Origin: Methylocystis sp. ATCC 49242
Lineage (GTDB): Bacteria; Pseudomonadota; Alphaproteobacteria; Rhizobiales; Beijerinckiaceae
DNA length: 64,000 nt
Direction: 5' to 3'
Assembly (NCBI RefSeq): GCF_000188155.2
Contig: NZ_KE124774.1
Coordinates: 1,370,356 to 1,434,355, forward strand
Part shown: positions 1 to 64,000 of the stretch, piece after piece
How the letters are laid out: each line of letters starts with the position of its first letter
Numbering within the stretch: position 1 is the stretch's first letter
Made by a program: the position numbers and the translations under genes
Notes under the pieces: generated by a model
What the model was told of the DNA's origin: nothing
What the model saw: only the letters and a program-made list of their open reading frames with translations
Databases searched by the model: none

Positions 1-2
1 CG

Positions 3-716
3 AACAAGCCCGAGAAGCTGAAGGAACTGCAGGACCTCTTCATGAGGGAGGCCGTCAAATATTCCGTGCTGCCCATCGACGACCGGACCGCGGAGCGTTT
101 CAATGCAGGTCTGGTCGGACGCCCCGACCTCATGGCCGGTCGCGCCTCGCTGACTGTTTATCAAGGAATGACAGGCATTTCCGAAAACGCCTTCATCAAT
201 GTGAAAAACCGTTCTCACACGATTAACGCAGATGTGAATGTCTCGAAGTCCGGCGCCAATGGCGTCATCCTGGCGCAAGGCGGGCGCTTCGGCGGCTGGA
301 GTGTCTATCTGAAGAACGGCAAACCGACTTACGAATATAACTTCGTCGGTCTTCGTCATTACGTCGTCGCCGCGAAACAGCCGCTCCGCGCAGGCAGGTC
401 GTCCATCCGCCTAGACTTCGATTATGATGGCGGCGGCTTGGGAAAAGGCGGAAACGCTACGCTTTACGTGAATGATGAAAAGGTCGCGAGCGGACGCGTC
501 GAGGAGACGCAATGCTGCGCCTTTTCGCTGGAAGACGGCGTTGACGTCGGCGCCGACAAAAGCACACCCGTGACGGAGACCTATAAGTCGCCTGCCGAAT
601 TCACGGGCGTGATCGAGAAGGTTACGGTCGAGCTGAAGCCGGGGAAAAAGGTTGAAATCGACGACGCAGAAAAAGCGCGAAAGTACGGCGCGGCGGCGAA
701 GGCAATCGCGGATTAA
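3..716 (+). CDS. arylsulfatase, C-terminal part (5' end outside window)
   Basis: The frame is open from the first bases of the window (NKPEKLKEL...) to a stop at 714-716, so the gene starts upstream. The visible part matches the C-terminal region of large periplasmic arylsulfatases. It has a helix ending in the conserved sequence around VLPIDDRTAERF, followed by a beta-rich domain (ASLTVYQGMTG, AFINVKNRSH, NGVILAQGGRFGGWSVY, YNFVGL) that packs on the sulfatase core in this family. The catalytic CxPxR region would lie upstream and cannot be seen. An ATG at 42 is inside the domain and is not the true start. The family hydrolyses sulfate esters. Family assignment is from recognised sequence pattern. 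Confidence 0.8.
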   Translation, partial: NKPEKLKELQDLFMREAVKYSVLPIDDRTAERFNAGLVGRPDLMAGRASLTVYQGMTGISENAFINVKNRSHTINADVNVSKSGANGVILAQGGRFGGWSVYLKNGKPTYEYNFVGLRHYVVAAKQPLRAGRSSIRLDFDYDGGGLGKGGNATLYVNDEKVASGRVEETQCCAFSLEDGVDVGADKSTPVTETYKSPAEFTGVIEKVTVELKPGKKVEIDDAEKARKYGAAAKAIAD

Positions 717-718
717 AA

Positions 719-806
719 CTCGTTCAGGATAAGTGTGGGCGATTTTCCGCTCGGACGCGCGACAAGACATGATGGGAGGGCAAATTCGGCGAATCCAAAT
801 TCGCGG
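719..806 (+). repeat. dispersed ~90-bp intergenic repeat, copy 1
   Basis: This segment directly follows the arylsulfatase stop. It is nearly identical to the reverse complement of 56757-56847. Both contain a GGAAAA/TTTTCC-type stem (here GGATAA/TTTTCC) inside an outer CGTTC/G(A)ACG pair, then CGCGCGACAAGACATGA and a second small dyad around GGCGAATCC. It looks like a REP/RIME-like intergenic element that may also act as a transcript terminator. Confidence 0.7.
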
Positions 807-922
807 AATTTGATCGAGCATGAAGGCGCGCCCACAATCGTTATTCATGCCGACGACGCCCTCCTGCCGCATAAGTGCGGCTCGAGGCAATCCGGAGATT
901 CCGCGCCGCTGCGGATACTTCA

Positions 923-3451
923 TCAATTCCTGGCGACGGCCGGCTCTGCGCCGAACAGATCGAAGTGGCGGTTCACGCCTGCCTGAACCAGATCGCCATT
1001 GAACCGGGTGGACGTCGAGGCGTTGTAATTGAAGGCGCCGCTGCTCGGCGCCGCAAAGCCGGAGGCGCGCGCATTGCCGAGGTCATAATGCAGGTAATCG
1101 ACCTTGGCGCTCCAGTTCGGCAAAAACATCCACTCCACGCCGCCGCCGGCCGACCATCCAACCAGCGTGTCCTGGAACACGGGATTGACCTGCGTCTGAC
1201 TTGTGCCGCCGATGCGTCGGGTGAAAATCGCCGTATTGGAGACAACGCCGCCATAGGCCATGCCGCCGGTTCCATAGACGACCAGCGTCGGCGTCGCGAG
1301 ATAGCCGAGGCGGCCGCGGACCGTGCCGAGATAGTTCAGCGTCGCCGTGCGCTGCTCATAGGTCAGGAACGTATCGCCGCCGCCATTGGCCGACGTGAGC
1401 TGCCATTTCGTGTCCGTGTTTCCCGAGACGCCGTGGAGATCGGTCTCGACGCCAGCGAGGAAATTGCCGGAAAAATTCCAGTTCGCTCCGAGCTGAAGAC
1501 CGCCGATGAAGCCGGCGAGATGGTTGCCCGTATCGATCGGCGCCGCGCTGAAAGCGACAGGCAAGCTCGCCGGCGCCGGGCCGACGCCCACAACCTGCAC
1601 GTTCGACGCAGGGCTGGACCATGCGCCGCCGCCATTGAGACCGACATAGACGTCCGTCCAGCTGGGACGCGGCGCGGGCGGCGCATCCGGCGCCATGCTG
1701 GCGAAGAAGTCGGAACCCGGCGGTTTGGCGATGGGCTGTCCGTCGCCGAAGCCGTTCGCCGAGACTTCCAGATAGAAGAAGTCGGTTGGACGCGCGGTCA
1801 GGCCGTTCGTCGTTCCGGTCTGTCCGAGCGCGGATTGCCCGGGCCAGGCGACCGGCGGCCATTGCAGCGACGTCGGCGGCGCGAAACTCGAGGTGAAGGA
1901 GCCCGGCCAGAAACGCGCATAGCTGGCGGTGAGATTGATGAATTGATTCAACTTGTGACGGATACGGATGTCATATTCCGTGCCCATGAAATCGCCCCTG
2001 TTGCCGAGGGGGGCGTATAAATTGGCGCGATCCCACGCAGCCGCCGTGCTCGCCAGCCAATAGGCGCTGAAGGCCGTGTCGATCCTGGTGTCCTTGAACG
2101 GCTCGAACTCCAGTCGCACCTTGGGAGCCTTGACGTTGTTCCAGGCGATATAATCATCGCGTGAAAACGGCTGGTTGAAGCCGTAGAACACATCCACGTT
2201 CTGGTTGACGCTGTCGAACGGGCTCTTGTTGCCCGAACCATAGGCATAGTTGGCGCTGATGCGCGGCTTCCACGGATGGTCCGAGAACGTGTAGCCCGCC
2301 TCGAAGGCGTAGGCGATCGCATCGTGTTGAACGGTCGTCTGGACGGCGTTCCTTACCGTGCGGAAATCCCGGAACTCGCCTGCTTCGCCAAACTGCTTGT
2401 TGACTTCGAAATCATAATCGAAATTCCCGAGCACGCCATAGACGCGTAGACCCGGCGCATAGGTGTCGCGATGAACCTTCAGTCCGTTGGAGACGTTCAG
2501 CGGGTCGCCATATTGCTTGCGGCCGATGAAGTAGGGCTGAACGGTCGCATATTCCGACCAGCGGCGAATGCTGAGAACGCTGCCATATATCCAGTTCTGC
2601 CAGTCGGGGCGGTCGAACCAGTACGGATAGCGCACCACCGGGCGCATCAGGAAACTGTCGAGATCCCAGTCGTTGTCCCTCTTGCCGACCTTGATGCGGA
2701 AACCTTCGAAGTTATTGGTGGTGTTGCGGAACTCATTTTCCGCGATCAGGCGCCTGTCGAGCAGTTCAAGGTGAAATCGACCGGCGCGCAGGATAAGGGG
2801 ACGATCATTGCCGCGATCATCTTTCCCAAACGCGTCCTTGAAATACAGCTCTCCATAAGCCGAGATCAGTTCTGACTGATTGATTTCCTGACCCTGCAAT
2901 TCATAAATACTGTTGAAAGCGCGCGAATCCTGGAACTCCACGACGAAACGCAATGGATCGAGTATGTTCTTGACGCCAAGGTAGGCGCGCGTGCGTTCAA
3001 GCCACAGCGAGTTGGGGAAATTTCGTCTTTGCAGGATGGGCAGGTTGCCGCTCGTGTCGGTCCACGGGCGATAGTCGTTTGTCCGATATTCGAAGCGAAC
3101 GCGCGAATCGAGGCCGACGTCCAGCCAGTCGATCCCCTCGAATTGCTTGTATGTCTTGCCAAGCTCCCGAACATAGGGCGGCACATCAGGCTGCGGCTCC
3201 AACCGATAGCCGCGGGTTGGAACATAATAGCTTTTCTTTCCCGCTTTTTCGGTCGACCCTGACGCAGCGCCTTTCGCCTCAGCGCCCAACATTTTCTTTT
3301 TGGCGGTCGCCGTCTCCGTATAGCTGGCGGCGCTATTGTCACCGGCCCCAGCCGGGACCGGCGCAATGACCAAAAAACCGCCAAGCGCGCCTAGCGCGAT
3401 AACGCCCAGCGTCCCTTCTTTTTCCGCCCGCGCCATCGCCCATGGCTCCAT
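923..3451 (-). CDS. outer-membrane porin: alginate-export-type barrel fused to an Omp25-like barrel
   Basis: The protein has 842 residues. Residues about 1-36 look like a signal peptide (hydrophobic GVIALGALGGFLVIAPVPAGA). Residues about 110-530 resemble the alginate export family (AlgE-like, PF13372), with sequence such as WLDVGLDSRVRFEYR, LWLERTRAYLGVK and ILRAGRFHLELLDRRLIAENEFR. After a Pro/Gly-rich linker (about 560-600), residues about 600-842 look like a separate rhizobial Omp25/Omp31-type eight-stranded barrel (VYVGLNGGGAW, FIGGLQLGANW, RGRLGYL, VYGTGGMAYG, GGGVEWMF, WSAKVDYLHYDLG) ending in an aromatic C-terminal strand. Two complete barrel domains in one chain is unusual. The start could be 3451 or the internal Met at 3436. 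It probably mediates outer-membrane passage of anionic oligosaccharides, but the substrate is not shown by the sequence. Confidence 0.8.
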   Translation of the reverse strand: MEPWAMARAEKEGTLGVIALGALGGFLVIAPVPAGAGDNSAASYTETATAKKKMLGAEAKGAASGSTEKAGKKSYYVPTRGYRLEPQPDVPPYVRELGKTYKQFEGIDWLDVGLDSRVRFEYRTNDYRPWTDTSGNLPILQRRNFPNSLWLERTRAYLGVKNILDPLRFVVEFQDSRAFNSIYELQGQEINQSELISAYGELYFKDAFGKDDRGNDRPLILRAGRFHLELLDRRLIAENEFRNTTNNFEGFRIKVGKRDNDWDLDSFLMRPVVRYPYWFDRPDWQNWIYGSVLSIRRWSEYATVQPYFIGRKQYGDPLNVSNGLKVHRDTYAPGLRVYGVLGNFDYDFEVNKQFGEAGEFRDFRTVRNAVQTTVQHDAIAYAFEAGYTFSDHPWKPRISANYAYGSGNKSPFDSVNQNVDVFYGFNQPFSRDDYIAWNNVKAPKVRLEFEPFKDTRIDTAFSAYWLASTAAAWDRANLYAPLGNRGDFMGTEYDIRIRHKLNQFINLTASYARFWPGSFTSSFAPPTSLQWPPVAWPGQSALGQTGTTNGLTARPTDFFYLEVSANGFGDGQPIAKPPGSDFFASMAPDAPPAPRPSWTDVYVGLNGGGAWSSPASNVQVVGVGPAPASLPVAFSAAPIDTGNHLAGFIGGLQLGANWNFSGNFLAGVETDLHGVSGNTDTKWQLTSANGGGDTFLTYEQRTATLNYLGTVRGRLGYLATPTLVVYGTGGMAYGGVVSNTAIFTRRIGGTSQTQVNPVFQDTLVGWSAGGGVEWMFLPNWSAKVDYLHYDLGNARASGFAAPSSGAFNYNASTSTRFNGDLVQAGVNRHFDLFGAEPAVARN

Positions 3452-3914
3452 TCCTGCTTAACGTCCCGGCTCACAGCGGTTGCGCTATGCCGAGTCGCTA
3501 TATAGGCCTCTTACATAGCGATTATCTGCTGTGCGATCCCAAGTTCAAGCGCAAATTTTGAACAGCAGAATCCAATATCTGGCCTGTTGCAAATATGTTT
3601 CCCTCACGAGAGCATCGCGGGTAATGTCGCCGCGAGAACGACGACAGGGCGGACGCCCTGCTCGCTGTGCGCAGCGGGGGGCGACTGCCGTCGCGAGGAA
3701 GCAGACTCCTATGCTGCAATCCTTTTATGGAGCGTGGCGGAATCGCCAATGCAGCTGAAGGCGATCTGCTTCAATCACAAGACCGCCTGCGACGCCGTAG
3801 CTTTCATCAACAATTGCCGCCCAGCCCGCCGTTCGTGACCAAGCCGGGCGGTCGCTGCGGCGCGAGAACTACGACGACTGCAGCGGGGCTCGACGGCAAA
3901 ACATCTCGCCGCGC
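3452..3914. other. intergenic region, no gene recognised
   Basis: This stretch lies between the start of the porin and the stop of the phosphatase gene. Short open frames on both strands show no recognisable motif. It presumably holds the porin promoter in its left part (AT-richer around 3480-3540), but no convincing -35/-10 pair was picked. Confidence 0.4.
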
Positions 3915-4679
3915 TCAGGGAGCCCGCGTCTGAAGAAACCGACGATCCGCACCCTCCAGGACGAGGGCCGTCAGGACGGAGGTGGCGAAGGCGCCCGTAT
4001 CGACGTTGATTCGGTTGGCTTGCACGTCAGGCGCATCGACCGGGGTATGGCCATGAACGACAACCTTGTCGAATTGTCCGCGAAAGCGAAGAAATTCTTC
4101 GCGAATCCAAAGGAGGTCGTCCGCATTTTGCAAGTGAACAGGCACGCCCGGGCGGACCCCGGCGTGCACGAACAAATAATCGCCAAAAGATGCGAATAAA
4201 TCCGTCCCCTCCAGAAAGCGGCGGTGTGTCTCCGGCATCAGCTCCAGCAGCCTCTTGCGCGCCGCGTCATACCCCCGCCCCCGCATCGCTTCGCTCACAT
4301 CAACCCCATAGGAGTGCAGCGTCTCGAGCCCCCCGAATTTCCTCCAGCTCTCCAGCACCGACTCATCTTCCAGAAATTTCAGCAGTATTTCCTCATGATT
4401 ACCACGCAATGCGTGAAATGGCGTCGGAAACTCGCCTCTGTTGAGGCGATCGATGACGCCCGCGCTTTCCCTGCCGCGATCAATATAGTCGCCGACGAAT
4501 ATTGTCAGGACGTCCGCGGGCGCATCGTCGAGATCGGCTGCGATCTGCTTCGAAAGATCATCGAGCAGATCCAGACGGCCGTGCACATCGCCAATGACAT
4601 AAAGGCGCAGCCCGGCCTCAATCGAGGCAGACGCCTTCGGGGCCGGCTTCAGGAATTGCTTCAGTCGCGAAAGCGCCAT
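3915..4679 (-). CDS. PP2A-like serine/threonine protein phosphatase (metallophosphoesterase)
   Basis: All signature blocks of the bacterial PPP/calcineurin-like phosphatases are present in order: GDVHGRLDLL, GDYIDRG, RGNHE, FVHAGVRPG and VVHGHTP. These supply the Asp, His and Asn ligands of the dinuclear metal site. Starting at the ATG at 4679 gives about 254 residues. The open frame continues upstream to 4790, but that extension (Arg/Trp-rich, no family similarity) is unlikely to be translated. Proteins of this type remove phosphate from Ser/Thr, or act on dinucleotides. Its position next to an EPS locus suggests, without proof, a regulatory role. An IS-A copy lies about 190 bp upstream of the start. 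Confidence 0.85.
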   Translation of the reverse strand: MALSRLKQFLKPAPKASASIEAGLRLYVIGDVHGRLDLLDDLSKQIAADLDDAPADVLTIFVGDYIDRGRESAGVIDRLNRGEFPTPFHALRGNHEEILLKFLEDESVLESWRKFGGLETLHSYGVDVSEAMRGRGYDAARKRLLELMPETHRRFLEGTDLFASFGDYLFVHAGVRPGVPVHLQNADDLLWIREEFLRFRGQFDKVVVHGHTPVDAPDVQANRINVDTGAFATSVLTALVLEGADRRFLQTRAP

Positions 4680-4865
4680 TGGTCTGGCCCAAACTTCAAG
4701 GCCCGAGCGCAAAGGCGCGCTGCCGGGCCAAGTCCAAAAACGAAACCGGACTACCATATTATGTCGCCGACTTTCCACAGCCGCGATCACGGCGCCATAT
4801 TTTTGCCTGAATTTGAAAACATCTGTTTACAGACAACGCTACTTTCTTTCTTAATCGCGATCTAG

Positions 4866-5728
4866 AGGGTGTTATGCACCTTGGATCATGAAATCTGCTG
4901 CGCGCTTGAGCATGAGACATGCGAAGGCGACGACGTGGAGTCCTGCGAGGGTCTGAGCATAGCGCTCGTAGTCTTTGACGAGCCGCCTGCATCGCGTCGC
5001 CCAGGCGAATGAACGCTCGACCACCCAGCGCTTGGGCAGCAACACGAAGCCTTTTTTGGCCTCGGCGAGTTTGACGACGCAAAGCTCGGCGCCCTGCGCC
5101 TTTGCGGCCTCGGACGCCTTTTCGCCGGTGTAGCCCTGATCGACATAAACGAGTTCGACGCTTTCGCCTGTCACATCCTGCACGGCTGCGATGAGCTTGC
5201 CGACCTCGGCGCGGTCATCGACATTCGCCGGCGTGACATGCAACGCCAGCAAATGGCCCAATGTGTCGACTGCCATGTGCAGCTTCGAGCCGCGCTTTCG
5301 CTTCGCGCCGTCATAGCCCGCTCGTGGGCCGCTCTCAGGGGTCGAGCGCAAGGTGCGGCTGTCGATGATCGCCGCCGTCGGCTCCGCCGCCCGCCCGGAA
5401 GCGACGCGCAACTGGGCGCGCAGATCCTGCGCAAGCGCCTCGAACACGCCCGCCGACAGCCAGCGCTGCGATTGCTGATACACGGCGAACCATGGCGGCA
5501 GATCGTTGGGCATGGCGCGCCAGGCGATGCCGTAGCGCAGCACGTAACGCAGGCCGTTGAACAGCTCGCGCAGCGAATGTTGACGCTGCGGCGCGCCTTC
5601 GTCCATGAGCGTCAGATAAGGCGCAACCAGCGACCATTCTTCGTCGCTGACGTCAGACGGATAAGGTTTGCGAATCGGAGACATCCGATTCTACTAAGAC
5701 AATCAATCACCAAAGTACATAACACCCT
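4866..5728 (-). mobile_element. IS-A copy 1 (IS5 family, 863 bp), complete
   Basis: Terminal inverted repeats AGGGTGTTATG (4866) and CATAACACCCT (to 5728) are flanked by CTAG on both sides (4862-4865 and 5729-5732), consistent with a CTAG target duplication. The second copy at 22949-23811 has the same length and is in the opposite orientation. Confidence 0.9.
4872..5684 (-). CDS. IS5-family transposase (IS-A copy 1)
   Basis: This 270-residue single-frame transposase has an N-terminal DUF4096-like domain (YPSDVSDEEWSLVAPYL, GLRYVLRYGIAWRAMPNDLPPW). Its DDE catalytic part follows (AAIIDSRTLRSTPESG, KLHMAVDTLGHLLAL, VYVDQGYTGE, RWVVERSFAW). It is complete and apparently functional. The start codon is immediately after the right terminal region, preceded by ATCGGATGTC. 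Copy 2 (22993-23805) is essentially identical. Confidence 0.92.
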   Translation of the reverse strand: MSPIRKPYPSDVSDEEWSLVAPYLTLMDEGAPQRQHSLRELFNGLRYVLRYGIAWRAMPNDLPPWFAVYQQSQRWLSAGVFEALAQDLRAQLRVASGRAAEPTAAIIDSRTLRSTPESGPRAGYDGAKRKRGSKLHMAVDTLGHLLALHVTPANVDDRAEVGKLIAAVQDVTGESVELVYVDQGYTGEKASEAAKAQGAELCVVKLAEAKKGFVLLPKRWVVERSFAWATRCRRLVKDYERYAQTLAGLHVVAFACLMLKRAADFMIQGA

Positions 5729-5731
5729 CTA

Positions 5732-6666
5732 GTGTCCGTCCTGAAAGATGTTGAATCGAATGAATCTGTTGTGATGGATGGGAGGCGGTCTGATTCGTAG
5801 GAGGCCGTCGATGTGGACGAAGGCAAACCGGGCGAAATACAATCGCGACAGGTTACGTTATCCGAGTGATGTGACGGACGAGGAGTGGGGGCATGTGGCG
5901 CCGCTTATTCCTCCGGCCAAGCGTGGCGGGCGCAAGCGTGAAGTGGACATGCGGGCGGTGTTCAACGCCATCATGTATGTGCTGAGCACGGGATGCCAAT
6001 GGCGGTACATTCCCAAGGATTTTCCCCCGAAGAGCACAGTGTATCGTTATTTTTGCGATTGGGCCTGGTGCGGCGTTCTGGATCGCATGCACGACGCGCT
6101 CTACGTCATGTGTCGCGAACGAGCGGAACGAGAGGCGAGCCCCACCGCGGCGATCATCGATAGTCAGAGCGTGAAGAGCGCGGAAAAAGGGGGGCGCGCA
6201 TTGATCCGCATGGCTATGACGCCGGCAAAAAGATCAAAGGCAAGAAACGCCACGTACTCGTCGATACGCAAGGTTTGTTGATGGGCGCCGTCGTTCACGG
6301 CGCCGACATTCAGGACCGAGACGGCGGCGTCTTGCTGCTTTCGACGTTGCATGGGCGGTTTCCCTTTCTTGAAAAGCTGTTGGCTGACAGCGCCTATCAG
6401 GGACCGATCTTCGCCGACGCAACGGGCAAAATCCTACCGTGTCTCAAAATCGAGATTATAAAACGATCCGATCAGGCGAAGGGCTTCGTGAAATTGCCCA
6501 TGCGCTGGATCGTCGAAAGATCAATCGCCTGGCTAAACCGCTGTAGAAGACTGGCCAAGGATTGGGAAAACCTCAATATCACAGCGCTCGTGTTCCTGCG
6601 TTTCGCGTCGATTCGGCTCATGCTACGAAAGCTCTGCAATTGTTGACTAACTTCTGGGACGGACTC
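5732..6666 (+). mobile_element. IS-B copy 1 (IS5 family, 935 bp), left member of a tandem pair
   Basis: The element runs from GTGTCCGTCC to GGACGGACTC. Isolated copies elsewhere in the window show 3-bp target duplications of the form TNA (TAA or TTA). Here the left flank is CTA (shared with the CTAG flank of IS-A) and the right flank is TTA, which is also the spacer to copy 2. The mismatch argues that this end arose by recombination. Confidence 0.9.
5811..6646 (+). CDS. IS5-family transposase made by -1 frameshift (IS-B copy 1)
   Basis: The first frame (5811-6281) begins at an ATG with a strong AGGAGG site 7 nt upstream and encodes the DUF4096-like domain and the first catalytic block (AAIIDSQSVKSAEKG). 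The second frame (to 6646) continues in the -1 register with GYDAGKKIKGKKRHVLVDTQG, LADSAYQGPIF and RWIVERSIAWLNRCRR. The change of frame falls at A5G6 near 6184-6194. Seven other copies have the same arrangement, so it is a conserved frameshift signal rather than a mutation. A short upstream extension (from 5778) is possible but lacks a better ribosome site. Confidence 0.85.
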
Positions 6667-6669
6667 TTA

Positions 6670-7604
6670 GTGTCCGTCCTGAAAGATGTTGAATCGAATG
6701 AATCTGTTGTGATGGATGGGAGGCGGTCTGATTCGTAGGAGGCCGTCGATGTGGACGAAGGCAAACCGGGCGAAATACAATCGCGACAGGTTACGTTATC
6801 CGAGTGATGTGACGGACGAGGAGTGGGGGCATGTGGCGCCGCTTATTCCTCCGGCCAAGCGTGGCGGGCGCAAGCGTGAAGTGGACATGCGGGCGGTGTT
6901 CAACGCCATCATGTATGTGCTGAGCACGGGATGCCAATGGCGGTACATTCCCAAGGATTTTCCCCCGAAGAGCACAGTGTATCGTTATTTTTGCGATTGG
7001 GCCTGGTGCGGCGTTCTGGATCGCATGCACGACGCGCTCTACGTCATGTGTCGCGAACGAGCGGAACGAGAGGCGAGCCCCACCGCGGCGATCATCGATA
7101 GTCAGAGCGTGAAGAGCGCGGAAAAAGGGGGGCGCGCATTGATCCGCATGGCTATGACGCCGGCAAAAAGATCAAAGGCAAGAAACGCCACGTACTCGTC
7201 GATACGCAAGGTTTGTTGATGGGCGCCGTCGTTCACGGCGCCGACATTCAGGACCGAGACGGCGGCGTCTTGCTGCTTTCGACGTTGCATGGGCGGTTTC
7301 CCTTTCTTGAAAAGCTGTTGGCTGACAGCGCCTATCAGGGACCGATCTTCGCCGACGCAACGGGCAAAATCCTACCGTGTCTCAAAATCGAGATTATAAA
7401 ACGATCCGATCAGGCGAAGGGCTTCGTGAAATTGCCCATGCGCTGGATCGTCGAAAGATCAATCGCCTGGCTAAACCGCTGTAGAAGACTGGCCAAGGAT
7501 TGGGAAAACCTCAATATCACAGCGCTCGTGTTCCTGCGTTTCGCGTCGATTCGGCTCATGCTACGAAAGCTCTGCAATTGTTGACTAACTTCTGGGACGG
7601 ACTC
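6670..7604 (+). mobile_element. IS-B copy 2 (IS5 family, 935 bp), right member of tandem pair
   Basis: Identical in length and orientation to copy 1 and separated from it by TTA only (6667-6669). It is followed by TTA (7605-7607). Such head-to-tail dimers can form by transposition into the target duplication of an existing copy. Confidence 0.9.
6749..7584 (+). CDS. IS5-family transposase, -1 frameshift (IS-B copy 2)
   Basis: Same two-frame organisation as copy 1, with frame 1 to 7219 and frame 2 to 7584, and the same A5G6 shift site. Confidence 0.85.
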
Positions 7605-7607
7605 TTA

Positions 7608-7850
7608 GGGTTCGGACCCATAAAGTTGTTGGCGTGAGGGCATTGTCGTGATTCAGAGGCTTCCGAAAGGAAGCGCCGATGGTTCCCGACCGCTTTTGGC
7701 TGACCGACGCCCAATTTGCGAAGATTGCGCCGCACCTTCCCACCGACACGAGAGGCAAGGCGCGGGTGGACGACAAGCGCGTCATCAGCAGCATCGTGTA
7801 TGTGCTCAAATCCGGCGGGCGCTGGATCGATGCTCCGCCGGAATGCGGGC
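7608..7850 (+). pseudogene. IS5-family element, 5' fragment
   Basis: Starts with GGGTTCGGACCC beside IS-B and carries the first about 57 codons of a transposase from 7679 (DRFWLTDAQFAKIAPHLP, RVISSIVYVLKSGGRW). It is cut at 7850 by the end of an IS3 element. The remainder is absent from this position. Confidence 0.8.
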
Positions 7851-7868
7851 TGACCTGCCCCCGAACTT

Positions 7869-8795
7869 TCATCCAGCGCCAATTAGAGTCCTGACATTTG
7901 ATACGCCCGAGGGCGCGGATGTAGCAACAGGCGATCGGCGGAGCTGGTCGGGGTTGCGCAGCCGATCGCCTGTTGCGGTGAGATTGGCCGCATATTCCGC
8001 CGGCGTCGCGTAGCCGAGCGATGAGTGCGGGCGTCGATGATTGTAGTCGCTGACCCAGGCGCCGATCTTCTCGCGCGCGTGGTCGAGGCTGAGGAACAGC
8101 GTTTCGTTCAAAAGCTCGTCGCGCATGCGCCCGTCGAAGCTCCCGCAGAAGCCGTTCTGCATCGGCTTGCCCGGCGCGATGTAACGCCACTCGATCTTGC
8201 CGTCGCTGGCAAAGGACAGGATAGCGTTCGAAGTGAACTCGGTCCCGTTGTCGGAGACGATCATGCCGGGCTTGCCGCGCCGCCCGATCAGCGTCGACAG
8301 CTCCCGGGCGACGCGCTTGCCCGAAATCGACGTGTCCGGGATCGCCGCGAGGCAGTCCCGCGTCACATCATCGACGATGTTGAGGATGCGGAACCGCCGG
8401 CCACAGGCGAACTGGTCATGCACGAAGTCCAAAGACCAGCGCGCATTCGGCTTCGCCTCGACGAGGATCGGCGCCCGCGTTCCGACCGCGCGGCGACGGG
8501 CGCGACGCTTCTTCACCGTGAGCCCTTCCTCGCGATAGAGCCGGTAAATGCGGTTCTTGCCCGAACGCTCGCCTTCTTGGCGCAGCAGGACGAACAGCCG
8601 CCGGTAGCCGAAGCGGCGGCGCGCGTTGGCGAGCTCCCGGAGCCTCTCACGCAACGCCGCATCCGCCGGCCGCTTTGACGCATAGCGGACCGTCTTGCGG
8701 TCAATCGCGACGATGCAGCAGGCCCGACGCTCCGACAGGCCCATGACGGCCCGAAGGTGCGCGACGGCTTCGCGCTTCACGGCGGGCCCTACCAT
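7869..8795 (-). CDS. IS3-family transposase OrfB (rve integrase), intact
   Basis: This 308-residue OrfB has an HTH_21-like region ([30 protein letters not shown]). The DDE integrase core follows: [56 protein letters not shown] in part, and [13 protein letters not shown]. The start overlaps the end of orfA at an A7 run, the usual -1 frameshift arrangement that gives OrfAB. Confidence 0.9.
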   Translation of the reverse strand: MVGPAVKREAVAHLRAVMGLSERRACCIVAIDRKTVRYASKRPADAALRERLRELANARRRFGYRRLFVLLRQEGERSGKNRIYRLYREEGLTVKKRRARRRAVGTRAPILVEAKPNARWSLDFVHDQFACGRRFRILNIVDDVTRDCLAAIPDTSISGKRVARELSTLIGRRGKPGMIVSDNGTEFTSNAILSFASDGKIEWRYIAPGKPMQNGFCGSFDGRMRDELLNETLFLSLDHAREKIGAWVSDYNHRRPHSSLGYATPAEYAANLTATGDRLRNPDQLRRSPVATSAPSGVSNVRTLIGAG

Positions 8796-9055
8796 TTTTT
8801 TCCCAGGAGCTCCCGGAGCGCCGCCGCTTCGAGCATCTGATCGGCCAAAAGCTTCTTCAGCTTTGCGTTTTCGTCCTCGAGCGCCTTCAGACGCTTCGCT
8901 TCGGAGACGTCCATGCCGTCAAACTTCGCTTTCCAATTGTAGAGCGTCGCCTCCGAAACCGCATGCTTGCGCGCCAGATCGGCGACCTTCGCACCCGCCT
9001 CCTGCTCCCGCAAAATCCCGATGATCTGCTCTTCCGTGAACCGCTTCTTCTTCAT
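8789..9055 (-). CDS. IS3-family OrfA (HTH_Tnp_1)
   Basis: The 88-residue OrfA begins [17 protein letters not shown] and contains [15 protein letters not shown] and a leucine zipper ([18 protein letters not shown]). It ends KKW-stop across the A7 slippery run where OrfB begins. A longer open frame up to 10069 is only read-through from the neighbouring IS3 copy. Confidence 0.88.
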   Translation of the reverse strand: MKKKRFTEEQIIGILREQEAGAKVADLARKHAVSEATLYNWKAKFDGMDVSEAKRLKALEDENAKLKKLLADQMLEAAALRELLGKKW

Positions 9056-9141
9056 CGCGTCCGTCCAGCAATAGGCCGGACTCCAATCGAAGCTGGAGGA
9101 GTTTTTCAGGGGCAGGTCAGGATTGACCTGCCCCTGAACTT

Positions 9142-10069
9142 TCATCCAGCGGCGGGTTGAGTCCTTCCGGTTGATACGCCCGAGGGCGCGAATGGAGCAA
9201 CAGGCGATCGGCGGAGTTGGTCCGGGTTGCGCAGCCGATCGCCTGTTGCGGTGAGATTGGCCGCGAAGGCGGCGGGCGTCGCATAGCCGAGGGCCGAATG
9301 CGGGCGGCGGTGATTGTAGTCCTGGGCCCAGGCGCTGATCTTCTCCCGGGCATGGTCGAGCCCGAAGAACAGCGTCTCGTTCAGCAGTTCGTCGCGCATG
9401 CGCCCGTTGAAGCTCTCGCAGAAGCCGTTCTGCATCGGCTTGCCCGGCGCGATATAGCGCCACTCGATCCTGTTCTCGCTCGACCACGACAGCACGGCGT
9501 TTCGAGGTGAACTCCGTGCCGTTGTCCGAAACGATCATGCCGGGCCTGCCGCGCCATGCGATCAGCGCCGACAGTTCCCGCGCCACGCGTTGGCCCGAGA
9601 TGGATGTGTCGGGGATCGCCGCGAGGCATTCACGCGTCACGTCGTCGACGATGTTCAGGATGCGGAACCGGCGTCCGCAGGCGAACTGGTCATGCACGAA
9701 GTCCAAAGACCAACGCGCATTCGGCCGCGCCTCGACAGGAATGGGCGCCCGCGCGCCGACAGCCCTTCGGCGGGCGCGCCGCTTTCTCACCGTCAGCCCT
9801 TCCTCGCGATAGAGCCGGTAGATGCGGTTCTTGCCCGACGTCTCGCCCTCCTGCCGCAGCAGCACGAACAGCCGCCGATAGCCGAAGCGCCGGCGCTCGT
9901 TGGCGAGTTCCCGCAGCCGCTCCCGTAACGGCTTGTCGGTCGGCCGCTTCGAGATGTAGCGGACGGTCGCGCGATCGACGGCGACAATCTGGCAGGCCCG
10001 ACGCTCCGACAGAGCCATGGCGGCTCGCAGATGCACAACGGCTGCGCGCTTGGCGGCGGGCCCTACCAT
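9142..10069 (-). pseudogene. IS3 OrfB, frameshifted
   Basis: Compared with the intact copy at 26260-27186, there is one extra T near 9500 (GGCGTTTCGAGG against GGCGTTCGAGG). It breaks the frame just after NGTEFTS in the integrase core. The two halves are otherwise near identical to the intact protein, so the inactivation is recent. Confidence 0.85.
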
Positions 10070-10329
10070 TTTTTTGACAAAAGCTCCTTCAGCGCCGCGG
10101 CTTCCAGCATCTGATCGGCCAGAAGCTTCTTCAGCCGCGCATTCTCTTCTTCGAGCGCTTTCAACCGCTTGGCCTCGGAGACGTCCATGCCGCCATATTT
10201 GGCCTTCCAGTTGTAAAGCGTCGTCTCCGACACAGCATATTTGCGAGCCAGATCCGCCGCCTTCGCGCCCGCCTCGTGCTCCCGCAAAATCCCGATGATC
10301 TGCTCTTCCGTGAACCGCTTCTTCTTCAT
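10063..10329 (-). CDS. IS3-family OrfA
   Basis: The 88-residue OrfA ([29 protein letters not shown]) has an A7 run at its end. Its OrfB partner is broken, so this copy could move only with a transposase supplied in trans. Confidence 0.85.
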   Translation of the reverse strand: MKKKRFTEEQIIGILREHEAGAKAADLARKYAVSETTLYNWKAKYGGMDVSEAKRLKALEEENARLKKLLADQMLEAAALKELLSKKW

Positions 10330-10392
10330 CTCGTCCGTCCCGATATGGCCGGACTCTAATCGCATCTGGTCGAGTTTCTCAGGGGCAGGTCA

Positions 10393-11790
10393 GGATCGAC
10401 GTCGTTGAGGCACGCAGTCGCAAGGAGAGAGGCGATCGTCGCCCAGGTCTGGCCGCCTGCTTCGGATCCTGCGAACAGCGCGTTTTTCCGGGTGATCGTC
10501 TGGGGCCGGATGGCGCGTTCGACGCTGTTGTTGTCGAGTTCGACGCGTCCGTCTTCGAGGAAGCGCCGGAACTCGGCCTTTCGCGACAGGCCGTATCGGA
10601 TCGCCTCGGCGAGTTTGGATTTGCCCGAGATGCGCGTCAGCTCGTTTTCCCAGAGCATCTGGAGTTCGTCGACGATCGGCGCTGAAGCGGCGCGTCGGGC
10701 GTCGAGCCGGGTCTGAGGATCGCAACCTTTAACCTGCGCTTCGACGGCCCACAGATCGGCCATGCGTGCGATCGTCCATGTCGCCGTCTGCGAGACGCCA
10801 GCGTCATGGAGCTTGTAGAACTCCCGGCGCAGATGCGTCCAGCAGCAGGCGAGCGTCGCCGGTCCGCCCGGCCGATCGGGCTCGGCGAGCCTGCGATAGG
10901 CGGCATAGCCGTCGCACTGGAGAACGCCCCGCCAGCCCGCAAGATGCCGTTCGACGCATCCGGCGGCGCGGCTGTCTTCGAAACGGTAGACGACGATCGG
11001 CGGTCCCGCGCCGCCATAGGGACGATCGTCTCTCAGATAGGTCCACAGATAGCCGGTTCGCGTTCGTCCGCGTCCGGGCGCGAGGACCGGCAGGGTGGTC
11101 TCGTCGGCGAATATCCTTTCGCCGTCGCGGACGAGCTGGAAGAGCCGGTCCGCAAGCGGCTCGAGATGGAAGCCGACATGGCCCATCCAGCCGGCCATGA
11201 GATTGTGTCCGAGCTCGACCTTCTCTCGCGCGAAGATGGCCTCCTGTCGGTAGAGCGGCAGGCCGTCGGCGTATTTGGAGACGGCGATGCTGGCGAGAAG
11301 CCGTTCCGTGGCGATCCCACCCTCGATCAGCCGGGCGGGCGCCGGCGCCTGGACGATGCTCTCGCGACAGGCCGCACAGGCGTATCGGGGACGGCGCGTC
11401 ACGATCACGCGGAACTTCGGCGCGACGACGTCGAGGCGCTCGCTGACGTCCTCGCCGATCTTCACCCGGGCGCAGGCGCCGCACGCGCAAGTCTGCTCTT
11501 CGGGCTCGATGACTTCTTCGATCCGTTCGAGATGGGCCGGCAGGGGACGCCGCCCGCCAGGCTTGCCCGGCGACGGGCGCAGCTTTTCGAGCCCGGCTTC
11601 GACGGCGGCGATCCCGGTCTGAACTTCCTCGAAGGCGAAGGCGTATTGGCTGTCGTCGAGCTTCTCGGAACTGCGCCCGTAAGTCGCGCGCCGGATCGTC
11701 TTCAGCAGGAGTTGCAGACGTTCGATCCGCGCCTGCGCGTCCGCGCTTGCCGCCTTCAGCGCCGCGACCTCGGCTTCGAGCGACGCGCTA
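10393..11790 (-). pseudogene. IS66-family transposase TnpC, both ends cut
   Basis: The coding region is nearly complete. It has an N-terminal leucine-rich coil (LEAEVAALKAA...), a zinc-binding region with CACGACAR and CAACRE, and the IS66 DDE core (IFADETTLPVLAPG, LQCDGYAAY, CCWTHLRREFYKLHD, RVELDNNSVERAIRP, RKNALFAGSEAGG). The C-terminus stops at LNDVDP where the IS3 element begins. The N-terminus joins an IS630 end at a TA (11789-11790). No TnpA or TnpB is present. Confidence 0.88.
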
Positions 11791-11797
11791 GAGCGTT

Positions 11798-12409
11798 TCA
11801 TATTTTGACGGAAGTGTATCCTGCGTTTGTGAAGTAGTTGCTGCATTCTTGTGGTTGGATGTCTTTTGCGAGGCGTCCGATCTGTCGCCAGGTTTCATCG
11901 ATGGTTCGCGGCTGCGCCTGTCGCATCCAGTGTTTGAGCTTGGAAAAGGTCTGTTCGATTGGATTGAGGTCGGGCGAATAGGGTGGCAGAAACCACAGTC
12001 TGGCTCCGGCGGAGCGGATCGCGCGTCGCACCGCCTCGCCCTTGTGACTGCCGAGATTGTCCATAATGACAATATCGCCCTGCTTAAGCGCGGGGACGAG
12101 TTGTTGTTCGACATAGGCGCGGAAACACGCGCCGTTGATTGGCCCGTCGAAGACGCAGGGCGCGTCGAGACGATCGCAGCGTAGCGCGCCGAGAAAGGTC
12201 AACGTGCGCCAATGGCCGTGCGGCGCGAGGCCGCGCAAGCGCTTGCCCTTGGGGCCCCAGCCGCGCAGCGGCGTCATGTTCGTCTTGATCCAGGTCTCGT
12301 CGATGAAGACCAGCCGCCTGGGATCGAGGCGCGCTTGCAGCGATTGCCAGCGCTTGCGCCGTCGCGCAATGTCAGCGCGGCCTTGTTCGAGCGCCAGCAG
12401 CGTTTTTTT
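11798..12409 (-). pseudogene. IS630-family transposase, C-terminal two thirds
   Basis: Contains the DDE_3 core: [37 protein letters not shown] and [23 protein letters not shown]. It ends [11 protein letters not shown] as usual for the family. The N-terminal HTH part is missing because IS21 DNA begins at 12410. The long open frame reaching 13663 is antisense to IS21 and has no meaning. Confidence 0.88.
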
Positions 12410-12538
12410 TGTATGAACAGCGGCGGCAAAGTGTACCACTGAACCGGCTTTGGGGGCTGCTTTGACGGCGGCGCAAAAGTGTACCGGTCCTGATAGGCCG
12501 AACTCGATGTCATCGACTGGCATGGAGAGGCCGAAAGG

Positions 12539-14077
12539 ATGTTCACAGTGGAACTCTATGCCCGGGTGAGACGCGCGGTGATGGCGGAAGGGCTGAGCCG
12601 GCGGGAAGCGGCCAGGCGCTTCGGCGTGCACCGCAATACGATCACGAAGATGCTTCAATATTCGGTTCCGCCGGGGTATCGGCGTCGGGAGCGGCCGATC
12701 TCGAAGAAGCTGGGGCCGTATATGGCCTGGATCGACAAGGTCCTGGCGGATGATCGGCTTGTTCACGCCAAGCAGCGTCATACGGCACAGCGGATATTCG
12801 AACGGCTGCGGGACGAAGAAGGGTTTTCCGGCGGTTACACGATCGTCCGGGAATATGTCGCGCAGGCGCAGTTGCGGTCGCGCGAGATGTTTATTCCACT
12901 CAGCCATCGACCGGGGAATGCGCAGGCGGATTTTGGCGAGGCGGACGCCTATATCGCCGGCAGGAAGGTCCGCTTTCATTATTTTTGCATGGACCTGCCG
13001 CATTCGGACGGCTGCTTCGTCAAGGCCTATCCGGCGGAGACGGCGGAAGCCTTCTGCGACGGCCATGTCGCGGCCTTCGCCTTCTTTGGCGGCGTCCCCC
13101 AGTCCATTCTTTACGACAATACGCGTCTCGCGGTCGCCAGGATCGTGAAGGGTGGAGAGCGTCTGCGTTCGCAAATGTTTGCGGAACTCCAGAGCCATTA
13201 CCTTTTTGCTGATCGCTTTGGCCGGCCCGGCAAGGGGAATGACAAGGGCAAGGTCGAGGGGCTTGTCGGCTATGTCCGGCGCAACTTCATGACGCCACTG
13301 CCCGTGGCGGAGAGTTTCGAGGCGCTGAACGCGAGGTTCCTGGACGCCTGCACGAAACGACGGCGGGCGATCCTGCGCGGCCAGTCGACGCCGATCGGCG
13401 AACGCATGCAGGCGGATATGGCGGCATTCCTGCCGGCGCCGCCGGCTCCCTATGACGCCTGTCACAAGGTCGCGACGCGCGTGTCGTCGATGGCGCTGGT
13501 GCGCTACCGCAACAACGATTACTCGGTCCCGATGCGCTTCGGCCATCGGGAGGTGCTGGCCAAGGGCTATGTCGATCGGGTCGAGATTGTCTGCGGCGGG
13601 GAGACCATCGCCGTGCATGCGCGCAGCTACGGCAAGGCCGAGTTCATCTACAACCCGCTGCATTATCTCGCTTTACTCGAACACAAGAGCCGCGCGCTCG
13701 ATCAGGCCGCGCCGCTCGACGACTGGCGGCTTGCCGACTGCGTGCATCGTCTGCGGCGGCTGATGGAGGCGCGCATGGGGAATAGCGGGCGCCGCGAGTT
13801 CATCCAGGTGCTGCGGCTGATGGAGGACTTTCATCAGCATCAGGTCGAACAGGCGGTCGCGGAGGCGCTGCGTCTTGGCGCGATCAGCTTTGACGCAGTG
13901 AAGATGCTGCTGCTGGCCAGGCTGGAGAACCGGCCCGCGCGGCTCGATCTGACATTCTACCCCTACCTGCCGGCGGCTACGGTCGGCGCGACGGATCCGC
14001 GCGCCTATCTCGGGCTCGTCGCCGGCGCGAGCGTCATCGCGGGCGTCATGGACTCGAACGCGGGGGGGCCGGCATGA
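12539..14077 (+). CDS. istA: IS21 transposase IstA
   Basis: This 512-residue transposase has an N-terminal HTH ([20 protein letters not shown]) and an rve integrase core: [31 protein letters not shown], and the DDE-closing [20 protein letters not shown] region. The C-terminal Mu-type beta domain is around [19 protein letters not shown]. The stop overlaps the istB start (ATGA at 14074-14077), indicating translational coupling. Confidence 0.93.
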
Positions 14078-14916
14078 CCATCTCGCATGAGCCAGGTTCG
14101 CAGACGATCGTCGCGCCGCAGGTGCTGCTGGGTAATCATCTCAAGGCGCTGAAGCTTCCCACCTTCGCGCGCGAATATGAGAAGGTGGCGCTGGAGTCGG
14201 CGCAGGACCGCGCCGATTACCCGCGCTATCTGCTACGCCTGTGCGAACTGGAGCGCATTGATCGCGAGCGGCGCAATGTCGAGCGCCGCATCCGGCTGGC
14301 GCGCTTTACGCAGGTCAAAAGCCTCGACACATTTGACTTTACCGCCCAGCCTTCACTCAACAAGCCGCTCGTGCTGGAGCTAGCGCGGTGCGAATGGATC
14401 GAGAAGCGACAGAACTGCATCGCCCTTGGGCCAAGCGGAACGGGGAAGACCCACGTCGCGCTCGCCCTGGGGCTCGCCGCCTGCCAGAAGGGGTTCAGCG
14501 TCGCGTTCACGACCGCCGCGGCTCTTGTGCACGAACTGATGGAGGCGCGCGACGAGCGCCGCCTGCGCGCGCTGCAAAAGCATCTCAACACCGTCAAACT
14601 GCTGATCGTCGACGAACTGGGCTATGTGCCGTTCACGGCGGTCGGCTCAGAGCTGCTCTTCGAGGTCTTCAGCCAGCGCTATGAACGCGGTGCGACGCTG
14701 GTGACCAGCAATCTGCCCTTTGATGAATGGACGTCGGTGTTTGGCTCCGAGCGTCTCACCGGCGCATTGCTCGACCGGCTCACCCATCATGTCCACATTC
14801 TGGAAATGAACGGCGAGAGCTATCGGCTGGCGACCGCAAAGAAAGCGCAACGGCGAAACCGCGATCTCCCCGACGCGCCCGCAATCGACAAAGGAGGCGC
14901 CGACACGACGAACTGA
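14074..14916 (+). CDS. istB: IS21 AAA+ helper ATPase IstB
   Basis: The 280-residue protein has Walker A GPSGTGKTH, Walker B LLIVDELGYVPF and sensor region LVTSNLPFDEW, typical of IstB/DnaC-like ATPases that regulate IstA target choice. It is coupled to istA by an ATGA overlap. Confidence 0.93.
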   Translation: MTISHEPGSQTIVAPQVLLGNHLKALKLPTFAREYEKVALESAQDRADYPRYLLRLCELERIDRERRNVERRIRLARFTQVKSLDTFDFTAQPSLNKPLVLELARCEWIEKRQNCIALGPSGTGKTHVALALGLAACQKGFSVAFTTAAALVHELMEARDERRLRALQKHLNTVKLLIVDELGYVPFTAVGSELLFEVFSQRYERGATLVTSNLPFDEWTSVFGSERLTGALLDRLTHHVHILEMNGESYRLATAKKAQRRNRDLPDAPAIDKGGADTTN

Positions 14917-14987
14917 TCGCCGTCGCGCGCGTTGAACCGCGCTGCGCTACGCTCCGCGCGCCTCAACGCCCGCGTCAACTAAACTAC

Positions 14988-15007
14988 AAGGGCCGTGCGG
15001 CCCTTTT
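14988..15007 (+). terminator. rho-independent terminator of IS21
   Basis: Stem AAGGGCC (14988-14994), loop GTGC, stem GGCCCTT (14999-15005), followed by T residues, about 70 bp after istB. Confidence 0.6.
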
Positions 15008-15070
15008 CTCGAAACCAGACCGGTACACTTTTACCCCGCCTTCATGCACATTTTGTCCCCGCCATTGACA

Positions 15071-15505
15071 AGCGGACGGTCGCGCGATCGACGGCGACAA
15101 TCTGGCAGGCCCGACGCTCCGACAGAGCCATGGCGGCTCGCAGATGCACAACGGCTGCGCGCTTGGCGGCGGGCCCTACCATTTTTTTGACAAAAGCTCC
15201 TTCAGCGCCGCGGCTTCCAGCATCTGATCGGCCAGAAGCTTCTTCAGCCGCGCATTCTCTTCTTCGAGCGCTTTCAACCGCTTGGCCTCGGAGACGTCCA
15301 TGCCGCCATATTTGGCCTTCCAGTTGTAAAGCGTCGTCTCCGACACAGCATATTTGCGAGCCAGATCCGCCGCCTTCGCGCCCGCCTCGTGCTCCCGCAA
15401 AATCCCGATGATCTGCTCTTCCGTGAACCGCTTCTTCTTCATCTCGTCCGTCCCGATATGGCCGGACTCTAATCGCATCTGGTCGAGTTTCTCAGGGGCA
15501 GGTCA
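15071..15505 (-). pseudogene. IS3 variant 2 fragment (orfA plus 5' end of orfB)
   Basis: The sequence is the same as 9955-10392. It keeps one terminal repeat (GGGGCAGGTCA ending at 15505) and a complete 88-residue OrfA (15176-15442). The orfB part is cut after about 35 codons where IS21 ends. The fragment probably records recombination or deletion between IS copies. Confidence 0.85.
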
Positions 15506-15536
15506 AATCTTCGAAGCGCAATCGGGCAGATCTCTT

Positions 15537-15917
15537 TCAGTCAGGCTCACAATAAATTGCCGGACGAACTTTCTGGTAGCGCACAAGGATCCCGACGCCA
15601 TTGGTAGCGAATAGATTCCCAACGCATACGCGGCCGGCGCGAACATAGGGCGCCGTGTATCCCCAAGGGTACTGGGGCGTCATTATCGCATCCGGACCAA
15701 AAACTCTCCAGCCTGGAGAGCCCCACCCTCCGACATAGCTCCCGTTGGGATCCCATACGCCGGGAATCCAGGGTCCAAGGCCAGGTGGACCGTTGCTGCG
15801 GACCCAATGCTCCCTGCCGCCGCGATCAAAGGCCGAAACCCCGGCGATCGGAGCGACGCAAGCGGCGATCGATGTCGCGAAATGCAAATATACCAACAAT
15901 CTTCGTGTCTTACCCAT
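15537..15917 (-). CDS. small secreted hypothetical protein, Gly/Pro/Trp-rich
   Basis: The ATG at 15917, preceded by a GAGG site, gives 126 residues starting MGKTRRLLVYLHFATSIAAC, a good signal peptide ending near VSAFDRG. The mature part is rich in Gly, Pro and Trp (GPPGLGPWIPGVWDPNGSYV, GGWGSPGW) with two late cysteines. An in-frame extension upstream to 15986 lacks a signal and is less likely. No family was recognised. It stands alone between IS fragments, so it may be a surviving piece of the original locus. Confidence 0.55.
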   Translation of the reverse strand: MGKTRRLLVYLHFATSIAACVAPIAGVSAFDRGGREHWVRSNGPPGLGPWIPGVWDPNGSYVGGWGSPGWRVFGPDAIMTPQYPWGYTAPYVRAGRVCVGNLFATNGVGILVRYQKVRPAIYCEPD

Positions 15918-15989
15918 CACCGCCTCAAAATCCTTGCCTATCTGACGCGATTGGCGTCCGACAGCGCGAAAAGCCATTACCTCCAATAC

Positions 15990-16509
15990 ATAACAGCGAG
16001 TTTGTCAGAAGCCACCCTCCCATTCGTGTAAGTTTCCGGACAGGTTTTTCGTTCTCTCCCGCTTCTGCCAAAGCCCAATTCCCATTATTTTATACTCCTC
16101 AGTCGAGGAGTCGTTCAATACACGAATAATATACGACAGTATATTGCTACAAGGCGGCATTCACCAACAGCTCGGCTTGCTTAAGCGCGGCAATGCCGAG
16201 CCCTTTTCAGCAAGAATTGGTTAACCCATCGACATTGCGAATCCAGTGTCCATGATTCGATCGATCTTCGTTCACGCTCGGGGCATCATTCCATATATGA
16301 GACTGCGCCCTTTCTGATCGCATTTAAGATATTTTCAGAATTGCCAATCGTCAGATTCCAAGATGGAGTCAACAGCAGAGGATTTTATACAGTTTTGATG
16401 ACATGTTTTCACCGCTCCACGTACCGACGCCGCTGAAGCAGTTCAGGAGCATAGTGGCAACATTGTTTCTACTATTTATACCCGTCCTCACTGACGCTGA
16501 CTCGTCTGG
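15990..16509. other. AT-rich stretch without a recognisable gene
   Basis: Clearly lower in GC than its surroundings. Short open frames carry no motif. It may be residual DNA left between IS insertions. Confidence 0.4.
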
Positions 16510-16768
16510 GGATCTGAACTGATGGCGTCGTCTAATCGCGGTTGTAGAGTCAAGCGATTGTGCGAGGCGTCGAACGCGTATGCCGGGTGCAGGGTCGTCT
16601 TCGCGGTCGACATCGGTCGCCGCACGATGGGGCTTCGCGGGAAGAGCCTTCAAATGTGGATGGCGCACTTCGCTGAGGCAGCGGTGCATCGCATCAAACG
16701 GAATGGCTCGGCCCACCTCCCGGCAGGGACGTTCTGGCGCACTCGATGCGAACGCTGTCTCTAAACTG

Positions 16769-17547
16769 TTACGCGGCTATCCCCGCCATTCGGTCGAAGA
16801 AGGTCCCCGTTTTGAGCATTGCGTGCATTATGACCGCCAGCTTGCGCGCGACTGCGACTGCGGCTCGCTTGAAACCAAGCCTCTGTTTGAGCGCGAGCCC
16901 CCATGTCCGCAAGCCGCTGTCGGCTGAACTGCGCGTCAGGATGACGGTCGCCGCCTCGTAGAGAAGCCCTCGTAAATGGCGATCGCCGCGTCGGGATATG
17001 TTGCCGTCATAGTCCACCTCACCTGACTGATAGCGCCGGGTCGTCAACCCAGGCCACGCGCCAACCGGGCGCGAATTCTTGAAATTATTCGGGTCCTCGA
17101 TCGCAGTCGCGAAGGAGGTCGCCGTGATCGCGCCGACACCAGGAATTGATATAAGGATACGGCAAGCATGGCTTTGGCGTGCGGCCGCTATGAGCTGGCG
17201 TCCAAGTTCGGCGGCGCGAATTCGAACGCTTCGCCACGCCTCCAGCATCGGCAGCACGATCGACTCCAGCCTGTCCTGATCAGCAGGAAGGGGGCGGACA
17301 TTCTTCTCGAATGAGCTGCCCTTGCCCGGTGGCGCGATCAAACCGAACCTCTTCATGATGCCGCATTCGCATCGGTCTTGTTCGCGGCCATGTCGAGAGC
17401 TGCCTTCGCATGACGAGCGTCAATGCAGATTGCGGGCAATCCTTCTTCTTGAAGGGCGTGATAAAACCACACGGACAAGGGGCCTGTTTCGAGCACGATG
17501 CGCCGCGCCGCTGGCGCCCGCGCCGACAGCGGCGTGGGGTTCCGCAA
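16769..17547 (-). pseudogene. IS110-family transposase with internal deletion and frameshift
   Basis: The 5' part (17547 downwards) reads ETGPLSVWFYHALQEEGLPA, RHAKAALDMAANKTDANAAS and stops. The second part (17356-16769) restarts in another frame with MKRFGLIAPPGKG and contains the Transposase_20 region (ISIPGVGAITATSFATAI, GLTTRRYQSGEVDY, ISRRGDRHLRGLLYEAA). Relative to intact family members about 60 residues are missing between the parts. The RuvC-like N-terminal start is also lost. The adjacent 16510-16768 has no gene and may be element end DNA. Confidence 0.8.
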
Positions 17548-17559
17548 GAAACTTTCTCA

Positions 17560-17797
17560 AGGAGAAAGTTCTCGTTTTCTTTTCCGAACAGGCGCGCTGC
17601 GTCGTCGCGATGGAGGCCTGCGGCAGCGCGCATCATTGGGGGCGGGCCATCGGCGGCCTTGGCCATGAGGTTCGGTTGATCCCGCCGGCATACGTCAAGC
17701 CCTTCGTGAAGCGGCAGAAGAACGACGCGGCCGACGCGGAGGCGATCTGCGAGGCGGCGAGCCGGCCCACTATGCGGTTTGTCGCGGTCAAACTCGA
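17560..17797 (+). pseudogene. second IS110/IS1111-type transposase, N-terminal fragment
   Basis: Reads ARCVVAMEACGSAHHWGRAI, then GHEVRLIPPAYVKPFVK, then NDAADAEAICEAASRPTMRF, the DEDD-type N-terminal region of IS110 transposases. Similarity stops near 17797. The sequence between there and 17990 is unexplained. Confidence 0.8.
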
Positions 17798-17990
17798 GGG
17801 GCGAAGTTTTGCGGCGGGCCGCCGGCTAGGTCAGGCTCTGCAGCCATTCAATCCGTTTCCGGACGTCTGAATAGCCAATCTGACAATTCAAGCCGACGAG
17901 GCGCTGGATGTCATTTGACTTTAACGAGCCCGAATATGGCCGGGAGATCCCTGCTTCCCGCAATCAAGAGGCGCTGTCGACTTGCATTCA

Positions 17991-19124
17991 ATGGAAGCCT
18001 TGATATGCGATGTCCTGCGCGGAGAGCGCGCGCCATGGCCCGCCGCGCGGGGCGAAGACTTTGCCGACGCGCTCCTCGATAAGGCGCAATATCACGGCGT
18101 GCTGGCTCTTCTCGACGAACGCAGGGCGCACATGGTCGGCTGGCCCCCCACACTTCTCGAGACCCTGCGTGGCTGCAGCCGCGCCGACGCGATGTGGGAG
18201 ATGCGCCATCAGATAGTCCTGGCGCAACTTCACGACGCCCTGGTTGCGCGCGACGTGTATCCGATCGCGATCAAGGGCACTGGGCTCGCCTATTCGCTCT
18301 ATCGCAGCCCATTTCTGCGCGCGCGCGGCGATACGGATCTTTTCATCGCGCCTGATGAACGGTCCAAGGCGGAGGAGGTTCTCGAGGGCCTCGGCTTCCT
18401 CCGCGACATGGGAGTTTCTGGCGCGTACGTCAGTTATCAGGCCAGCTACACGTTGACGGTAGATGACAGGAGCGCCCATACGATTGACCTGCATTGGAAA
18501 ATCAACAATTCCGAGCTGCTGTCACGGTTATTCTCATATAACGAACTGCTGGACCGGGCGACAAAAATACCGCGCTTGTGTGGCAAGGCGCTTACAGCGG
18601 GGCCAGTCGACGCACTGATGCTTGCGTGTATGCATCGGGCCACACATAAAGTTGCTCCCTATTATGTTGACGGAAAAGCCCATTACAGCGGCGATCGACT
18701 CATCTGGCTCTATGATATCCATCTGCTGGCGCAAAGTTTCACCGACGCGATGTGGCAGGATTTCCTCCGCCTGGCGACAGCGAAGGGGTTGTGTGAAGCC
18801 TGTCTGGACGGGCTCGAAGGCGCCCGGACTTTTTTCAGGGCCAATTTGCCACACTATGTGTCCTTGACTCTCAAAGAGGCGGCTGGCGTCGAGCTCGCCT
18901 CGAAATATCTTCGATGCGGAAGCTTGCGTCAAAAATGGATGGATTTTTGTTCGCTCGGTTCGGCCGGACAAAAGCTGGCGTTTCTGCGTGAGATGATCTT
19001 CCCGCCGCCACCCTATATGCGATGGAAATATGCCGACGCCCGATTCAATTTTTTACCCTGGCTCTATTTGCGACGGTCGGTTATGGGGGGCGTCAAATGG
19101 CTCAACCCCCGTCGACAAAGTTGA
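17991..19124 (+). CDS. nucleotidyltransferase-fold protein of a lasso-peptide locus
   Basis: About 377 residues. The central region (AIKGTGLAYSLYRSPFLRARGDTDLFI) matches the nucleotidyltransferase family PF14907, with the D-x-D of the fold in GDTDLFI. Other family-like parts are IDLHWKINN and DALMLACMHRATHK. Proteins of this family occur in lasso-peptide clusters, where they are associated with further decoration of a modified core. It overlaps the ABC transporter gene by 28 nt, so the two are co-translated. An AAGAGG at 17965 precedes a possible TTG start at 17982; the ATG at 17991 is the alternative. The function here is inferred from the family and context. Confidence 0.75.
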   Translation: MEALICDVLRGERAPWPAARGEDFADALLDKAQYHGVLALLDERRAHMVGWPPTLLETLRGCSRADAMWEMRHQIVLAQLHDALVARDVYPIAIKGTGLAYSLYRSPFLRARGDTDLFIAPDERSKAEEVLEGLGFLRDMGVSGAYVSYQASYTLTVDDRSAHTIDLHWKINNSELLSRLFSYNELLDRATKIPRLCGKALTAGPVDALMLACMHRATHKVAPYYVDGKAHYSGDRLIWLYDIHLLAQSFTDAMWQDFLRLATAKGLCEACLDGLEGARTFFRANLPHYVSLTLKEAAGVELASKYLRCGSLRQKWMDFCSLGSAGQKLAFLREMIFPPPPYMRWKYADARFNFLPWLYLRRSVMGGVKWLNPRRQS

Positions 19125-20764
19125 ACCTTCGCGCTCTTGTCGCTTACGCGGCGCCATATCGCGTCTCTCTGCTCTTCGCGAGCGGCGTTACGCTTGCCGA
19201 AACGGGCGCGGCGCTTGTCGTGCCCTGGCTTGGCGGCCGATTTGCGGGGGACATGCTGTCGCAAGGGCAGGGGCCTGTCGGTTCGACGCTGCTGGCGCTC
19301 CTCGCCGCATTGGCGGCTCAAGCGCTGTTGAAGTTTCTCAACGGATATTTGGTCGCCAGCGTCTCCGAACGCATATTGGCCGACCTACGCGTCCGCATCT
19401 ACGATCATTTGCAGTCGCTGCCGCTCTCCTTTTATCATCAGCGGCCGAGGGGAGACATTCTTGCGCTCATAACACGTGAAATTTCGCAACTCAGCGAATT
19501 CATTACCGGCACCTTCATCGCTGCGGCGCCGACTCTGCTGACGATCTTTGGTGCAATCCTGCAAATGTTTTCGATCGATGTCTTGCTCGCGGGGCTTGTC
19601 GCGGGCCTGACGCCGATCTTCATCCTGCTTTTGAAGATCGTCGGTCGTAAACTGCGGCCGCTTTCGGGCGAACTCCAGGAAGCGGAGGCGACCTCTGTCG
19701 CCATCGCCGAGGAAAATCTCGGCATGCTACCAATCATAAAGATGTATACGCGGGAGAAGCAAGAAGGGCAACGTTACCGCAGACAGATATACAATGTCGT
19801 CCGTCTAAGCACGCTTCAGCAGCGAATCTATGCTGCGCTCGATCCGGCGGTGCAGCTTATCGCCGCGAGCGCAGTCGTGCTTTTGCTCTGGGTCGCCACG
19901 GGTCAAATGGCGCAAGGTTCCCTGACGCCTGCCGGATTGGTCAGTTTCATTCTCTACTCTGCGATGCTGTCGCGTCCGATCGGCGCGATAGCTGGCCTGT
20001 ATGGCCGGACGCAGATGGCGCGAGGGACTCTGGAGCGCCTGCATCGCGTGCTTGCCGAGCGGCCAGAGCCGATCGCTCTAACAGGCCTCACCCTGCAGCG
20101 CGTTCGCGGCGAAATTGAATTTCGCGGCGTGAGTTTTCATTATCCGGGCCGACCGCCCGTTCTGAAAAGCCTCGATTTTCATATCAGGGCGGGCGAAACC
20201 ATTGCGATCACCGGTCACAACGGCGCCGGCAAGAGCACGCTAATGCACCTCTTGATGCGGCTCTATGAGCTCGACGCTGGCCGCATTTTCATCGACGGCG
20301 TCGATATTGCAAACGTCGACCTGCATAGTCTGCGCAGTCAGATCGGCGTCGTTCCGCAACGCGTGCTTTTGTTCAATTCGAGCGTGCGCGCCAATATCGG
20401 ATTCGGCGATCCCCGGGCGGAGCAGGCCGCGATTGAACGTGCTGCGCGCTCGGCCCAGGCGCATGATTTCATAAGCCGACTGCCGGCCGGTTATGACACC
20501 GTCATCGGCGATGACGGCGTCAGATTGTCAGGTGGGCAGCGCCAACGCATTGCTCTTGCGCGCGCCTTGATAAAGAATCCGCCGATCCTCGCGCTCGATG
20601 AAGCGACGGCCATGTTCGACCCGCAAGGCGAGGCTTCGTTGATAGGGGAATTGCGCGATGGTCTGGCGGGTCGCACGGTCATTCTCATCACGCACCGCCC
20701 GGCAAGTCTGGCGCTGGCGGATCGCGTGGTGAAGCTCGAAGGCGGCGTGATTTCGACAATGTGA
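19097..20764 (+). CDS. ABC exporter, lasso-peptide D-type
   Basis: Starting at the ATG at 19097 (G-rich site just upstream) gives 555 residues. A six-helix ABC exporter domain (about 15-310) is followed by an ATPase domain with Walker A GHNGAGKST, Q-loop VVPQRVLL, signature LSGGQRQRIALARAL, Walker B ILALDEATAMFD and H-loop THRP. The first gene-length ATG (19022) lies inside the previous gene and would add an unrelated N-terminus. Such half-transporters dimerise in the inner membrane. Beside a lasso cyclase it is expected to export, and give immunity to, the lasso peptide. The cyclase follows 43 nt downstream. Confidence 0.85.
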   Translation: MAQPPSTKLNLRALVAYAAPYRVSLLFASGVTLAETGAALVVPWLGGRFAGDMLSQGQGPVGSTLLALLAALAAQALLKFLNGYLVASVSERILADLRVRIYDHLQSLPLSFYHQRPRGDILALITREISQLSEFITGTFIAAAPTLLTIFGAILQMFSIDVLLAGLVAGLTPIFILLLKIVGRKLRPLSGELQEAEATSVAIAEENLGMLPIIKMYTREKQEGQRYRRQIYNVVRLSTLQQRIYAALDPAVQLIAASAVVLLLWVATGQMAQGSLTPAGLVSFILYSAMLSRPIGAIAGLYGRTQMARGTLERLHRVLAERPEPIALTGLTLQRVRGEIEFRGVSFHYPGRPPVLKSLDFHIRAGETIAITGHNGAGKSTLMHLLMRLYELDAGRIFIDGVDIANVDLHSLRSQIGVVPQRVLLFNSSVRANIGFGDPRAEQAAIERAARSAQAHDFISRLPAGYDTVIGDDGVRLSGGQRQRIALARALIKNPPILALDEATAMFDPQGEASLIGELRDGLAGRTVILITHRPASLALADRVVKLEGGVISTM

Positions 20765-20807
20765 GCGGCGCGGTTCGGTCGATTTCAAGGCAAGACGCCA
20801 GGGAAGC

Positions 20808-22712
20808 ATGAGCGGAATCGCCGGGATAGTGAGATTTGACGGCGCTCCGGTCGAGCGGGGGCTGATCGAAAAAATGACGGCCGCAATGGCTTATCGCGGC
20901 CCCGATGGCGTCAATCATTTCGTGCGCGGATCGATCGCGCTCGGCCACTGCATGTTGCGCACGACGCCTCAGTCACTGCACGAAAATCAACCGCTCTCCA
21001 GCGATGATGAAGCGGTGACGCTGGTCATGGACGGTCGGGTCGACAACTGGGAGGATTTGCAGCGCGAAGTTGTGATGCGCGGCGCAAGGTTGCGCGGAAA
21101 ATCTGACGCCGAGCTCGTGCTGCGCGCCTATGAGTTTTGGGGCCCAGACTGTCTTGGCCGGATCGACGGCGACTTCGCCCTTGCGATCTGGGATGAGCGG
21201 CGCCGGGAGATTTTTTGCGCCCGCGACCGCATCGGCGTCAAGCCGTTCCATTATCATTGGGACGGGAAGACGTTCGTCTTCGCCTCCGATCTTCACGCAA
21301 TTCTTGCCTTGCCATGGGTTCCCCGAACGCCCAACGAAGGGATGCTTGCGGAGGTGATGGCGGACGAATGGTATACGAGAGACGAAACATTATGGCTCGG
21401 GGTGATGCGTTTGACCGCGGCGCATTGCATGAGCGTTGGCGGCTCCGCTCCGCTGCCGCGGCAGTATTGGGCTCCCGATCCATGGGCGACGCTTCCCTGC
21501 AGCAGTGACGACGACTATTTCGCCTATTACCGCGATCTGCTGACGGAGAGCGTCAGACGGCGCAGTCGCTCGCATCGAGAGCTTGCTTGCGAAGTGAGCG
21601 GCGGTCTCGACTCGTCAGCGCTCTTTTGCCTAGCCGATTCGCTCGAAAGGCAGGGAAGACTGCTTGCGCCGGGCCTCGAGGGATACACGGTCGATTTCTC
21701 GGACGACGCCGCCGCAAACGAACTGTCTTACGCACGAGCTGCAGGCGCGCATGTCGGAAGAACGATACATGAAGTATCACCGACATTTCACGATATCGAC
21801 TGGTTTGCCGAGCGGGCCGCAGCTTTTCTCGATATGCCTGGCGCGCCGAATGGCGCCGCGCTGATGGGGCTCCATGAGCATGCTGCGTCGCGAGGCGCCC
21901 GGGTGATCCTGTCTGGCGCCGGCGGCGATCATTTCCTGAGTGGATCGCGAGTCTACTATTTTGAAGAATTTGAACAACGCAATTGGCGTAATCTGATCAA
22001 TTGCTTCATAGCCGATGTTCATGCGGCGGGCGGCGTCCGCGCCATATCGTGGTTGATCAGCAATGGGATGGCGCCATTGCTGCCACAAAGGGCGAAAGCA
22101 GTGTTACGCACGCTCATCACATCTGTGATGGGACGATCCGAAAAGGCCGCATCCTGGTTGACGCCTCGCATGCGTGCGAAGCTCGACGAGCGCCGCATGC
22201 GCGCCTGGAATATTCCCGAAGAAAGCTTGCGCCGAAAGAGTCAGCGATCGATTTTGGAAGCATTATACTATCCTCCTGACAACTGGGGTCGCGTTCAAAG
22301 TGAACGTCTCGACGCGAGTGTCGGGATCGAAACCAGAGCCCCTTTCTACGCGCATGAATTGGTGCAATTCGCTCTTTCGACGCCAGAGCGATTGCGGCTA
22401 CGCGGGAATCGAGACAAATTCATTCACACCGAGTCCCTGCGCGGCATCCTTCCGCCAACGCTGACCGCCAGAACGACCAAGGCCGATTTCGGCGACATCT
22501 TCCATCGTTTCCTTCTTTCGCACCGGGGACTTGTCTCCAAGATGGTCCCGAGCGCGCGACCGGAATGGCTGGATTCGAAGGCGATGGAGGAACTCCTGCC
22601 GAGTGATGCGCCGCATCCGGGGCGGATCCCGGAAAGCTGGGCTTTGTGGAGGGTTTTATGTATACATATGGGCATGTCGCGATTCGATTTGCGTTCGGAT
22701 GAGGCGATATAG
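20808..22712 (+). CDS. lasso cyclase, asparagine-synthetase-like (C protein)
   Basis: This 634-residue protein has an N-terminal class II GATase-like fold (about 1-210: YRGPDGVNH, DGDFALAIWDERRREIFCARDRIGVKPF) and a C-terminal asparagine-synthetase ATP-binding domain with the PP-loop SGGLDSS at about residue 263 and SGAGGDHFLSG. Residue 2 is Ser (MSGIAG) where glutamine-hydrolysing AsnB has the catalytic Cys (MCGI), so glutaminase activity is not expected. This is the usual state in lasso cyclases, which adenylate a core Asp/Glu side chain and join it to the core N-terminus. Context supports this: an exporter and NTase gene upstream, and a leader-like peptide gene 87 nt downstream. Confidence 0.85.
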   Translation: MSGIAGIVRFDGAPVERGLIEKMTAAMAYRGPDGVNHFVRGSIALGHCMLRTTPQSLHENQPLSSDDEAVTLVMDGRVDNWEDLQREVVMRGARLRGKSDAELVLRAYEFWGPDCLGRIDGDFALAIWDERRREIFCARDRIGVKPFHYHWDGKTFVFASDLHAILALPWVPRTPNEGMLAEVMADEWYTRDETLWLGVMRLTAAHCMSVGGSAPLPRQYWAPDPWATLPCSSDDDYFAYYRDLLTESVRRRSRSHRELACEVSGGLDSSALFCLADSLERQGRLLAPGLEGYTVDFSDDAAANELSYARAAGAHVGRTIHEVSPTFHDIDWFAERAAAFLDMPGAPNGAALMGLHEHAASRGARVILSGAGGDHFLSGSRVYYFEEFEQRNWRNLINCFIADVHAAGGVRAISWLISNGMAPLLPQRAKAVLRTLITSVMGRSEKAASWLTPRMRAKLDERRMRAWNIPEESLRRKSQRSILEALYYPPDNWGRVQSERLDASVGIETRAPFYAHELVQFALSTPERLRLRGNRDKFIHTESLRGILPPTLTARTTKADFGDIFHRFLLSHRGLVSKMVPSARPEWLDSKAMEELLPSDAPHPGRIPESWALWRVLCIHMGMSRFDLRSDEAI

Positions 22713-22799
22713 CTGCGTCCTTGAGCACTTATGCTTGAAGGCGGGCAAATGGGGCAGTCTTGACCCGGTTTTACTCCGTCAAAACAAAAGGCGCCGTCG

Positions 22800-22970
22800 G
22801 TGACGTCAGATCGACCACCCCTTGGTCCCGGCAAAATCATCGCCGAAGAAACGAACGCGGCGGTTTGCGGAGCCGGGAAGAAGAAGGCGTATTCGGCGCC
22901 AATCCTGCGGGTCTATGGCTCAGTGATTGAATTCACCAAAGGTTCTAGAGGGTGTTATGTACTTTGGTGA
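22800..22970 (+). pseudogene. lasso-peptide precursor gene, core interrupted by IS-A
   Basis: Reading from a GTG at 22800 (AAAAGG 8 nt upstream) gives a 47-residue leader ending KKAYSAPILRVYGSVIEFTK and then Gly-Ser. Relative to Gly48 as core residue 1, Tyr31, Pro34, Leu36, Gly40 and Thr46 fall at -17, -14, -12, -8 and -2. This is the spacing recognised by the lasso RRE (Y-x2-P-x-L) and leader peptidase (Thr -2). The core is cut after two codons: CTAG at 22945-22948 is the IS-A target and the element follows. The frame then runs seven IS-encoded residues (RGCYVLW) to a stop at 22968-22970. That tail has no Asp or Glu at positions 7-9, so no macrolactam ring can form. No ATG exists in this frame. 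The gene is on the same strand as the cyclase. Confidence 0.8.
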
Positions 22971-23811
22971 TTGATTGTCTTAGTAGAATCGGATGTCTCC
23001 GATTCGCAAACCTTATCCGTCTGACGTCAGCGACGAAGAATGGTCGCTGGTTGCGCCTTATCTGACGCTCATGGACGAAGGCGCGCCGCAGCGTCAACAT
23101 TCGCTGCGCGAGCTGTTCAACGGCCTGCGTTACGTGCTGCGCTACGGCATCGCCTGGCGCGCCATGCCCAACGATCTGCCGCCATGGTTCGCCGTGTATC
23201 AGCAATCGCAGCGCTGGCTGTCGGCGGGCGTGTTCGAGGCGCTTGCGCAGGATCTGCGCGCCCAGTTGCGCGTCGCTTCCGGGCGGGCGGCGGAGCCGAC
23301 GGCGGCGATCATCGACAGCCGCACCTTGCGCTCGACCCCTGAGAGCGGCCCACGAGCGGGCTATGACGGCGCGAAGCGAAAGCGCGGCTCGAAGCTGCAC
23401 ATGGCAGTCGACACATTGGGCCATTTGCTGGCGTTGCATGTCACGCCGGCGAATGTCGATGACCGCGCCGAGGTCGGCAAGCTCATCGCAGCCGTGCAGG
23501 ATGTGACAGGCGAAAGCGTCGAACTCGTTTATGTCGATCAGGGCTACACCGGCGAAAAGGCGTCCGAGGCCGCAAAGGCGCAGGGCGCCGAGCTGTGCGT
23601 CGTCAAACTCGCCGAGGCCAAAAAAGGCTTCGTGTTGCTGCCCAAGCGCTGGGTGGTCGAGCGTTCATTCGCCTGGGCGACGCGATGCAGGCGGCTCGTC
23701 AAAGACTACGAGCGCTATGCTCAGACCCTCGCAGGACTCCACGTCGTCGCCTTCGCATGTCTCATGCTCAAGCGCGCAGCAGATTTCATGATCCAAGGTG
23801 CATAACACCCT
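22949..23811 (+). mobile_element. IS-A copy 2 (IS5 family, 863 bp), inserted in the lasso core
   Basis: AGGGTGTTATG (22949) to CATAACACCCT (23811). The left flank is CTAG and the right flank CTAA, followed at once by IS-B, so the right duplication has been altered by the neighbouring insertion or by recombination. Confidence 0.9.
22993..23805 (+). CDS. IS5-family transposase (IS-A copy 2)
   Basis: Intact 270-residue protein, identical to the copy at 4872-5684 as far as compared by eye. It has the same DDE motifs (IIDSRTLRS, VYVDQGYTGE, RWVVERSFAW). Confidence 0.92.
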   Translation: MSPIRKPYPSDVSDEEWSLVAPYLTLMDEGAPQRQHSLRELFNGLRYVLRYGIAWRAMPNDLPPWFAVYQQSQRWLSAGVFEALAQDLRAQLRVASGRAAEPTAAIIDSRTLRSTPESGPRAGYDGAKRKRGSKLHMAVDTLGHLLALHVTPANVDDRAEVGKLIAAVQDVTGESVELVYVDQGYTGEKASEAAKAQGAELCVVKLAEAKKGFVLLPKRWVVERSFAWATRCRRLVKDYERYAQTLAGLHVVAFACLMLKRAADFMIQGA

Positions 23812-23815
23812 CTAA

Positions 23816-24750
23816 GAGTCCGTCCCAGAAGTTAGTCAACAATTGCAGAGCTTTCGTAGCATGAGCCGAATCGACGCGAAACGCAGGAACACGAGCGCTG
23901 TGATATTGAGGTTTTCCCAATCCTTGGCCAGTCTTCTACAGCGGTTTAGCCAGGCGATTGATCTTTCGACGATCCAGCGCATGGGCAATTTCACGAAGCC
24001 CTTCGCCTGATCGGATCGTTTTATAATCTCGATTTTGAGACACGGTAGGATTTTGCCCGTTGCGTCGGCGAAGATCGGTCCCTGATAGGCGCTGTCAGCC
24101 AACAGCTTTTCAAGAAAGGGAAACCGCCCATGCAACGTCGAAAGCAGCAAGACGCCGCCGTCTCGGTCCTGAATGTCGGCGCCGTGAACGACGGCGCCCA
24201 TCAACAAACCTTGCGTATCGACGAGTACGTGGCGTTTCTTGCCTTTGATCTTTTTGCCGGCGTCATAGCCATGCGGATCAATGCGCGCCCCCCTTTTTCC
24301 GCGCTCTTCACGCTCTGACTATCGATGATCGCCGCGGTGGGGCTCGCCTCTCGTTCCGCTCGTTCGCGACACATGACGTAGAGCGCGTCGTGCATGCGAT
24401 CCAGAACGCCGCACCAGGCCCAATCGCAAAAATAACGATACACTGTGCTCTTCGGGGGAAAATCCTTGGGAATGTACCGCCATTGGCATCCCGTGCTCAG
24501 CACATACATGATGGCGTTGAACACCGCCCGCATGTCCACTTCACGCTTGCGCCCGCCACGCTTGGCCGGAGGAATAAGCGGCGCCACATGCCCCCACTCC
24601 TCGTCCGTCACATCACTCGGATAACGTAACCTGTCGCGATTGTATTTCGCCCGGTTTGCCTTCGTCCACATCGACGGCCTCCTACGAATCAGACCGCCTC
24701 CCATCCATCACAACAGATTCATTCGATTCAACATCTTTCAGGACGGACAC
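23816..24750 (-). mobile_element. IS-B copy 3 (935 bp)
   Basis: GAGTCCGTCC (23816) to GGACGGACAC (24750), flanked by TAA on both sides (23813-23815 and 24751-24753). It lies directly against IS-A copy 2. Its right end supplies the last base of the stop codon of the glycosyltransferase at 24750-25916. Confidence 0.92.
23836..24671 (-). CDS. IS5-family transposase, -1 frameshift (IS-B copy 3)
   Basis: Frame 1 runs from 24671 to 24201 and frame 2 ends at 23836. Same AGGAGG site and A5G6 shift as the other copies. Confidence 0.85.
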
Positions 24751-25916
24751 TAAGGCACTTTGCGGCGCGCTATTTTTCGCAGAATGAAGCCCTCGATTAG
24801 ATTCGGTTTCAAAACGCTTTGCCCGGCTGCGTACTCGGCAGCATCTATCATCCCCTTCACGAAAGCATCGAGCCCCCAAGTAGATATTATCGTCCTAGAG
24901 CCTTCTCCTAGCCTCACACGCTCCCCTCGTTCAGTAACTTTCTTCATTCCTTCACATAATGAAGAAACACAACCACGCTGAAAGGTGTAACCGTTAAAGC
25001 CCTCACGAACTAAATCCAAGGCACATCCCGCCCCTGTCGAAACAACGACTGGCAAACTCGCTGCCATCGCTTCGTTTACAACTAAACCCCACTGATCACT
25101 ATCACTGGCGAGAATGAATGCCTCGGCATTCTGATAGATGTGCGATAGCGAATTATAATCCCTATTCCCGAGAAATATAATATCAGACCCCCAAGCGCTC
25201 TCAGAAGCCAATCGCTCCAATTTACATCTTTCAGGACCATTGCCAACAATGACCAGCTTGATTTCTTGGCCAAGATTTGAATTCTTAAAACATGAATAGG
25301 CCTCAATGACGAGATCAACACGCTTTCGTTGGATAAGTCTACTGCACACAAGAAAATATTTATCGACAACGTCTATGTTGCAGGACAAATCGTTACTTTT
25401 CTTGCTAAAATGTTCATTATCGACAACATCGTATCCTTTGAAAATTGCCTTCTCGCAAAAACCTAACGCCACAAGATAGCTTGAATGCTGAGTACCCGCT
25501 ACCAATGCTGAATTAAAATATTTGACAAGACGCGATTTAACGAACTCTTTCGGAATGCTCCTGCGCTCATCTTCCATTCGAGAATCGCTCATCAGCACGG
25601 TCTGTCGACTATTTTCTATACACCACACGAGAGCACAAAGAGCCAAAGGTTCATACCACCCCGGAATAGCCACTACTTGCGGGGAAATGTGGTCCAAGAT
25701 CTGACGAAGCTCCCACTCTGCTTCTCGCGCTCTTGAGCCTAACGCACTTCGTAACAGTGTAAAGGATCTGAATGACGTAGCTACTGTTGGATCCCATGGA
25801 TACTCGCTTGTAGACGCTTCCAATTGTATTGCGAATAAATCCATCTCTCCGGAAAGTGCCGCCAACCGGGCCAAGTGATACGGACCAAAATTCTTGAAAA
25901 TAACGACTGTTCTCAT
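24750..25916 (-). CDS. GT4-type glycosyltransferase, extreme C-terminus cut by IS-B
   Basis: This 388-residue protein has the GT-B fold pattern: N-terminal VVIFKNFGPYHLARLAALSG, the central FLVCSRLIQRKRVDLVIEAY, then VIVGNGPERCKLERL, and the donor-binding region YQNAEAFILASDSDQWGLVVNEAMAASLPVVVS. It probably transfers a sugar to a lipid-linked repeat unit in the cytoplasm. The stop codon is created at the IS-B junction (24750-24752), so a few residues may be missing. Before an IS3 insertion its ATG overlapped the stop of the upstream polymerase gene. The base composition is AT-richer than that of the core EPS genes. Confidence 0.85.
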   Translation of the reverse strand: MRTVVIFKNFGPYHLARLAALSGEMDLFAIQLEASTSEYPWDPTVATSFRSFTLLRSALGSRAREAEWELRQILDHISPQVVAIPGWYEPLALCALVWCIENSRQTVLMSDSRMEDERRSIPKEFVKSRLVKYFNSALVAGTQHSSYLVALGFCEKAIFKGYDVVDNEHFSKKSNDLSCNIDVVDKYFLVCSRLIQRKRVDLVIEAYSCFKNSNLGQEIKLVIVGNGPERCKLERLASESAWGSDIIFLGNRDYNSLSHIYQNAEAFILASDSDQWGLVVNEAMAASLPVVVSTGAGCALDLVREGFNGYTFQRGCVSSLCEGMKKVTERGERVRLGEGSRTIISTWGLDAFVKGMIDAAEYAAGQSVLKPNLIEGFILRKIARRKVP

Positions 25917-26000
25917 GCTATCTGATTTCGCCGTGAGTGACCTGCCCCTGAGAAACTCGACCAGATGCGATTAGAGTCCGGCCATATCGGGACGGACGAG

Positions 26001-26262
26001 ATGAAGAAGAAGCGGTTCACGGAAGAGCAGATCATCGGGATTTTGCGGGAGCACGAGGCGGGCGCGAAGGCGGCGGATCTGGCTCGCAAATATGCTGTGT
26101 CGGAGACGACGCTTTACAACTGGAAGGCCAAATATGGCGGCATGGACGTCTCCGAGGCCAAGCGGTTGAAAGCGCTCGAAGAAGAGAATGCGCGGCTGAA
26201 GAAGCTTCTGGCCGATCAGATGCTGGAAGCCGCGGCGCTGAAGGAGCTTTTGTCAAAAAATG
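26001..26262 (+). CDS. IS3-family OrfA (A6 variant of slip site)
   Basis: [32 protein letters not shown] and coiled coil as in the other copies. The run at the end is A6 instead of A7, so the frame passes through the usual stop and continues in a wrong register to 26639 (antisense-like Arg/Ala-rich sequence). The -1 shift that normally yields OrfAB would no longer join orfB; slippage adding one A would restore it. The end given is the biologically meaningful part. Confidence 0.75.
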
Positions 26263-27186
26263 GTAGGGCCCGCCGCCAAGCGCGCAGCCGTTGTGCATCT
26301 GCGAGCCGCCATGGCTCTGTCGGAGCGTCGGGCCTGCCAGATTGTCGCCGTCGATCGCGCGACCGTCCGCTACATCTCGAAGCGGCCGACCGACAAGCCG
26401 TTACGGGAGCGGCTGCGGGAACTCGCCAACGAGCGCCGGCGCTTCGGCTATCGGCGGCTGTTCGTGCTGCTGCGGCAGGAGGGCGAGACGTCGGGCAAGA
26501 ACCGCATCTACCGGCTCTATCGCGAGGAAGGGCTGACGGTGAGAAAGCGGCGCGCCCGCCGAAGGGCTGTCGGCGCGCGGGCGCCCATTCCTGTCGAGGC
26601 GCGGCCGAATGCGCGTTGGTCTTTGGACTTCGTGCATGACCAGTTCGCCTACGGACGCCGGTTCCGCATCCTGAACATCGTCGACGACGTGACGCGTGAA
26701 TGCCTCGCGGCGATCCCCGACACATCCATCTCGGGCCAACGCGTGGCGCGGGAACTGTCGGCGCTGATCGCATGGCGCGGCAGGCCCGGCATGATCGTTT
26801 CGGACAACGGCACGGAGTTCACCTCGAACGCCGTGCTGTCGTGGTCGAGCGAGAACAGGATCGAGTGGCGCTATATCGCGCCGGGCAAGCCGATGCAGAA
26901 CGGCTTCTGCGAGAGCTTCAACGGGCGCATGCGCGACGAACTGCTGAACGAGACGCTGTTCTTCGGGCTCGACCATGCCCGGGAGAAGATCAGCGCCTGG
27001 GCCCAGGACTACAATCACCGCCGCCCGCATTCGGCCCTCGGCTATGCGACGCCCGCCGCCTTCGCGGCCAATCTCACCGCAACAGGCGATCGGCTGCGCA
27101 ACCCGGACCAACTCCGCCGATCGCCTGTTGCTCCATTCGCGCCCTCGGGCGTATCAACCGGAAGGACTCAACCCGCCGCTGGATGA
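26260..27186 (+). CDS. IS3-family transposase OrfB, intact
   Basis: The 308-residue OrfB has HTH_21 and an rve core ([62 protein letters not shown]). It is the intact reference for the frameshifted copy at 9142-10069. Confidence 0.9.
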
Positions 27187-27201
27187 AAGTTCAGGGGCAG
27201 G

Positions 27202-28485
27202 TCATGAGGATACCATACGTGAAATCAGCAACGTAGGTATCCCAAAAAGAATTATTCGGTAGGTAAATGCCTCCAAGGACTGGAGCACGAGATATACCGA
27301 CATCGAGGCCATTAATAGGTAAACAGCGTTTGAGAACATCGACTCCCGCCGAGCAGCTATCCAGGCGCTCGCAAAGAAGTAACCAATAGAGAATGCAAAA
27401 ACTGGCGCAGCAAGGCCAAACTCCAAGCAAACCTCAGCTACAAAGCCGGGAGCTGCGCCCACTGCAGGCATCCACCCGGTCATCCTACCAACCAACCCGA
27501 TCGGCACCCCATTATTCACGTGAAAATCAACACCTATCAGGTTTAGGTACGACGCAACTTCCTCATACTTGGTTGGCCACCATGCCGAAGGGATCACACG
27601 AGCCAAAATATGCCCAAACAATCTTCGGCCCATGAAAGGATCGCCTCCACCGAGTAAGTACCTCATTATACTATTTCCATAAACGTATTCAGAACCATAA
27701 AGGTCCTTGATTGCTTCAAATGCACCCCTCGAAAACTCTGCCTTTGATCCAACGTAAATTGCATCACGATTGGACACGAGAAACAATGCGACATATCCAA
27801 CCAATATTACGGAAACGGCAGCCAATACAATCGGGATTTTCTTCCTCAGAATTCCGACATATCCGCCGATGAGCAACATGAAAACTAAAATTAAAGGGCC
27901 CCGCCTAGCACCAAGGATCGCTTGGAGCAACATTGGTGAGATAATGACACCGAGCAGGGCCCAATGCCGCCAGAACATACCCTCCTTTTTTCTCGCAATA
28001 AACAAAAGCGGTACAGCAACAACTGACATGTTACGCGCTTCACTGATGTATCCATCAGCAATATACACAGCTCCGTAAGCACGCCCGTAAACCTCAGATA
28101 TGCCGCCAAACGAAAATAAATAGAAAAATGAAAGACCAGCACCCGTAAGGCCAACTAAACCGGCCAACACTGTAAGATGCGAAGCATTATAACCTAGCGA
28201 AGATGACATCTCCCGCCGTCGGGAGCCCACATAGATACCAGAAATTAAGCTCACAAATATCAATAATACAATGAACTCATATGTTATTACGTTATCTTCT
28301 GAGCCGTTGAATAAAACAAATTTATCGCTATCATTAGCTATCAAAACAAGTGGTTGGAGAACATAAACAAATGAGAATAAAGCGGAAAAAATAATCGCGG
28401 GATGTAAAGTGTCATAACTGTATCTAAAGGCGATTGACGCAGTTATGAAGCACACGAATCCGAAAAATATTATTGACTCGATCAT
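27202..28485 (-). CDS. Wzy-like oligosaccharide repeat-unit polymerase, last residues replaced by IS3 junction
   Basis: 427 residues with about ten to twelve hydrophobic segments and a long hydrophilic loop (about 225-330), the layout of O-antigen/EPS polymerases. Motif-like parts include GARRGPLILVFMLLIGGY, YGNSIMRYLLGGGDPFMGRR and AAPGFVAEVCLEFGLAAPVFA. It would join lipid-linked repeat units at the periplasmic face. Its stop codon (TGA, 27204-27202) lies in the IS3 end. Without the insertion the frame would add six residues (RRNQIA) and end in an ATGA overlap with the glycosyltransferase. Its start overlaps the stop of a preceding glycosyltransferase by one base. The sequence is AT-rich. 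Confidence 0.8.
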   Translation of the reverse strand: MIESIIFFGFVCFITASIAFRYSYDTLHPAIIFSALFSFVYVLQPLVLIANDSDKFVLFNGSEDNVITYEFIVLLIFVSLISGIYVGSRRREMSSSLGYNASHLTVLAGLVGLTGAGLSFFYLFSFGGISEVYGRAYGAVYIADGYISEARNMSVVAVPLLFIARKKEGMFWRHWALLGVIISPMLLQAILGARRGPLILVFMLLIGGYVGILRKKIPIVLAAVSVILVGYVALFLVSNRDAIYVGSKAEFSRGAFEAIKDLYGSEYVYGNSIMRYLLGGGDPFMGRRLFGHILARVIPSAWWPTKYEEVASYLNLIGVDFHVNNGVPIGLVGRMTGWMPAVGAAPGFVAEVCLEFGLAAPVFAFSIGYFFASAWIAARRESMFSNAVYLLMASMSVYLVLQSLEAFTYRIILFGIPTLLISRMVSS

Positions 28486-28568
28486 CAGTTAATTATTACT
28501 TCTCTCAGCTTTTCCGCCACCCGCTCCCAAGATGCCATATGGCTCGTTTGCCACGACGCCAGCCTTAA
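28485..28568 (-). pseudogene. glycosyltransferase, C-terminal remnant
   Basis: Only the last about 27 codons remain (LASWQTSHMASWERVAEKLR then EVIIN and stop). The SWERVAEKL pattern is usual at the end of GT4 glycosyltransferases. The stop shares a base with the polymerase ATG (TGATG). The 5' part was replaced by an IS-B copy and is not found on its far side. Confidence 0.65.
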
Positions 28569-29503
28569 GAGTCCGTCCCAGAAGTTAGTCAACAATTGCA
28601 GAGCTTTCGTAGCATGAGCCGAATCGACGCGAAACGCAGGAACACGAGCGCTGTGATATTGAGGTTTTCCCAATCCTTGGCCAGTCTTCTACAGCGGTTT
28701 AGCCAGGCGATTGATCTTTCGACGATCCAGCGCATGGGCAATTTCACGAAGCCCTTCGCCTGATCGGATCGTTTTATAATCTCGATTTTGAGACACGGTA
28801 GGATTTTGCCCGTTGCGTCGGCGAAGATCGGTCCCTGATAGGCGCTGTCAGCCAACAGCTTTTCAAGAAAGGGAAACCGCCCATGCAACGTCGAAAGCAG
28901 CAAGACGCCGCCGTCTCGGTCCTGAATGTCGGCGCCGTGAACGACGGCGCCCATCAACAAACCTTGCGTATCGACGAGTACGTGGCGTTTCTTGCCTTTG
29001 ATCTTTTTGCCGGCGTCATAGCCATGCGGATCAATGCGCGCCCCCCTTTTTCCGCGCTCTTCACGCTCTGACTATCGATGATCGCCGCGGTGGGGCTCGC
29101 CTCTCGTTCCGCTCGTTCGCGACACATGACGTAGAGCGCGTCGTGCATGCGATCCAGAACGCCGCACCAGGCCCAATCGCAAAAATAACGATACACTGTG
29201 CTCTTCGGGGGAAAATCCTTGGGAATGTACCGCCATTGGCATCCCGTGCTCAGCACATACATGATGGCGTTGAACACCGCCCGCATGTCCACTTCACGCT
29301 TGCGCCCGCCACGCTTGGCCGGAGGAATAAGCGGCGCCACATGCCCCCACTCCTCGTCCGTCACATCACTCGGATAACGTAACCTGTCGCGATTGTATTT
29401 CGCCCGGTTTGCCTTCGTCCACATCGACGGCCTCCTACGAATCAGACCGCCTCCCATCCATCACAACAGATTCATTCGATTCAACATCTTTCAGGACGGA
29501 CAC
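28569..29503 (-). mobile_element. IS-B copy 4 (935 bp)
   Basis: GAGTCCGTCC to GGACGGACAC, with TAA on both sides (28566-28568 and 29504-29506). The interrupted genes on the two sides lie on opposite strands and belong to different families, so despite matching flanks this junction is not a simple insertion into one gene. Confidence 0.9.
28589..29424 (-). CDS. IS5-family transposase, -1 frameshift (IS-B copy 4)
   Basis: Same two-frame gene as the other copies (29424 to 28954, then to 28589). Confidence 0.85.
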
Positions 29504-29506
29504 TAA

Positions 29507-29853
29507 GCCAAATCTCCGATGGTAAGATGGACGGCGAGCTATATCCGGTCGTCGGACTGCCGATCGACGCTATACTGAACCACATTATGGAGATGTATGA
29601 ATACAAAAATATTTATGTGAAGATCGACGTGGAAGGATTTGAACTAAATGTGCTTAATGGGATGATCAACGCTTTGAAGAGAAATATAATTAATGAATTG
29701 TTTGTTGAGATGGGGGCGTCGCGTACGCTTGGTGAGACTGACAAGAATAGCGGACATGAACAGATATACATAATTATGGAGTCGTTTAACTATAGACCGC
29801 TCTACCTAAGAGATGCTTCTGGCGTTTATGATCAGCATTTCATTCTACATTAG
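29507..29853 (+). pseudogene. FkbM-family methyltransferase, C-terminal fragment
   Basis: The frame is open from the IS-B edge and reads ISDGKMDGELYPVVGLPID, KNIYVKIDVEGFELNVLNGM and FVEMGAS. The KIDVEGFE motif with following LNG is the hallmark of FkbM SAM-dependent O-methyltransferases. The N-terminal SAM-binding half is missing at the IS junction. Such enzymes methylate sugars in capsule and EPS loci. Confidence 0.8.
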
Positions 29854-30644
29854 ATCGCGAGTTTCAAGAGTGCTTTCAATCCTGTTTATATGTAGCCGAA
29901 TTAACTCCTAGACGATTCTCCAGCGATTTGGAGATTGCTGTCGAGGTCGTGCTTGCAAGCAGATGATGCCTTCTCCCAGGAACTCAGATGAATATTTTGT
30001 TGATAGCAAACCCAACGGTGCCGGTGCCTCCCATTGGTTACGGCGGCGCTGAGCGGGTCTGCTATTTTGTTGCAGAGGGCCTACATCATCGTGGTCACGA
30101 TGTCACACTGCTGGCGGGCGAAGGTTCCAGCGGGCCTTGGCGTATTGTCACTTACTCATTTCCAAGGAAACAATCACTCTTCTATAGGGCGAAGTCAAAG
30201 TTGCATTTCCAATTTCAGAGCGCTTTGATTGCGCGGAAGCATGATGTTATCATTTCGTTTTCACGTCTGGATTATCTTTGGTTGTTAATGAGGATGAGGA
30301 AGCCAATTCTGCAAAGATGGGGTAATGATATCCCTGCTGAGGATGAATTTCTCGTTCCGAAGTGTGCCCATATACACCACATAAGTGTCAGTAACGCGCA
30401 GCGTCGGCACATTGATTGGGGTGTTTGGTCCACGGTTCCAAACGGTATACCATTGCATGCTTTTCCCTTCTCACGCGAAATCGGAACATATCTAGCTTTC
30501 CTTGGTCGCCTCCACCCAAGCAAAGGAGCTCATACAGCAATCAAGGTAGCAAAGCTTGCTGGGCTATCACTCAAAATAGCAGGAAATATACCCCCAGGAG
30601 ATGAGTGCCAGAGTTATTTCGACAGTCAAATAAAGCCTTATTTA

Positions 30645-31579
30645 GTGTCCGTCCTGAAAGATGTTGAATCGAATGAATCTGTTGTGATGGATGGGAGGCG
30701 GTCTGATTCGTAGGAGGCCGTCGATGTGGACGAAGGCAAACCGGGCGAAATACAATCGCGACAGGTTACGTTATCCGAGTGATGTGACGGACGAGGAGTG
30801 GGGGCATGTGGCGCCGCTTATTCCTCCGGCCAAGCGTGGCGGGCGCAAGCGTGAAGTGGACATGCGGGCGGTGTTCAACGCCATCATGTATGTGCTGAGC
30901 ACGGGATGCCAATGGCGGTACATTCCCAAGGATTTTCCCCCGAAGAGCACAGTGTATCGTTATTTTTGCGATTGGGCCTGGTGCGGCGTTCTGGATCGCA
31001 TGCACGACGCGCTCTACGTCATGTGTCGCGAACGAGCGGAACGAGAGGCGAGCCCCACCGCGGCGATCATCGATAGTCAGAGCGTGAAGAGCGCGGAAAA
31101 AGGGGGGCGCGCATTGATCCGCATGGCTATGACGCCGGCAAAAAGATCAAAGGCAAGAAACGCCACGTACTCGTCGATACGCAAGGTTTGTTGATGGGCG
31201 CCGTCGTTCACGGCGCCGACATTCAGGACCGAGACGGCGGCGTCTTGCTGCTTTCGACGTTGCATGGGCGGTTTCCCTTTCTTGAAAAGCTGTTGGCTGA
31301 CAGCGCCTATCAGGGACCGATCTTCGCCGACGCAACGGGCAAAATCCTACCGTGTCTCAAAATCGAGATTATAAAACGATCCGATCAGGCGAAGGGCTTC
31401 GTGAAATTGCCCATGCGCTGGATCGTCGAAAGATCAATCGCCTGGCTAAACCGCTGTAGAAGACTGGCCAAGGATTGGGAAAACCTCAATATCACAGCGC
31501 TCGTGTTCCTGCGTTTCGCGTCGATTCGGCTCATGCTACGAAAGCTCTGCAATTGTTGACTAACTTCTGGGACGGACTC
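30645..31579 (+). mobile_element. IS-B copy 5 (935 bp), inside a glycosyltransferase gene
   Basis: GTGTCCGTCC (30645) to GGACGGACTC (31579), with TTA duplications at 30642-30644 and 31580-31582. A clean single insertion. Confidence 0.93.
30724..31559 (+). CDS. IS5-family transposase, -1 frameshift (IS-B copy 5)
   Basis: Same two-frame gene as the other copies (to 31194, then to 31559). Confidence 0.85.
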
Positions 31580-32044
31580 TTAGGAAGTGGCGTGGAATGG
31601 CTGGGGGAAGTTAATCATTCTCAAAAGTGCGTGCTTCTATCCGGAGCACGCGCGCTTTTATTTCCGATCGAGTGGGAGGAGCCCTTTGGAAATGTTATGG
31701 TAGAGGCGATGGCTTGCGGTACCCCTGTTATAGCGCTGAAGCGGGGCTCAGTATCAGAAATGATTAAACACGGTGAAAATGGCTTTATATGTGACTCCGT
31801 CGACGAAATGGTTGCGGCAACATTTCTGGTTAACAATAAAATTAGGTTTTTAGCACGTAATTACGCAGAGGTACATTTCTCTCAGGAAACTATGATCTCT
31901 TCATACGAAAGGCTTGCGTTTCAAATGCAGCACGTCCATCGAAGCTAATTCTATTTGTGTAGTTTCTGATCAGTTTGTTCCAAGAAAACCCTGATGGGCG
32001 ACCGTCACGCTCGGGTTTGCCTTTGGCCTTCGAGCAGCTTCTTC

Positions 32045-32144
32045 TCAGGCCAGCAGTGGCGAGGAAGTTTCCGCTTTCGATTGGCGTGAACTCATTGGGT
32101 AGAGTGCCGATCCTGTTCCACAAGGCATCAACATTGCACTCGGC
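32045..32144 (-). pseudogene. IS630-type transposase C-terminal remnant
   Basis: Reads ECNVDALWNRIGTLPNEFTP then IESGNFLATAGL, matching the usual C-terminal end of IS630 transposases (ALW..IG...FTP.E..NFL..AG). The rest of 31949-32300 shows no gene. Confidence 0.6.
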
Positions 32145-32307
32145 GACCTGGCGCAGAGGCGCCATTATTTTGGATCGTGCTTTTGCTATTTTGGCTATCC
32201 AGCTCCGCCGCTACCCTCTCAACATCAAGATCGCATTCTAGAACGTAGTTTGAAGACATCGTAATTGTCTATGATTTTTGCGGTAGCCAAAAAAATTGGG
32301 AGAGACG

Positions 32308-33495
32308 ATGAGTTATTCTAGAGAATATTTTGTTGGATTTGCTGGGGCGAGAGATAATTACGAAGTTCCTGCTGCATTAGCTCAGCAAGGAACGCTATCT
32401 GCGCTTGTTACAGATTTATACTTACCAAAAATAATTGCAGGCGCACTCCACAGCTCCGGGATAATCAAATCATCTGCTCCTAGATACACTAGATATATTG
32501 AGCTTCATCAAGTTATACAAGTGCCGTCGGCGTTCATGGCTGATCGGTACAATATGCGAAAAGCAATAAGCGGTCAATCAATAATAGCGAATAAAATAAA
32601 AAGTATTCACTTGAGACTACCTGATCGCGGCTTGTTTTTATACGCTGGATACGCATATGAAGCGTTTAAGTCCGCATCAACGGTGCCGAAAATACTATTT
32701 CAATATCATCCTTATAGAGAATTTGAGCGTAACATTCTTAGAGAAGATGCAAAGAAGTGGCCCGAGCTATCGAAGCTTGTCGACAGCTATAATACTCTCC
32801 CTGAGGACAGTAGAAACATCAGAGAGATCGAATTAGCAGATATTATTGTCTGTGCAAGCGAATTCACTGCCACATCATTGCGGGGAATAGTTCAAGGTAG
32901 TAAGCCGATTTTTGTGGTGCCTTACGGGGCGAATAATATATTTGAGCAAAAACGGGCCCGGCTTCAGATGCCGCATGCCGTGAAGCGGTTTCTATTTGTC
33001 GGCACGGGGTTGCACAGGAAGGGCTTGCATATATTACTACGATCTTGGTCTCTGAATCGTCCACCAAACTCAAGACTAACGCTGGTAGTTCGCAACGTGG
33101 AATTTGATATCACTAGCTTCATCGAAGATATTCGGGGGGATGTCGACATTGTTAGTAACATTAGTCGGGAGCAGCTTTCGCAGATGTATTTATCACATGA
33201 CGTTTTTGTTCTACCTTCTTTAGTGGAAGGATTTGGGCACGTTATATTGGAGGCGCTTTCTGCGGGGTGCTATGTGATCAGCACCGAAAACTCCTGCTTG
33301 CCTACCCTAAAACTGCCGTCATTCGCATGCGCTGCTGTTCCGGCGAGTGACGTAAATGCGCTTTCGATGGCTATGAATGACGCCGCAAAAATGGAACTGC
33401 AAAGCACACGCGAATCGATCGCAAGAGTGGCCGTTGATTTCACATGGGATAATTTCCGTCGGACTATTATAAGCATAGCCGATTCATTTGGTTGA
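32308..33495 (+). CDS. GT4-type glycosyltransferase
   Basis: 395 residues from the ATG at 32308, which has GGGAGAG just upstream. The C-terminal half has the GT-B donor-binding pattern RFLFVGTGLHRKGLHILLRSW, SREQLSQMYLSHDVFVLPSL and VEGFGHVILEALSAGCYVIS. The N-terminal acceptor domain includes ILFQYHPYREFERNIL and IIVCASEFTATSLRG. It is apparently intact and AT-rich, with an IS630 remnant upstream and an IS701 remnant downstream. It probably acts on the polysaccharide repeat unit; the sugar is not predictable. Confidence 0.85.
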   Translation: MSYSREYFVGFAGARDNYEVPAALAQQGTLSALVTDLYLPKIIAGALHSSGIIKSSAPRYTRYIELHQVIQVPSAFMADRYNMRKAISGQSIIANKIKSIHLRLPDRGLFLYAGYAYEAFKSASTVPKILFQYHPYREFERNILREDAKKWPELSKLVDSYNTLPEDSRNIREIELADIIVCASEFTATSLRGIVQGSKPIFVVPYGANNIFEQKRARLQMPHAVKRFLFVGTGLHRKGLHILLRSWSLNRPPNSRLTLVVRNVEFDITSFIEDIRGDVDIVSNISREQLSQMYLSHDVFVLPSLVEGFGHVILEALSAGCYVISTENSCLPTLKLPSFACAAVPASDVNALSMAMNDAAKMELQSTRESIARVAVDFTWDNFRRTIISIADSFG

Positions 33496-33705
33496 TCTCT
33501 GAGCTTGACGGGTTTGTGATCTCTGACTCGAAAACGCGCATCCATGTCCTGTTTCGCCGTGAAGGATGACGGGTTAAGGCCAAGCGCGATTCGCGATTGT
33601 ATCGTGAAATAGGCCTGCAAAATGGCTCAACAAATCGCCGAAACTGGGATTCCCTCGGATCATTTTGCGTGATTCATGGGTGGTCGGCGTTTTGGAGGGC
33701 CGACC

Positions 33706-34085
33706 ATGGAGGAGAGCTGGAAGTCCGATCTCGAGCAGTGGCTAGCGCCTTTTATCGGCGCGCTTCGACACAAGACGCGGGCGCGGATGTGCCCGGCCTA
33801 TGTCGCGGGGCTGATCGGCCCGGGGGATCGCAAGAGCGTCCAGCCTATGGCGGCGCGCGACGGCGACGTTGGTTACGACCAGCTTCATCACTTCATCGCC
33901 AGCGGCGTGTGGGACGCCGCGCCGCTGGAAATGGCTCTCCTTGTCGAAGCGGACAAGATGGTTGGCGGCGCCGACGCCTGGCTGATCGTCGACGACACGG
34001 CCTTGCCAAAGAAGGGCGCGCACTCGGTCGGCGTCGCGCCGCAATACGCCTCGTCTCTTGGAAAGACCGCCACTTGCCAGTCAGC
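33706..34085 (+). pseudogene. IS701-family transposase, N-terminal fragment
   Basis: MEESWKSDLEQWLAPFIGAL, ARMCPAYVAGLIGPGDRKSV, YDQLHHFIASGVWD and WLIVDDTALPKKGAHSVGV match the DDE_5/IS701 N-terminus, including the first catalytic Asp region. It ends near APQYASSLGK. Confidence 0.85.
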
Positions 34086-34222
34086 TTCTTCCAGATTGAG
34101 ATTGTCCAATTTAGAACAAAGGAAGGAAAGCTTTATCTTTTCGCGCGATCGAAGGCGCCGAGAAGTGTAGTTCATTAAAGAGTTGCAATGGTAGTCTTGA
34201 CGTATCAAAGACAGGATTCAAT

Positions 34223-35560
34223 ATGAACTGGGTCAGCTCAATTACACGCAGTGAAGTAATTCATACAACACTGAGGTGGCTAGGCACAGTTGCATCTGGG
34301 ATTTTGTCTAGTGCGGCCGGTATGATTACTGGTATTATGATCGCTCGCGCGCTAGGCCCTGAGGGCCGTGGGGAGTTAGCGCACCTGATGTTTTGGCCCG
34401 GTCTCATTCAGGCAATAGCCACGCTCGGGCTTCCATCGGCGATTCTTGCAGAGGCAGCGCATGGCAACAAAAACAGAAAAGACCTAGTTTCAAAAGTATT
34501 AATGTCAACAGCCATAGTTTCCTGTCTTGATGTCGTCTTGTCGACGGCATTCTTTATGATTTTGATGAAATTTGACGAAAGATATTTAGTATCATTGGTA
34601 TATACGGCCATTATATTGCCGGCACACCTGCTTAGCCAAAACCTTTTGTCAGTCACTAATGGGTATGGAGAAATAAAAACATTGAATATTTACAGGATTG
34701 CGCCGCATGTAACGATTCTTGTGTGCAGTATCTTTCTTTTTTTGTTTGGAATTCTAAATATTACAACGATTATGTCAACTTATGTAATCGGAACTTGGGC
34801 TGTAGCGATAATCAGGTACGCGCAAGACTTCGATACAAATTTTACAAGCAGCCTACCTGGCTCAATAAATTTAATTAGAAATGGAATGTTCCTTCATTTG
34901 GCGGGCATAATTAATATTTTCAGAGACCAATTCGATAAATTTATAGCGGTTACATTGCTTCCTTTCGATCAGATAGGCATATATTTTGTTGCAGTTACAT
35001 TGGCAACCGCGCCAATTACAGTAACGATCGGATCGTTATCATCTATTATTGCACCTGCAATAGGCACAAATGAAACGTATCCAGATAAAATTGAGTGTTT
35101 TTGCCGATATTCAAGGGTTTCCCTCCTCTTCGGACTGGTCATATCGTGTGCATTTGTGTTTATTCTTCCAATAATTGTGCATATTATTTTAGGTGAAAAT
35201 TATGAATCCGCAATTTCAGTTTCTCAAATACTAGGAATTTCTGCTGTGGCAGCTTGTATTAGAGGTGTAATGAACACGGGATTAATTGTGTTGAAAGATT
35301 GGCGGCTCCAATCATCCAACGAAGCTTTAGCATTCATCGCTTTGGCTCCGGCGCCTTTGTTCGCATATTATTACGGGTCAATGGGTCTAGCAATGGTGAC
35401 GCTATTTTCAGCCCTCGTCTCGCTTATTTTCTGCATTAGCCAAATAACTAAGAAATTTAATATTCCCGTACATATGCTAATTGGGAGTGCGCAAGTTTTC
35501 AAAAATGACTTCTCTCCTTTTATCTCGATACTAAGGGGCTCTAGGATCAGGAACTATTAA
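34223..35560 (+). CDS. Wzx-type polysaccharide flippase
   Basis: 445 residues with about twelve to fourteen membrane segments. It begins WLGTVASGILSSAAGMITGI then MIARALGPEGRGELAHLMF, the typical N-terminal GPxGRGxLA pattern of the PST/Wzx (MATE-like) flippases that move undecaprenyl-linked repeat units across the inner membrane. It is strongly AT-rich compared with the core EPS genes, like the neighbouring glycosyltransferases, which suggests acquisition by transfer. It is apparently intact and is the only flippase in the window. Confidence 0.88.
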   Translation: MNWVSSITRSEVIHTTLRWLGTVASGILSSAAGMITGIMIARALGPEGRGELAHLMFWPGLIQAIATLGLPSAILAEAAHGNKNRKDLVSKVLMSTAIVSCLDVVLSTAFFMILMKFDERYLVSLVYTAIILPAHLLSQNLLSVTNGYGEIKTLNIYRIAPHVTILVCSIFLFLFGILNITTIMSTYVIGTWAVAIIRYAQDFDTNFTSSLPGSINLIRNGMFLHLAGIINIFRDQFDKFIAVTLLPFDQIGIYFVAVTLATAPITVTIGSLSSIIAPAIGTNETYPDKIECFCRYSRVSLLFGLVISCAFVFILPIIVHIILGENYESAISVSQILGISAVAACIRGVMNTGLIVLKDWRLQSSNEALAFIALAPAPLFAYYYGSMGLAMVTLFSALVSLIFCISQITKKFNIPVHMLIGSAQVFKNDFSPFISILRGSRIRNY

Positions 35561-35841
35561 AATCTAATTCAGTGCGAGGATTCGAATGCCTTCGGACGCG
35601 GAGATGTGAATATGTGATGCTACCATGGCTCGAGGGTGTCGAGGGTTAAGCCGGGCTTCCCATCCGCGACGCGCCGCATATCTCGGTTCTGGCCGCTCCG
35701 GCGATCGCCTTCTGCGACACGGTCGTCGGATTTCTGGGCTTCAATAGGGATGGTCTTATTCCGGCGACATACTCTGTGCCCTCTTCTTTCCGCAAGTCGG
35801 AAGGGTCTCTATGGGCTAGGTGGTTGATCCCGGGTAATTCC

Positions 35842-35922
35842 AAGCGGTATGGCGTCAACCCGAAGACCATCGCCAAGTGGAAGAAGTGGGCCTCGGTTTG
35901 CGACGAGCGCACGGGCCCGTAG
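35842..35922 (+). pseudogene. IS481-type transposase N-terminal remnant
   Basis: KRYGVNPKTIAKWKKWASVC followed by DERTGP matches the helix-turn-helix at the start of IS481/IS3-like integrases. The region 35561-36039 has no other gene. Confidence 0.6.
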
Positions 35923-36042
35923 AAACAGAGATCAATGCGATTCTTACGGTCGAGGGGGAGGCGATCATCGTCGCCTTCCGCCGTCACACGCGGTTGGCGA
36001 AGATAAACTCGACATATTCGTCGCTATCAACCGAACGTCTAA

Positions 36043-36977
36043 GTGTCCGTCCTGAAAGATGTTGAATCGAATGAATCTGTTGTGATGGATGGGAGGCGGT
36101 CTGATTCGTAGGAGGCCGTCGATGTGGACGAAGGCAAACCGGGCGAAATACAATCGCGACAGGTTACGTTATCCGAGTGATGTGACGGACGAGGAGTGGG
36201 GGCATGTGGCGCCGCTTATTCCTCCGGCCAAGCGTGGCGGGCGCAAGCGTGAAGTGGACATGCGGGCGGTGTTCAACGCCATCATGTATGTGCTGAGCAC
36301 GGGATGCCAATGGCGGTACATTCCCAAGGATTTTCCCCCGAAGAGCACAGTGTATCGTTATTTTTGCGATTGGGCCTGGTGCGGCGTTCTGGATCGCATG
36401 CACGACGCGCTCTACGTCATGTGTCGCGAACGAGCGGAACGAGAGGCGAGCCCCACCGCGGCGATCATCGATAGTCAGAGCGTGAAGAGCGCGGAAAAAG
36501 GGGGGCGCGCATTGATCCGCATGGCTATGACGCCGGCAAAAAGATCAAAGGCAAGAAACGCCACGTACTCGTCGATACGCAAGGTTTGTTGATGGGCGCC
36601 GTCGTTCACGGCGCCGACATTCAGGACCGAGACGGCGGCGTCTTGCTGCTTTCGACGTTGCATGGGCGGTTTCCCTTTCTTGAAAAGCTGTTGGCTGACA
36701 GCGCCTATCAGGGACCGATCTTCGCCGACGCAACGGGCAAAATCCTACCGTGTCTCAAAATCGAGATTATAAAACGATCCGATCAGGCGAAGGGCTTCGT
36801 GAAATTGCCCATGCGCTGGATCGTCGAAAGATCAATCGCCTGGCTAAACCGCTGTAGAAGACTGGCCAAGGATTGGGAAAACCTCAATATCACAGCGCTC
36901 GTGTTCCTGCGTTTCGCGTCGATTCGGCTCATGCTACGAAAGCTCTGCAATTGTTGACTAACTTCTGGGACGGACTC
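36043..36977 (+). mobile_element. IS-B copy 6 (935 bp)
   Basis: GTGTCCGTCC to GGACGGACTC, with TAA duplications at 36040-36042 and 36978-36980. It is inserted in IS-remnant DNA. Confidence 0.92.
36122..36957 (+). CDS. IS5-family transposase, -1 frameshift (IS-B copy 6)
   Basis: Same two-frame gene as the other copies (to 36592, then to 36957). Confidence 0.85.
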
Positions 36978-37719
36978 TAAGTTTCGCTCTGGTGAGCGGC
37001 ACCAGAGCCACGACGCGGCAGGAATGTCGAAGGAGCCCTTTCGTTCAATCTTCGGGAACGCGTGGTGCCCAGTGCCTCTTGCGACATGTCTCGGCGGCAG
37101 ACGGCGGAGCACTGCGGCGCTTCCCCGGTGAGCGCGATCCGCTAGTGTCAACGGCAGAAGGCGACCGGCAATCCCGCCTCCGATAAGCGCGGCGGAGAAT
37201 GCCGGTCGGCGCGGAACGACGCGTGCGGGAGCCAGCCCGGAAGAACAGGCGCGCCCCGAGAGGCCAAACATTACGCACCGGCGTTCCCGCACCGATCATG
37301 AAGAACGACGACCTTCGGCGACGATGGTTCTCGGCTGCCTGATCAACGGCGTCTAGTTTCAGGTCTGTGTCGATCACGTTCTGGTTCCGACGCTCTCTCC
37401 GGGCGACGTCGTCGTGATGGACATGTATGGACGTATATGGACCCCGCCCGATTGCAACGGCTTTGACAGTTCCGACTTTCGGTCACAACTGCTGACGTAT
37501 ATCCGGCTTCATGATGCGGCCGAAAAAGTTCTTGCCGCGAGCCTCGATGGATTTTCGCGCGCTTCCACCTCAATGCCCCCAAGGCATTGGCTCTCGCCAT
37601 GCCGGTCCACACATCAGGTTCGGGAATCGACGGAGTGACCGTTTCGCCATCACTGCCAATCGTTGCAATTGCTGGTGGGAATCTCGTTGGTTGTCTGTTT
37701 CCCGGATGCTTAGCTGCGG
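36978..37719. other. IS-remnant DNA without intact gene
   Basis: The only readable piece is 37323-37423 on the plus strand, which carries VDHVLVPTLSPGDVVVMD, an IS630 transposase catalytic block with an in-frame stop just upstream. The rest gives only Arg-rich shadow frames. Confidence 0.5.
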
Positions 37720-38751
37720 TTAGGCCGAGCTGACGGTTAGACGCTGATCGTAGCTCATGCCGCTGGCGAGCAAGCTCCATGCGATCCGCGCGTTCTTGTT
37801 GGCGAGCGCGACGGCGACGACATTTGGATGATGGCGTTCGCGCGCTTTGAGCAGCCAAAGGCTTCTCGGATCCTGCTTCCCTCGTATCCGGCCCAAGGCG
37901 GCGCGTGCGCCGTGGATAAGCAAGGTACGAAGATATCGGTCGCCGCGTTTGCTGATGCCGAGCAGCCGCGATCGGCCGCCACTCGATCGTTGTCTCGGGA
38001 CAAGTCCGATCCATGCCGCGAACTGCCGTCCATTCTTGAAGCATTTTGCATCGCCAGCCGCTGCGACCAGCGCTGTCGCAGTAATAGGTCCAATTCCTTC
38101 GACCATGCCGAGGCGCTGACATGCTGCGCTTGTTCGATACAATTCCCGGATTTTGCGATCGTAAATTGCGACCCGCCTATCAAGGTCGATCAATTCCTCC
38201 CGCAATTCGCCGATCAACTCCCGAACAATGCTGTTCAGACCGTTGCTTTCCTCGTCGACGATCCGCGGCAAAGCGCGCCGAAGATTGCCGATGGTCTGCG
38301 CAATAACGACGCCGTGCTCGCCGAGTAGGCCGCGGATCTGGTTCACAAGTCTAACCCTATTGGCGACTAGACGACTGCGAATCCGATGAATAGCCTGGAT
38401 CGCCAGCTGTTCGGCGGATTTGACCGGAACGAACCGCATGTTCGGACGGCCGACTGCTTCACAGATCGCCTCGGCGTCATTCCGATCATTCTTGTTGGAT
38501 TTTACGTATGGCGTGACGAACTGCGGGCTGATCAATCGAACGTCATGCCCAAGCTCGGAGAACGTCTTGGCCCAATAATGCGCGCCGTTCGAGGCTTCCA
38601 TTCCAACAATGCAGGGCGGAAGATTCGCGAAGAAGAGCGCAACGGCCGGGCGGCGTAAAGTCTTACGCAAAACGACTTTGCCGCGTTCGTCAACACCGTG
38701 AAGATGGAAAACATATTTCGCGAGATCGAGGCCGATACGGACGATGTGCAT
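37720..38751 (-). CDS. IS110-family transposase, intact
   Basis: Starting at the ATG at 38751, preceded by AGGAGA, gives 343 residues. The N-terminal RuvC-like DEDD domain reads IVRIGLDLAKYVFHLHGVD, CIVGMEASNGAHYWAKTFSE and NKNDRNDAEAICEAVGRPNM. The C-terminal Transposase_20 region reads VEGIGPITATALVAAAGD, FAAWIGLVPRQRSSGGR and ISKRGDRYLRTLLIHGARA with the catalytic Ser area. Elements of this family have no terminal inverted repeats and use a structured non-coding (bridge) RNA from an end region. The boundaries here could not be fixed by eye. Confidence 0.88.
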   Translation of the reverse strand: MHIVRIGLDLAKYVFHLHGVDERGKVVLRKTLRRPAVALFFANLPPCIVGMEASNGAHYWAKTFSELGHDVRLISPQFVTPYVKSNKNDRNDAEAICEAVGRPNMRFVPVKSAEQLAIQAIHRIRSRLVANRVRLVNQIRGLLGEHGVVIAQTIGNLRRALPRIVDEESNGLNSIVRELIGELREELIDLDRRVAIYDRKIRELYRTSAACQRLGMVEGIGPITATALVAAAGDAKCFKNGRQFAAWIGLVPRQRSSGGRSRLLGISKRGDRYLRTLLIHGARAALGRIRGKQDPRSLWLLKARERHHPNVVAVALANKNARIAWSLLASGMSYDQRLTVSSA

Positions 38752-38929
38752 GGTCGTCTCCTGCTCTGCGAGTGACAGTTCGACATCCCAGCCTAGGCCA
38801 AGGGCGGGGTCCATACCATTGCCCCCGCCGGAGCAAGAAGAATCTTTCGACTGGCGCAGCACATAGTCGGGGGCTGACATGTATCCGGCCTCTGATGCGG
38901 CCTGACCAGCGACGAGCGCGCGCGGCTGT

Positions 38930-39770
<841 letters not shown>

Positions 39771-39884
39771 AATCGCTGCCGTTTCTGGCAGGCGATTGCT
39801 CGGGGGCGGCCCAGTGAGGTGCCTGCCGCGGAGGCCGGCGTTTCGGCGCCGCTCGGGCCGCGCTGGTTTCGGAGTTCCGGAGGA

Positions 39885-40164
39885 ATGCCGCCATGCCATC
39901 TTGCGCCCAAGGCGCGTCAGCTCACCGGACGATTCTTATCTTTCCGCGAGCGAGAGGAGATCGCCATCCTGCTCGCGCAGGGGGCGACTCTCCGTTCGAT
40001 CGCGCGCAATCTTGGGCGCTCGCCCAGCACGATCTCGCGGGAAGTGCGACGCAACGCCGCCACGCGTAGCGGCAATCTGGATTATTGGGCCAGTTCCGCC
40101 CAGTGCCATGCCGAGCGAGCCGCCCGCCGCTCGCGGCCCGGCAAGCTCGCCAGAAAGCGCTTTG
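39885..40164 (+). pseudogene. IS30-family transposase, N-terminal fragment
   Basis: LSFREREEIAILLAQGATLR, SIARNLGRSPSTISREVRRN and YWASSAQCHAERAARRSRPG match the IS30 helix-turn-helix and following region. It breaks off just before the glycosyltransferase start at 40180. Confidence 0.82.
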
Positions 40165-40179
40165 AGAAAAAAGCTTCAG

Positions 40180-41292
40180 ATGAAGAAATCAAAGAACGTA
40201 TTGGTTGTCCTATACTCGCTTCGCGCAGAAGGAACCCCGAAGCTTACGTTGAGTATTATACAATCTTGGCGCGATTATGGGGTAGACGCTACGGTATTAG
40301 TATTAACGCGAATGCAAAACGAGCTTGAATCAGAATTTATTAGAAATAATATTTCGATTGAATATGCAGATATCTCGATTTCATCTCGTTATTTAGCGAT
40401 AAAGATCGCACTAAAAACGATGCAGTCGTGTCTTAAAAATAGAAGTGTCGCCGTCGTATCCATGCTGTTCGGTTGGCACTTATTTATAAATATTGGAGCA
40501 CGATTAGTCGGCGTCAGGAAATGCATCGCGCATGTTGGTAACGCTTCAGAAGCTAAAAATATCAATTGGAAATTTAAGGCATTAGTTGCATTAGCGAGGC
40601 CGGTAACGACAAGATTGGTGTGCTGCACCGATTACGTGCGACGTTCTGTATTAGCTAACTTTTGGCTAAACGAATCTGAACTAATTACGATACCGAACGG
40701 AATTGATCCTAAATTATTCAAGAGCCCCGGCCCTGCTTTAAACCGAGACCTAAATGTCGGGATGATCGGCACCCTTGAGCGCCATAAAGACCAGGCGACT
40801 CTCATTCGATCTATTGTCTACCTACAGGACTTAGGTGGCGAGAGCCGCCGGAAACCCAAGCTGTTTCTTGCTGGGGAGGGAACCCAGAACCTAAGACTTC
40901 GCAGTCTAGTAAACGAGTTGGGCTTGAACGAGGAAGTCGTATTCTTAGGCAGTGTCAAGGACGTCCCACAATTCCTTTGTAAGCTGCAGGTTTTTGCGTT
41001 CTCCACTACATCAGAAGAAGGCCAGGGGATCGCTCTAATTGAGGCGATGGCAGCACGTGTGCCCATCGTCGCAACAGACGTTGGAGCTTGTCGAGAGGTG
41101 CTCGACGGGGGGAGATGCGGCTTGATGGTTCACGAACAGAACCCCGAGGCGCTCGCAAATGCGATCTGGCGTATGGCGACCGATGAAGATCTGGCATCTA
41201 GGATCGTCGACGCTGCACTAGAGAGAGTTAACTCAGTTTATAACATAAAAAACACCGCGCATGATTACCTTAAACAAATAATGAATGCTTGA
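40180..41292 (+). CDS. GT4-type glycosyltransferase (first of three coupled genes)
   Basis: 370 residues from ATG 40180. The C-terminal donor domain reads NVGMIGTLERHKDQATLIRS, LFLAGEGTQNLRLRSLVNEL, GLNEEVVFLGSVKDVPQFL and EEGQGIALIEAMAARVPIVA. Its stop overlaps the next start (TGATG at 41290-41294). The start is only about 15 bp from the end of an IS30 fragment, so the native promoter and possibly a few N-terminal codons could have been lost. The N-terminus (NVLVVLYSLRAEGTPKLTLS) looks natural. AT-rich. Confidence 0.85.
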   Translation: MKKSKNVLVVLYSLRAEGTPKLTLSIIQSWRDYGVDATVLVLTRMQNELESEFIRNNISIEYADISISSRYLAIKIALKTMQSCLKNRSVAVVSMLFGWHLFINIGARLVGVRKCIAHVGNASEAKNINWKFKALVALARPVTTRLVCCTDYVRRSVLANFWLNESELITIPNGIDPKLFKSPGPALNRDLNVGMIGTLERHKDQATLIRSIVYLQDLGGESRRKPKLFLAGEGTQNLRLRSLVNELGLNEEVVFLGSVKDVPQFLCKLQVFAFSTTSEEGQGIALIEAMAARVPIVATDVGACREVLDGGRCGLMVHEQNPEALANAIWRMATDEDLASRIVDAALERVNSVYNIKNTAHDYLKQIMNA

Positions 41293-42392
41293 TGGCAAAA
41301 TACAACAGTATCCTACACGTTATATGCAGCTTGGACCTTGGAGGAACCGAGCTAAACGCTTTACGCATGATTCGCAATCTTGCTGACAAAAAATACAAGA
41401 ACAGAGTATTCGTCTTAAATCCTAATTCGAGAATGATGATTGAAGAATTCAATAATGCGTCAGGCCGTTGTGTAGTGTTGTCAGATGCTAGTAATAAAAA
41501 TATTTTCTTGAAATTCAAATTATTTAACGAGATACTCAGCTCTCGGTCAGAGGGAGTCGTGATTATCCATTTGATAGGAAAAGATCAGATTTTGCTATCC
41601 ATCGCAGCCCTTATACACGGGGCTAAGGCAATAGCAGCTGTCGCCGGTAATCCCCCGCCGCGACTTGGCGTAAAAGGTCGATGGAAATGGAGAGCAATAA
41701 TCTATGTAAACGCTGCTCTCGGCGTGAAGTTGATATCTGCTTCAGCATACATAAAAGCCCTTATCGAAAGTGTCGCTCCAGGAATAAGGACGGATGTAAT
41801 CCCAAATGGGCTTGACAAGGGAGAGTTCTGTTTAACTCGTGACTTATTTACTACACAAAAAGTGATAGCGATGGTCGCTCGTTTCGATCCTATTAAGGAT
41901 CATCGCACATTGCTATTGGCTATCAGCGAACTGTCCAAGTTAAAAAGCATTCCTCCCTTTAAGCTGTGGCTTATCGGTTCCGGCGTAACATTGGAAGCCA
42001 GCCGCATTTTATCAACGTCTCTTGGGCTAGAGGGTGTAGTCGAGTTTCTTGGTGCTCGCAGTGACATCCCATATTTACTTTCCAGAGCGAACGTATTTGC
42101 ATTCTCGACAACAGAAAACGAAGGATTTGGTATCGCACTTATTGAAGCACTTTTTGCAGGCGTGCCGATCATAGCGAGTGATGTTCCTGCGTGCCGAGAA
42201 GTTTTAAATGATGGAGAGCTGGGAGTATTGATCCCTCCAAACAATCAGCAAGAACTCGCAGCAGCTTTAGCATCTGAATTAACAAATCCAACAAGCCAGA
42301 ATAAAATAGATTCGATCCGGGAGAGGTCATCACATCTATATGACATATCTAAAATAACAGAAAGATACGAAGAAATATTGGGTATATTGTGA
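41292..42392 (+). CDS. GT4-type glycosyltransferase (second of three)
   Basis: 366 residues beginning MAKYNSILHVICSLDLGGTE, the usual GGTE acceptor loop. The donor domain reads VIAMVARFDPIKDHRTLLLA, FKLWLIGSGVTLEASRIL and ENEGFGIALIEALFAGVPII. The ATG overlaps the upstream stop by one base, and the stop overlaps the next gene's GTG (GTGA). It resembles the preceding gene in the C-terminal half, so an old duplication is possible. Confidence 0.87.
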   Translation: MAKYNSILHVICSLDLGGTELNALRMIRNLADKKYKNRVFVLNPNSRMMIEEFNNASGRCVVLSDASNKNIFLKFKLFNEILSSRSEGVVIIHLIGKDQILLSIAALIHGAKAIAAVAGNPPPRLGVKGRWKWRAIIYVNAALGVKLISASAYIKALIESVAPGIRTDVIPNGLDKGEFCLTRDLFTTQKVIAMVARFDPIKDHRTLLLAISELSKLKSIPPFKLWLIGSGVTLEASRILSTSLGLEGVVEFLGARSDIPYLLSRANVFAFSTTENEGFGIALIEALFAGVPIIASDVPACREVLNDGELGVLIPPNNQQELAAALASELTNPTSQNKIDSIRERSSHLYDISKITERYEEILGIL

Positions 42393-43070
42393 CCAGATAT
42401 CTTGCGGCCGTTGGGGATGCGAATGATCCAAAAACATGGAGCGGGATCCCATATTTCTTGTTGAGAGCCGCGAAAACGCAAGGCCTTATCGAATTCGGCT
42501 TAAAATTAGATCCCTATATGGATCAAAACGTAAGGAAAATATGGTATTTAAAGCAGATATTGAGAGGTCGTTGGCCATCAGGATTCCAATATTCGAACGA
42601 ATTTCTCGAATCTATGTGGAGTGGAAAGCGTTTTGCTGAAAAAAGCTCAATTATAAACTGCTTTCAACTCTACCCAAATTCTATCACGCATCGAACTGAT
42701 ATCTCTAGATGGTATTATATCGATCAAACCTTGCAACAGATGTTCGATGGCTACGCGTCAGACGTATCTTTATCGAGCAGCTTCAGAGATGAGATTGTTA
42801 AAAGAGAAAGAGAACAATATAGAACTGCTGAGGGGATCATTGTGCACAGCAGGTGGTGTGCTAATGATCTTGAACGCCGATATAAAATTGAATCTGGTAA
42901 GATCTTCAAGGTTGTACCAGGAGCGAATCTAGATGAATTCAAAGTTAGAACCATTCTCGGTAATTGGCGCATTGAGCCCCATGAAACTTTAAAACTCATT
43001 TTCGTCGGAAAGGATTGGAAGCGTAAAGGATTGCTTAGTGTCCGTCCTGAAAGATGTTGAATCGAATGAA

Positions 43071-45101
43071 CCCGCATTCGCCGGATGACGCACAAATTTC
43101 TTGTACGAACCCGACTATTGATGCATAATTTTCAGGATCTTGTGCTCGATTGGTCGAGGCGGCTATGGCGAACCCGACGGGTGAATCAAACCGCGAGGTT
43201 CTCCGGCTCGAATTCGACCGGCGATTGATGCTTCAGTTTCGCGGTTCGGTCGTGACCTCCGATGCCGGATTGCTCGCCTACCGCGAACTGGACGACGCGC
43301 TTGGCCTGAGCGCCATGGCAGGCGAGACTCTCGCCGACGCCCGCACCGGAAAGAATGGCCGGCATAGTCTCGTCGGAATGTTTCGACAGTCTGTGTTCGG
43401 GCGGCTCGCCGGGTATGAGGACGTGAACGACGCCGCGCGGCTACGGCATGATCCGGCAATGCGCTGGGTCGTCGGCGGCAGGGCCGCCATCTCCGGCGCG
43501 GCGTCGCCAAGCCAAATCGGCCGCTTCGAGACGCGCTGGCTCGCCGCCGAGAAGAACCTCTCCGCCCTGGCCGATCTTTCAGGCAGATGGATCGACCGCG
43601 TCCACAGCCGCCGACCGCCAAGAGGCATCCTGCTCGACATGGATTCGAGCGTCAGTCCTACCCACGGCGAACAGGAAAAGAGCTGCTGGAACGGGCACTA
43701 CGAGTGTACCTGCTATCATCCGTTGTTCTTGTTCAACTAGTTCGGCGATCTGGAGCGCTGCGCGCTGCGGCCGGGCAACGTCCATAGCGCCGACGGCTGG
43801 GAGAGCGTGCTCAAGCCGGTCCTGGCGCGCTACAAAGGTCGCGTCCCGCGCATCTACTTCCGCGGCGACGCCGGCTTCGCCAATACTGAGATTTACGATT
43901 GTCTCGAAGCCGAGGGCCTCAAATACGCCATTCGCCTGCCGACGAACCGCGTCTTGCAAGAGCGGATCGCACATCTATTGACGCGCCCCGTGGGACGCCC
44001 GCCGAATGCCGTCCGGCGCTTCTATGCGAGCTTCCGCTATCAGGCTGGAAGCTGGAGGAAACCGCGCCGGGTCGTCGCGAAAGTCGAATGGCATGTGGGC
44101 GAGCTTTATCCGCGCGTCGGGTTCATCGTCACCAACATGGCGCGGCGCGCCGAGAATGTTGTCGCTTTCTACAACAAGCGCGGGACTTGCGAGCAATACA
44201 TCAAGGAAGGCAAAGGGGCGATCAATTGGACCCGGCTGTCCTGTCGCTCCTTCGCTGCCAACGCCGTGCGTCTCCAGCTTCATGCGCTCGCTTACAACCT
44301 CGGCAACTTCCTGCGCACGCTCGCGACGCCCGAGCCGATCAAAGATTGGACGCTGACGACGCTCAAGGAAAAGCTGATCAAGATTGGCGCGAAGGTCGTC
44401 GCTCACGCTCGCTATGTCGCCTTCCAGATGGCGGAGGTCGCGATTCCGCGAAGCTCGTTCGCTGACATCTTGCGGATGATCGCCGAGTTGCGAGCGCCGC
44501 CCTTGTCGTCAACGGCATAGGGCGTTTCCGCGTCATGAGTTCGAGCCAAAGGACGGAAGAGGTGCGTCTCGATGATGGAAAATCCAGCCAGTGCTGATTG
44601 GTCCCCGGCGGGTTCGGTCGATCACCGGCCCGTATCCGCCCCTGAGGCTGCTCAGACCCGCGCCTCGGACTTGCCAAAGCGTCCAAATGACGCAAAGCTT
44701 ACCTCCGAACCCGGGGTCATCTGGCGAATCCCGGTTGGACAGCATAGGGCTCTAGATATTGGATGTTTCCAGAAACTTGACCTTCAGCGGTTGACGAAGC
44801 ATAGGTAAGCGCGACAGCGCAAAAAACATATCCGCCGAACCCTCTCCATATTTTTGGTCCTCGCCGACAGTTTTTTTCGACAGTCCATTGAGGGAGGGGC
44901 CGACTTTTTGGCTGACATCCACCAGACAACAGTCGAAGATCGGCATTTTCCCGCATCACGATGCACTTCTTTTGGGAACCTCCAAAAATTTCAGCTACCT
45001 GCCTCCTGCGATGTAATTGAGTAGAACGCGCGTAAATCGAAAAGAGAACGAACCGGAATCATCCGAGGGTTTTTTTGCGGCGGGCGTTCGGAGTTTTTCA
45101 G
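43071..45101 (+). mobile_element. IS1380-family insertion inside IS-B copy 7
   Basis: This 2031-bp segment is bounded by the 5-bp ATGAA duplication. It carries an IS1380-type transposase in its first two thirds and about 580 bp of non-coding or remnant DNA after it. Terminal inverted repeats are not obvious at the exact junctions, so the mobile unit may be larger or altered at its ends. Confidence 0.75.
43165..44520 (+). pseudogene. IS1380-family transposase with one amber stop
   Basis: The protein begins MANPTGESNREVLRLEFDRR and contains VVTSDAGLLAYRELDDALGL, ILLDMDSSVSPTHGEQEKS, PRIYFRGDAGFANTEIYDCL and FYNKRGTCEQYIKEGKGAIN, the IS1380 DDE_Tnp_1 core. A TAG at 43738-43740 (LFLFN-stop-FGDLE) interrupts an otherwise continuous frame. 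A single C-to-T change from CAG (Gln, usual at this place) explains it. Confidence 0.88.
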
Positions 45102-45152
45102 ATGAATCTGTTGTGATGGATGGGAGGCGGTCTGATTCGTAGGAGGCCGTCG

Positions 45153-45989
45153 ATGTGGACGAAGGCAAACCGGGCGAAATACAATCGCGACAGGTTACGT
45201 TATCCGAGTGATGTGACGGACGAGGAGTGGGGGCATGTGGCGCCGGCTTATTCCTCCGGCCAAGCGTGGCGGGCGCAAGCGTGAAGTGGACATGCGGGCG
45301 GTGTTCAACGCCATCATGTATGTGCTGAGCACGGGATGCCAATGGCGGTACATTCCCAAGGATTTTCCCCCGAAGAGCACAGTGTATCGTTATTTTTGCG
45401 ATTGGGCCTGGTGCGGCGTTCTGGATCGCATGCACGACGCGCTCTACGTCATGTGTCGCGAACGAGCGGAACGAGAGGCGAGCCCCACCGCGGCGATCAT
45501 CGATAGTCAGAGCGTGAAGAGCGCGGAAAAAGGGGGGCGCGCATTGATCCGCATGGCTATGACGCCGGCAAAAAGATCAAAGGCAAGAAACGCCACGTAC
45601 TCGTCGATACGCAAGGTTTGTTGATGGGCGCCGTCGTTCACGGCGCCGACATTCAGGACCGAGACGGCGGCGTCTTGCTGCTTTCGACGTTGCATGGGCG
45701 GTTTCCCTTTCTTGAAAAGCTGTTGGCTGACAGCGCCTATCAGGGACCGATCTTCGCCGACGCAACGGGCAAAATCCTACCGTGTCTCAAAATCGAGATT
45801 ATAAAACGATCCGATCAGGCGAAGGGCTTCGTGAAATTGCCCATGCGCTGGATCGTCGAAAGATCAATCGCCTGGCTAAACCGCTGTAGAAGACTGACCA
45901 AGGATTGGGAAAACCTCAATATCACAGCGCTCGTGTTCCTGCGTTTCGCGTCGATTCGGCTCATGCTACGAAAGCTCTGCAATTGTTGA
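45153..45989 (+). pseudogene. IS-B copy 7 transposase, frameshifted
   Basis: An additional G near 45245 (GCGCCGGCTT against GCGCCGCTT in the seven other copies) shifts the frame early. One further G-to-A change lies near 45897. This is the only IS-B copy here with coding damage, consistent with it being already dead when or after IS1380 landed in it. Confidence 0.85.
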
Positions 45990-46398
45990 CTAACTTCTGG
46001 GACGGACTCTTAGGTTACTACGGGCTATGAAAATTGTGAAAGAGGACGCTGATGTTTCATTGACGGTTGTTGGAGTGCATCAAGATGAAATTGAACCAGC
46101 GTTGTGGACTGGTCTGAATGTCGATTGGCTTGGATTCGTGGATAAATCAGGCGATAGTTTCATACGCATCGTTTGCGCTCACGATGTGGGCTGTCTTCTC
46201 TCAAATGCAGAAGCAGGAGGAATCGTCCTTAGGGAATACAATAGACTGGGATTGGCGACGCTGGCTCCAGACGTTGGGGGCGCGCCCGAACATGCGCCTC
46301 AGGGGGGCGCTATTCTGATAAAGCCGCAGGCCTCAGATGAGGAAATTGCAACTTGGATCCGGACCCTCGCGAACGACCGTGAATTACTCGTGTCCTTA

Positions 46399-47333
46399 GA
46401 GTCCGTCCCAGAAGTTAGTCAACAATTGCAGAGCTTTCGTAGCATGAGCCGAATCGACGCGAAACGCAGGAACACGAGCGCTGTGATATTGAGGTTTTCC
46501 CAATCCTTGGCCAGTCTTCTACAGCGGTTTAGCCAGGCGATTGATCTTTCGACGATCCAGCGCATGGGCAATTTCACGAAGCCCTTCGCCTGATCGGATC
46601 GTTTTATAATCTCGATTTTGAGACACGGTAGGATTTTGCCCGTTGCGTCGGCGAAGATCGGTCCCTGATAGGCGCTGTCAGCCAACAGCTTTTCAAGAAA
46701 GGGAAACCGCCCATGCAACGTCGAAAGCAGCAAGACGCCGCCGTCTCGGTCCTGAATGTCGGCGCCGTGAACGACGGCGCCCATCAACAAACCTTGCGTA
46801 TCGACGAGTACGTGGCGTTTCTTGCCTTTGATCTTTTTGCCGGCGTCATAGCCATGCGGATCAATGCGCGCCCCCCTTTTTCCGCGCTCTTCACGCTCTG
46901 ACTATCGATGATCGCCGCGGTGGGGCTCGCCTCTCGTTCCGCTCGTTCGCGACACATGACGTAGAGCGCGTCGTGCATGCGATCCAGAACGCCGCACCAG
47001 GCCCAATCGCAAAAATAACGATACACTGTGCTCTTCGGGGGAAAATCCTTGGGAATGTACCGCCATTGGCATCCCGTGCTCAGCACATACATGATGGCGT
47101 TGAACACCGCCCGCATGTCCACTTCACGCTTGCGCCCGCCACGCTTGGCCGGAGGAATAAGCGGCGCCACATGCCCCCACTCCTCGTCCGTCACATCACT
47201 CGGATAACGTAACCTGTCGCGATTGTATTTCGCCCGGTTTGCCTTCGTCCACATCGACGGCCTCCTACGAATCAGACCGCCTCCCATCCATCACAACAGA
47301 TTCATTCGATTCAACATCTTTCAGGACGGACAC
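46399..47333 (-). mobile_element. IS-B copy 8 (935 bp), mismatched flanks
   Basis: GAGTCCGTCC (46399) to GGACGGACAC (47333). The left flank is TTA (46396-46398) and the right flank is TAA (47334-47336). A simple insertion would give identical triplets, so this copy probably marks a recombination joint. Confidence 0.9.
46419..47254 (-). CDS. IS5-family transposase, -1 frameshift (IS-B copy 8)
   Basis: Same two-frame gene as the other copies (47254 to 46784, then to 46419). Confidence 0.85.
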
Positions 47334-47357
47334 TAAGCATCTCATCGAACCGGAATA

Positions 47358-48008
47358 TTATTTAATTGCTTCAATTGCGAGTTCTTGGAAAGAATCTTCA
47401 AAGAACCTTTCTCTTTTCTCAACATAAGCAAATAAATGATGATTACTGTCACCAAATTGGCATCTTCGAATTGATCTGAAGCCTGAAACTTTTAGGCGAC
47501 TGGAAAGCGATTCGTAATCGAACATCCAGAGGTGAGCGCTATTGCCAACAGCAGCACGAACACGCCCGGCTAACCGTTTGGGTCTTTTCTCCATACCAAG
47601 TAGCGTCGAACGCATAAAATCATCGGCAGCGGATGCGGATATCCCCTTTTTGTAGATGTCTATACGCGCTCTAAGATCGGGGACAACACAACGAAATATC
47701 CCATTGGGCTTTAAAATGCGCGACACTTCATTTAGCGCGATATCACACTCTTCTGAAGTTAAATGCTCCAGAACGTGACTACAGAATACGGCTGTTGCAG
47801 CACAATTATCGAAGGGTAAACCTTTGACTATATTACCATACATTACACTTTCTGGGAAAATCTTACCTACTGTCAGCTGCATAATTTGTCCGGTTAGCCA
47901 GAATCTTTCCAGGCGCAGGCGCAGAGACGAGTCGAAGTTAATCCATTGAGGCGGCGCATCAAGCCCGCATCCAAACTGGACATGGAGATCATTTTTTTTG
48001 CCGCCCAT
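47358..48008 (-). CDS. class I SAM-dependent methyltransferase
   Basis: 216 residues. An N-terminal motif I variant (VQFGCGLDAPPQWINFDSSL) is followed by LPFDNCAATAVFCSHVLEHL and EVSRILKPNGIFRCVVPDLR, the Methyltransf_11 pattern common in polysaccharide and O-antigen loci. It is AT-richer than the core EPS genes. Nothing is left of an operon partner: IS-B lies downstream and decayed IS DNA upstream. The target is probably a sugar or glycan end, but this is not shown. Confidence 0.82.
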   Translation of the reverse strand: MGGKKNDLHVQFGCGLDAPPQWINFDSSLRLRLERFWLTGQIMQLTVGKIFPESVMYGNIVKGLPFDNCAATAVFCSHVLEHLTSEECDIALNEVSRILKPNGIFRCVVPDLRARIDIYKKGISASAADDFMRSTLLGMEKRPKRLAGRVRAAVGNSAHLWMFDYESLSSRLKVSGFRSIRRCQFGDSNHHLFAYVEKRERFFEDSFQELAIEAIK

Positions 48009-48339
48009 GTTACGCCACCTTCGAGTGATGCTTTTCCGACAAAAAGAGTGCGCGGCCTTTCTTCACGTAGCCGCAACTTCACGCTCTGCTGAGTCGCATC
48101 TCATGCGGCGGATGGTTTTGCCGGGCGTCATGCGCGGTAGCTGGCTTCGTATTGGTCGTTCGGTCTTCGAAGGCTTCACCGGCAGATATCGCCGACGCTG
48201 GCATCACGTCATTTGTCGGCAGCGTCGGAGACCCTTTAGAGCCTGTTTCGCTTTTGGAGCTTCCTCTCTTGCGTCGGTCAGACACGCGAAGCATGCTCGT
48301 CAGCGGCGGTGTTCGACGTCAGTGATCATGGAGCCGCAA

Positions 48340-48560
48340 GGAAAGGCGCTTGCCTTCGACGCAGGCAAGAAGATAGACAGCCGCAAGCGTTACATCGGTG
48401 GCTATGCAGATAGCGATTGCTGATGGTCAATCTGACGATCGCCGTAATTTCCCACAGCGCCGGCGCTCAGGCGATCGTCGACGCCATCAATAAGCGCAGG
48501 CCGCCGTGAGAAACATCTCTACCCCGACGCCGCCTGCGATCGGCTCAAGCTGATGGACAA
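48340..48560 (+). pseudogene. decayed IS5-family transposase fragment
   Basis: Reads AFDAGKKIDSRKRYIGGYAD then, with stops, LMVNLTIAVISHSAGAQAIV, a degraded relative of the IS5 transposase at 49076. The flanking 48009-48340 and 48560-48640 hold no gene. Confidence 0.6.
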
Positions 48561-48639
48561 GATCGCCTATCTGGAGTTCTTGCTCGTCCATTCGTCGCGG
48601 CGACACTCAGGATAGCTTCGAAGTCATCCACCGCCGCTG

Positions 48640-48960
48640 TGTCGTCTGAGGAACTTTCGGCTGGATGATCTTCTGCTGGCGCAGGATGGTTCGAGATTAC
48701 GAGCGACGCATCGCGTCTCAACCGCCACGGGTGTCCCATGCGCATGGCCGGATCTTCCGCAAGAGATTATCGACCGCTTGCGGAAACATTGGCGCTCCGT
48801 TCCGTTTTCCTTTACAGCCGGAGACACCGTCTATGGTCGGGGAAATCGAATTGGCGCTGCCATGCGTCGGCAAAGGTTATTTGCTCGCACACGACAACAA
48901 AATGAGCATTTTCATTGCTAGGGGCATGGCCCCAAGCCGTGACCGGAGCAGTGAAGGTGA
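48640..48960 (+). pseudogene. decayed IS701-family transposase, central fragment
   Basis: Reads VPFSFTAGDTVYGRG and, after a frame change, EIELALPCVGKGYLLAHDNK, the DDE_5 central region of IS701 transposases (FVAGDTVYG..EIE.AL...GKGYVL). Several stops and frame changes are present. Confidence 0.55.
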
Positions 48961-49010
48961 TTGTCAGCCGCGCGCCTTTCGGCCAGCGAGGGAACCAAAC
49001 TCAGAAGTTA

Positions 49011-49624
49011 GAGCCTGTTTGGAAATTCGGTTTGAGGGAATTCCTGTCTCGCTGCAAATATGATTCATACTTTGGATGTGGACAGGCAAGCAGCGGGGCC
49101 GGATGGCCAGGATCGCCCGAAAGACCAAGCGCCATCCGTCTGATTTGACGGATGAGGAATGGGCGCGGATCGCGCCGTTGATGCCGAAGCCCGGGCTCAG
49201 GGGCAGACCTCGCGAAGTCGAGTTTCGCGAAGTGATCAATGCGGTGCGCTATCTCGTGCGCTCGGGCTGCGGCTGGCGGATGCTGCCGGTGCAATGCGGT
49301 CATTGGCGAACAGTCTATGGCTGGTTCCGCGAGCTGGCGCGGCGTTTCCTGTTCCAGACGATCCATGACGTCGAACTCATGCTCGATCGGGAGCGACAAG
49401 GACGAGAAGCGAGCCCCTCGGCGGCGGTCATCGACAGCCAGTCGATCAAGGCGCCGCATGCGCAGGCGCGGGGCTATGACGCGGGCAAGAAGATCGTTGG
49501 CCGCAAGCGCCATATCGCGGTCGACGCGGATGGGCGATTGCTGATGGTCAATCTGACGACCGCCGACATTTCCGACAGCGCCGGGGCGCAGGCGATTCTC
49601 GACGCCATCCGCAAGCGTTGGCCG
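49011..49624 (+). pseudogene. IS5-family element, 3' part missing
   Basis: It begins GAGCCTGTTTGGAAATTC. The transposase from 49076 (or 49103) reads KRHPSDLTDEEWARIAPLMP, AVIDSQSIKAPHAQARGYDA and LMVNLTTADISDSAGAQAIL, then joins unrelated DNA (asnB fragment) at about 49624. Confidence 0.85.
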
Positions 49625-49626
49625 TG

Positions 49627-49973
49627 CCCTCGAGCGCGAATAGGTGAAGAAGAACCTCGGTGTCGGATTGACTGCGGAAAACACATCCCCTGTCCTGCAG
49701 GCATTGGCGAAGTTGCCGATAATTGTATATCTCGCCGTTGAAGGTAACGACGTATCTTCCATCGGCGCTCGTCATCGGCTGGAGCCCGGCCGCCGAGAGA
49801 TCGATGATCGAAAGGCGCCGATGCCCAAACCCGACGCGCAAGTCGTCGGAAGTCCAGCAACCTTCTGCATCCGGTCCGCGCGCAATCATGTGGTCGCGCG
49901 TGCGGAGCAGTTCGTCTGCATCGATCGGATTAGCCGCGTAATGATAAGCGAAAATGCCGTTGACGCCGCACAT
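49627..49973 (-). pseudogene. asnB: asparagine synthetase (glutamine-hydrolysing), N-terminal fragment
   Basis: Starting at ATG 49973 gives MCGVNGIFAYHYAANPID, ARGPDAEGCW, GFGHRRLSIIDLSAAGLQPM, VTFNGEIYNYRQLRQCLQDR and SDTEVLLHLFALEGTA. This is the class II GATase domain with the catalytic Cys at position 2 intact. It is cut after about 115 residues at the IS5 fragment. AsnB homologues are common in polysaccharide loci, where they amidate sugar acids. It is not the lasso cyclase type: residue 2 is Cys here and Ser at 20808. Confidence 0.87.
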
Positions 49974-50144
49974 ACACAATGATCCCGCATGAATTTTGAA
50001 ACAACAACAACTCATACTCATGACTTCGCCGCCACATGAACTTTCGACGGGAAGCCCCCCCGTATTAGCTGGCCGCTTGGTCCAATCTTATGTGGTGTGG
50101 CGACACGGCGCATTTCGTGGCCGTCCGCACGCAGCGACGACAAC

Positions 50145-51257
50145 TCATACGGCTCCAATCTCCTCCGCGTGACCTACCCGCAAACTCGCCTTGATGGCTC
50201 GCCGGACTGCAAAACTTGTCCTTTCGAAGAGGAGCCAGAACACGTAAGCCGCCAGCAGGCAAGCCGCCATCTTCACGAAGAACGCCCCGATCGACACAGG
50301 ATCGATTTTATCGCTCTTGGGGAGAAGGACGCATAACCAAGCATTTATTGGATCATGGATCAGATAGAGGCTGAACGAAATTTGGCTTATAAATCGTATC
50401 ACATTTCCCGCAGGAGCGAGCGCTTGATTGACCCAATTTCCGTCAAGAGCGGGAATGCTAGCGCAGAAACCGAGACAAATGAGAGTTTCGGCATGCGCGG
50501 GTGAAAGGAGCACTATATTCGAAAACGACTTGCTGGTTGCGCCGAGTTGATATGCGATGAGGCCGAGCGCAACCATCGCCAATCCGACAAGGCACTGCCG
50601 CCGCGCCAGCGTCGAATGGCATCTCATCTGCGCGGTCAGGGCGCCGAAACTCCAGAACAGCACATAAAGCGCACCGAGCTTTGCGAAAACGAGAGCTGCG
50701 AACAAGATCGCCATGAGGGCGAGGGGACCCGTCTTTCCCGTGAATATGGCGGCAACGGCGCCAGCCAGAACATAGAACCAGATTTCATAGGCGAGGGACC
50801 ACAGCGGCGCATTTCGGGGAAGCGTATCTACAAGGACACCGTTCAATCCGAACACATTGCCTACGGCCTGTAGCGCCCCAACCGCGTCACTGAAGATGCC
50901 GAGATTGATGGAAACGGTCAGAACGCAGGCGGGGACGAGCGGGATGAGAATACGCGTGCCGCGATCGATTGCGTAATCAGCAATCGAAAAGCGCCCTGCT
51001 CGAAGCCGCGAAATGAGGTTGCCGCCGACAAGAAAGCCGCTCAGAACGAAGAAGATCAGGACCGCTTCATGGCCTAGTCTCGTGCTTAGAAAGAAAAGTT
51101 CGACCACCGACGTGCGCTGACTGGTCGGCAGCGCGCCGAACTCGACCCAGTTGCCGCCGCGCAAATGGGTGAGCATCACCTCGATCGCCGCGAAGCCGCG
51201 AACGAGATCGAGCGCTAAAATGGAATTTCGAGGCGTCGCCAGTGCGATAACCTTCAT
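50145..51257 (-). CDS. acyltransferase 3 family membrane protein (OafA/ExoZ-like)
   Basis: 370 residues with about ten membrane segments. The N-terminal LALDLVRGFAAIEVMLTHLR contains the conserved R and H of the family (PF01757). Also seen are FFVLSGFLVGGNLISR, LWSLAYEIWFYVLAG and ISFSLYLIHDPI. These integral membrane enzymes add acetyl or other acyl groups to exported glycans. It ends the minus-strand EPS run that starts at the NusG-like gene; the upstream gene ends 16 nt before its start. Confidence 0.87.
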   Translation of the reverse strand: MKVIALATPRNSILALDLVRGFAAIEVMLTHLRGGNWVEFGALPTSQRTSVVELFFLSTRLGHEAVLIFFVLSGFLVGGNLISRLRAGRFSIADYAIDRGTRILIPLVPACVLTVSINLGIFSDAVGALQAVGNVFGLNGVLVDTLPRNAPLWSLAYEIWFYVLAGAVAAIFTGKTGPLALMAILFAALVFAKLGALYVLFWSFGALTAQMRCHSTLARRQCLVGLAMVALGLIAYQLGATSKSFSNIVLLSPAHAETLICLGFCASIPALDGNWVNQALAPAGNVIRFISQISFSLYLIHDPINAWLCVLLPKSDKIDPVSIGAFFVKMAACLLAAYVFWLLFERTSFAVRRAIKASLRVGHAEEIGAV

Positions 51258-51273
51258 TTCTCGCGCGACGCGC

Positions 51274-51915
51274 TCACGGCTGCGACGCGCCAGACTTGAC
51301 GCGCAGCCCCTGCCGCGCCGGCGCGCCTGGGCGTCCGGCAGCCAGCAGGCCGGCGCGGACGCTTTCTCGCGTCTCGTCGCGGGCGACCGATAGCGCGGTG
51401 CGCAGCGCTATGCGCTGCGGGTCGGCGATCTCGCCCCAGCCGCCGACGAGATCGCTGATCACGCCCTTGCGGACTCCGCCCGGCAGCATCGGCCATAGCG
51501 GCAGCGCGAACACTGCCCTGCCCGCCATCAGCCGGCCCTCGTTGCGGCCGGTCAGTTGAGACATCAGCAATGCGCCACTGATCCTTTCGGCGGGTTCACG
51601 GGTGGAAAAGCGCGCTCGCGCCAGATCGAGCCACGCGCCGCTGGCGAGCGGCGTCAAGACCAGGAGATCTTGCAGCGCCACGAGCCGCTGCGACGAGTCC
51701 TCCCTTCCGGAGAGCGCCAGCAAACGTGTGCGCGCGCGCGCGCCGACAGTGACGTCGCCGAGGAATGGTCGAAGCGCCTCGGGCGCGGAAGCGGCGTCGG
51801 CGCGCAGTTCAGCGAGACCATAACGCAGCAGCGTCGTCGCACGCCAAATCGTGAAGGCGCAGAGCCCGATGACAAGCAGCGCGGCGCCTGTTCTCCAGCC
51901 GGGCGCGACGCTCAT
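51274..51915 (-). CDS. EPS-locus hypothetical protein with one N-terminal membrane segment
   Basis: 213 residues. An N-terminal hydrophobic helix (TGAALLVIGLCAFTIWRAT) is followed by a helical Ala/Leu/Arg-rich region without recognised motif. The start overlaps the end of the kinase gene by 4 nt (ATGA type), so it is translated with it. No function can be assigned; an accessory role at the polymerase/copolymerase complex is possible from position only. Confidence 0.7.
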   Translation of the reverse strand: MSVAPGWRTGAALLVIGLCAFTIWRATTLLRYGLAELRADAASAPEALRPFLGDVTVGARARTRLLALSGREDSSQRLVALQDLLVLTPLASGAWLDLARARFSTREPAERISGALLMSQLTGRNEGRLMAGRAVFALPLWPMLPGGVRKGVISDLVGGWGEIADPQRIALRTALSVARDETRESVRAGLLAAGRPGAPARQGLRVKSGASQP

Positions 51916-54185
51916 TCCGTGTAGTATTTCTTGTAGTAGCGGCCGCCAAAATAATACGAGTGGGCGTATTTGCCGTATTTCTGCGCCTGAGCGTCGATCA
52001 CGCGGTTGAAAACCACGCCGGCGACTTTCTTGTGACCCGACAGACGCTCTATCGAATGAGTGACCATCTCGCGCGCCGTCGACGCCCAGCGCACGACGAA
52101 GATCACCTTGTCGACGAGATGGGAGACGATGAGCGGGTCTATGACCGGACCCATCGGCGGCGTATCGATGATCACCAGGTCGAATTCCACGCGCAGCGCG
52201 GCGACAAGCGCCTTCATGCGCTCGGAAGCGAGAAGATCCGGCGGATTCTGCGTCTTGCCGCCGCCCGGCAATACCCAGACCTTAAGCTTTTCGCTGTAAT
52301 GCATCACCGAGGCGAGGTCCGCGTCGCCAACGAGATAGTCGACGACGCCGATTTTCTTGTCGGCCTTGACGTAGCGCGATGTGGTCGGATGACGCAGATC
52401 GCCGTCGACGACGAGAACCTTCAACCCCGACTGCGCCGCGGAGCTGGCCAGGGCGAGCGCCAGCGTGGACTTGCCTTCGCCGGGAACCGTCGAGGTGAAT
52501 TGCAGCACCTTCGGCGGATGGTCGACGTCGCTCATCTGAATGGCGCTACGCAGCGAACGAAAGGCTTCGCTCATTCGCGACAGCGGCTTGACCTGGGGAT
52601 ATTCCGGAATGGTGAAGGCGGAGCCATTGACGGTGAGATCGCGCGCCTCGATCCGGGAAATCGAGGCGAGCAACGGCAGCGCCAGCATTTCCTCGATCTG
52701 GCGCGGCGTGGTGAAGCCGGCGTTGAGCAATTCGAGCGTATAGGCCCCGCCGGCGCCCGCCATCAGCCCAAGGACGAGCGAGACCAGCATGATCTGCATT
52801 TTCTTGGGCGACGAGGCGAAGCCCGGCGGCAAGGCCGGGGTGATGATGCGGGCCTCGCGCACCTCGAAGGTCGACTGCTCCTGAGTGACCTTGGCTCGCT
52901 GCAGGAAATCCTCGAACAGGCTCTTGTTGACCGCGGCGGTGCGCTCGAGTTCGCGCAGCGTAATCGCCTTTGTATTGTCGAGATCGCTGGCGCCGGTGAC
53001 CTCGCGCAAGGTCTTTTCGACCGCTTCCTGGCGCGCCTTGGCGAGTTCATATTCGTTGCGGACATTGGCCGCGAGGCGCTGCACTTCGGCGTTGATGGCG
53101 CGGTGCGCGTCGGCCAGTTGCGCGCGCAGATTGACGACGGCGGGATGGTTGCCGCTGTATCGGGCGAGCAGATCCGCCTCCTGACGGGAGAGGTCCTGAG
53201 CCTGCTTGCGCAACTCTGCGATGGGGCCGGAATTCATGATATCCGGCAGAGCAGTAATATTGCCGCCGCGCGCCTCGATCTTCTGCAAGATGTCGAGCCG
53301 GGCTTTCTTGTCTGCGGCCTCGGCGCGCGCCTGAACCAGCCGGCCGTTCAATTGGCCAAGTTGCTCCTGATTTAGAGTCGCGCCCGGCGAAGAGCCGCCG
53401 AGATTGTTCTCGGCGCGGAAGCGGGCGACGGCCTCCTCCGACTGTCGCAACTGCTGACGCAATTCGACGAGGCGGTCGGAAAGCCAGGTCGAGGCGCGCT
53501 TGGCCGCCTCGAACCGCGCGTCGAGCTTGTCGACGACATAGGCGTCAGCGACGGCGTTGGCGAGGCGCGCAGCCTTTACGGGATCCGCGGAGGTGACCGA
53601 AATGGCGATCACCGACGCCTGACCGGCGCGCGTGACGGTGAGCGCGCTCTTGAGATTCTCGATGGTGGCGATGGTCTCGGGCGCAGCCGCGTCCGACGCC
53701 CCCGGGGAACGCGACGGAATGGCGTCGCCGCCTTTTTCGCCTGCTTTTCTGTCACGCTCGCCGGACCGCGAAAACAACCCGCTGATTGTCGAGAACAGCC
53801 CGCCTCCGCTTTCGACCGACGGCGCCGCGCCGAACTCCGGATCGCTGACGAGGCGCTCCTTCTTCACGACGCGCCGCAACAAATCGCTCGACTTGATGAT
53901 CGCCATCTGGTTCTCGATCATCGAGAGATCGCGATATTCGTCATCCATGATGACGTCCTGTCCCGCGGCCTTCTCCTTGCGCGGATCGAGCAGCAACTGA
54001 GCGGTCGCGGTGTAAAGCGGCGTCTGCCGGACGATATACACAGCGCCGAACAGCAGCGCCAACGCGGTAACGCCGGCGATCAGCTTCCACTGGCGCCAGA
54101 CGAAATTGATCGCCTCGCGGATATCGAAACCGCCGCCGGTCTCAACCGGGACGGTGAAATCCTGCACGGGCTCGAAGCGGTTCAA
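51912..54185 (-). CDS. Wzc/ExoP-type polysaccharide copolymerase and tyrosine autokinase
   Basis: 757 residues. Wzz domain with first membrane helix at about 30-55 (FVWRQWKLIAGVTALALLFG) and second at about 465-485. A long periplasmic coiled-coil region lies between them (QQLRQSEEAVARFRAENNLG, LRAQLADAHRAINAEVQRLA). The C-terminal BY-kinase has Walker A TVPGEGKST, Walker A' VLVVDGDLRHP and Walker B LVIIDTPPM. A Tyr-rich tail (YGKYAHSYYFGGRYYKKYY) is the expected autophosphorylation cluster. It controls chain length and export through an oligomeric phosphorylation cycle. It is preceded by the ligase/polymerase gene and coupled to the next gene. Confidence 0.93.
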   Translation of the reverse strand: MNRFEPVQDFTVPVETGGGFDIREAINFVWRQWKLIAGVTALALLFGAVYIVRQTPLYTATAQLLLDPRKEKAAGQDVIMDDEYRDLSMIENQMAIIKSSDLLRRVVKKERLVSDPEFGAAPSVESGGGLFSTISGLFSRSGERDRKAGEKGGDAIPSRSPGASDAAAPETIATIENLKSALTVTRAGQASVIAISVTSADPVKAARLANAVADAYVVDKLDARFEAAKRASTWLSDRLVELRQQLRQSEEAVARFRAENNLGGSSPGATLNQEQLGQLNGRLVQARAEAADKKARLDILQKIEARGGNITALPDIMNSGPIAELRKQAQDLSRQEADLLARYSGNHPAVVNLRAQLADAHRAINAEVQRLAANVRNEYELAKARQEAVEKTLREVTGASDLDNTKAITLRELERTAAVNKSLFEDFLQRAKVTQEQSTFEVREARIITPALPPGFASSPKKMQIMLVSLVLGLMAGAGGAYTLELLNAGFTTPRQIEEMLALPLLASISRIEARDLTVNGSAFTIPEYPQVKPLSRMSEAFRSLRSAIQMSDVDHPPKVLQFTSTVPGEGKSTLALALASSAAQSGLKVLVVDGDLRHPTTSRYVKADKKIGVVDYLVGDADLASVMHYSEKLKVWVLPGGGKTQNPPDLLASERMKALVAALRVEFDLVIIDTPPMGPVIDPLIVSHLVDKVIFVVRWASTAREMVTHSIERLSGHKKVAGVVFNRVIDAQAQKYGKYAHSYYFGGRYYKKYYTE

Positions 54186-54231
54186 ATGCGGAGCTTTCGA
54201 CTTTGTTCTGAGGGGATGGACATCGATCAGG

Positions 54232-55737
54232 CTAGTCGGACGTTACGGCGAGCGAACTTTCGGCCTGTGCGGCGCCGGCGCCGAGGATCGCCAGAAAAGT
54301 CAGCGCCACGCCCTCCATCTGGAGACTGAAATCGACAAGCGCATGCGCGCCGACGAGGATCGAAGCCGCCGTCGCAGCCAGGGCGGGCGTGGCGTCTCGC
54401 CGTCGTGTCAGCGCGCCGCGGAAACATCGCGCCGCGATCCAGCAAACCGACAGGATGAGCGCTGAGCCGAACAGCAATCCGAGGCCGTGCCAGATTTCGA
54501 GATAGCTGTCATGCGCCTTGTCCCAGACGCCGGAGACAGGGATCGACTGGTCGCGATACATCGGGAAGACGTCAGCGAACGTTCCGTAACCGAAGCCCAG
54601 CAGCGGCGTGTCCAAGATCGAGCGCATGACGACGACGTAGACGGAAATGCGGCTCGTGTCCTCGAGGCCGGAGGTCGCCATGCGCCCGACGATCAGGTCT
54701 CCGAAAAACATGAAGCTGGCGACAAGCGCGACGGCGATGAAGACGACGGCTTCGACGCGGTCGCCGCCGCGACGCTGCTGTCGGGAGAATGACATTGCGA
54801 GCAAGGCGAACACGCCGAGCGCCGTCGCCAATATGCCGCCACGCGACACCGTCCCGAGCAAAGCGACGACGGTGACGAAACCCGCTCCGAGCAACGACCA
54901 GCCCCGCCGCCCGGTCGCCTCGATGAATTTGGTCAGACGATAGCGCATCAACCCCGCCGACGCAGGGACTTCATGCCGGAACAGGCGCAGCGTCAACGCC
55001 ACAGTGACGACAAGGCCCAGACCGGCATAGGTGGCGAAACTGTTGCGATTGACGAAGGTCGCGCGCAGGAAGCCGCCGCTCGCCGGCGCGTCGAAGGGTG
55101 GAATCTCTCCCGCGAAAAAAGCGGCGAGGATGATCGCATAGGCGGAATAGGCGGCGACGATGAGACTGACCGCGCGCAGGAGCGCGTGCGCGCGCAGGGA
55201 ATTGCGGCACAATTGCACGGCAAGCCAGAACAGACTCGCCGCCGTCAACAGGCGAATGAGCGACACCAGGGTCTCACCACGGTTGACGGAAATGGCGCCG
55301 TCGATCGGCTGACCCAGCGCATCGGCGGCCATGCCCCAGATCGGATGCGCGAGCATGGGCGGCGTCGGCGCAAGTTGCAGGCCGATCCACAACAACACGA
55401 GGCCGAACAGCGTCGCCGGCGCGTTCAGGCGCCTGAGTCCGATCGGATGCGGTTGACCGGTCGTCAGCAGATAACACTCGTAAAGCAATGTCAGCGTAGG
55501 GAAATAGACGCCATTTATTCCCCAGGCCGTGATGCGATTGCCGCCGAGCCAGAACGGCGCCCAGGTGAGACCGAGGAGAAGGCCGAAAAAGATCAGGGCC
55601 TCGACTTTGCTTTCACGCCAAAGATGCGAAAGCGGCCCGGGAAGGCGCGCAGGCGCGCTCGGCGCCGCGGAGTCAAAAATTGGTTTGGAAATGGACAGGC
55701 GGATTATTCTTTCAAACGGCGCATGGAATGTCGCCAC
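54232..55737 (-). CDS. O-antigen ligase/polymerase family protein (Wzy_C)
   Basis: 501 residues with about twelve membrane segments. The central part contains GGFLRATFVNRNSFATYAGL and LLGTVSRGGILATALGVFAL, and the large periplasmic loop has LLGFGYGTFADVFPMYRD and WDKAHDSYLEIWHGLGL, including the HxSYLE pattern of Wzy_C/WaaL proteins. It is likely the polymerase or ligase of the core EPS system, distinct from the AT-rich Wzy-like gene at 27202. Its base composition matches the other core genes. Confidence 0.88.
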   Translation of the reverse strand: MATFHAPFERIIRLSISKPIFDSAAPSAPARLPGPLSHLWRESKVEALIFFGLLLGLTWAPFWLGGNRITAWGINGVYFPTLTLLYECYLLTTGQPHPIGLRRLNAPATLFGLVLLWIGLQLAPTPPMLAHPIWGMAADALGQPIDGAISVNRGETLVSLIRLLTAASLFWLAVQLCRNSLRAHALLRAVSLIVAAYSAYAIILAAFFAGEIPPFDAPASGGFLRATFVNRNSFATYAGLGLVVTVALTLRLFRHEVPASAGLMRYRLTKFIEATGRRGWSLLGAGFVTVVALLGTVSRGGILATALGVFALLAMSFSRQQRRGGDRVEAVVFIAVALVASFMFFGDLIVGRMATSGLEDTSRISVYVVVMRSILDTPLLGFGYGTFADVFPMYRDQSIPVSGVWDKAHDSYLEIWHGLGLLFGSALILSVCWIAARCFRGALTRRRDATPALAATAASILVGAHALVDFSLQMEGVALTFLAILGAGAAQAESSLAVTSD

Positions 55738-55811
55738 GCTACCGCAGTTCGGGTGAAACCGATTGTTTCACCCGCGGCATAGCAATAGTCGTCCGCCCAA
55801 GGCGAACGAAT

Positions 55812-56372
55812 TTACGCGGCGACGAGGCTCGAACGCTCCAACGTCGCGGGGATCTTGCCGCCCATGATTTCGAGCAGCACGCGCACTCGACCATTGGCGT
55901 CGAGGCGCACGAGCTCCCCAATCGCCTGCGCGAATGGACCGACGGTCACGCGAACCGCCTGGCCCTCGACCAGATCGCGGTCGAAACGGCAGACGCCGGC
56001 TTCATCGACGTATCCGAGCAACGTCTCGACGACGCCGGCAGGGACCGGCATCGGAACGTCTTCTCCCATGATCATGCGCGCGACGCCGAACGTGCCATTG
56101 ACGGAGCGCCATCGATCACGATTCAGATCGAGGATCACGAAGAGATAACCGGGAAAGGCCGGCGCACGCACTGTGCGTAGCTTGCGCGCATGGCGGACGG
56201 TCTTGATCACCTGCGGCGTGAAGACGGCGAAACCCTGCGCCACGAGTTGCGCGCCGGCGCCCGCCTCGCGCCTTGCAAGCGTCTGAGCCACATACCAGCG
56301 TTCGCCCGGCGCGAGCTCGAAACTGCTGCGCGCGCCAGTTACGCCAAATGCGCTTCCGGACGATAAAACCAT
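55812..56372 (-). CDS. NusG/RfaH-like transcription antiterminator
   Basis: 186 residues. The NGN domain reads WYVAQTLARREAGAGAQLVA, GFAVFTPQVIKTVRHARKLR and APAFPGYLFVILDLNRDRWR. A C-terminal KOW-like part follows (LVEGQAVRVTVGPFAQAIGE). Specialised NusG paralogues sit at the head of long polysaccharide operons and allow RNA polymerase to read through them. It is first in the run 56372-50145, which fits that role. Confidence 0.9.
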   Translation of the reverse strand: MVLSSGSAFGVTGARSSFELAPGERWYVAQTLARREAGAGAQLVAQGFAVFTPQVIKTVRHARKLRTVRAPAFPGYLFVILDLNRDRWRSVNGTFGVARMIMGEDVPMPVPAGVVETLLGYVDEAGVCRFDRDLVEGQAVRVTVGPFAQAIGELVRLDANGRVRVLLEIMGGKIPATLERSSLVAA

Positions 56373-56465
56373 GTTCTACGTCGCGCTCCGGCCACTCTCG
56401 TTACACAACCGCGAAGCGGTATGGCGGCGCCTCTTCGGCCGCCTTTCCCGCATTGGTAAAGCCAT

Positions 56466-56475
56466 TTGTATACAA
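56466..56475. promoter_or_regulatory. TTGTATACAA palindrome upstream of the NusG-like gene
   Basis: A perfect 10-bp palindrome about 95 bp before the start codon. A GTATACA hexamer context recurs before the genes starting at 59366, 61252 and 62720. It could be an operator or part of a promoter -10 region. Confidence 0.35.
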
Positions 56476-56756
56476 CCGCAACGCTTTAGATAGGACATGC
56501 ACAAAAATTCTTGCGGCGGTCGCTCCGCTGGACGCGTCCGCCTTCATTACGTCATTGACCGGGAATGCTTTTTGCCTCGGGTTGGAACAGTTGGCGCGGT
56601 TGAATTGATTTCGCGCCGCCGCTCTCCGACTCCTGTCTTGCGATTTCGGCGCAATAGGGGTCTCGCGACATGTTGCGGGTGAATCGAGTTTGCGTGGATC
56701 GAGGCGTTTGCCGCCAAAGTCCGGCGCCGGAGGTTAGTTGACTGGCCAGCGCAATT

Positions 56757-56847
56757 TCGGCGAATTCGGATTCGCCTAATTTGCTCTCGCTTCATGTCTT
56801 GTCGCGCGTTCGGACGGAAAACCGCCCACACTTTTCCTGAACGCGCT
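56757..56847 (-). repeat. dispersed ~90-bp intergenic repeat, copy 2
   Basis: Reverse complement of 719-806 with few differences. The hairpin GGAAAA...TTTTCC inside CGTTC...GAACG is perfect in this copy, making it the better-preserved version. Confidence 0.7.
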
Positions 56848-57333
56848 TTAGTGTAATTGGCGATTGCGTCGCCGACGACGATCGCCCGCGTCGTCTCGGC
56901 GAGCAGGTCGGCCGAAATGTTCGCATCCAGCGTCGCTGGCGTGCACGCGAATCCAATCAGGCAAGCACAAAATCAATGGAAGTCGTTCGGAAACGACATC
57001 GTTGACCGTGACGGGCGAAGGACAAATAGCCGGTTCATTCTCCACCGCACGACGACTCCTCGGCATTCTCCCCGCTCGCAGTGTGTATGGCGCGCATCGT
57101 GCGATTGTTCGGTATCGGCGAGCAGGAATCAAAGCGCCCCCTGCCCCGCACTTGCGGAAGCGGCGCAGGGTGTCACCTCAGCACGCGCGCCGCGACACAC
57201 GACTCAGCGCTCATCGTCTGCAGCGCGAAGTGGAGGTCGTCGCGCGCGATCCCGCCCGGCAAAAGAGATGGCGCAGCGTCTGCGACGGGCGTCAAACATT
57301 CAAGATCGACTCGACACGGGTCCAAGACGGCGC

Positions 57334-57849
57334 TCAATTCGGACTGACGAAGATTCCGCCGCCGCCGCCCAAGGCGCCGCCCGGGCCAAAGCCCCCGCCC
57401 CCGGGGGAGAAGAATGTCGAGCCGCCATTCGACCCGCCGGCTTCGGCGTAGTTCTGGTTTTGCAGAGACGCCACCATCGCGCCGGTCACAGGGTCCGAAC
57501 ATCCCAGCGCGGCCTTGATTACCCGCGCCTTGTCGGGATCGGCGCCTTGCAACGCGCGAACGAGGCCGATGGCGATGGCCGCCTTCTGTTCAGGGTTCGC
57601 CATTTTCGCCAGGGCAATGACAGCCGCGGCTGCGGAGGCGTCGCCCCTTACGGCGTCGGCGATCGCCGCTGAGAGCGCGTCGCCGCCATTGGGATTGGCG
57701 TGGAGCAGGTCCTTGAGGCTCGCCGGCGGCGCTGCGTCGCAGGAATTCGTCGCCTGTTGCTGCCGGGGCGCGGGCTTCGCGTCGACGGCGGTCGCGCCCG
57801 GGAGCATGAGCGCCGCGAGGAGGAAGGAAACTGCTGCTCTGCTCATCAT
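57334..57849 (-). CDS. secreted small protein with Gly-rich tail, EPS-associated
   Basis: About 171 residues from one of two adjacent ATG codons (57849/57846) preceded by GGGGTGAA. Signal peptide RAAVSFLLAALMLPGATAVDA. The mature part is an Ala-rich helical domain (LKDLLHANPNGGDALSAAIA, AIAIGLVRALQGADPDKARV) with two Cys (after TNS and in ALGCSD), followed by a Gly/Ser/Phe tail (FFSPGGGGFGPGGALGGGGG). It lies 15 nt after the barrel gene on the same strand. The function is unknown; co-expression with the barrel suggests an envelope role. Confidence 0.65.
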   Translation of the reverse strand: MMSRAAVSFLLAALMLPGATAVDAKPAPRQQQATNSCDAAPPASLKDLLHANPNGGDALSAAIADAVRGDASAAAAVIALAKMANPEQKAAIAIGLVRALQGADPDKARVIKAALGCSDPVTGAMVASLQNQNYAEAGGSNGGSTFFSPGGGGFGPGGALGGGGGIFVSPN

Positions 57850-57863
57850 TTCACCCCGATTGG

Positions 57864-59366
57864 TCAATAACGATAGGTCAGGCCGGCCGACACGATATTC
57901 TGGGCGAACCCGGACGGCTTGCCGGCCAGAAGCATGGCGGCAGGCCAACTATACGCAAATATTGGCGTATTCCAGCCAAAGAAGCCCCACGGATTCGTGG
58001 AGAAGGTGCGCGAAAACTGGTATTCGATCGTCGCAGAAATATTCCGCCAGAAATTATAGTTCAGACCGACCCCCGTTGTCCAAGCATTTTGCTTGTTCCA
58101 GGGATTTGAAAACTGCGTCTCGCCATAGCCGCCGCGCACATAGGCCGACCAATATTGCGACAGCGCGTAATCGCCTTGCACGCGCGCCTGCAGGGTCTTG
58201 CTGGCCGCGGCCGAGGTCCAGGGCAGCGCAGCCGTCGACAAGGGAACGCCAAACCCCGTCGCGGTCGGCTGCTGGGCCGCGGACGACAGCGTCTGATCGA
58301 CGCTCGCGGTCAGGGTGATGTAGGGCGTCGGATAATAGAAGATGCGGGCGCCAAACGCCGGCCGCGACGTCGTTCCAAAATGGCCGCGCGCACTGGTCTG
58401 GCTCTGATAGCCGCCGTAGATCTCGCCGCGGAACAGGCTGATCATGTCGGAACCGAGGCCGCCGACGACGCGGTAACCATTCGTGTCCGCCCAGGAGTTC
58501 TGGTAGAAGCGCAGATCGGCGCCGGGTTCGACGAAGGCGTAAAGCTGCGGCGTGACCCACATGCCGCCGCGAATCGAACCTGTGTAATTGAGGCCATTCA
58601 GCGACCGATTGGCGAAATTGGCGCCGCCGAAGGGCGCATACCACCAGGGATCACTCGGACGACTGTCGTAGGTGATATATTGCGCGCCCGTTGTCCCGCG
58701 CAGGAACCAGCGGCCGGCGAACTTCTTTTCCACCGAGACATAGGCCGAATACTGGTTCGTATACTGCTGGGCAGCCGAAATCGTATTGGCGCTGAGGAGA
58801 TTGGCGCCGCCCGAGCCGACGCCGAAGTTGGAGCCGAAGACGCCGTTCTGGCGCGTGTAATCCGCCATGACTTGGAACGACAAATCCGCCATCGGCTCCC
58901 AATTGTGGGCAAAGCCGGCGCGGCCGGTGACGTTGGTCGGCCGCGCGTCGACGAGCGGGCGCGGCAGGAAGCGGTATGATTCTCCCAGGCCCGGATAGAT
59001 CTGGACGTCGGCCATCAGATAGGCGTTGGTCTTGTGTATGCCGTTGTCGAGCCGCGCATCCAGCGCGGGGCGCAGCCGAACGCCAACGCCCGCGACGCGA
59101 TCGAACGGCCGCTGATAGATATTGTCGTTGAACACCGCGCCAGCCATGAACGACGGGTAGAACATCCAGCCGGCCATCGCGACGCCCTGGGCGGGGCTGG
59201 GGCCCGCCGAGACGCCCAGCGCCGCCTGCGTGGCCGCCGAGGGCGCGCCAAAGGTCGCGGCAGGCGCAGCCGCCTCCTCGGCGGCGACGGTGGGCATGAC
59301 GAGAAGGACGCCGACAGTGGAAAAAAGGGCGCCCGTGCAAATATTTAGCTGCGAAAGCTTCATCAC
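57864..59366 (-). CDS. outer-membrane beta-barrel protein of the EPS locus (PF10082-like)
   Basis: 500 residues. Signal peptide about 1-28 (TGALFSTVGVLLVMPTVAAE). The rest is alternating aromatic/polar strands (MAGWMFYPSFMAGAVFNDNI, FQVMADYTRQNG, SAYVSVEKKFAGRWFLRGTT, WTTGVGLNYNFWRNISATIE) ending QNIVSAGLTYRY, a classic barrel end with aromatic last residue. This family accompanies polysaccharide export genes in alpha- and betaproteobacteria and may form or assist the secretion pore. The start is preceded within 35 bp by the GTATACA motif. Confidence 0.83.
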   Translation of the reverse strand: MMKLSQLNICTGALFSTVGVLLVMPTVAAEEAAAPAATFGAPSAATQAALGVSAGPSPAQGVAMAGWMFYPSFMAGAVFNDNIYQRPFDRVAGVGVRLRPALDARLDNGIHKTNAYLMADVQIYPGLGESYRFLPRPLVDARPTNVTGRAGFAHNWEPMADLSFQVMADYTRQNGVFGSNFGVGSGGANLLSANTISAAQQYTNQYSAYVSVEKKFAGRWFLRGTTGAQYITYDSRPSDPWWYAPFGGANFANRSLNGLNYTGSIRGGMWVTPQLYAFVEPGADLRFYQNSWADTNGYRVVGGLGSDMISLFRGEIYGGYQSQTSARGHFGTTSRPAFGARIFYYPTPYITLTASVDQTLSSAAQQPTATGFGVPLSTAALPWTSAAASKTLQARVQGDYALSQYWSAYVRGGYGETQFSNPWNKQNAWTTGVGLNYNFWRNISATIEYQFSRTFSTNPWGFFGWNTPIFAYSWPAAMLLAGKPSGFAQNIVSAGLTYRY

Positions 59367-59397
59367 GCCCCCAACACACGCACGTCTGAAAAAGCAG

Positions 59398-59432
59398 TGT
59401 ATACATTCAATTCATACTAAAGCTTGACAATT
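59398..59432 (-). promoter_or_regulatory. TGTATACA plus AGCTTGACAATT motifs before the barrel gene
   Basis: TGTATACA at 59398-59405 and AGCTTGACAATT at 59421-59432 lie 32-66 bp upstream of the start at 59366. The same 12-mer and a GTATAC occur before the GDP-fucose synthase gene. Confidence 0.4.
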
Positions 59433-59487
59433 CAATGCAAGGACAACCTTTCCGAGTCAAGGAACGCGGTCAATAAACATTTAAGAG

Positions 59488-59505
59488 TGTGGCGCTAGCG
59501 CCACA
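59488..59505. repeat. perfect 18-bp palindrome between export lipoprotein and barrel genes
   Basis: TGTGGCGCTAGCGCCACA lies 13 bp after the stop of the export gene, without a T-run. It is either a hairpin at the transcript end or an operator for the barrel gene. Confidence 0.5.
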
Positions 59506-59518
59506 GTTAGGCGCGCCG

Positions 59519-60121
59519 TCAGAAATAGCGCTCCGGGAGCCGGATGAGATCGCCGGGAAGCACCGGAATCGTCGGCGAGAGCGGGTATTCCCGAAAGCCG
59601 TTGTCGCCGATGTGCTGGATGAGAACATTCGAGCGGCTGGCGCGATAGGTCGAGCCGCCGGCGAGCGCGATGGCGCTCATCACATTCAGCCCGCTCTTGT
59701 AGGGATACTCGCCCGGCTTCCCGACCTCCCCGAGAATATAGAAGGGACGGAAGCTTGCGACGTCGACAGTCACTTTCGGATTGCGCAAATATTCGCCGCG
59801 AAACTTCTTGGCGAGCTCCCTTTCGAGATCCGGCTTGGTCAGGCCGGCCGCCTTGACCGTGCCGGCGAGAGGCAGGGAAACCATGCCCGCCGGGTCGATT
59901 TCATATTCGCCTGAAAGACGGTCCTCACCGAAGACGGTGACCTTGATCTTTTCGCCCGGCTGAAGGACCGGCGAGGATGCGGAAGACTTGATCAGCGCCT
60001 CCCGGTCCTCCAGCGACACGGGCCCGAGCGACGCGCCGCTGTCGCAGCCGGCCGACGAAAGCAGCAACAGGAAAATGAAAAGAGCGCGGAGCGGCGTGAG
60101 TGAATTTCTGGTCAACAGCAT
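59519..60121 (-). CDS. Wza-like polysaccharide export lipoprotein (Poly_export/SLBB)
   Basis: The ATG at 60121 with AAGG upstream gives 200 residues; a GTG at 60130 would add three. The lipoprotein signal ends LLLLSSAGC. The mature protein has the Poly_export domain (LQPGEKIKVTVFGEDRLSGE, EIDPAGMVSLPLAGTVKAAG, KKFRGEYLRNPKVTVDVASF) and one SLBB (PFYILGEVGKPGEYPYKSGL, NVMSAIALAGGSTYRA). It ends with LPGDLIRLPERYF and is shorter than E. coli Wza, lacking the C-terminal outer-membrane helix part. The adjacent barrel (57864) may supply the outer-membrane pore. Confidence 0.9.
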   Translation of the reverse strand: MLLTRNSLTPLRALFIFLLLLSSAGCDSGASLGPVSLEDREALIKSSASSPVLQPGEKIKVTVFGEDRLSGEYEIDPAGMVSLPLAGTVKAAGLTKPDLERELAKKFRGEYLRNPKVTVDVASFRPFYILGEVGKPGEYPYKSGLNVMSAIALAGGSTYRASRSNVLIQHIGDNGFREYPLSPTIPVLPGDLIRLPERYF

Positions 60122-60248
60122 GGAATGCACCTTGGTGCGCGTCGGCCGAGAACTGTATAGCTTTAGGCTACCGTTGGGATATAAGACCCATCGGTGAACG
60201 TCAACATTAACGCGCCGCGAACAGATAAGCTAAAGCTCTGAACAAGGT

Positions 60249-60950
60249 ATGAACCGCCGGAACACCTTTGTTTTCCATATCGCCGCCCGGCGGCCTCGCC
60301 CGGTCGTCTCCACCGGCGGGAGCGCCGGCTTTTGGCGAATGGCGATCGCCATGGCGGCTAGCCTGGGCGCGTTCCCGGTGGATGCAGACATGACGCGCGG
60401 CGCAACGAGTTATTTTTCCGCGCAGAACTGCGCGTCGGCCGGAAAACTTCCCGCCGAGGTCTGCAATTTCGCCGACATGAATTCGGCGGCCGAATTCGAT
60501 GAAAAGGCGCCCCGCTTTGCCTCGCGCGACATTTGCGAGAGGAGTTACGGCTCCTGCTCTCTCGGCTTTCGCGGCGCCGACGGATGGGCGGGGCGCAAAA
60601 ATGCGATCTTCTTCTCGCCGCGCCGCCAGGGGTTCCGGATCACGGTCAAGTCGGAACATGACGTGACCGTGGTTCCCACCAACGCCGGCATGAACTTCTC
60701 GCCACGCAGCGCCCTGCGCCGAGACGCGTCGATCAATCCCCGCTCAGCGCGAGAGCAAACCGGCCCCGTCGCGCCGGCGGGCGGCGGACAATCCGGCGCC
60801 TTCGGCGTTCCGACAGCCGAAGGCATGCGGGGGCCGTTACCGCCCCGCCCGCCGGTCGACCCGAATTTCGATTGCGCCGCGGTGCTCGAGCCCACGGACA
60901 AGGGCGATCCCAGCACGGGCTGCGTCCTCGCTCCCCCCAACAGGCGCTGA
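60249..60950 (+). CDS. secreted DUF1190-like protein
   Basis: 233 residues. A membrane/signal segment at about 28-45 (WRMAIAMAASLGAFPVDA) precedes YFSAQNCASAGKLPAEVCNF, ADMNSAAEFDEKAPRFASRD and ICERSYGSCSLGF. The Cys pattern and APRFAS..IC..-YG-C motif resemble the DUF1190/YgiB family. The C-terminal 90 residues are Pro/Gly/Arg-rich with two more Cys. It is divergent from the export lipoprotein gene. The function is unknown. Confidence 0.6.
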   Translation: MNRRNTFVFHIAARRPRPVVSTGGSAGFWRMAIAMAASLGAFPVDADMTRGATSYFSAQNCASAGKLPAEVCNFADMNSAAEFDEKAPRFASRDICERSYGSCSLGFRGADGWAGRKNAIFFSPRRQGFRITVKSEHDVTVVPTNAGMNFSPRSALRRDASINPRSAREQTGPVAPAGGGQSGAFGVPTAEGMRGPLPPRPPVDPNFDCAAVLEPTDKGDPSTGCVLAPPNRR

Positions 60951-61251
60951 CCTCCTTCTCCGCATCCACAGGCTAGTCGCGCTCCGGAGCGGCAGCCGCA
61001 GCCGGGCCGTGATCGGCTGCGCCCGCCGCCAAAGTTGATTGGCAACATTACTTGAGAGCGACCGGGTAAAATCGACCCGTTCATGAGCTGATCTGACAGC
61101 TCTGCAAGCTACACTCCAGCTTCGCGCCTTCGTATACATACAATACATTGGCGTGCGGCGGCGTCAGTAACGATAAATAAGCGAACGAGTTCTAGCGTCT
61201 CCGGGATAAATGTTGACGTTGTTTGTCAACATGGGTTCTCGGAGTGGAGTT

Positions 61252-61782
61252 ATGTGTTCGATTACTTCGGAAACAGGCTGGATACTTGCTGCAAGGCCAA
61301 GAAAAAATAGATCGTCGGCGCGCCCCCTGGTTCTGGGGGCGTTGGTCGGCGCGGCTGCCGTAGCAGCGCTGGTCGCTTCCATTCCGGCGCAGGCTTTCGA
61401 TTTCTTCCGGCCGATGGATCGCGGCGGTCGCATTGGCGACTACATGGAGCGCGTCGTGGCACAGGCGGGCCAGCCTTACGCCATCGCGGGCGACTGCATG
61501 TCCGCCTGCACCATGTGGCTGGGGCACAGGGGAACTTGCGTCATGCCGGATGCGGTGCTGTGGTTCCATGGTGCGTCAGATCGGTCGGCGGAACTGGCGG
61601 ACGGAAATCCATGGCGAGCCATCAGCGCCACGGGCAACGCCACGCTGCTTTCCATGTATCCGCCCCGCGTGCGCGCGGTCGTAAGGCCATGGCTGGCGTC
61701 GCCGGACTTCCATACGCTGACGGGCACGCAGCTCGCGGCGCTCGGCGTTCCCCTGTGCCGCGCCACCGCGCGGGCGGATTAG
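61252..61782 (+). CDS. periplasmic ClpP/crotonase-fold-like hypothetical protein
   Basis: The start chosen is ATG 61252, with GGAG 7 nt upstream; the frame is open from 61210. Signal/membrane segment PLVLGALVGAAAVAALVASI then PAQAFDFF. The core AIAGDCMSACTMWLGHRGTC followed by LWFHGASDR resembles the SAC...FH pattern of ClpP-like proteins in COG3904, where the Ser is nucleophilic. About 176 residues. Its stop overlaps that of the convergent GDP-fucose synthase gene by 4 nt. The role is not known. Confidence 0.55.
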   Translation: MCSITSETGWILAARPRKNRSSARPLVLGALVGAAAVAALVASIPAQAFDFFRPMDRGGRIGDYMERVVAQAGQPYAIAGDCMSACTMWLGHRGTCVMPDAVLWFHGASDRSAELADGNPWRAISATGNATLLSMYPPRVRAVVRPWLASPDFHTLTGTQLAALGVPLCRATARAD

Positions 61783-62720
61783 GCGGCGACGGCGCTACTC
61801 GCGCGGTGCTCCAGAAACCACTGATAGGTGGAGGCAAGCCCGTCATCGAGCGATATTTCCGGTCGCCAGCCCAGCGCCCGGATGCGGCTCGAATCCATCA
61901 GCTTTCTGGGCGTGCCGTCCGGCTTCGTGCGATCGAAGACGATGTCGCCCGAAAATCCCACCGCGCGCGCGACGGCGCCGGCGAGATCGCCGATCGAAAT
62001 ATCGGATCCGGCGCCGCAATTGATGTGCTCGTAGTCGTCGTAAGAATCGAGGCAAAAGACCACGCCGCGCGCGAGATCGTCGACGTGGAGGAATTCGCGC
62101 AGTGGCGCGCCCGACCCCCACACGACCGCCTCGCGACGGCCCTGGACCTTCGCCTCGTGGAACTTGCGGAGCAGCGCGGGCAGCACATGGCTCGTGGTCA
62201 GGTCGAAATTGTCGTTCGGGCCATAAAGGTTGCAGGGCATGACCGATATGTACCGGCGGCCGTATTGTTTGCGATAGGCCTGGCAGAGTTTCAGACCGGC
62301 GATCTTGGCGATCGCGTACCATTCATTCGTCGGTTCGAGCGGCGAGGTCAGCAGCGAGTCTTCTCGGATCGGCTGCGGCGCGAATTTCGGATAGATGCAG
62401 GATGAGCCGAGAAACACCAGGCGATCGACGTCCGCGGCATGGGCGGAATGGATGACATTGGTCGCAATCGCCAAATTGTCATAAATAAATTCGGCGGGGA
62501 AAGCGTCATTGGCGTAGATTCCGCCGACCTTTGCCGCGGCGAAGATGATGGCGTCCGGCCGGTTCTGTTTCAGCCAGACCTCGACGCCGATCTGGTTGCG
62601 CAGATCCACGACCGAGCGGCCGGCCGTGATGACCTCGTCGCCGCGGGCGCGCAAATATCGCGTAACGGCCGAGCCAACCATGCCCGTATGTCCCGCAACC
62701 CAAATGCGTCTGTTGCTCAT
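61779..62720 (-). CDS. fcl: GDP-L-fucose synthase
   Basis: 313 residues from ATG 62720; the open frame continues upstream but without homology. The extended SDR fold has the NAD(P) motif RIWVAGHTGMVGSAVTRYLR, then FAAAKVGGIYANDAFPAEF, LVFLGSSCIYPKFAPQPIRE and the catalytic Tyr-Lys in NEWYAIAKIAGLKLCQAYR. VMPCNLYGPNDNFD and REFLHVDDLARG follow. It performs epimerisation and reduction of GDP-4-keto-6-deoxymannose to GDP-L-fucose, so fucose is a likely component of the polysaccharide. The partner GDP-mannose dehydratase (gmd) is not in the window. A hairpin and the EPS motif lie just upstream. Confidence 0.94.
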   Translation of the reverse strand: MSNRRIWVAGHTGMVGSAVTRYLRARGDEVITAGRSVVDLRNQIGVEVWLKQNRPDAIIFAAAKVGGIYANDAFPAEFIYDNLAIATNVIHSAHAADVDRLVFLGSSCIYPKFAPQPIREDSLLTSPLEPTNEWYAIAKIAGLKLCQAYRKQYGRRYISVMPCNLYGPNDNFDLTTSHVLPALLRKFHEAKVQGRREAVVWGSGAPLREFLHVDDLARGVVFCLDSYDDYEHINCGAGSDISIGDLAGAVARAVGFSGDIVFDRTKPDGTPRKLMDSSRIRALGWRPEISLDDGLASTYQWFLEHRASSAVAA

Positions 62721-62725
62721 GAAAA

Positions 62726-62783
62726 GTTCCTGAGAGCCAAGCAATCCGCTCAGGAACCAATGTATACCTTCAGCTTGACAATT
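62726..62783 (-). promoter_or_regulatory. leader hairpin and shared EPS motif upstream of fcl
   Basis: Perfect 9-bp inverted repeat GTTCCTGAG (62726-62734) / CTCAGGAAC (62749-62757) in the likely leader, just before the start codon. GTATAC lies at 62762-62767 and AGCTTGACAATT at 62772-62783, the same 12-mer as before the barrel gene. Confidence 0.45.
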
Positions 62784-62835
62784 GCGCCAGATCCTGACGC
62801 CAATTGTCGACAAGCCCTTCAGCGGGGGGCGCCGA

Positions 62836-63255
62836 CTACTCCGGCCGCCGCTCGATCTCCTCCATGTCTTCGTCCGACAGGCCGAAATGATGGCCGATCT
62901 CGTGGACGAGGACATGGGTGACGATCTCGGCGAGCGTGTTCTCGCTGCCGGCCCAGTAATCCAGGATCGGCCGACGATAGAGCCAGATCATGTTGGGCTC
63001 GTCGCCGGTCTGGGAGAGATGCTCGCCCTGGGCGAGGCCGCGCCCGCGAAACAGGCCGAGCAGGTCGAACTCCGTCTCGCAATCCATGTCGTCGAGCGTC
63101 TCGTCGTCCGGGAAATCCTCGACCCGGATGACGAGGCCCTCGCAAAGACGGGTGAACCGGCTGGGCAGCGCCGCAAAGGCGGCGTCCGCCAGCGCCTCCA
63201 TGTCGGCGAGCGAGGGGGCGGAAAGATCTTTCCATTCCGGGGGAGTCTTCGACAT
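62836..63255 (-). CDS. zincin-like metallopeptidase family protein (PF06262)
   Basis: 139 residues with the zinc-binding helix VTHVLVHEIGHHFGLSDEDM (HExGHxxG) near the C-terminus. The N-terminal part ALPSRFTRLCEGLVIRVEDF, then LLGLFRGRGL and MIWLYRRPILDYW, is as usual for this small cytoplasmic family. The length is complete. The physiological substrate is unknown. It appears to be outside the EPS run. Confidence 0.9.
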   Translation of the reverse strand: MSKTPPEWKDLSAPSLADMEALADAAFAALPSRFTRLCEGLVIRVEDFPDDETLDDMDCETEFDLLGLFRGRGLAQGEHLSQTGDEPNMIWLYRRPILDYWAGSENTLAEIVTHVLVHEIGHHFGLSDEDMEEIERRPE

Positions 63256-63389
63256 CTAAGGACTATGTCACGGCGTTCAGGCGCGCGAAACCGCGGCCTG
63301 GTAGTAATCGGGTAAGCACAATCGCCTGATCTTCATTCAGCCAAGCCTTTGCTGTGAGACACTGTCGCCGTTCCCGGCTGGAGTTCGGC

Positions 63390-64000
63390 ATGTTTGCGTC
63401 AATCTGGCGAGTAAAGGAGCCGCGAACGCGGCGCGACGCGCTGCGGCTCGTCCTTCTTTACGCCGCGATCTCGGTCTCCGTCTCGGCGCTGGTCACGGCC
63501 GCCTTCGCCAGAATGAACGGCTGGCCTTTGGGGCCGGCGCTGATCCCCGCCATCGGGATACCCTTGCTGGTCGCGCCCTGGATGACCTGGACCGTCGCGA
63601 GCGCCGCCTTGCGACTGCATGAGATGCGTCAGGAGCTGGAGCGGCTCGCCCGCATCGATCCTCTGAGCGGGGCGCTGAACCGGCGCGGCTTGGCCGAATT
63701 CGCCGCGCGCCACTTTGCGGAACGGCGCGAGAGCGGAAAATTCTGCGCAATCGTGGCCGACGTCGACCGCTTCAAGACGATCAATGACGCCTTCGGGCAT
63801 GCAGCCGGCGACGCGGTCATCGCGCGGGTGGCGGACATCATGCGCCTGATTGTGGGAACGAGGGATTGCGCCGTCGGCAGGTTCGGCGGCGACGAACTCG
63901 GCGCGCTGATCGTCGGCCTGTCGCTCGAGGAAACGATGATCCTCGCCGAAAATCTCCGCGCCGCGATCGAGCGGACGATTTTTCTGCATGGCGACCGCCG
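63390..64000 (+). CDS. diguanylate cyclase (GGDEF), 3' end outside window
   Basis: ATG 63390 with GGAG upstream. Two hydrophobic segments (about 17-36 LRLVLLYAAISVSVSALVTA and about 45-65) precede a GGDEF domain. Seen are LARIDPLSGALNRRGLAEFA, FCAIVADVDRFKTINDAFGH (metal-binding Asp, substrate-binding region) and RFGGDELGALIVG with GGDEL in place of GGDEF, a common active variant. The frame runs off the window. It makes cyclic di-GMP at the membrane; such signals often control EPS production, and its proximity to this locus suggests that. Confidence 0.88.
   Translation, partial: MFASIWRVKEPRTRRDALRLVLLYAAISVSVSALVTAAFARMNGWPLGPALIPAIGIPLLVAPWMTWTVASAALRLHEMRQELERLARIDPLSGALNRRGLAEFAARHFAERRESGKFCAIVADVDRFKTINDAFGHAAGDAVIARVADIMRLIVGTRDCAVGRFGGDELGALIVGLSLEETMILAENLRAAIERTIFLHGDR

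Follow-up and report, generated by a model that had tools for sequence, protein, structure and literature searches.

A short frame interrupted by an insertion sequence marks the very probable remnant of a lasso-peptide cluster in Methylocystis sp. ATCC 49242

Does the short open frame that lies behind an asparagine-synthetase-like gene of Methylocystis sp. ATCC 49242 encode the precursor of a lasso peptide, and what has become of this peptide? We addressed this question in a stretch of 64,000 nucleotides, called here the window. Our reading is that the window very probably carries what is left (N-D-C-A′) of a lasso-peptide cluster of the proteobacterial type A-K-B1-B2-C-D-N, which is probably dead now, its other genes having presumably been lost through the insertion element IS-A or through recombination between copies of this element. 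It is a decayed member of a known lasso class, ordinary but well supported. The genes N, D, C and A′ all lie on one strand, separated by short gaps or overlapping, and are followed by two insertion elements:

17982..19124, + strand: N, nucleotidyltransferase-like protein (NTP_transf_5), lasso accessory gene (PF14907, E 3.9e-31)
19097..20764, + strand: D, ABC exporter (PF00664 and PF00005)
20808..22712, + strand: C, lasso macrolactam synthetase, asparagine-synthetase-like (NF033535, PF00733, PF13537)
22800..22940, + strand: A, leader of 47 codons from GTG, ending with the motif YSAPILRVYGSVIEFTK
22941..22947, + strand: A, surviving core, codons of Gly1 and Ser2 (22941-22946) and one extra base
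22948-23812, + strand: IS-A, IS5-family element of 865 bp that interrupts the core (NF033580, 207 bits, over the cut-off)
23816..24750, - strand: IS-B, second IS5-family element, 935 bp (NF033580, 131 bits for the N-terminal frame)

The precursor frame extends from a GTG at position 22800, 87 nt downstream of the cyclase stop (22712), to 22967, with the stop codon at 22968-22970, and its translation is VTSDRPPLGPGKIIAEETNAAVCGAGKKKAYSAPILRVYGSVIEFTKGSRGCYVLW. Relative to Gly48, it carries Tyr31 at -17, Pro34 at -14, Leu36 at -12, Gly40 at -8 and Thr46 at -2, so that every position of the leader pattern of lasso precursors is occupied by the expected residue. The last native bases, which end at 22947, are GGT TCT A. 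The read-through tail after the leader is G-S-R-G-C-Y-V-L-W, that is, seven codons past Ser49 and then a stop. Gly1 of a lasso core is present, but there is no Asp or Glu at positions 7 to 9, IS-A having interrupted the core after its second residue. The earlier note had reported the spacing of the five leader residues, the same-strand position, 87 nt downstream of the cyclase, and the cut after Gly-Ser with a tail devoid of an acidic residue at 7 to 9; the spacing was exact on the translation, the coordinates agreed, and the cut and the tail were read directly from the sequence. The interruption of the precursor frame by IS-A is confirmed, and the frame at 22800 is a broken precursor, no working one.

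The interrupting element encodes its transposase at 22993-23805 and has 12-bp complementary ends (GAGGGTGTTATG/CATAACACCCTC). At least 40 full-length copies of 99-100% identity are present in the genome, together with one 135-bp piece; this copy number is a lower bound, 40 having been scored of 183 first-look candidates. Read in one orientation, the flanks of the 40 complete copies scored were CTA/TAG (31 copies), CTA/TAA (6), TTA/TAG (2) and CTA/TAT (1), and the copy in the precursor has CTA/TAA. The earlier note's CTAG as the entry site of IS-A cannot be shown for this copy, since its right flank reads TAA. IS-B starts three bases (TAA) after IS-A and has TAA/TAA as its own flanks. To the right of IS-B is the end of a glycosyltransferase gene, and the block from IS-B to about position 28079, comprising the glycosyltransferase and the following genes, is duplicated in inverted orientation on the same contig (G000:C6:1252000-1262000, L050) with 99.9-100% identity. 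In this second copy of the block the flanks of IS-B are TGA/TAA. One glycosyltransferase copy of the duplicated block is split by IS-A.

No lasso genes were seen to the right of IS-A. The native right flank could not be fixed because the glycosyltransferase DNA matched its own genome only among the 39 of the genus (0 of the 38 others), and the IS-B/glycosyltransferase block that stands to the right of IS-A makes the lost core unreadable here. The missing half of the core was also looked for beside the other IS-A copies. Inspection of the right flanks of the 40 complete copies scored gave an acidic residue at 7 to 9 and a stop within 30 codons in 4 of 40 (L007, L015, L026, L042), and when the element was read from its opposite end 5 of the 40 copies qualified (L001 itself, L006, L010, L014, L020). 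No B2 gene, stand-alone PqqD gene or kinase gene was found anywhere in the genome, and the idea was dropped.

The flanks are compatible with more than one order of events. The loss could have come first, through a deletion or recombination that joined the precursor to the end of the glycosyltransferase gene, with IS-A entering the fused site later at CTAA. The CTA/TAA flanks of this IS-A, a combination found in 6 of the 40 copies scored, and the TAA/TAA flanks of IS-B agree with such a course, and they imply that both elements could be simple later insertions. This order, however, needs an extra event that truncated the precursor exactly at an IS-A target, whereas the cut and the loss are both accounted for if IS-A was the site of a deletion or recombination; we consider the loss-first order unlikely.

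The extent of the loss was evaluated in the whole genome (G000; 4,726,034 bases, 6 contigs). No B2 gene was found, PF13471 giving 0 matches genome-wide, while it matched 2 of 14 control genomes, 1 of them over the cut-off. Nor was a stand-alone RRE, the PqqD-like B1 of lasso clusters, detected in the genome: the one match to PqqD falls in the N-terminal part of a 487-aa fusion that belongs to a PQQ-type operon and lies behind PqqB/PqqC-like frames (PQQ names assigned by eye). The kinase of a congener, used as the query for the lasso kinase K in a search that had no positive control of its own, found nothing in the genome. Besides the 3′ part of the core, K, B1 and B2 are gone or undetected, and since B1, B2 and the kinase are undetected both in the cluster and in the genome, the cluster is partial and probably dead. 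Of the earlier description, a lasso gene destroyed by an IS, the cut by IS-A stands; the damage is wider than described, B1, B2 and the kinase being absent too.

These data also bear on whether IS-A simply hit the precursor and left maturation genes that act in trans and serve another precursor. C, D and N are indeed open and look intact, but PF13471, a stand-alone PqqD and a lasso kinase went undetected in the whole genome and the DNA to the right of IS-A consists of IS-B and the glycosyltransferase segment, which makes this explanation very improbable. The undamaged cyclase frame, which counts against a dead cluster, indicates either that the decay is recent or that the protein has another use.

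That the surviving genes belonged to a lasso cluster is suggested by their own similarities. C is an open frame of 634 aa with a Met-Ser start, and the lasso cyclase model NF033535 ranked first, with 353 bits, among 9 listed NCBIfam models, versus 282 and 231 bits for competing models, the last being TIGR03108 (XrtA/PEP-CTERM amidotransferase). C can be taken as the macrolactam synthetase of the cluster though its score is below the curated cut-off of 525. The cyclase of locus L034, which is 52% identical to C and adjoins a B2 over its cut-off, is likewise under the NF033535 cut-off (393 bits). The longest ORF of D opens at 19022, the ATG at 19097 having been chosen by eye as the likelier start, and across 543 aa its product shares 62% identity with the ABC exporter encoded in L034, the Thiobacillus lasso cluster. 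N is 42% identical to its counterpart in the congener cluster L064 and 31-32% to those of L062 and L063. Just upstream of N, at 16769-17870 of the window, there are fragments of an IS110-family transposase (PF02371, weak PF01548), so that the cluster remnant is flanked by mobile-element debris on both sides.

The leader was assessed against chance and against profiles. A single occurrence of the strict pattern Y..P.L...G.{5}T was counted over all six frames of the window itself, whereas the average over 100 first-order Markov resamplings was 0.02 per window; a looser leader pattern, with 7 real occurrences against a mean of 8.8 resampled, was uninformative for chance estimates. A profile was then built from six leaders, two of them from L039 and one apiece from L034, L062, L063 and L064; the window did not contribute to it. 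It was compared with every stop-to-stop frame of the window that had 20 residues or more, 1642 in all. First among them, with an E value of 1.2e-4, was the frame 22764-22967, the second having 0.59. Among NCBIfam models, the leader matched lasso_cyano (E 8.8e-6) and rhodolasso (E 9.1e-4) without reaching the curated cut-off of either, and no Pfam match was obtained for the precursor frame. Of six precursors of the relatives scanned with the same models, two (L063 and the second of L039) reached the cut-off of lasso_leader_L3, three remained below cut-off and the first of L039 had no match to any model. The scores of cyclase and leader below curated cut-offs count against the lasso reading.

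Scanning the genome collection with the cyclase C gave 3 loci from 32 candidate stretches; the highest identity, 52%, was in a Thiobacillus MAG. Within the genus, 3 of 39 genomes matched at E <= 1e-60, its own included and the two others at 35-36%. With at most 3-4 candidates scored per genome, matches were obtained in at least 2 of 298 genomes of the family at E <= 1e-90 (its own and one at 43%), in its own genome only of the 397 of the order at E <= 1e-110, among the matches listed, and in at least 3 of 385 genomes of the class at E <= 1e-110 (its own and two at 39-40%). Plasmids gave no match for the cyclase (E limit 1e-60) or the precursor (E limit 1).

The earlier note had staked its reading on homologous leaders standing beside lasso genes in relatives. 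Such a leader was found immediately behind the cyclase and on its strand in 6 of the 8 cyclase-relative loci examined (L034, L039, L062, L063, L064, L065), the position that A occupies in the window; the cyclases of these six are 34-52% identical to that of the window. At L035 and L036, with cyclases of 27-30%, a pattern scan gave no leader; L036 is a 3.8-kb contig with little downstream DNA, since it ends 354 bases past the match. An HprK-like kinase (K) and a PqqD gene (B1) follow the precursor in all six leader-bearing loci, and tblastn found B2 in five of them, the exception being L062. In L034, B2 is over the cut-offs of NF033537 and PF13471 and PqqD over that of PF05402; the B2 proteins of L064 and L039 are over the PF13471 cut-off. 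HPr-kinase models recognise the kinases of L034, L064 and L039 only below cut-off and that of L062 not at all; at L063 and L065 the genes were assigned by tblastn alone. In the congener locus L064 the order is B2-C-A-K-B1-D on one strand, with N alongside. Between the exporter and B2 of L034 (L034:3454-5151) are a HipA-like gene and a helix-turn-helix partner, followed by a 27-aa repeat of the C-terminal end of the exporter, as if the pair had been inserted with a duplication.

Synteny and the leader profile (E 1.2e-4) support the lasso-leader reading of the short frame. That it is a chance ORF with a coincidental motif behind the asparagine synthetase of another pathway (e.g. an exopolysaccharide amidotransferase) can draw on the missing Pfam match, on precursor models under curated cut-offs, on the glycosyltransferase nearby and on the TIGR03108 match of the cyclase (231 bits), but is hardly credible when the lasso cyclase model scores top, chance would supply the strict motif 0.02 times per window, the frame ranks first of 1642 with the profile of the relatives, and its position behind the cyclase is kept in six relatives at 34-52%, a synteny that already contradicts it.

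The intact cores of the relatives mostly start with Gly-Ser, a few with Gly-Gly or Gly-Arg, and mostly have Asp8; exceptions are an Asp9 in L077 and the Ser1/Glu8 type in the two congeners. The precursors of the latter (L064:7112-7273(-) and L065:7296-7526(-)) combine Val at -2 with a core of the form Ser1...Glu8 (SGCSGRRE), Ser1 being unusual for a lasso core. The Gly-Ser of the window fits the majority. The relatives suggest only the type of the lost core, and the peptide itself is not recoverable from this genome.

Taken as a dead lasso cluster, the locus may have had the following history. In the ancestor, the RRE (PqqD-like B1) would have bound the YxxPxL leader, B2 would have cut after Thr-Lys, C would have linked Gly1 with the side chain of an acidic residue, probably Asp8, and D would have exported the lasso. 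IS-A, or recombination between its copies, would have removed the downstream part, i.e. the rest of A, K, B1 and perhaps B2, and the same event would have joined the precursor stump to an exopolysaccharide-type region, leaving a cluster that has presumably lost the ability to make a lasso peptide. B2 may have sat elsewhere or have been lost in another way, because it lies between D and C in L034 while the window has only 43 nt there. The locus illustrates a way in which a natural-product cluster can die where IS elements abound, at least 40 copies of one element being present, and shows that synteny can support a precursor fragment which ordinary gene calling overlooks.

Two of the six leader-bearing loci contain a precursor whose core runs straight into a Peptidase_S74 domain, which is of the intramolecular-chaperone kind (L062:9428-9784(+) and the second precursor of L039, 9570-9983, +). 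At L039:9338-9983(+), an untailed and an S74-tailed precursor stand side by side behind one cyclase. The L062 precursor, used as query against 397 genomes of the family of its host, gave matches in 13 at E <= 1e-6. Five were tailed precursors with a leader (L069, which is L062, and L070-L073), three were leaders without a tail (L075, L077 and L081, the last being L063), and five (L074, L076, L078, L079, L080) were mainly tail, in frames of 248-429 codons; four of these five exceed the limit of the leader scan, which covered frames under 250 residues. A cyclase was present within the 1.5-kb flank at L069-L072, L075, L077 and L081, and none was found within this distance at L073.

All six distinct tailed precursors (L062, the second of L039, L070-L073) exceeded the cut-off of PF13884, and the S, D, R and K of an SDxRxK motif were invariant in 6 of 6. 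From core residue 1 to the residue before the motif Ser there are 16-25 residues, and the cores of untailed relatives have 15-20 (n = 7). Against solved structures, the profile of the S74 family matched myelin regulatory factor (7dc3, E 1.1e-4) and a phage tail fibre (6f45, E 0.067). In the 7dc3 chain the residue that aligns with the motif Ser is Ala, which we take to be an engineered change. S74 domains trimerise and cut before the motif Ser using a Ser-Lys pair. We tentatively suggest, as a possibility somewhat short of an even chance, that the cluster lineage includes a second precursor design composed of a leader, a 16-25-residue Asp8 core and a self-cutting Peptidase_S74 tail with the SDxRxK site at the core end, and that the lost core may be of either design. 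The tail would fold, probably as a trimer, cut itself off and free the C terminus of the lasso, acting as a self-removing follower. The lost core of the window began with Gly-Ser, like most tailed precursors. As a possible trace of a lost tailed precursor, the genome itself gave one Peptidase_S74 match, at the C-terminal end of a 551-aa frame, which was rejected because no lasso leader was seen by eye.

The S74-tailed precursors are more novel than the relic in the window. A search of open-licence papers for lasso peptides together with endosialidase, S74 or intramolecular chaperone found no work linking them among the papers listed, the sole overlap of terms being on travel-related disease, and a term search in a 2026 review of interlocked peptides gave no mention of S74, follower or autoproteol. 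If the proposal is true, such precursors would add a new mode of freeing a RiPP, of larger value than the relic.

No lasso cluster broken by an IS was recognised among the papers listed in the literature search; one study of Sphingomonas reports a laboratory Tn5 insertion in a B2 gene (PMC11006600). The locus L034 (MAG 'Thiobacillus denitrificans UBA4768', DHHQ01000017.1) resembles the window in its exporter (62%), its cyclase (52%) and a precursor directly behind the cyclase; it differs in that B2, K and PqqD are present, that its core is intact (GGGGSRTDGNGLSKDRSKT) and that no N gene was detected in the stretch of L034 examined. The congener loci L064 and L065 (genomes G018 and G017) belong to the same genus and share with the window N (42%), D, C (34-35%) and the kind of leader behind the cyclase, whereas they have B2, K and B1, Val at -2 and a Ser1/Glu8-type core; they represent a different cluster lineage and are therefore not the lost original of the window. 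The characterised bsf cluster of Bradymonas sediminis has the genes A, B1, B2, C, D, K and N, and its family has a Gly1-Asp8 ring and YxxPxL at -17 to -12 (PMC10368454). The window is like bsf in the gene kinds of its cluster type (A, B1, B2, C, D, K, N) and in the position of YxxPxL, and differs in the penultimate leader residue, Thr in the window versus Ile in bsf (PMC10368454). Compared with bsf, the window keeps N, D, C and only the leader of A, the core beyond Gly-Ser being lost.
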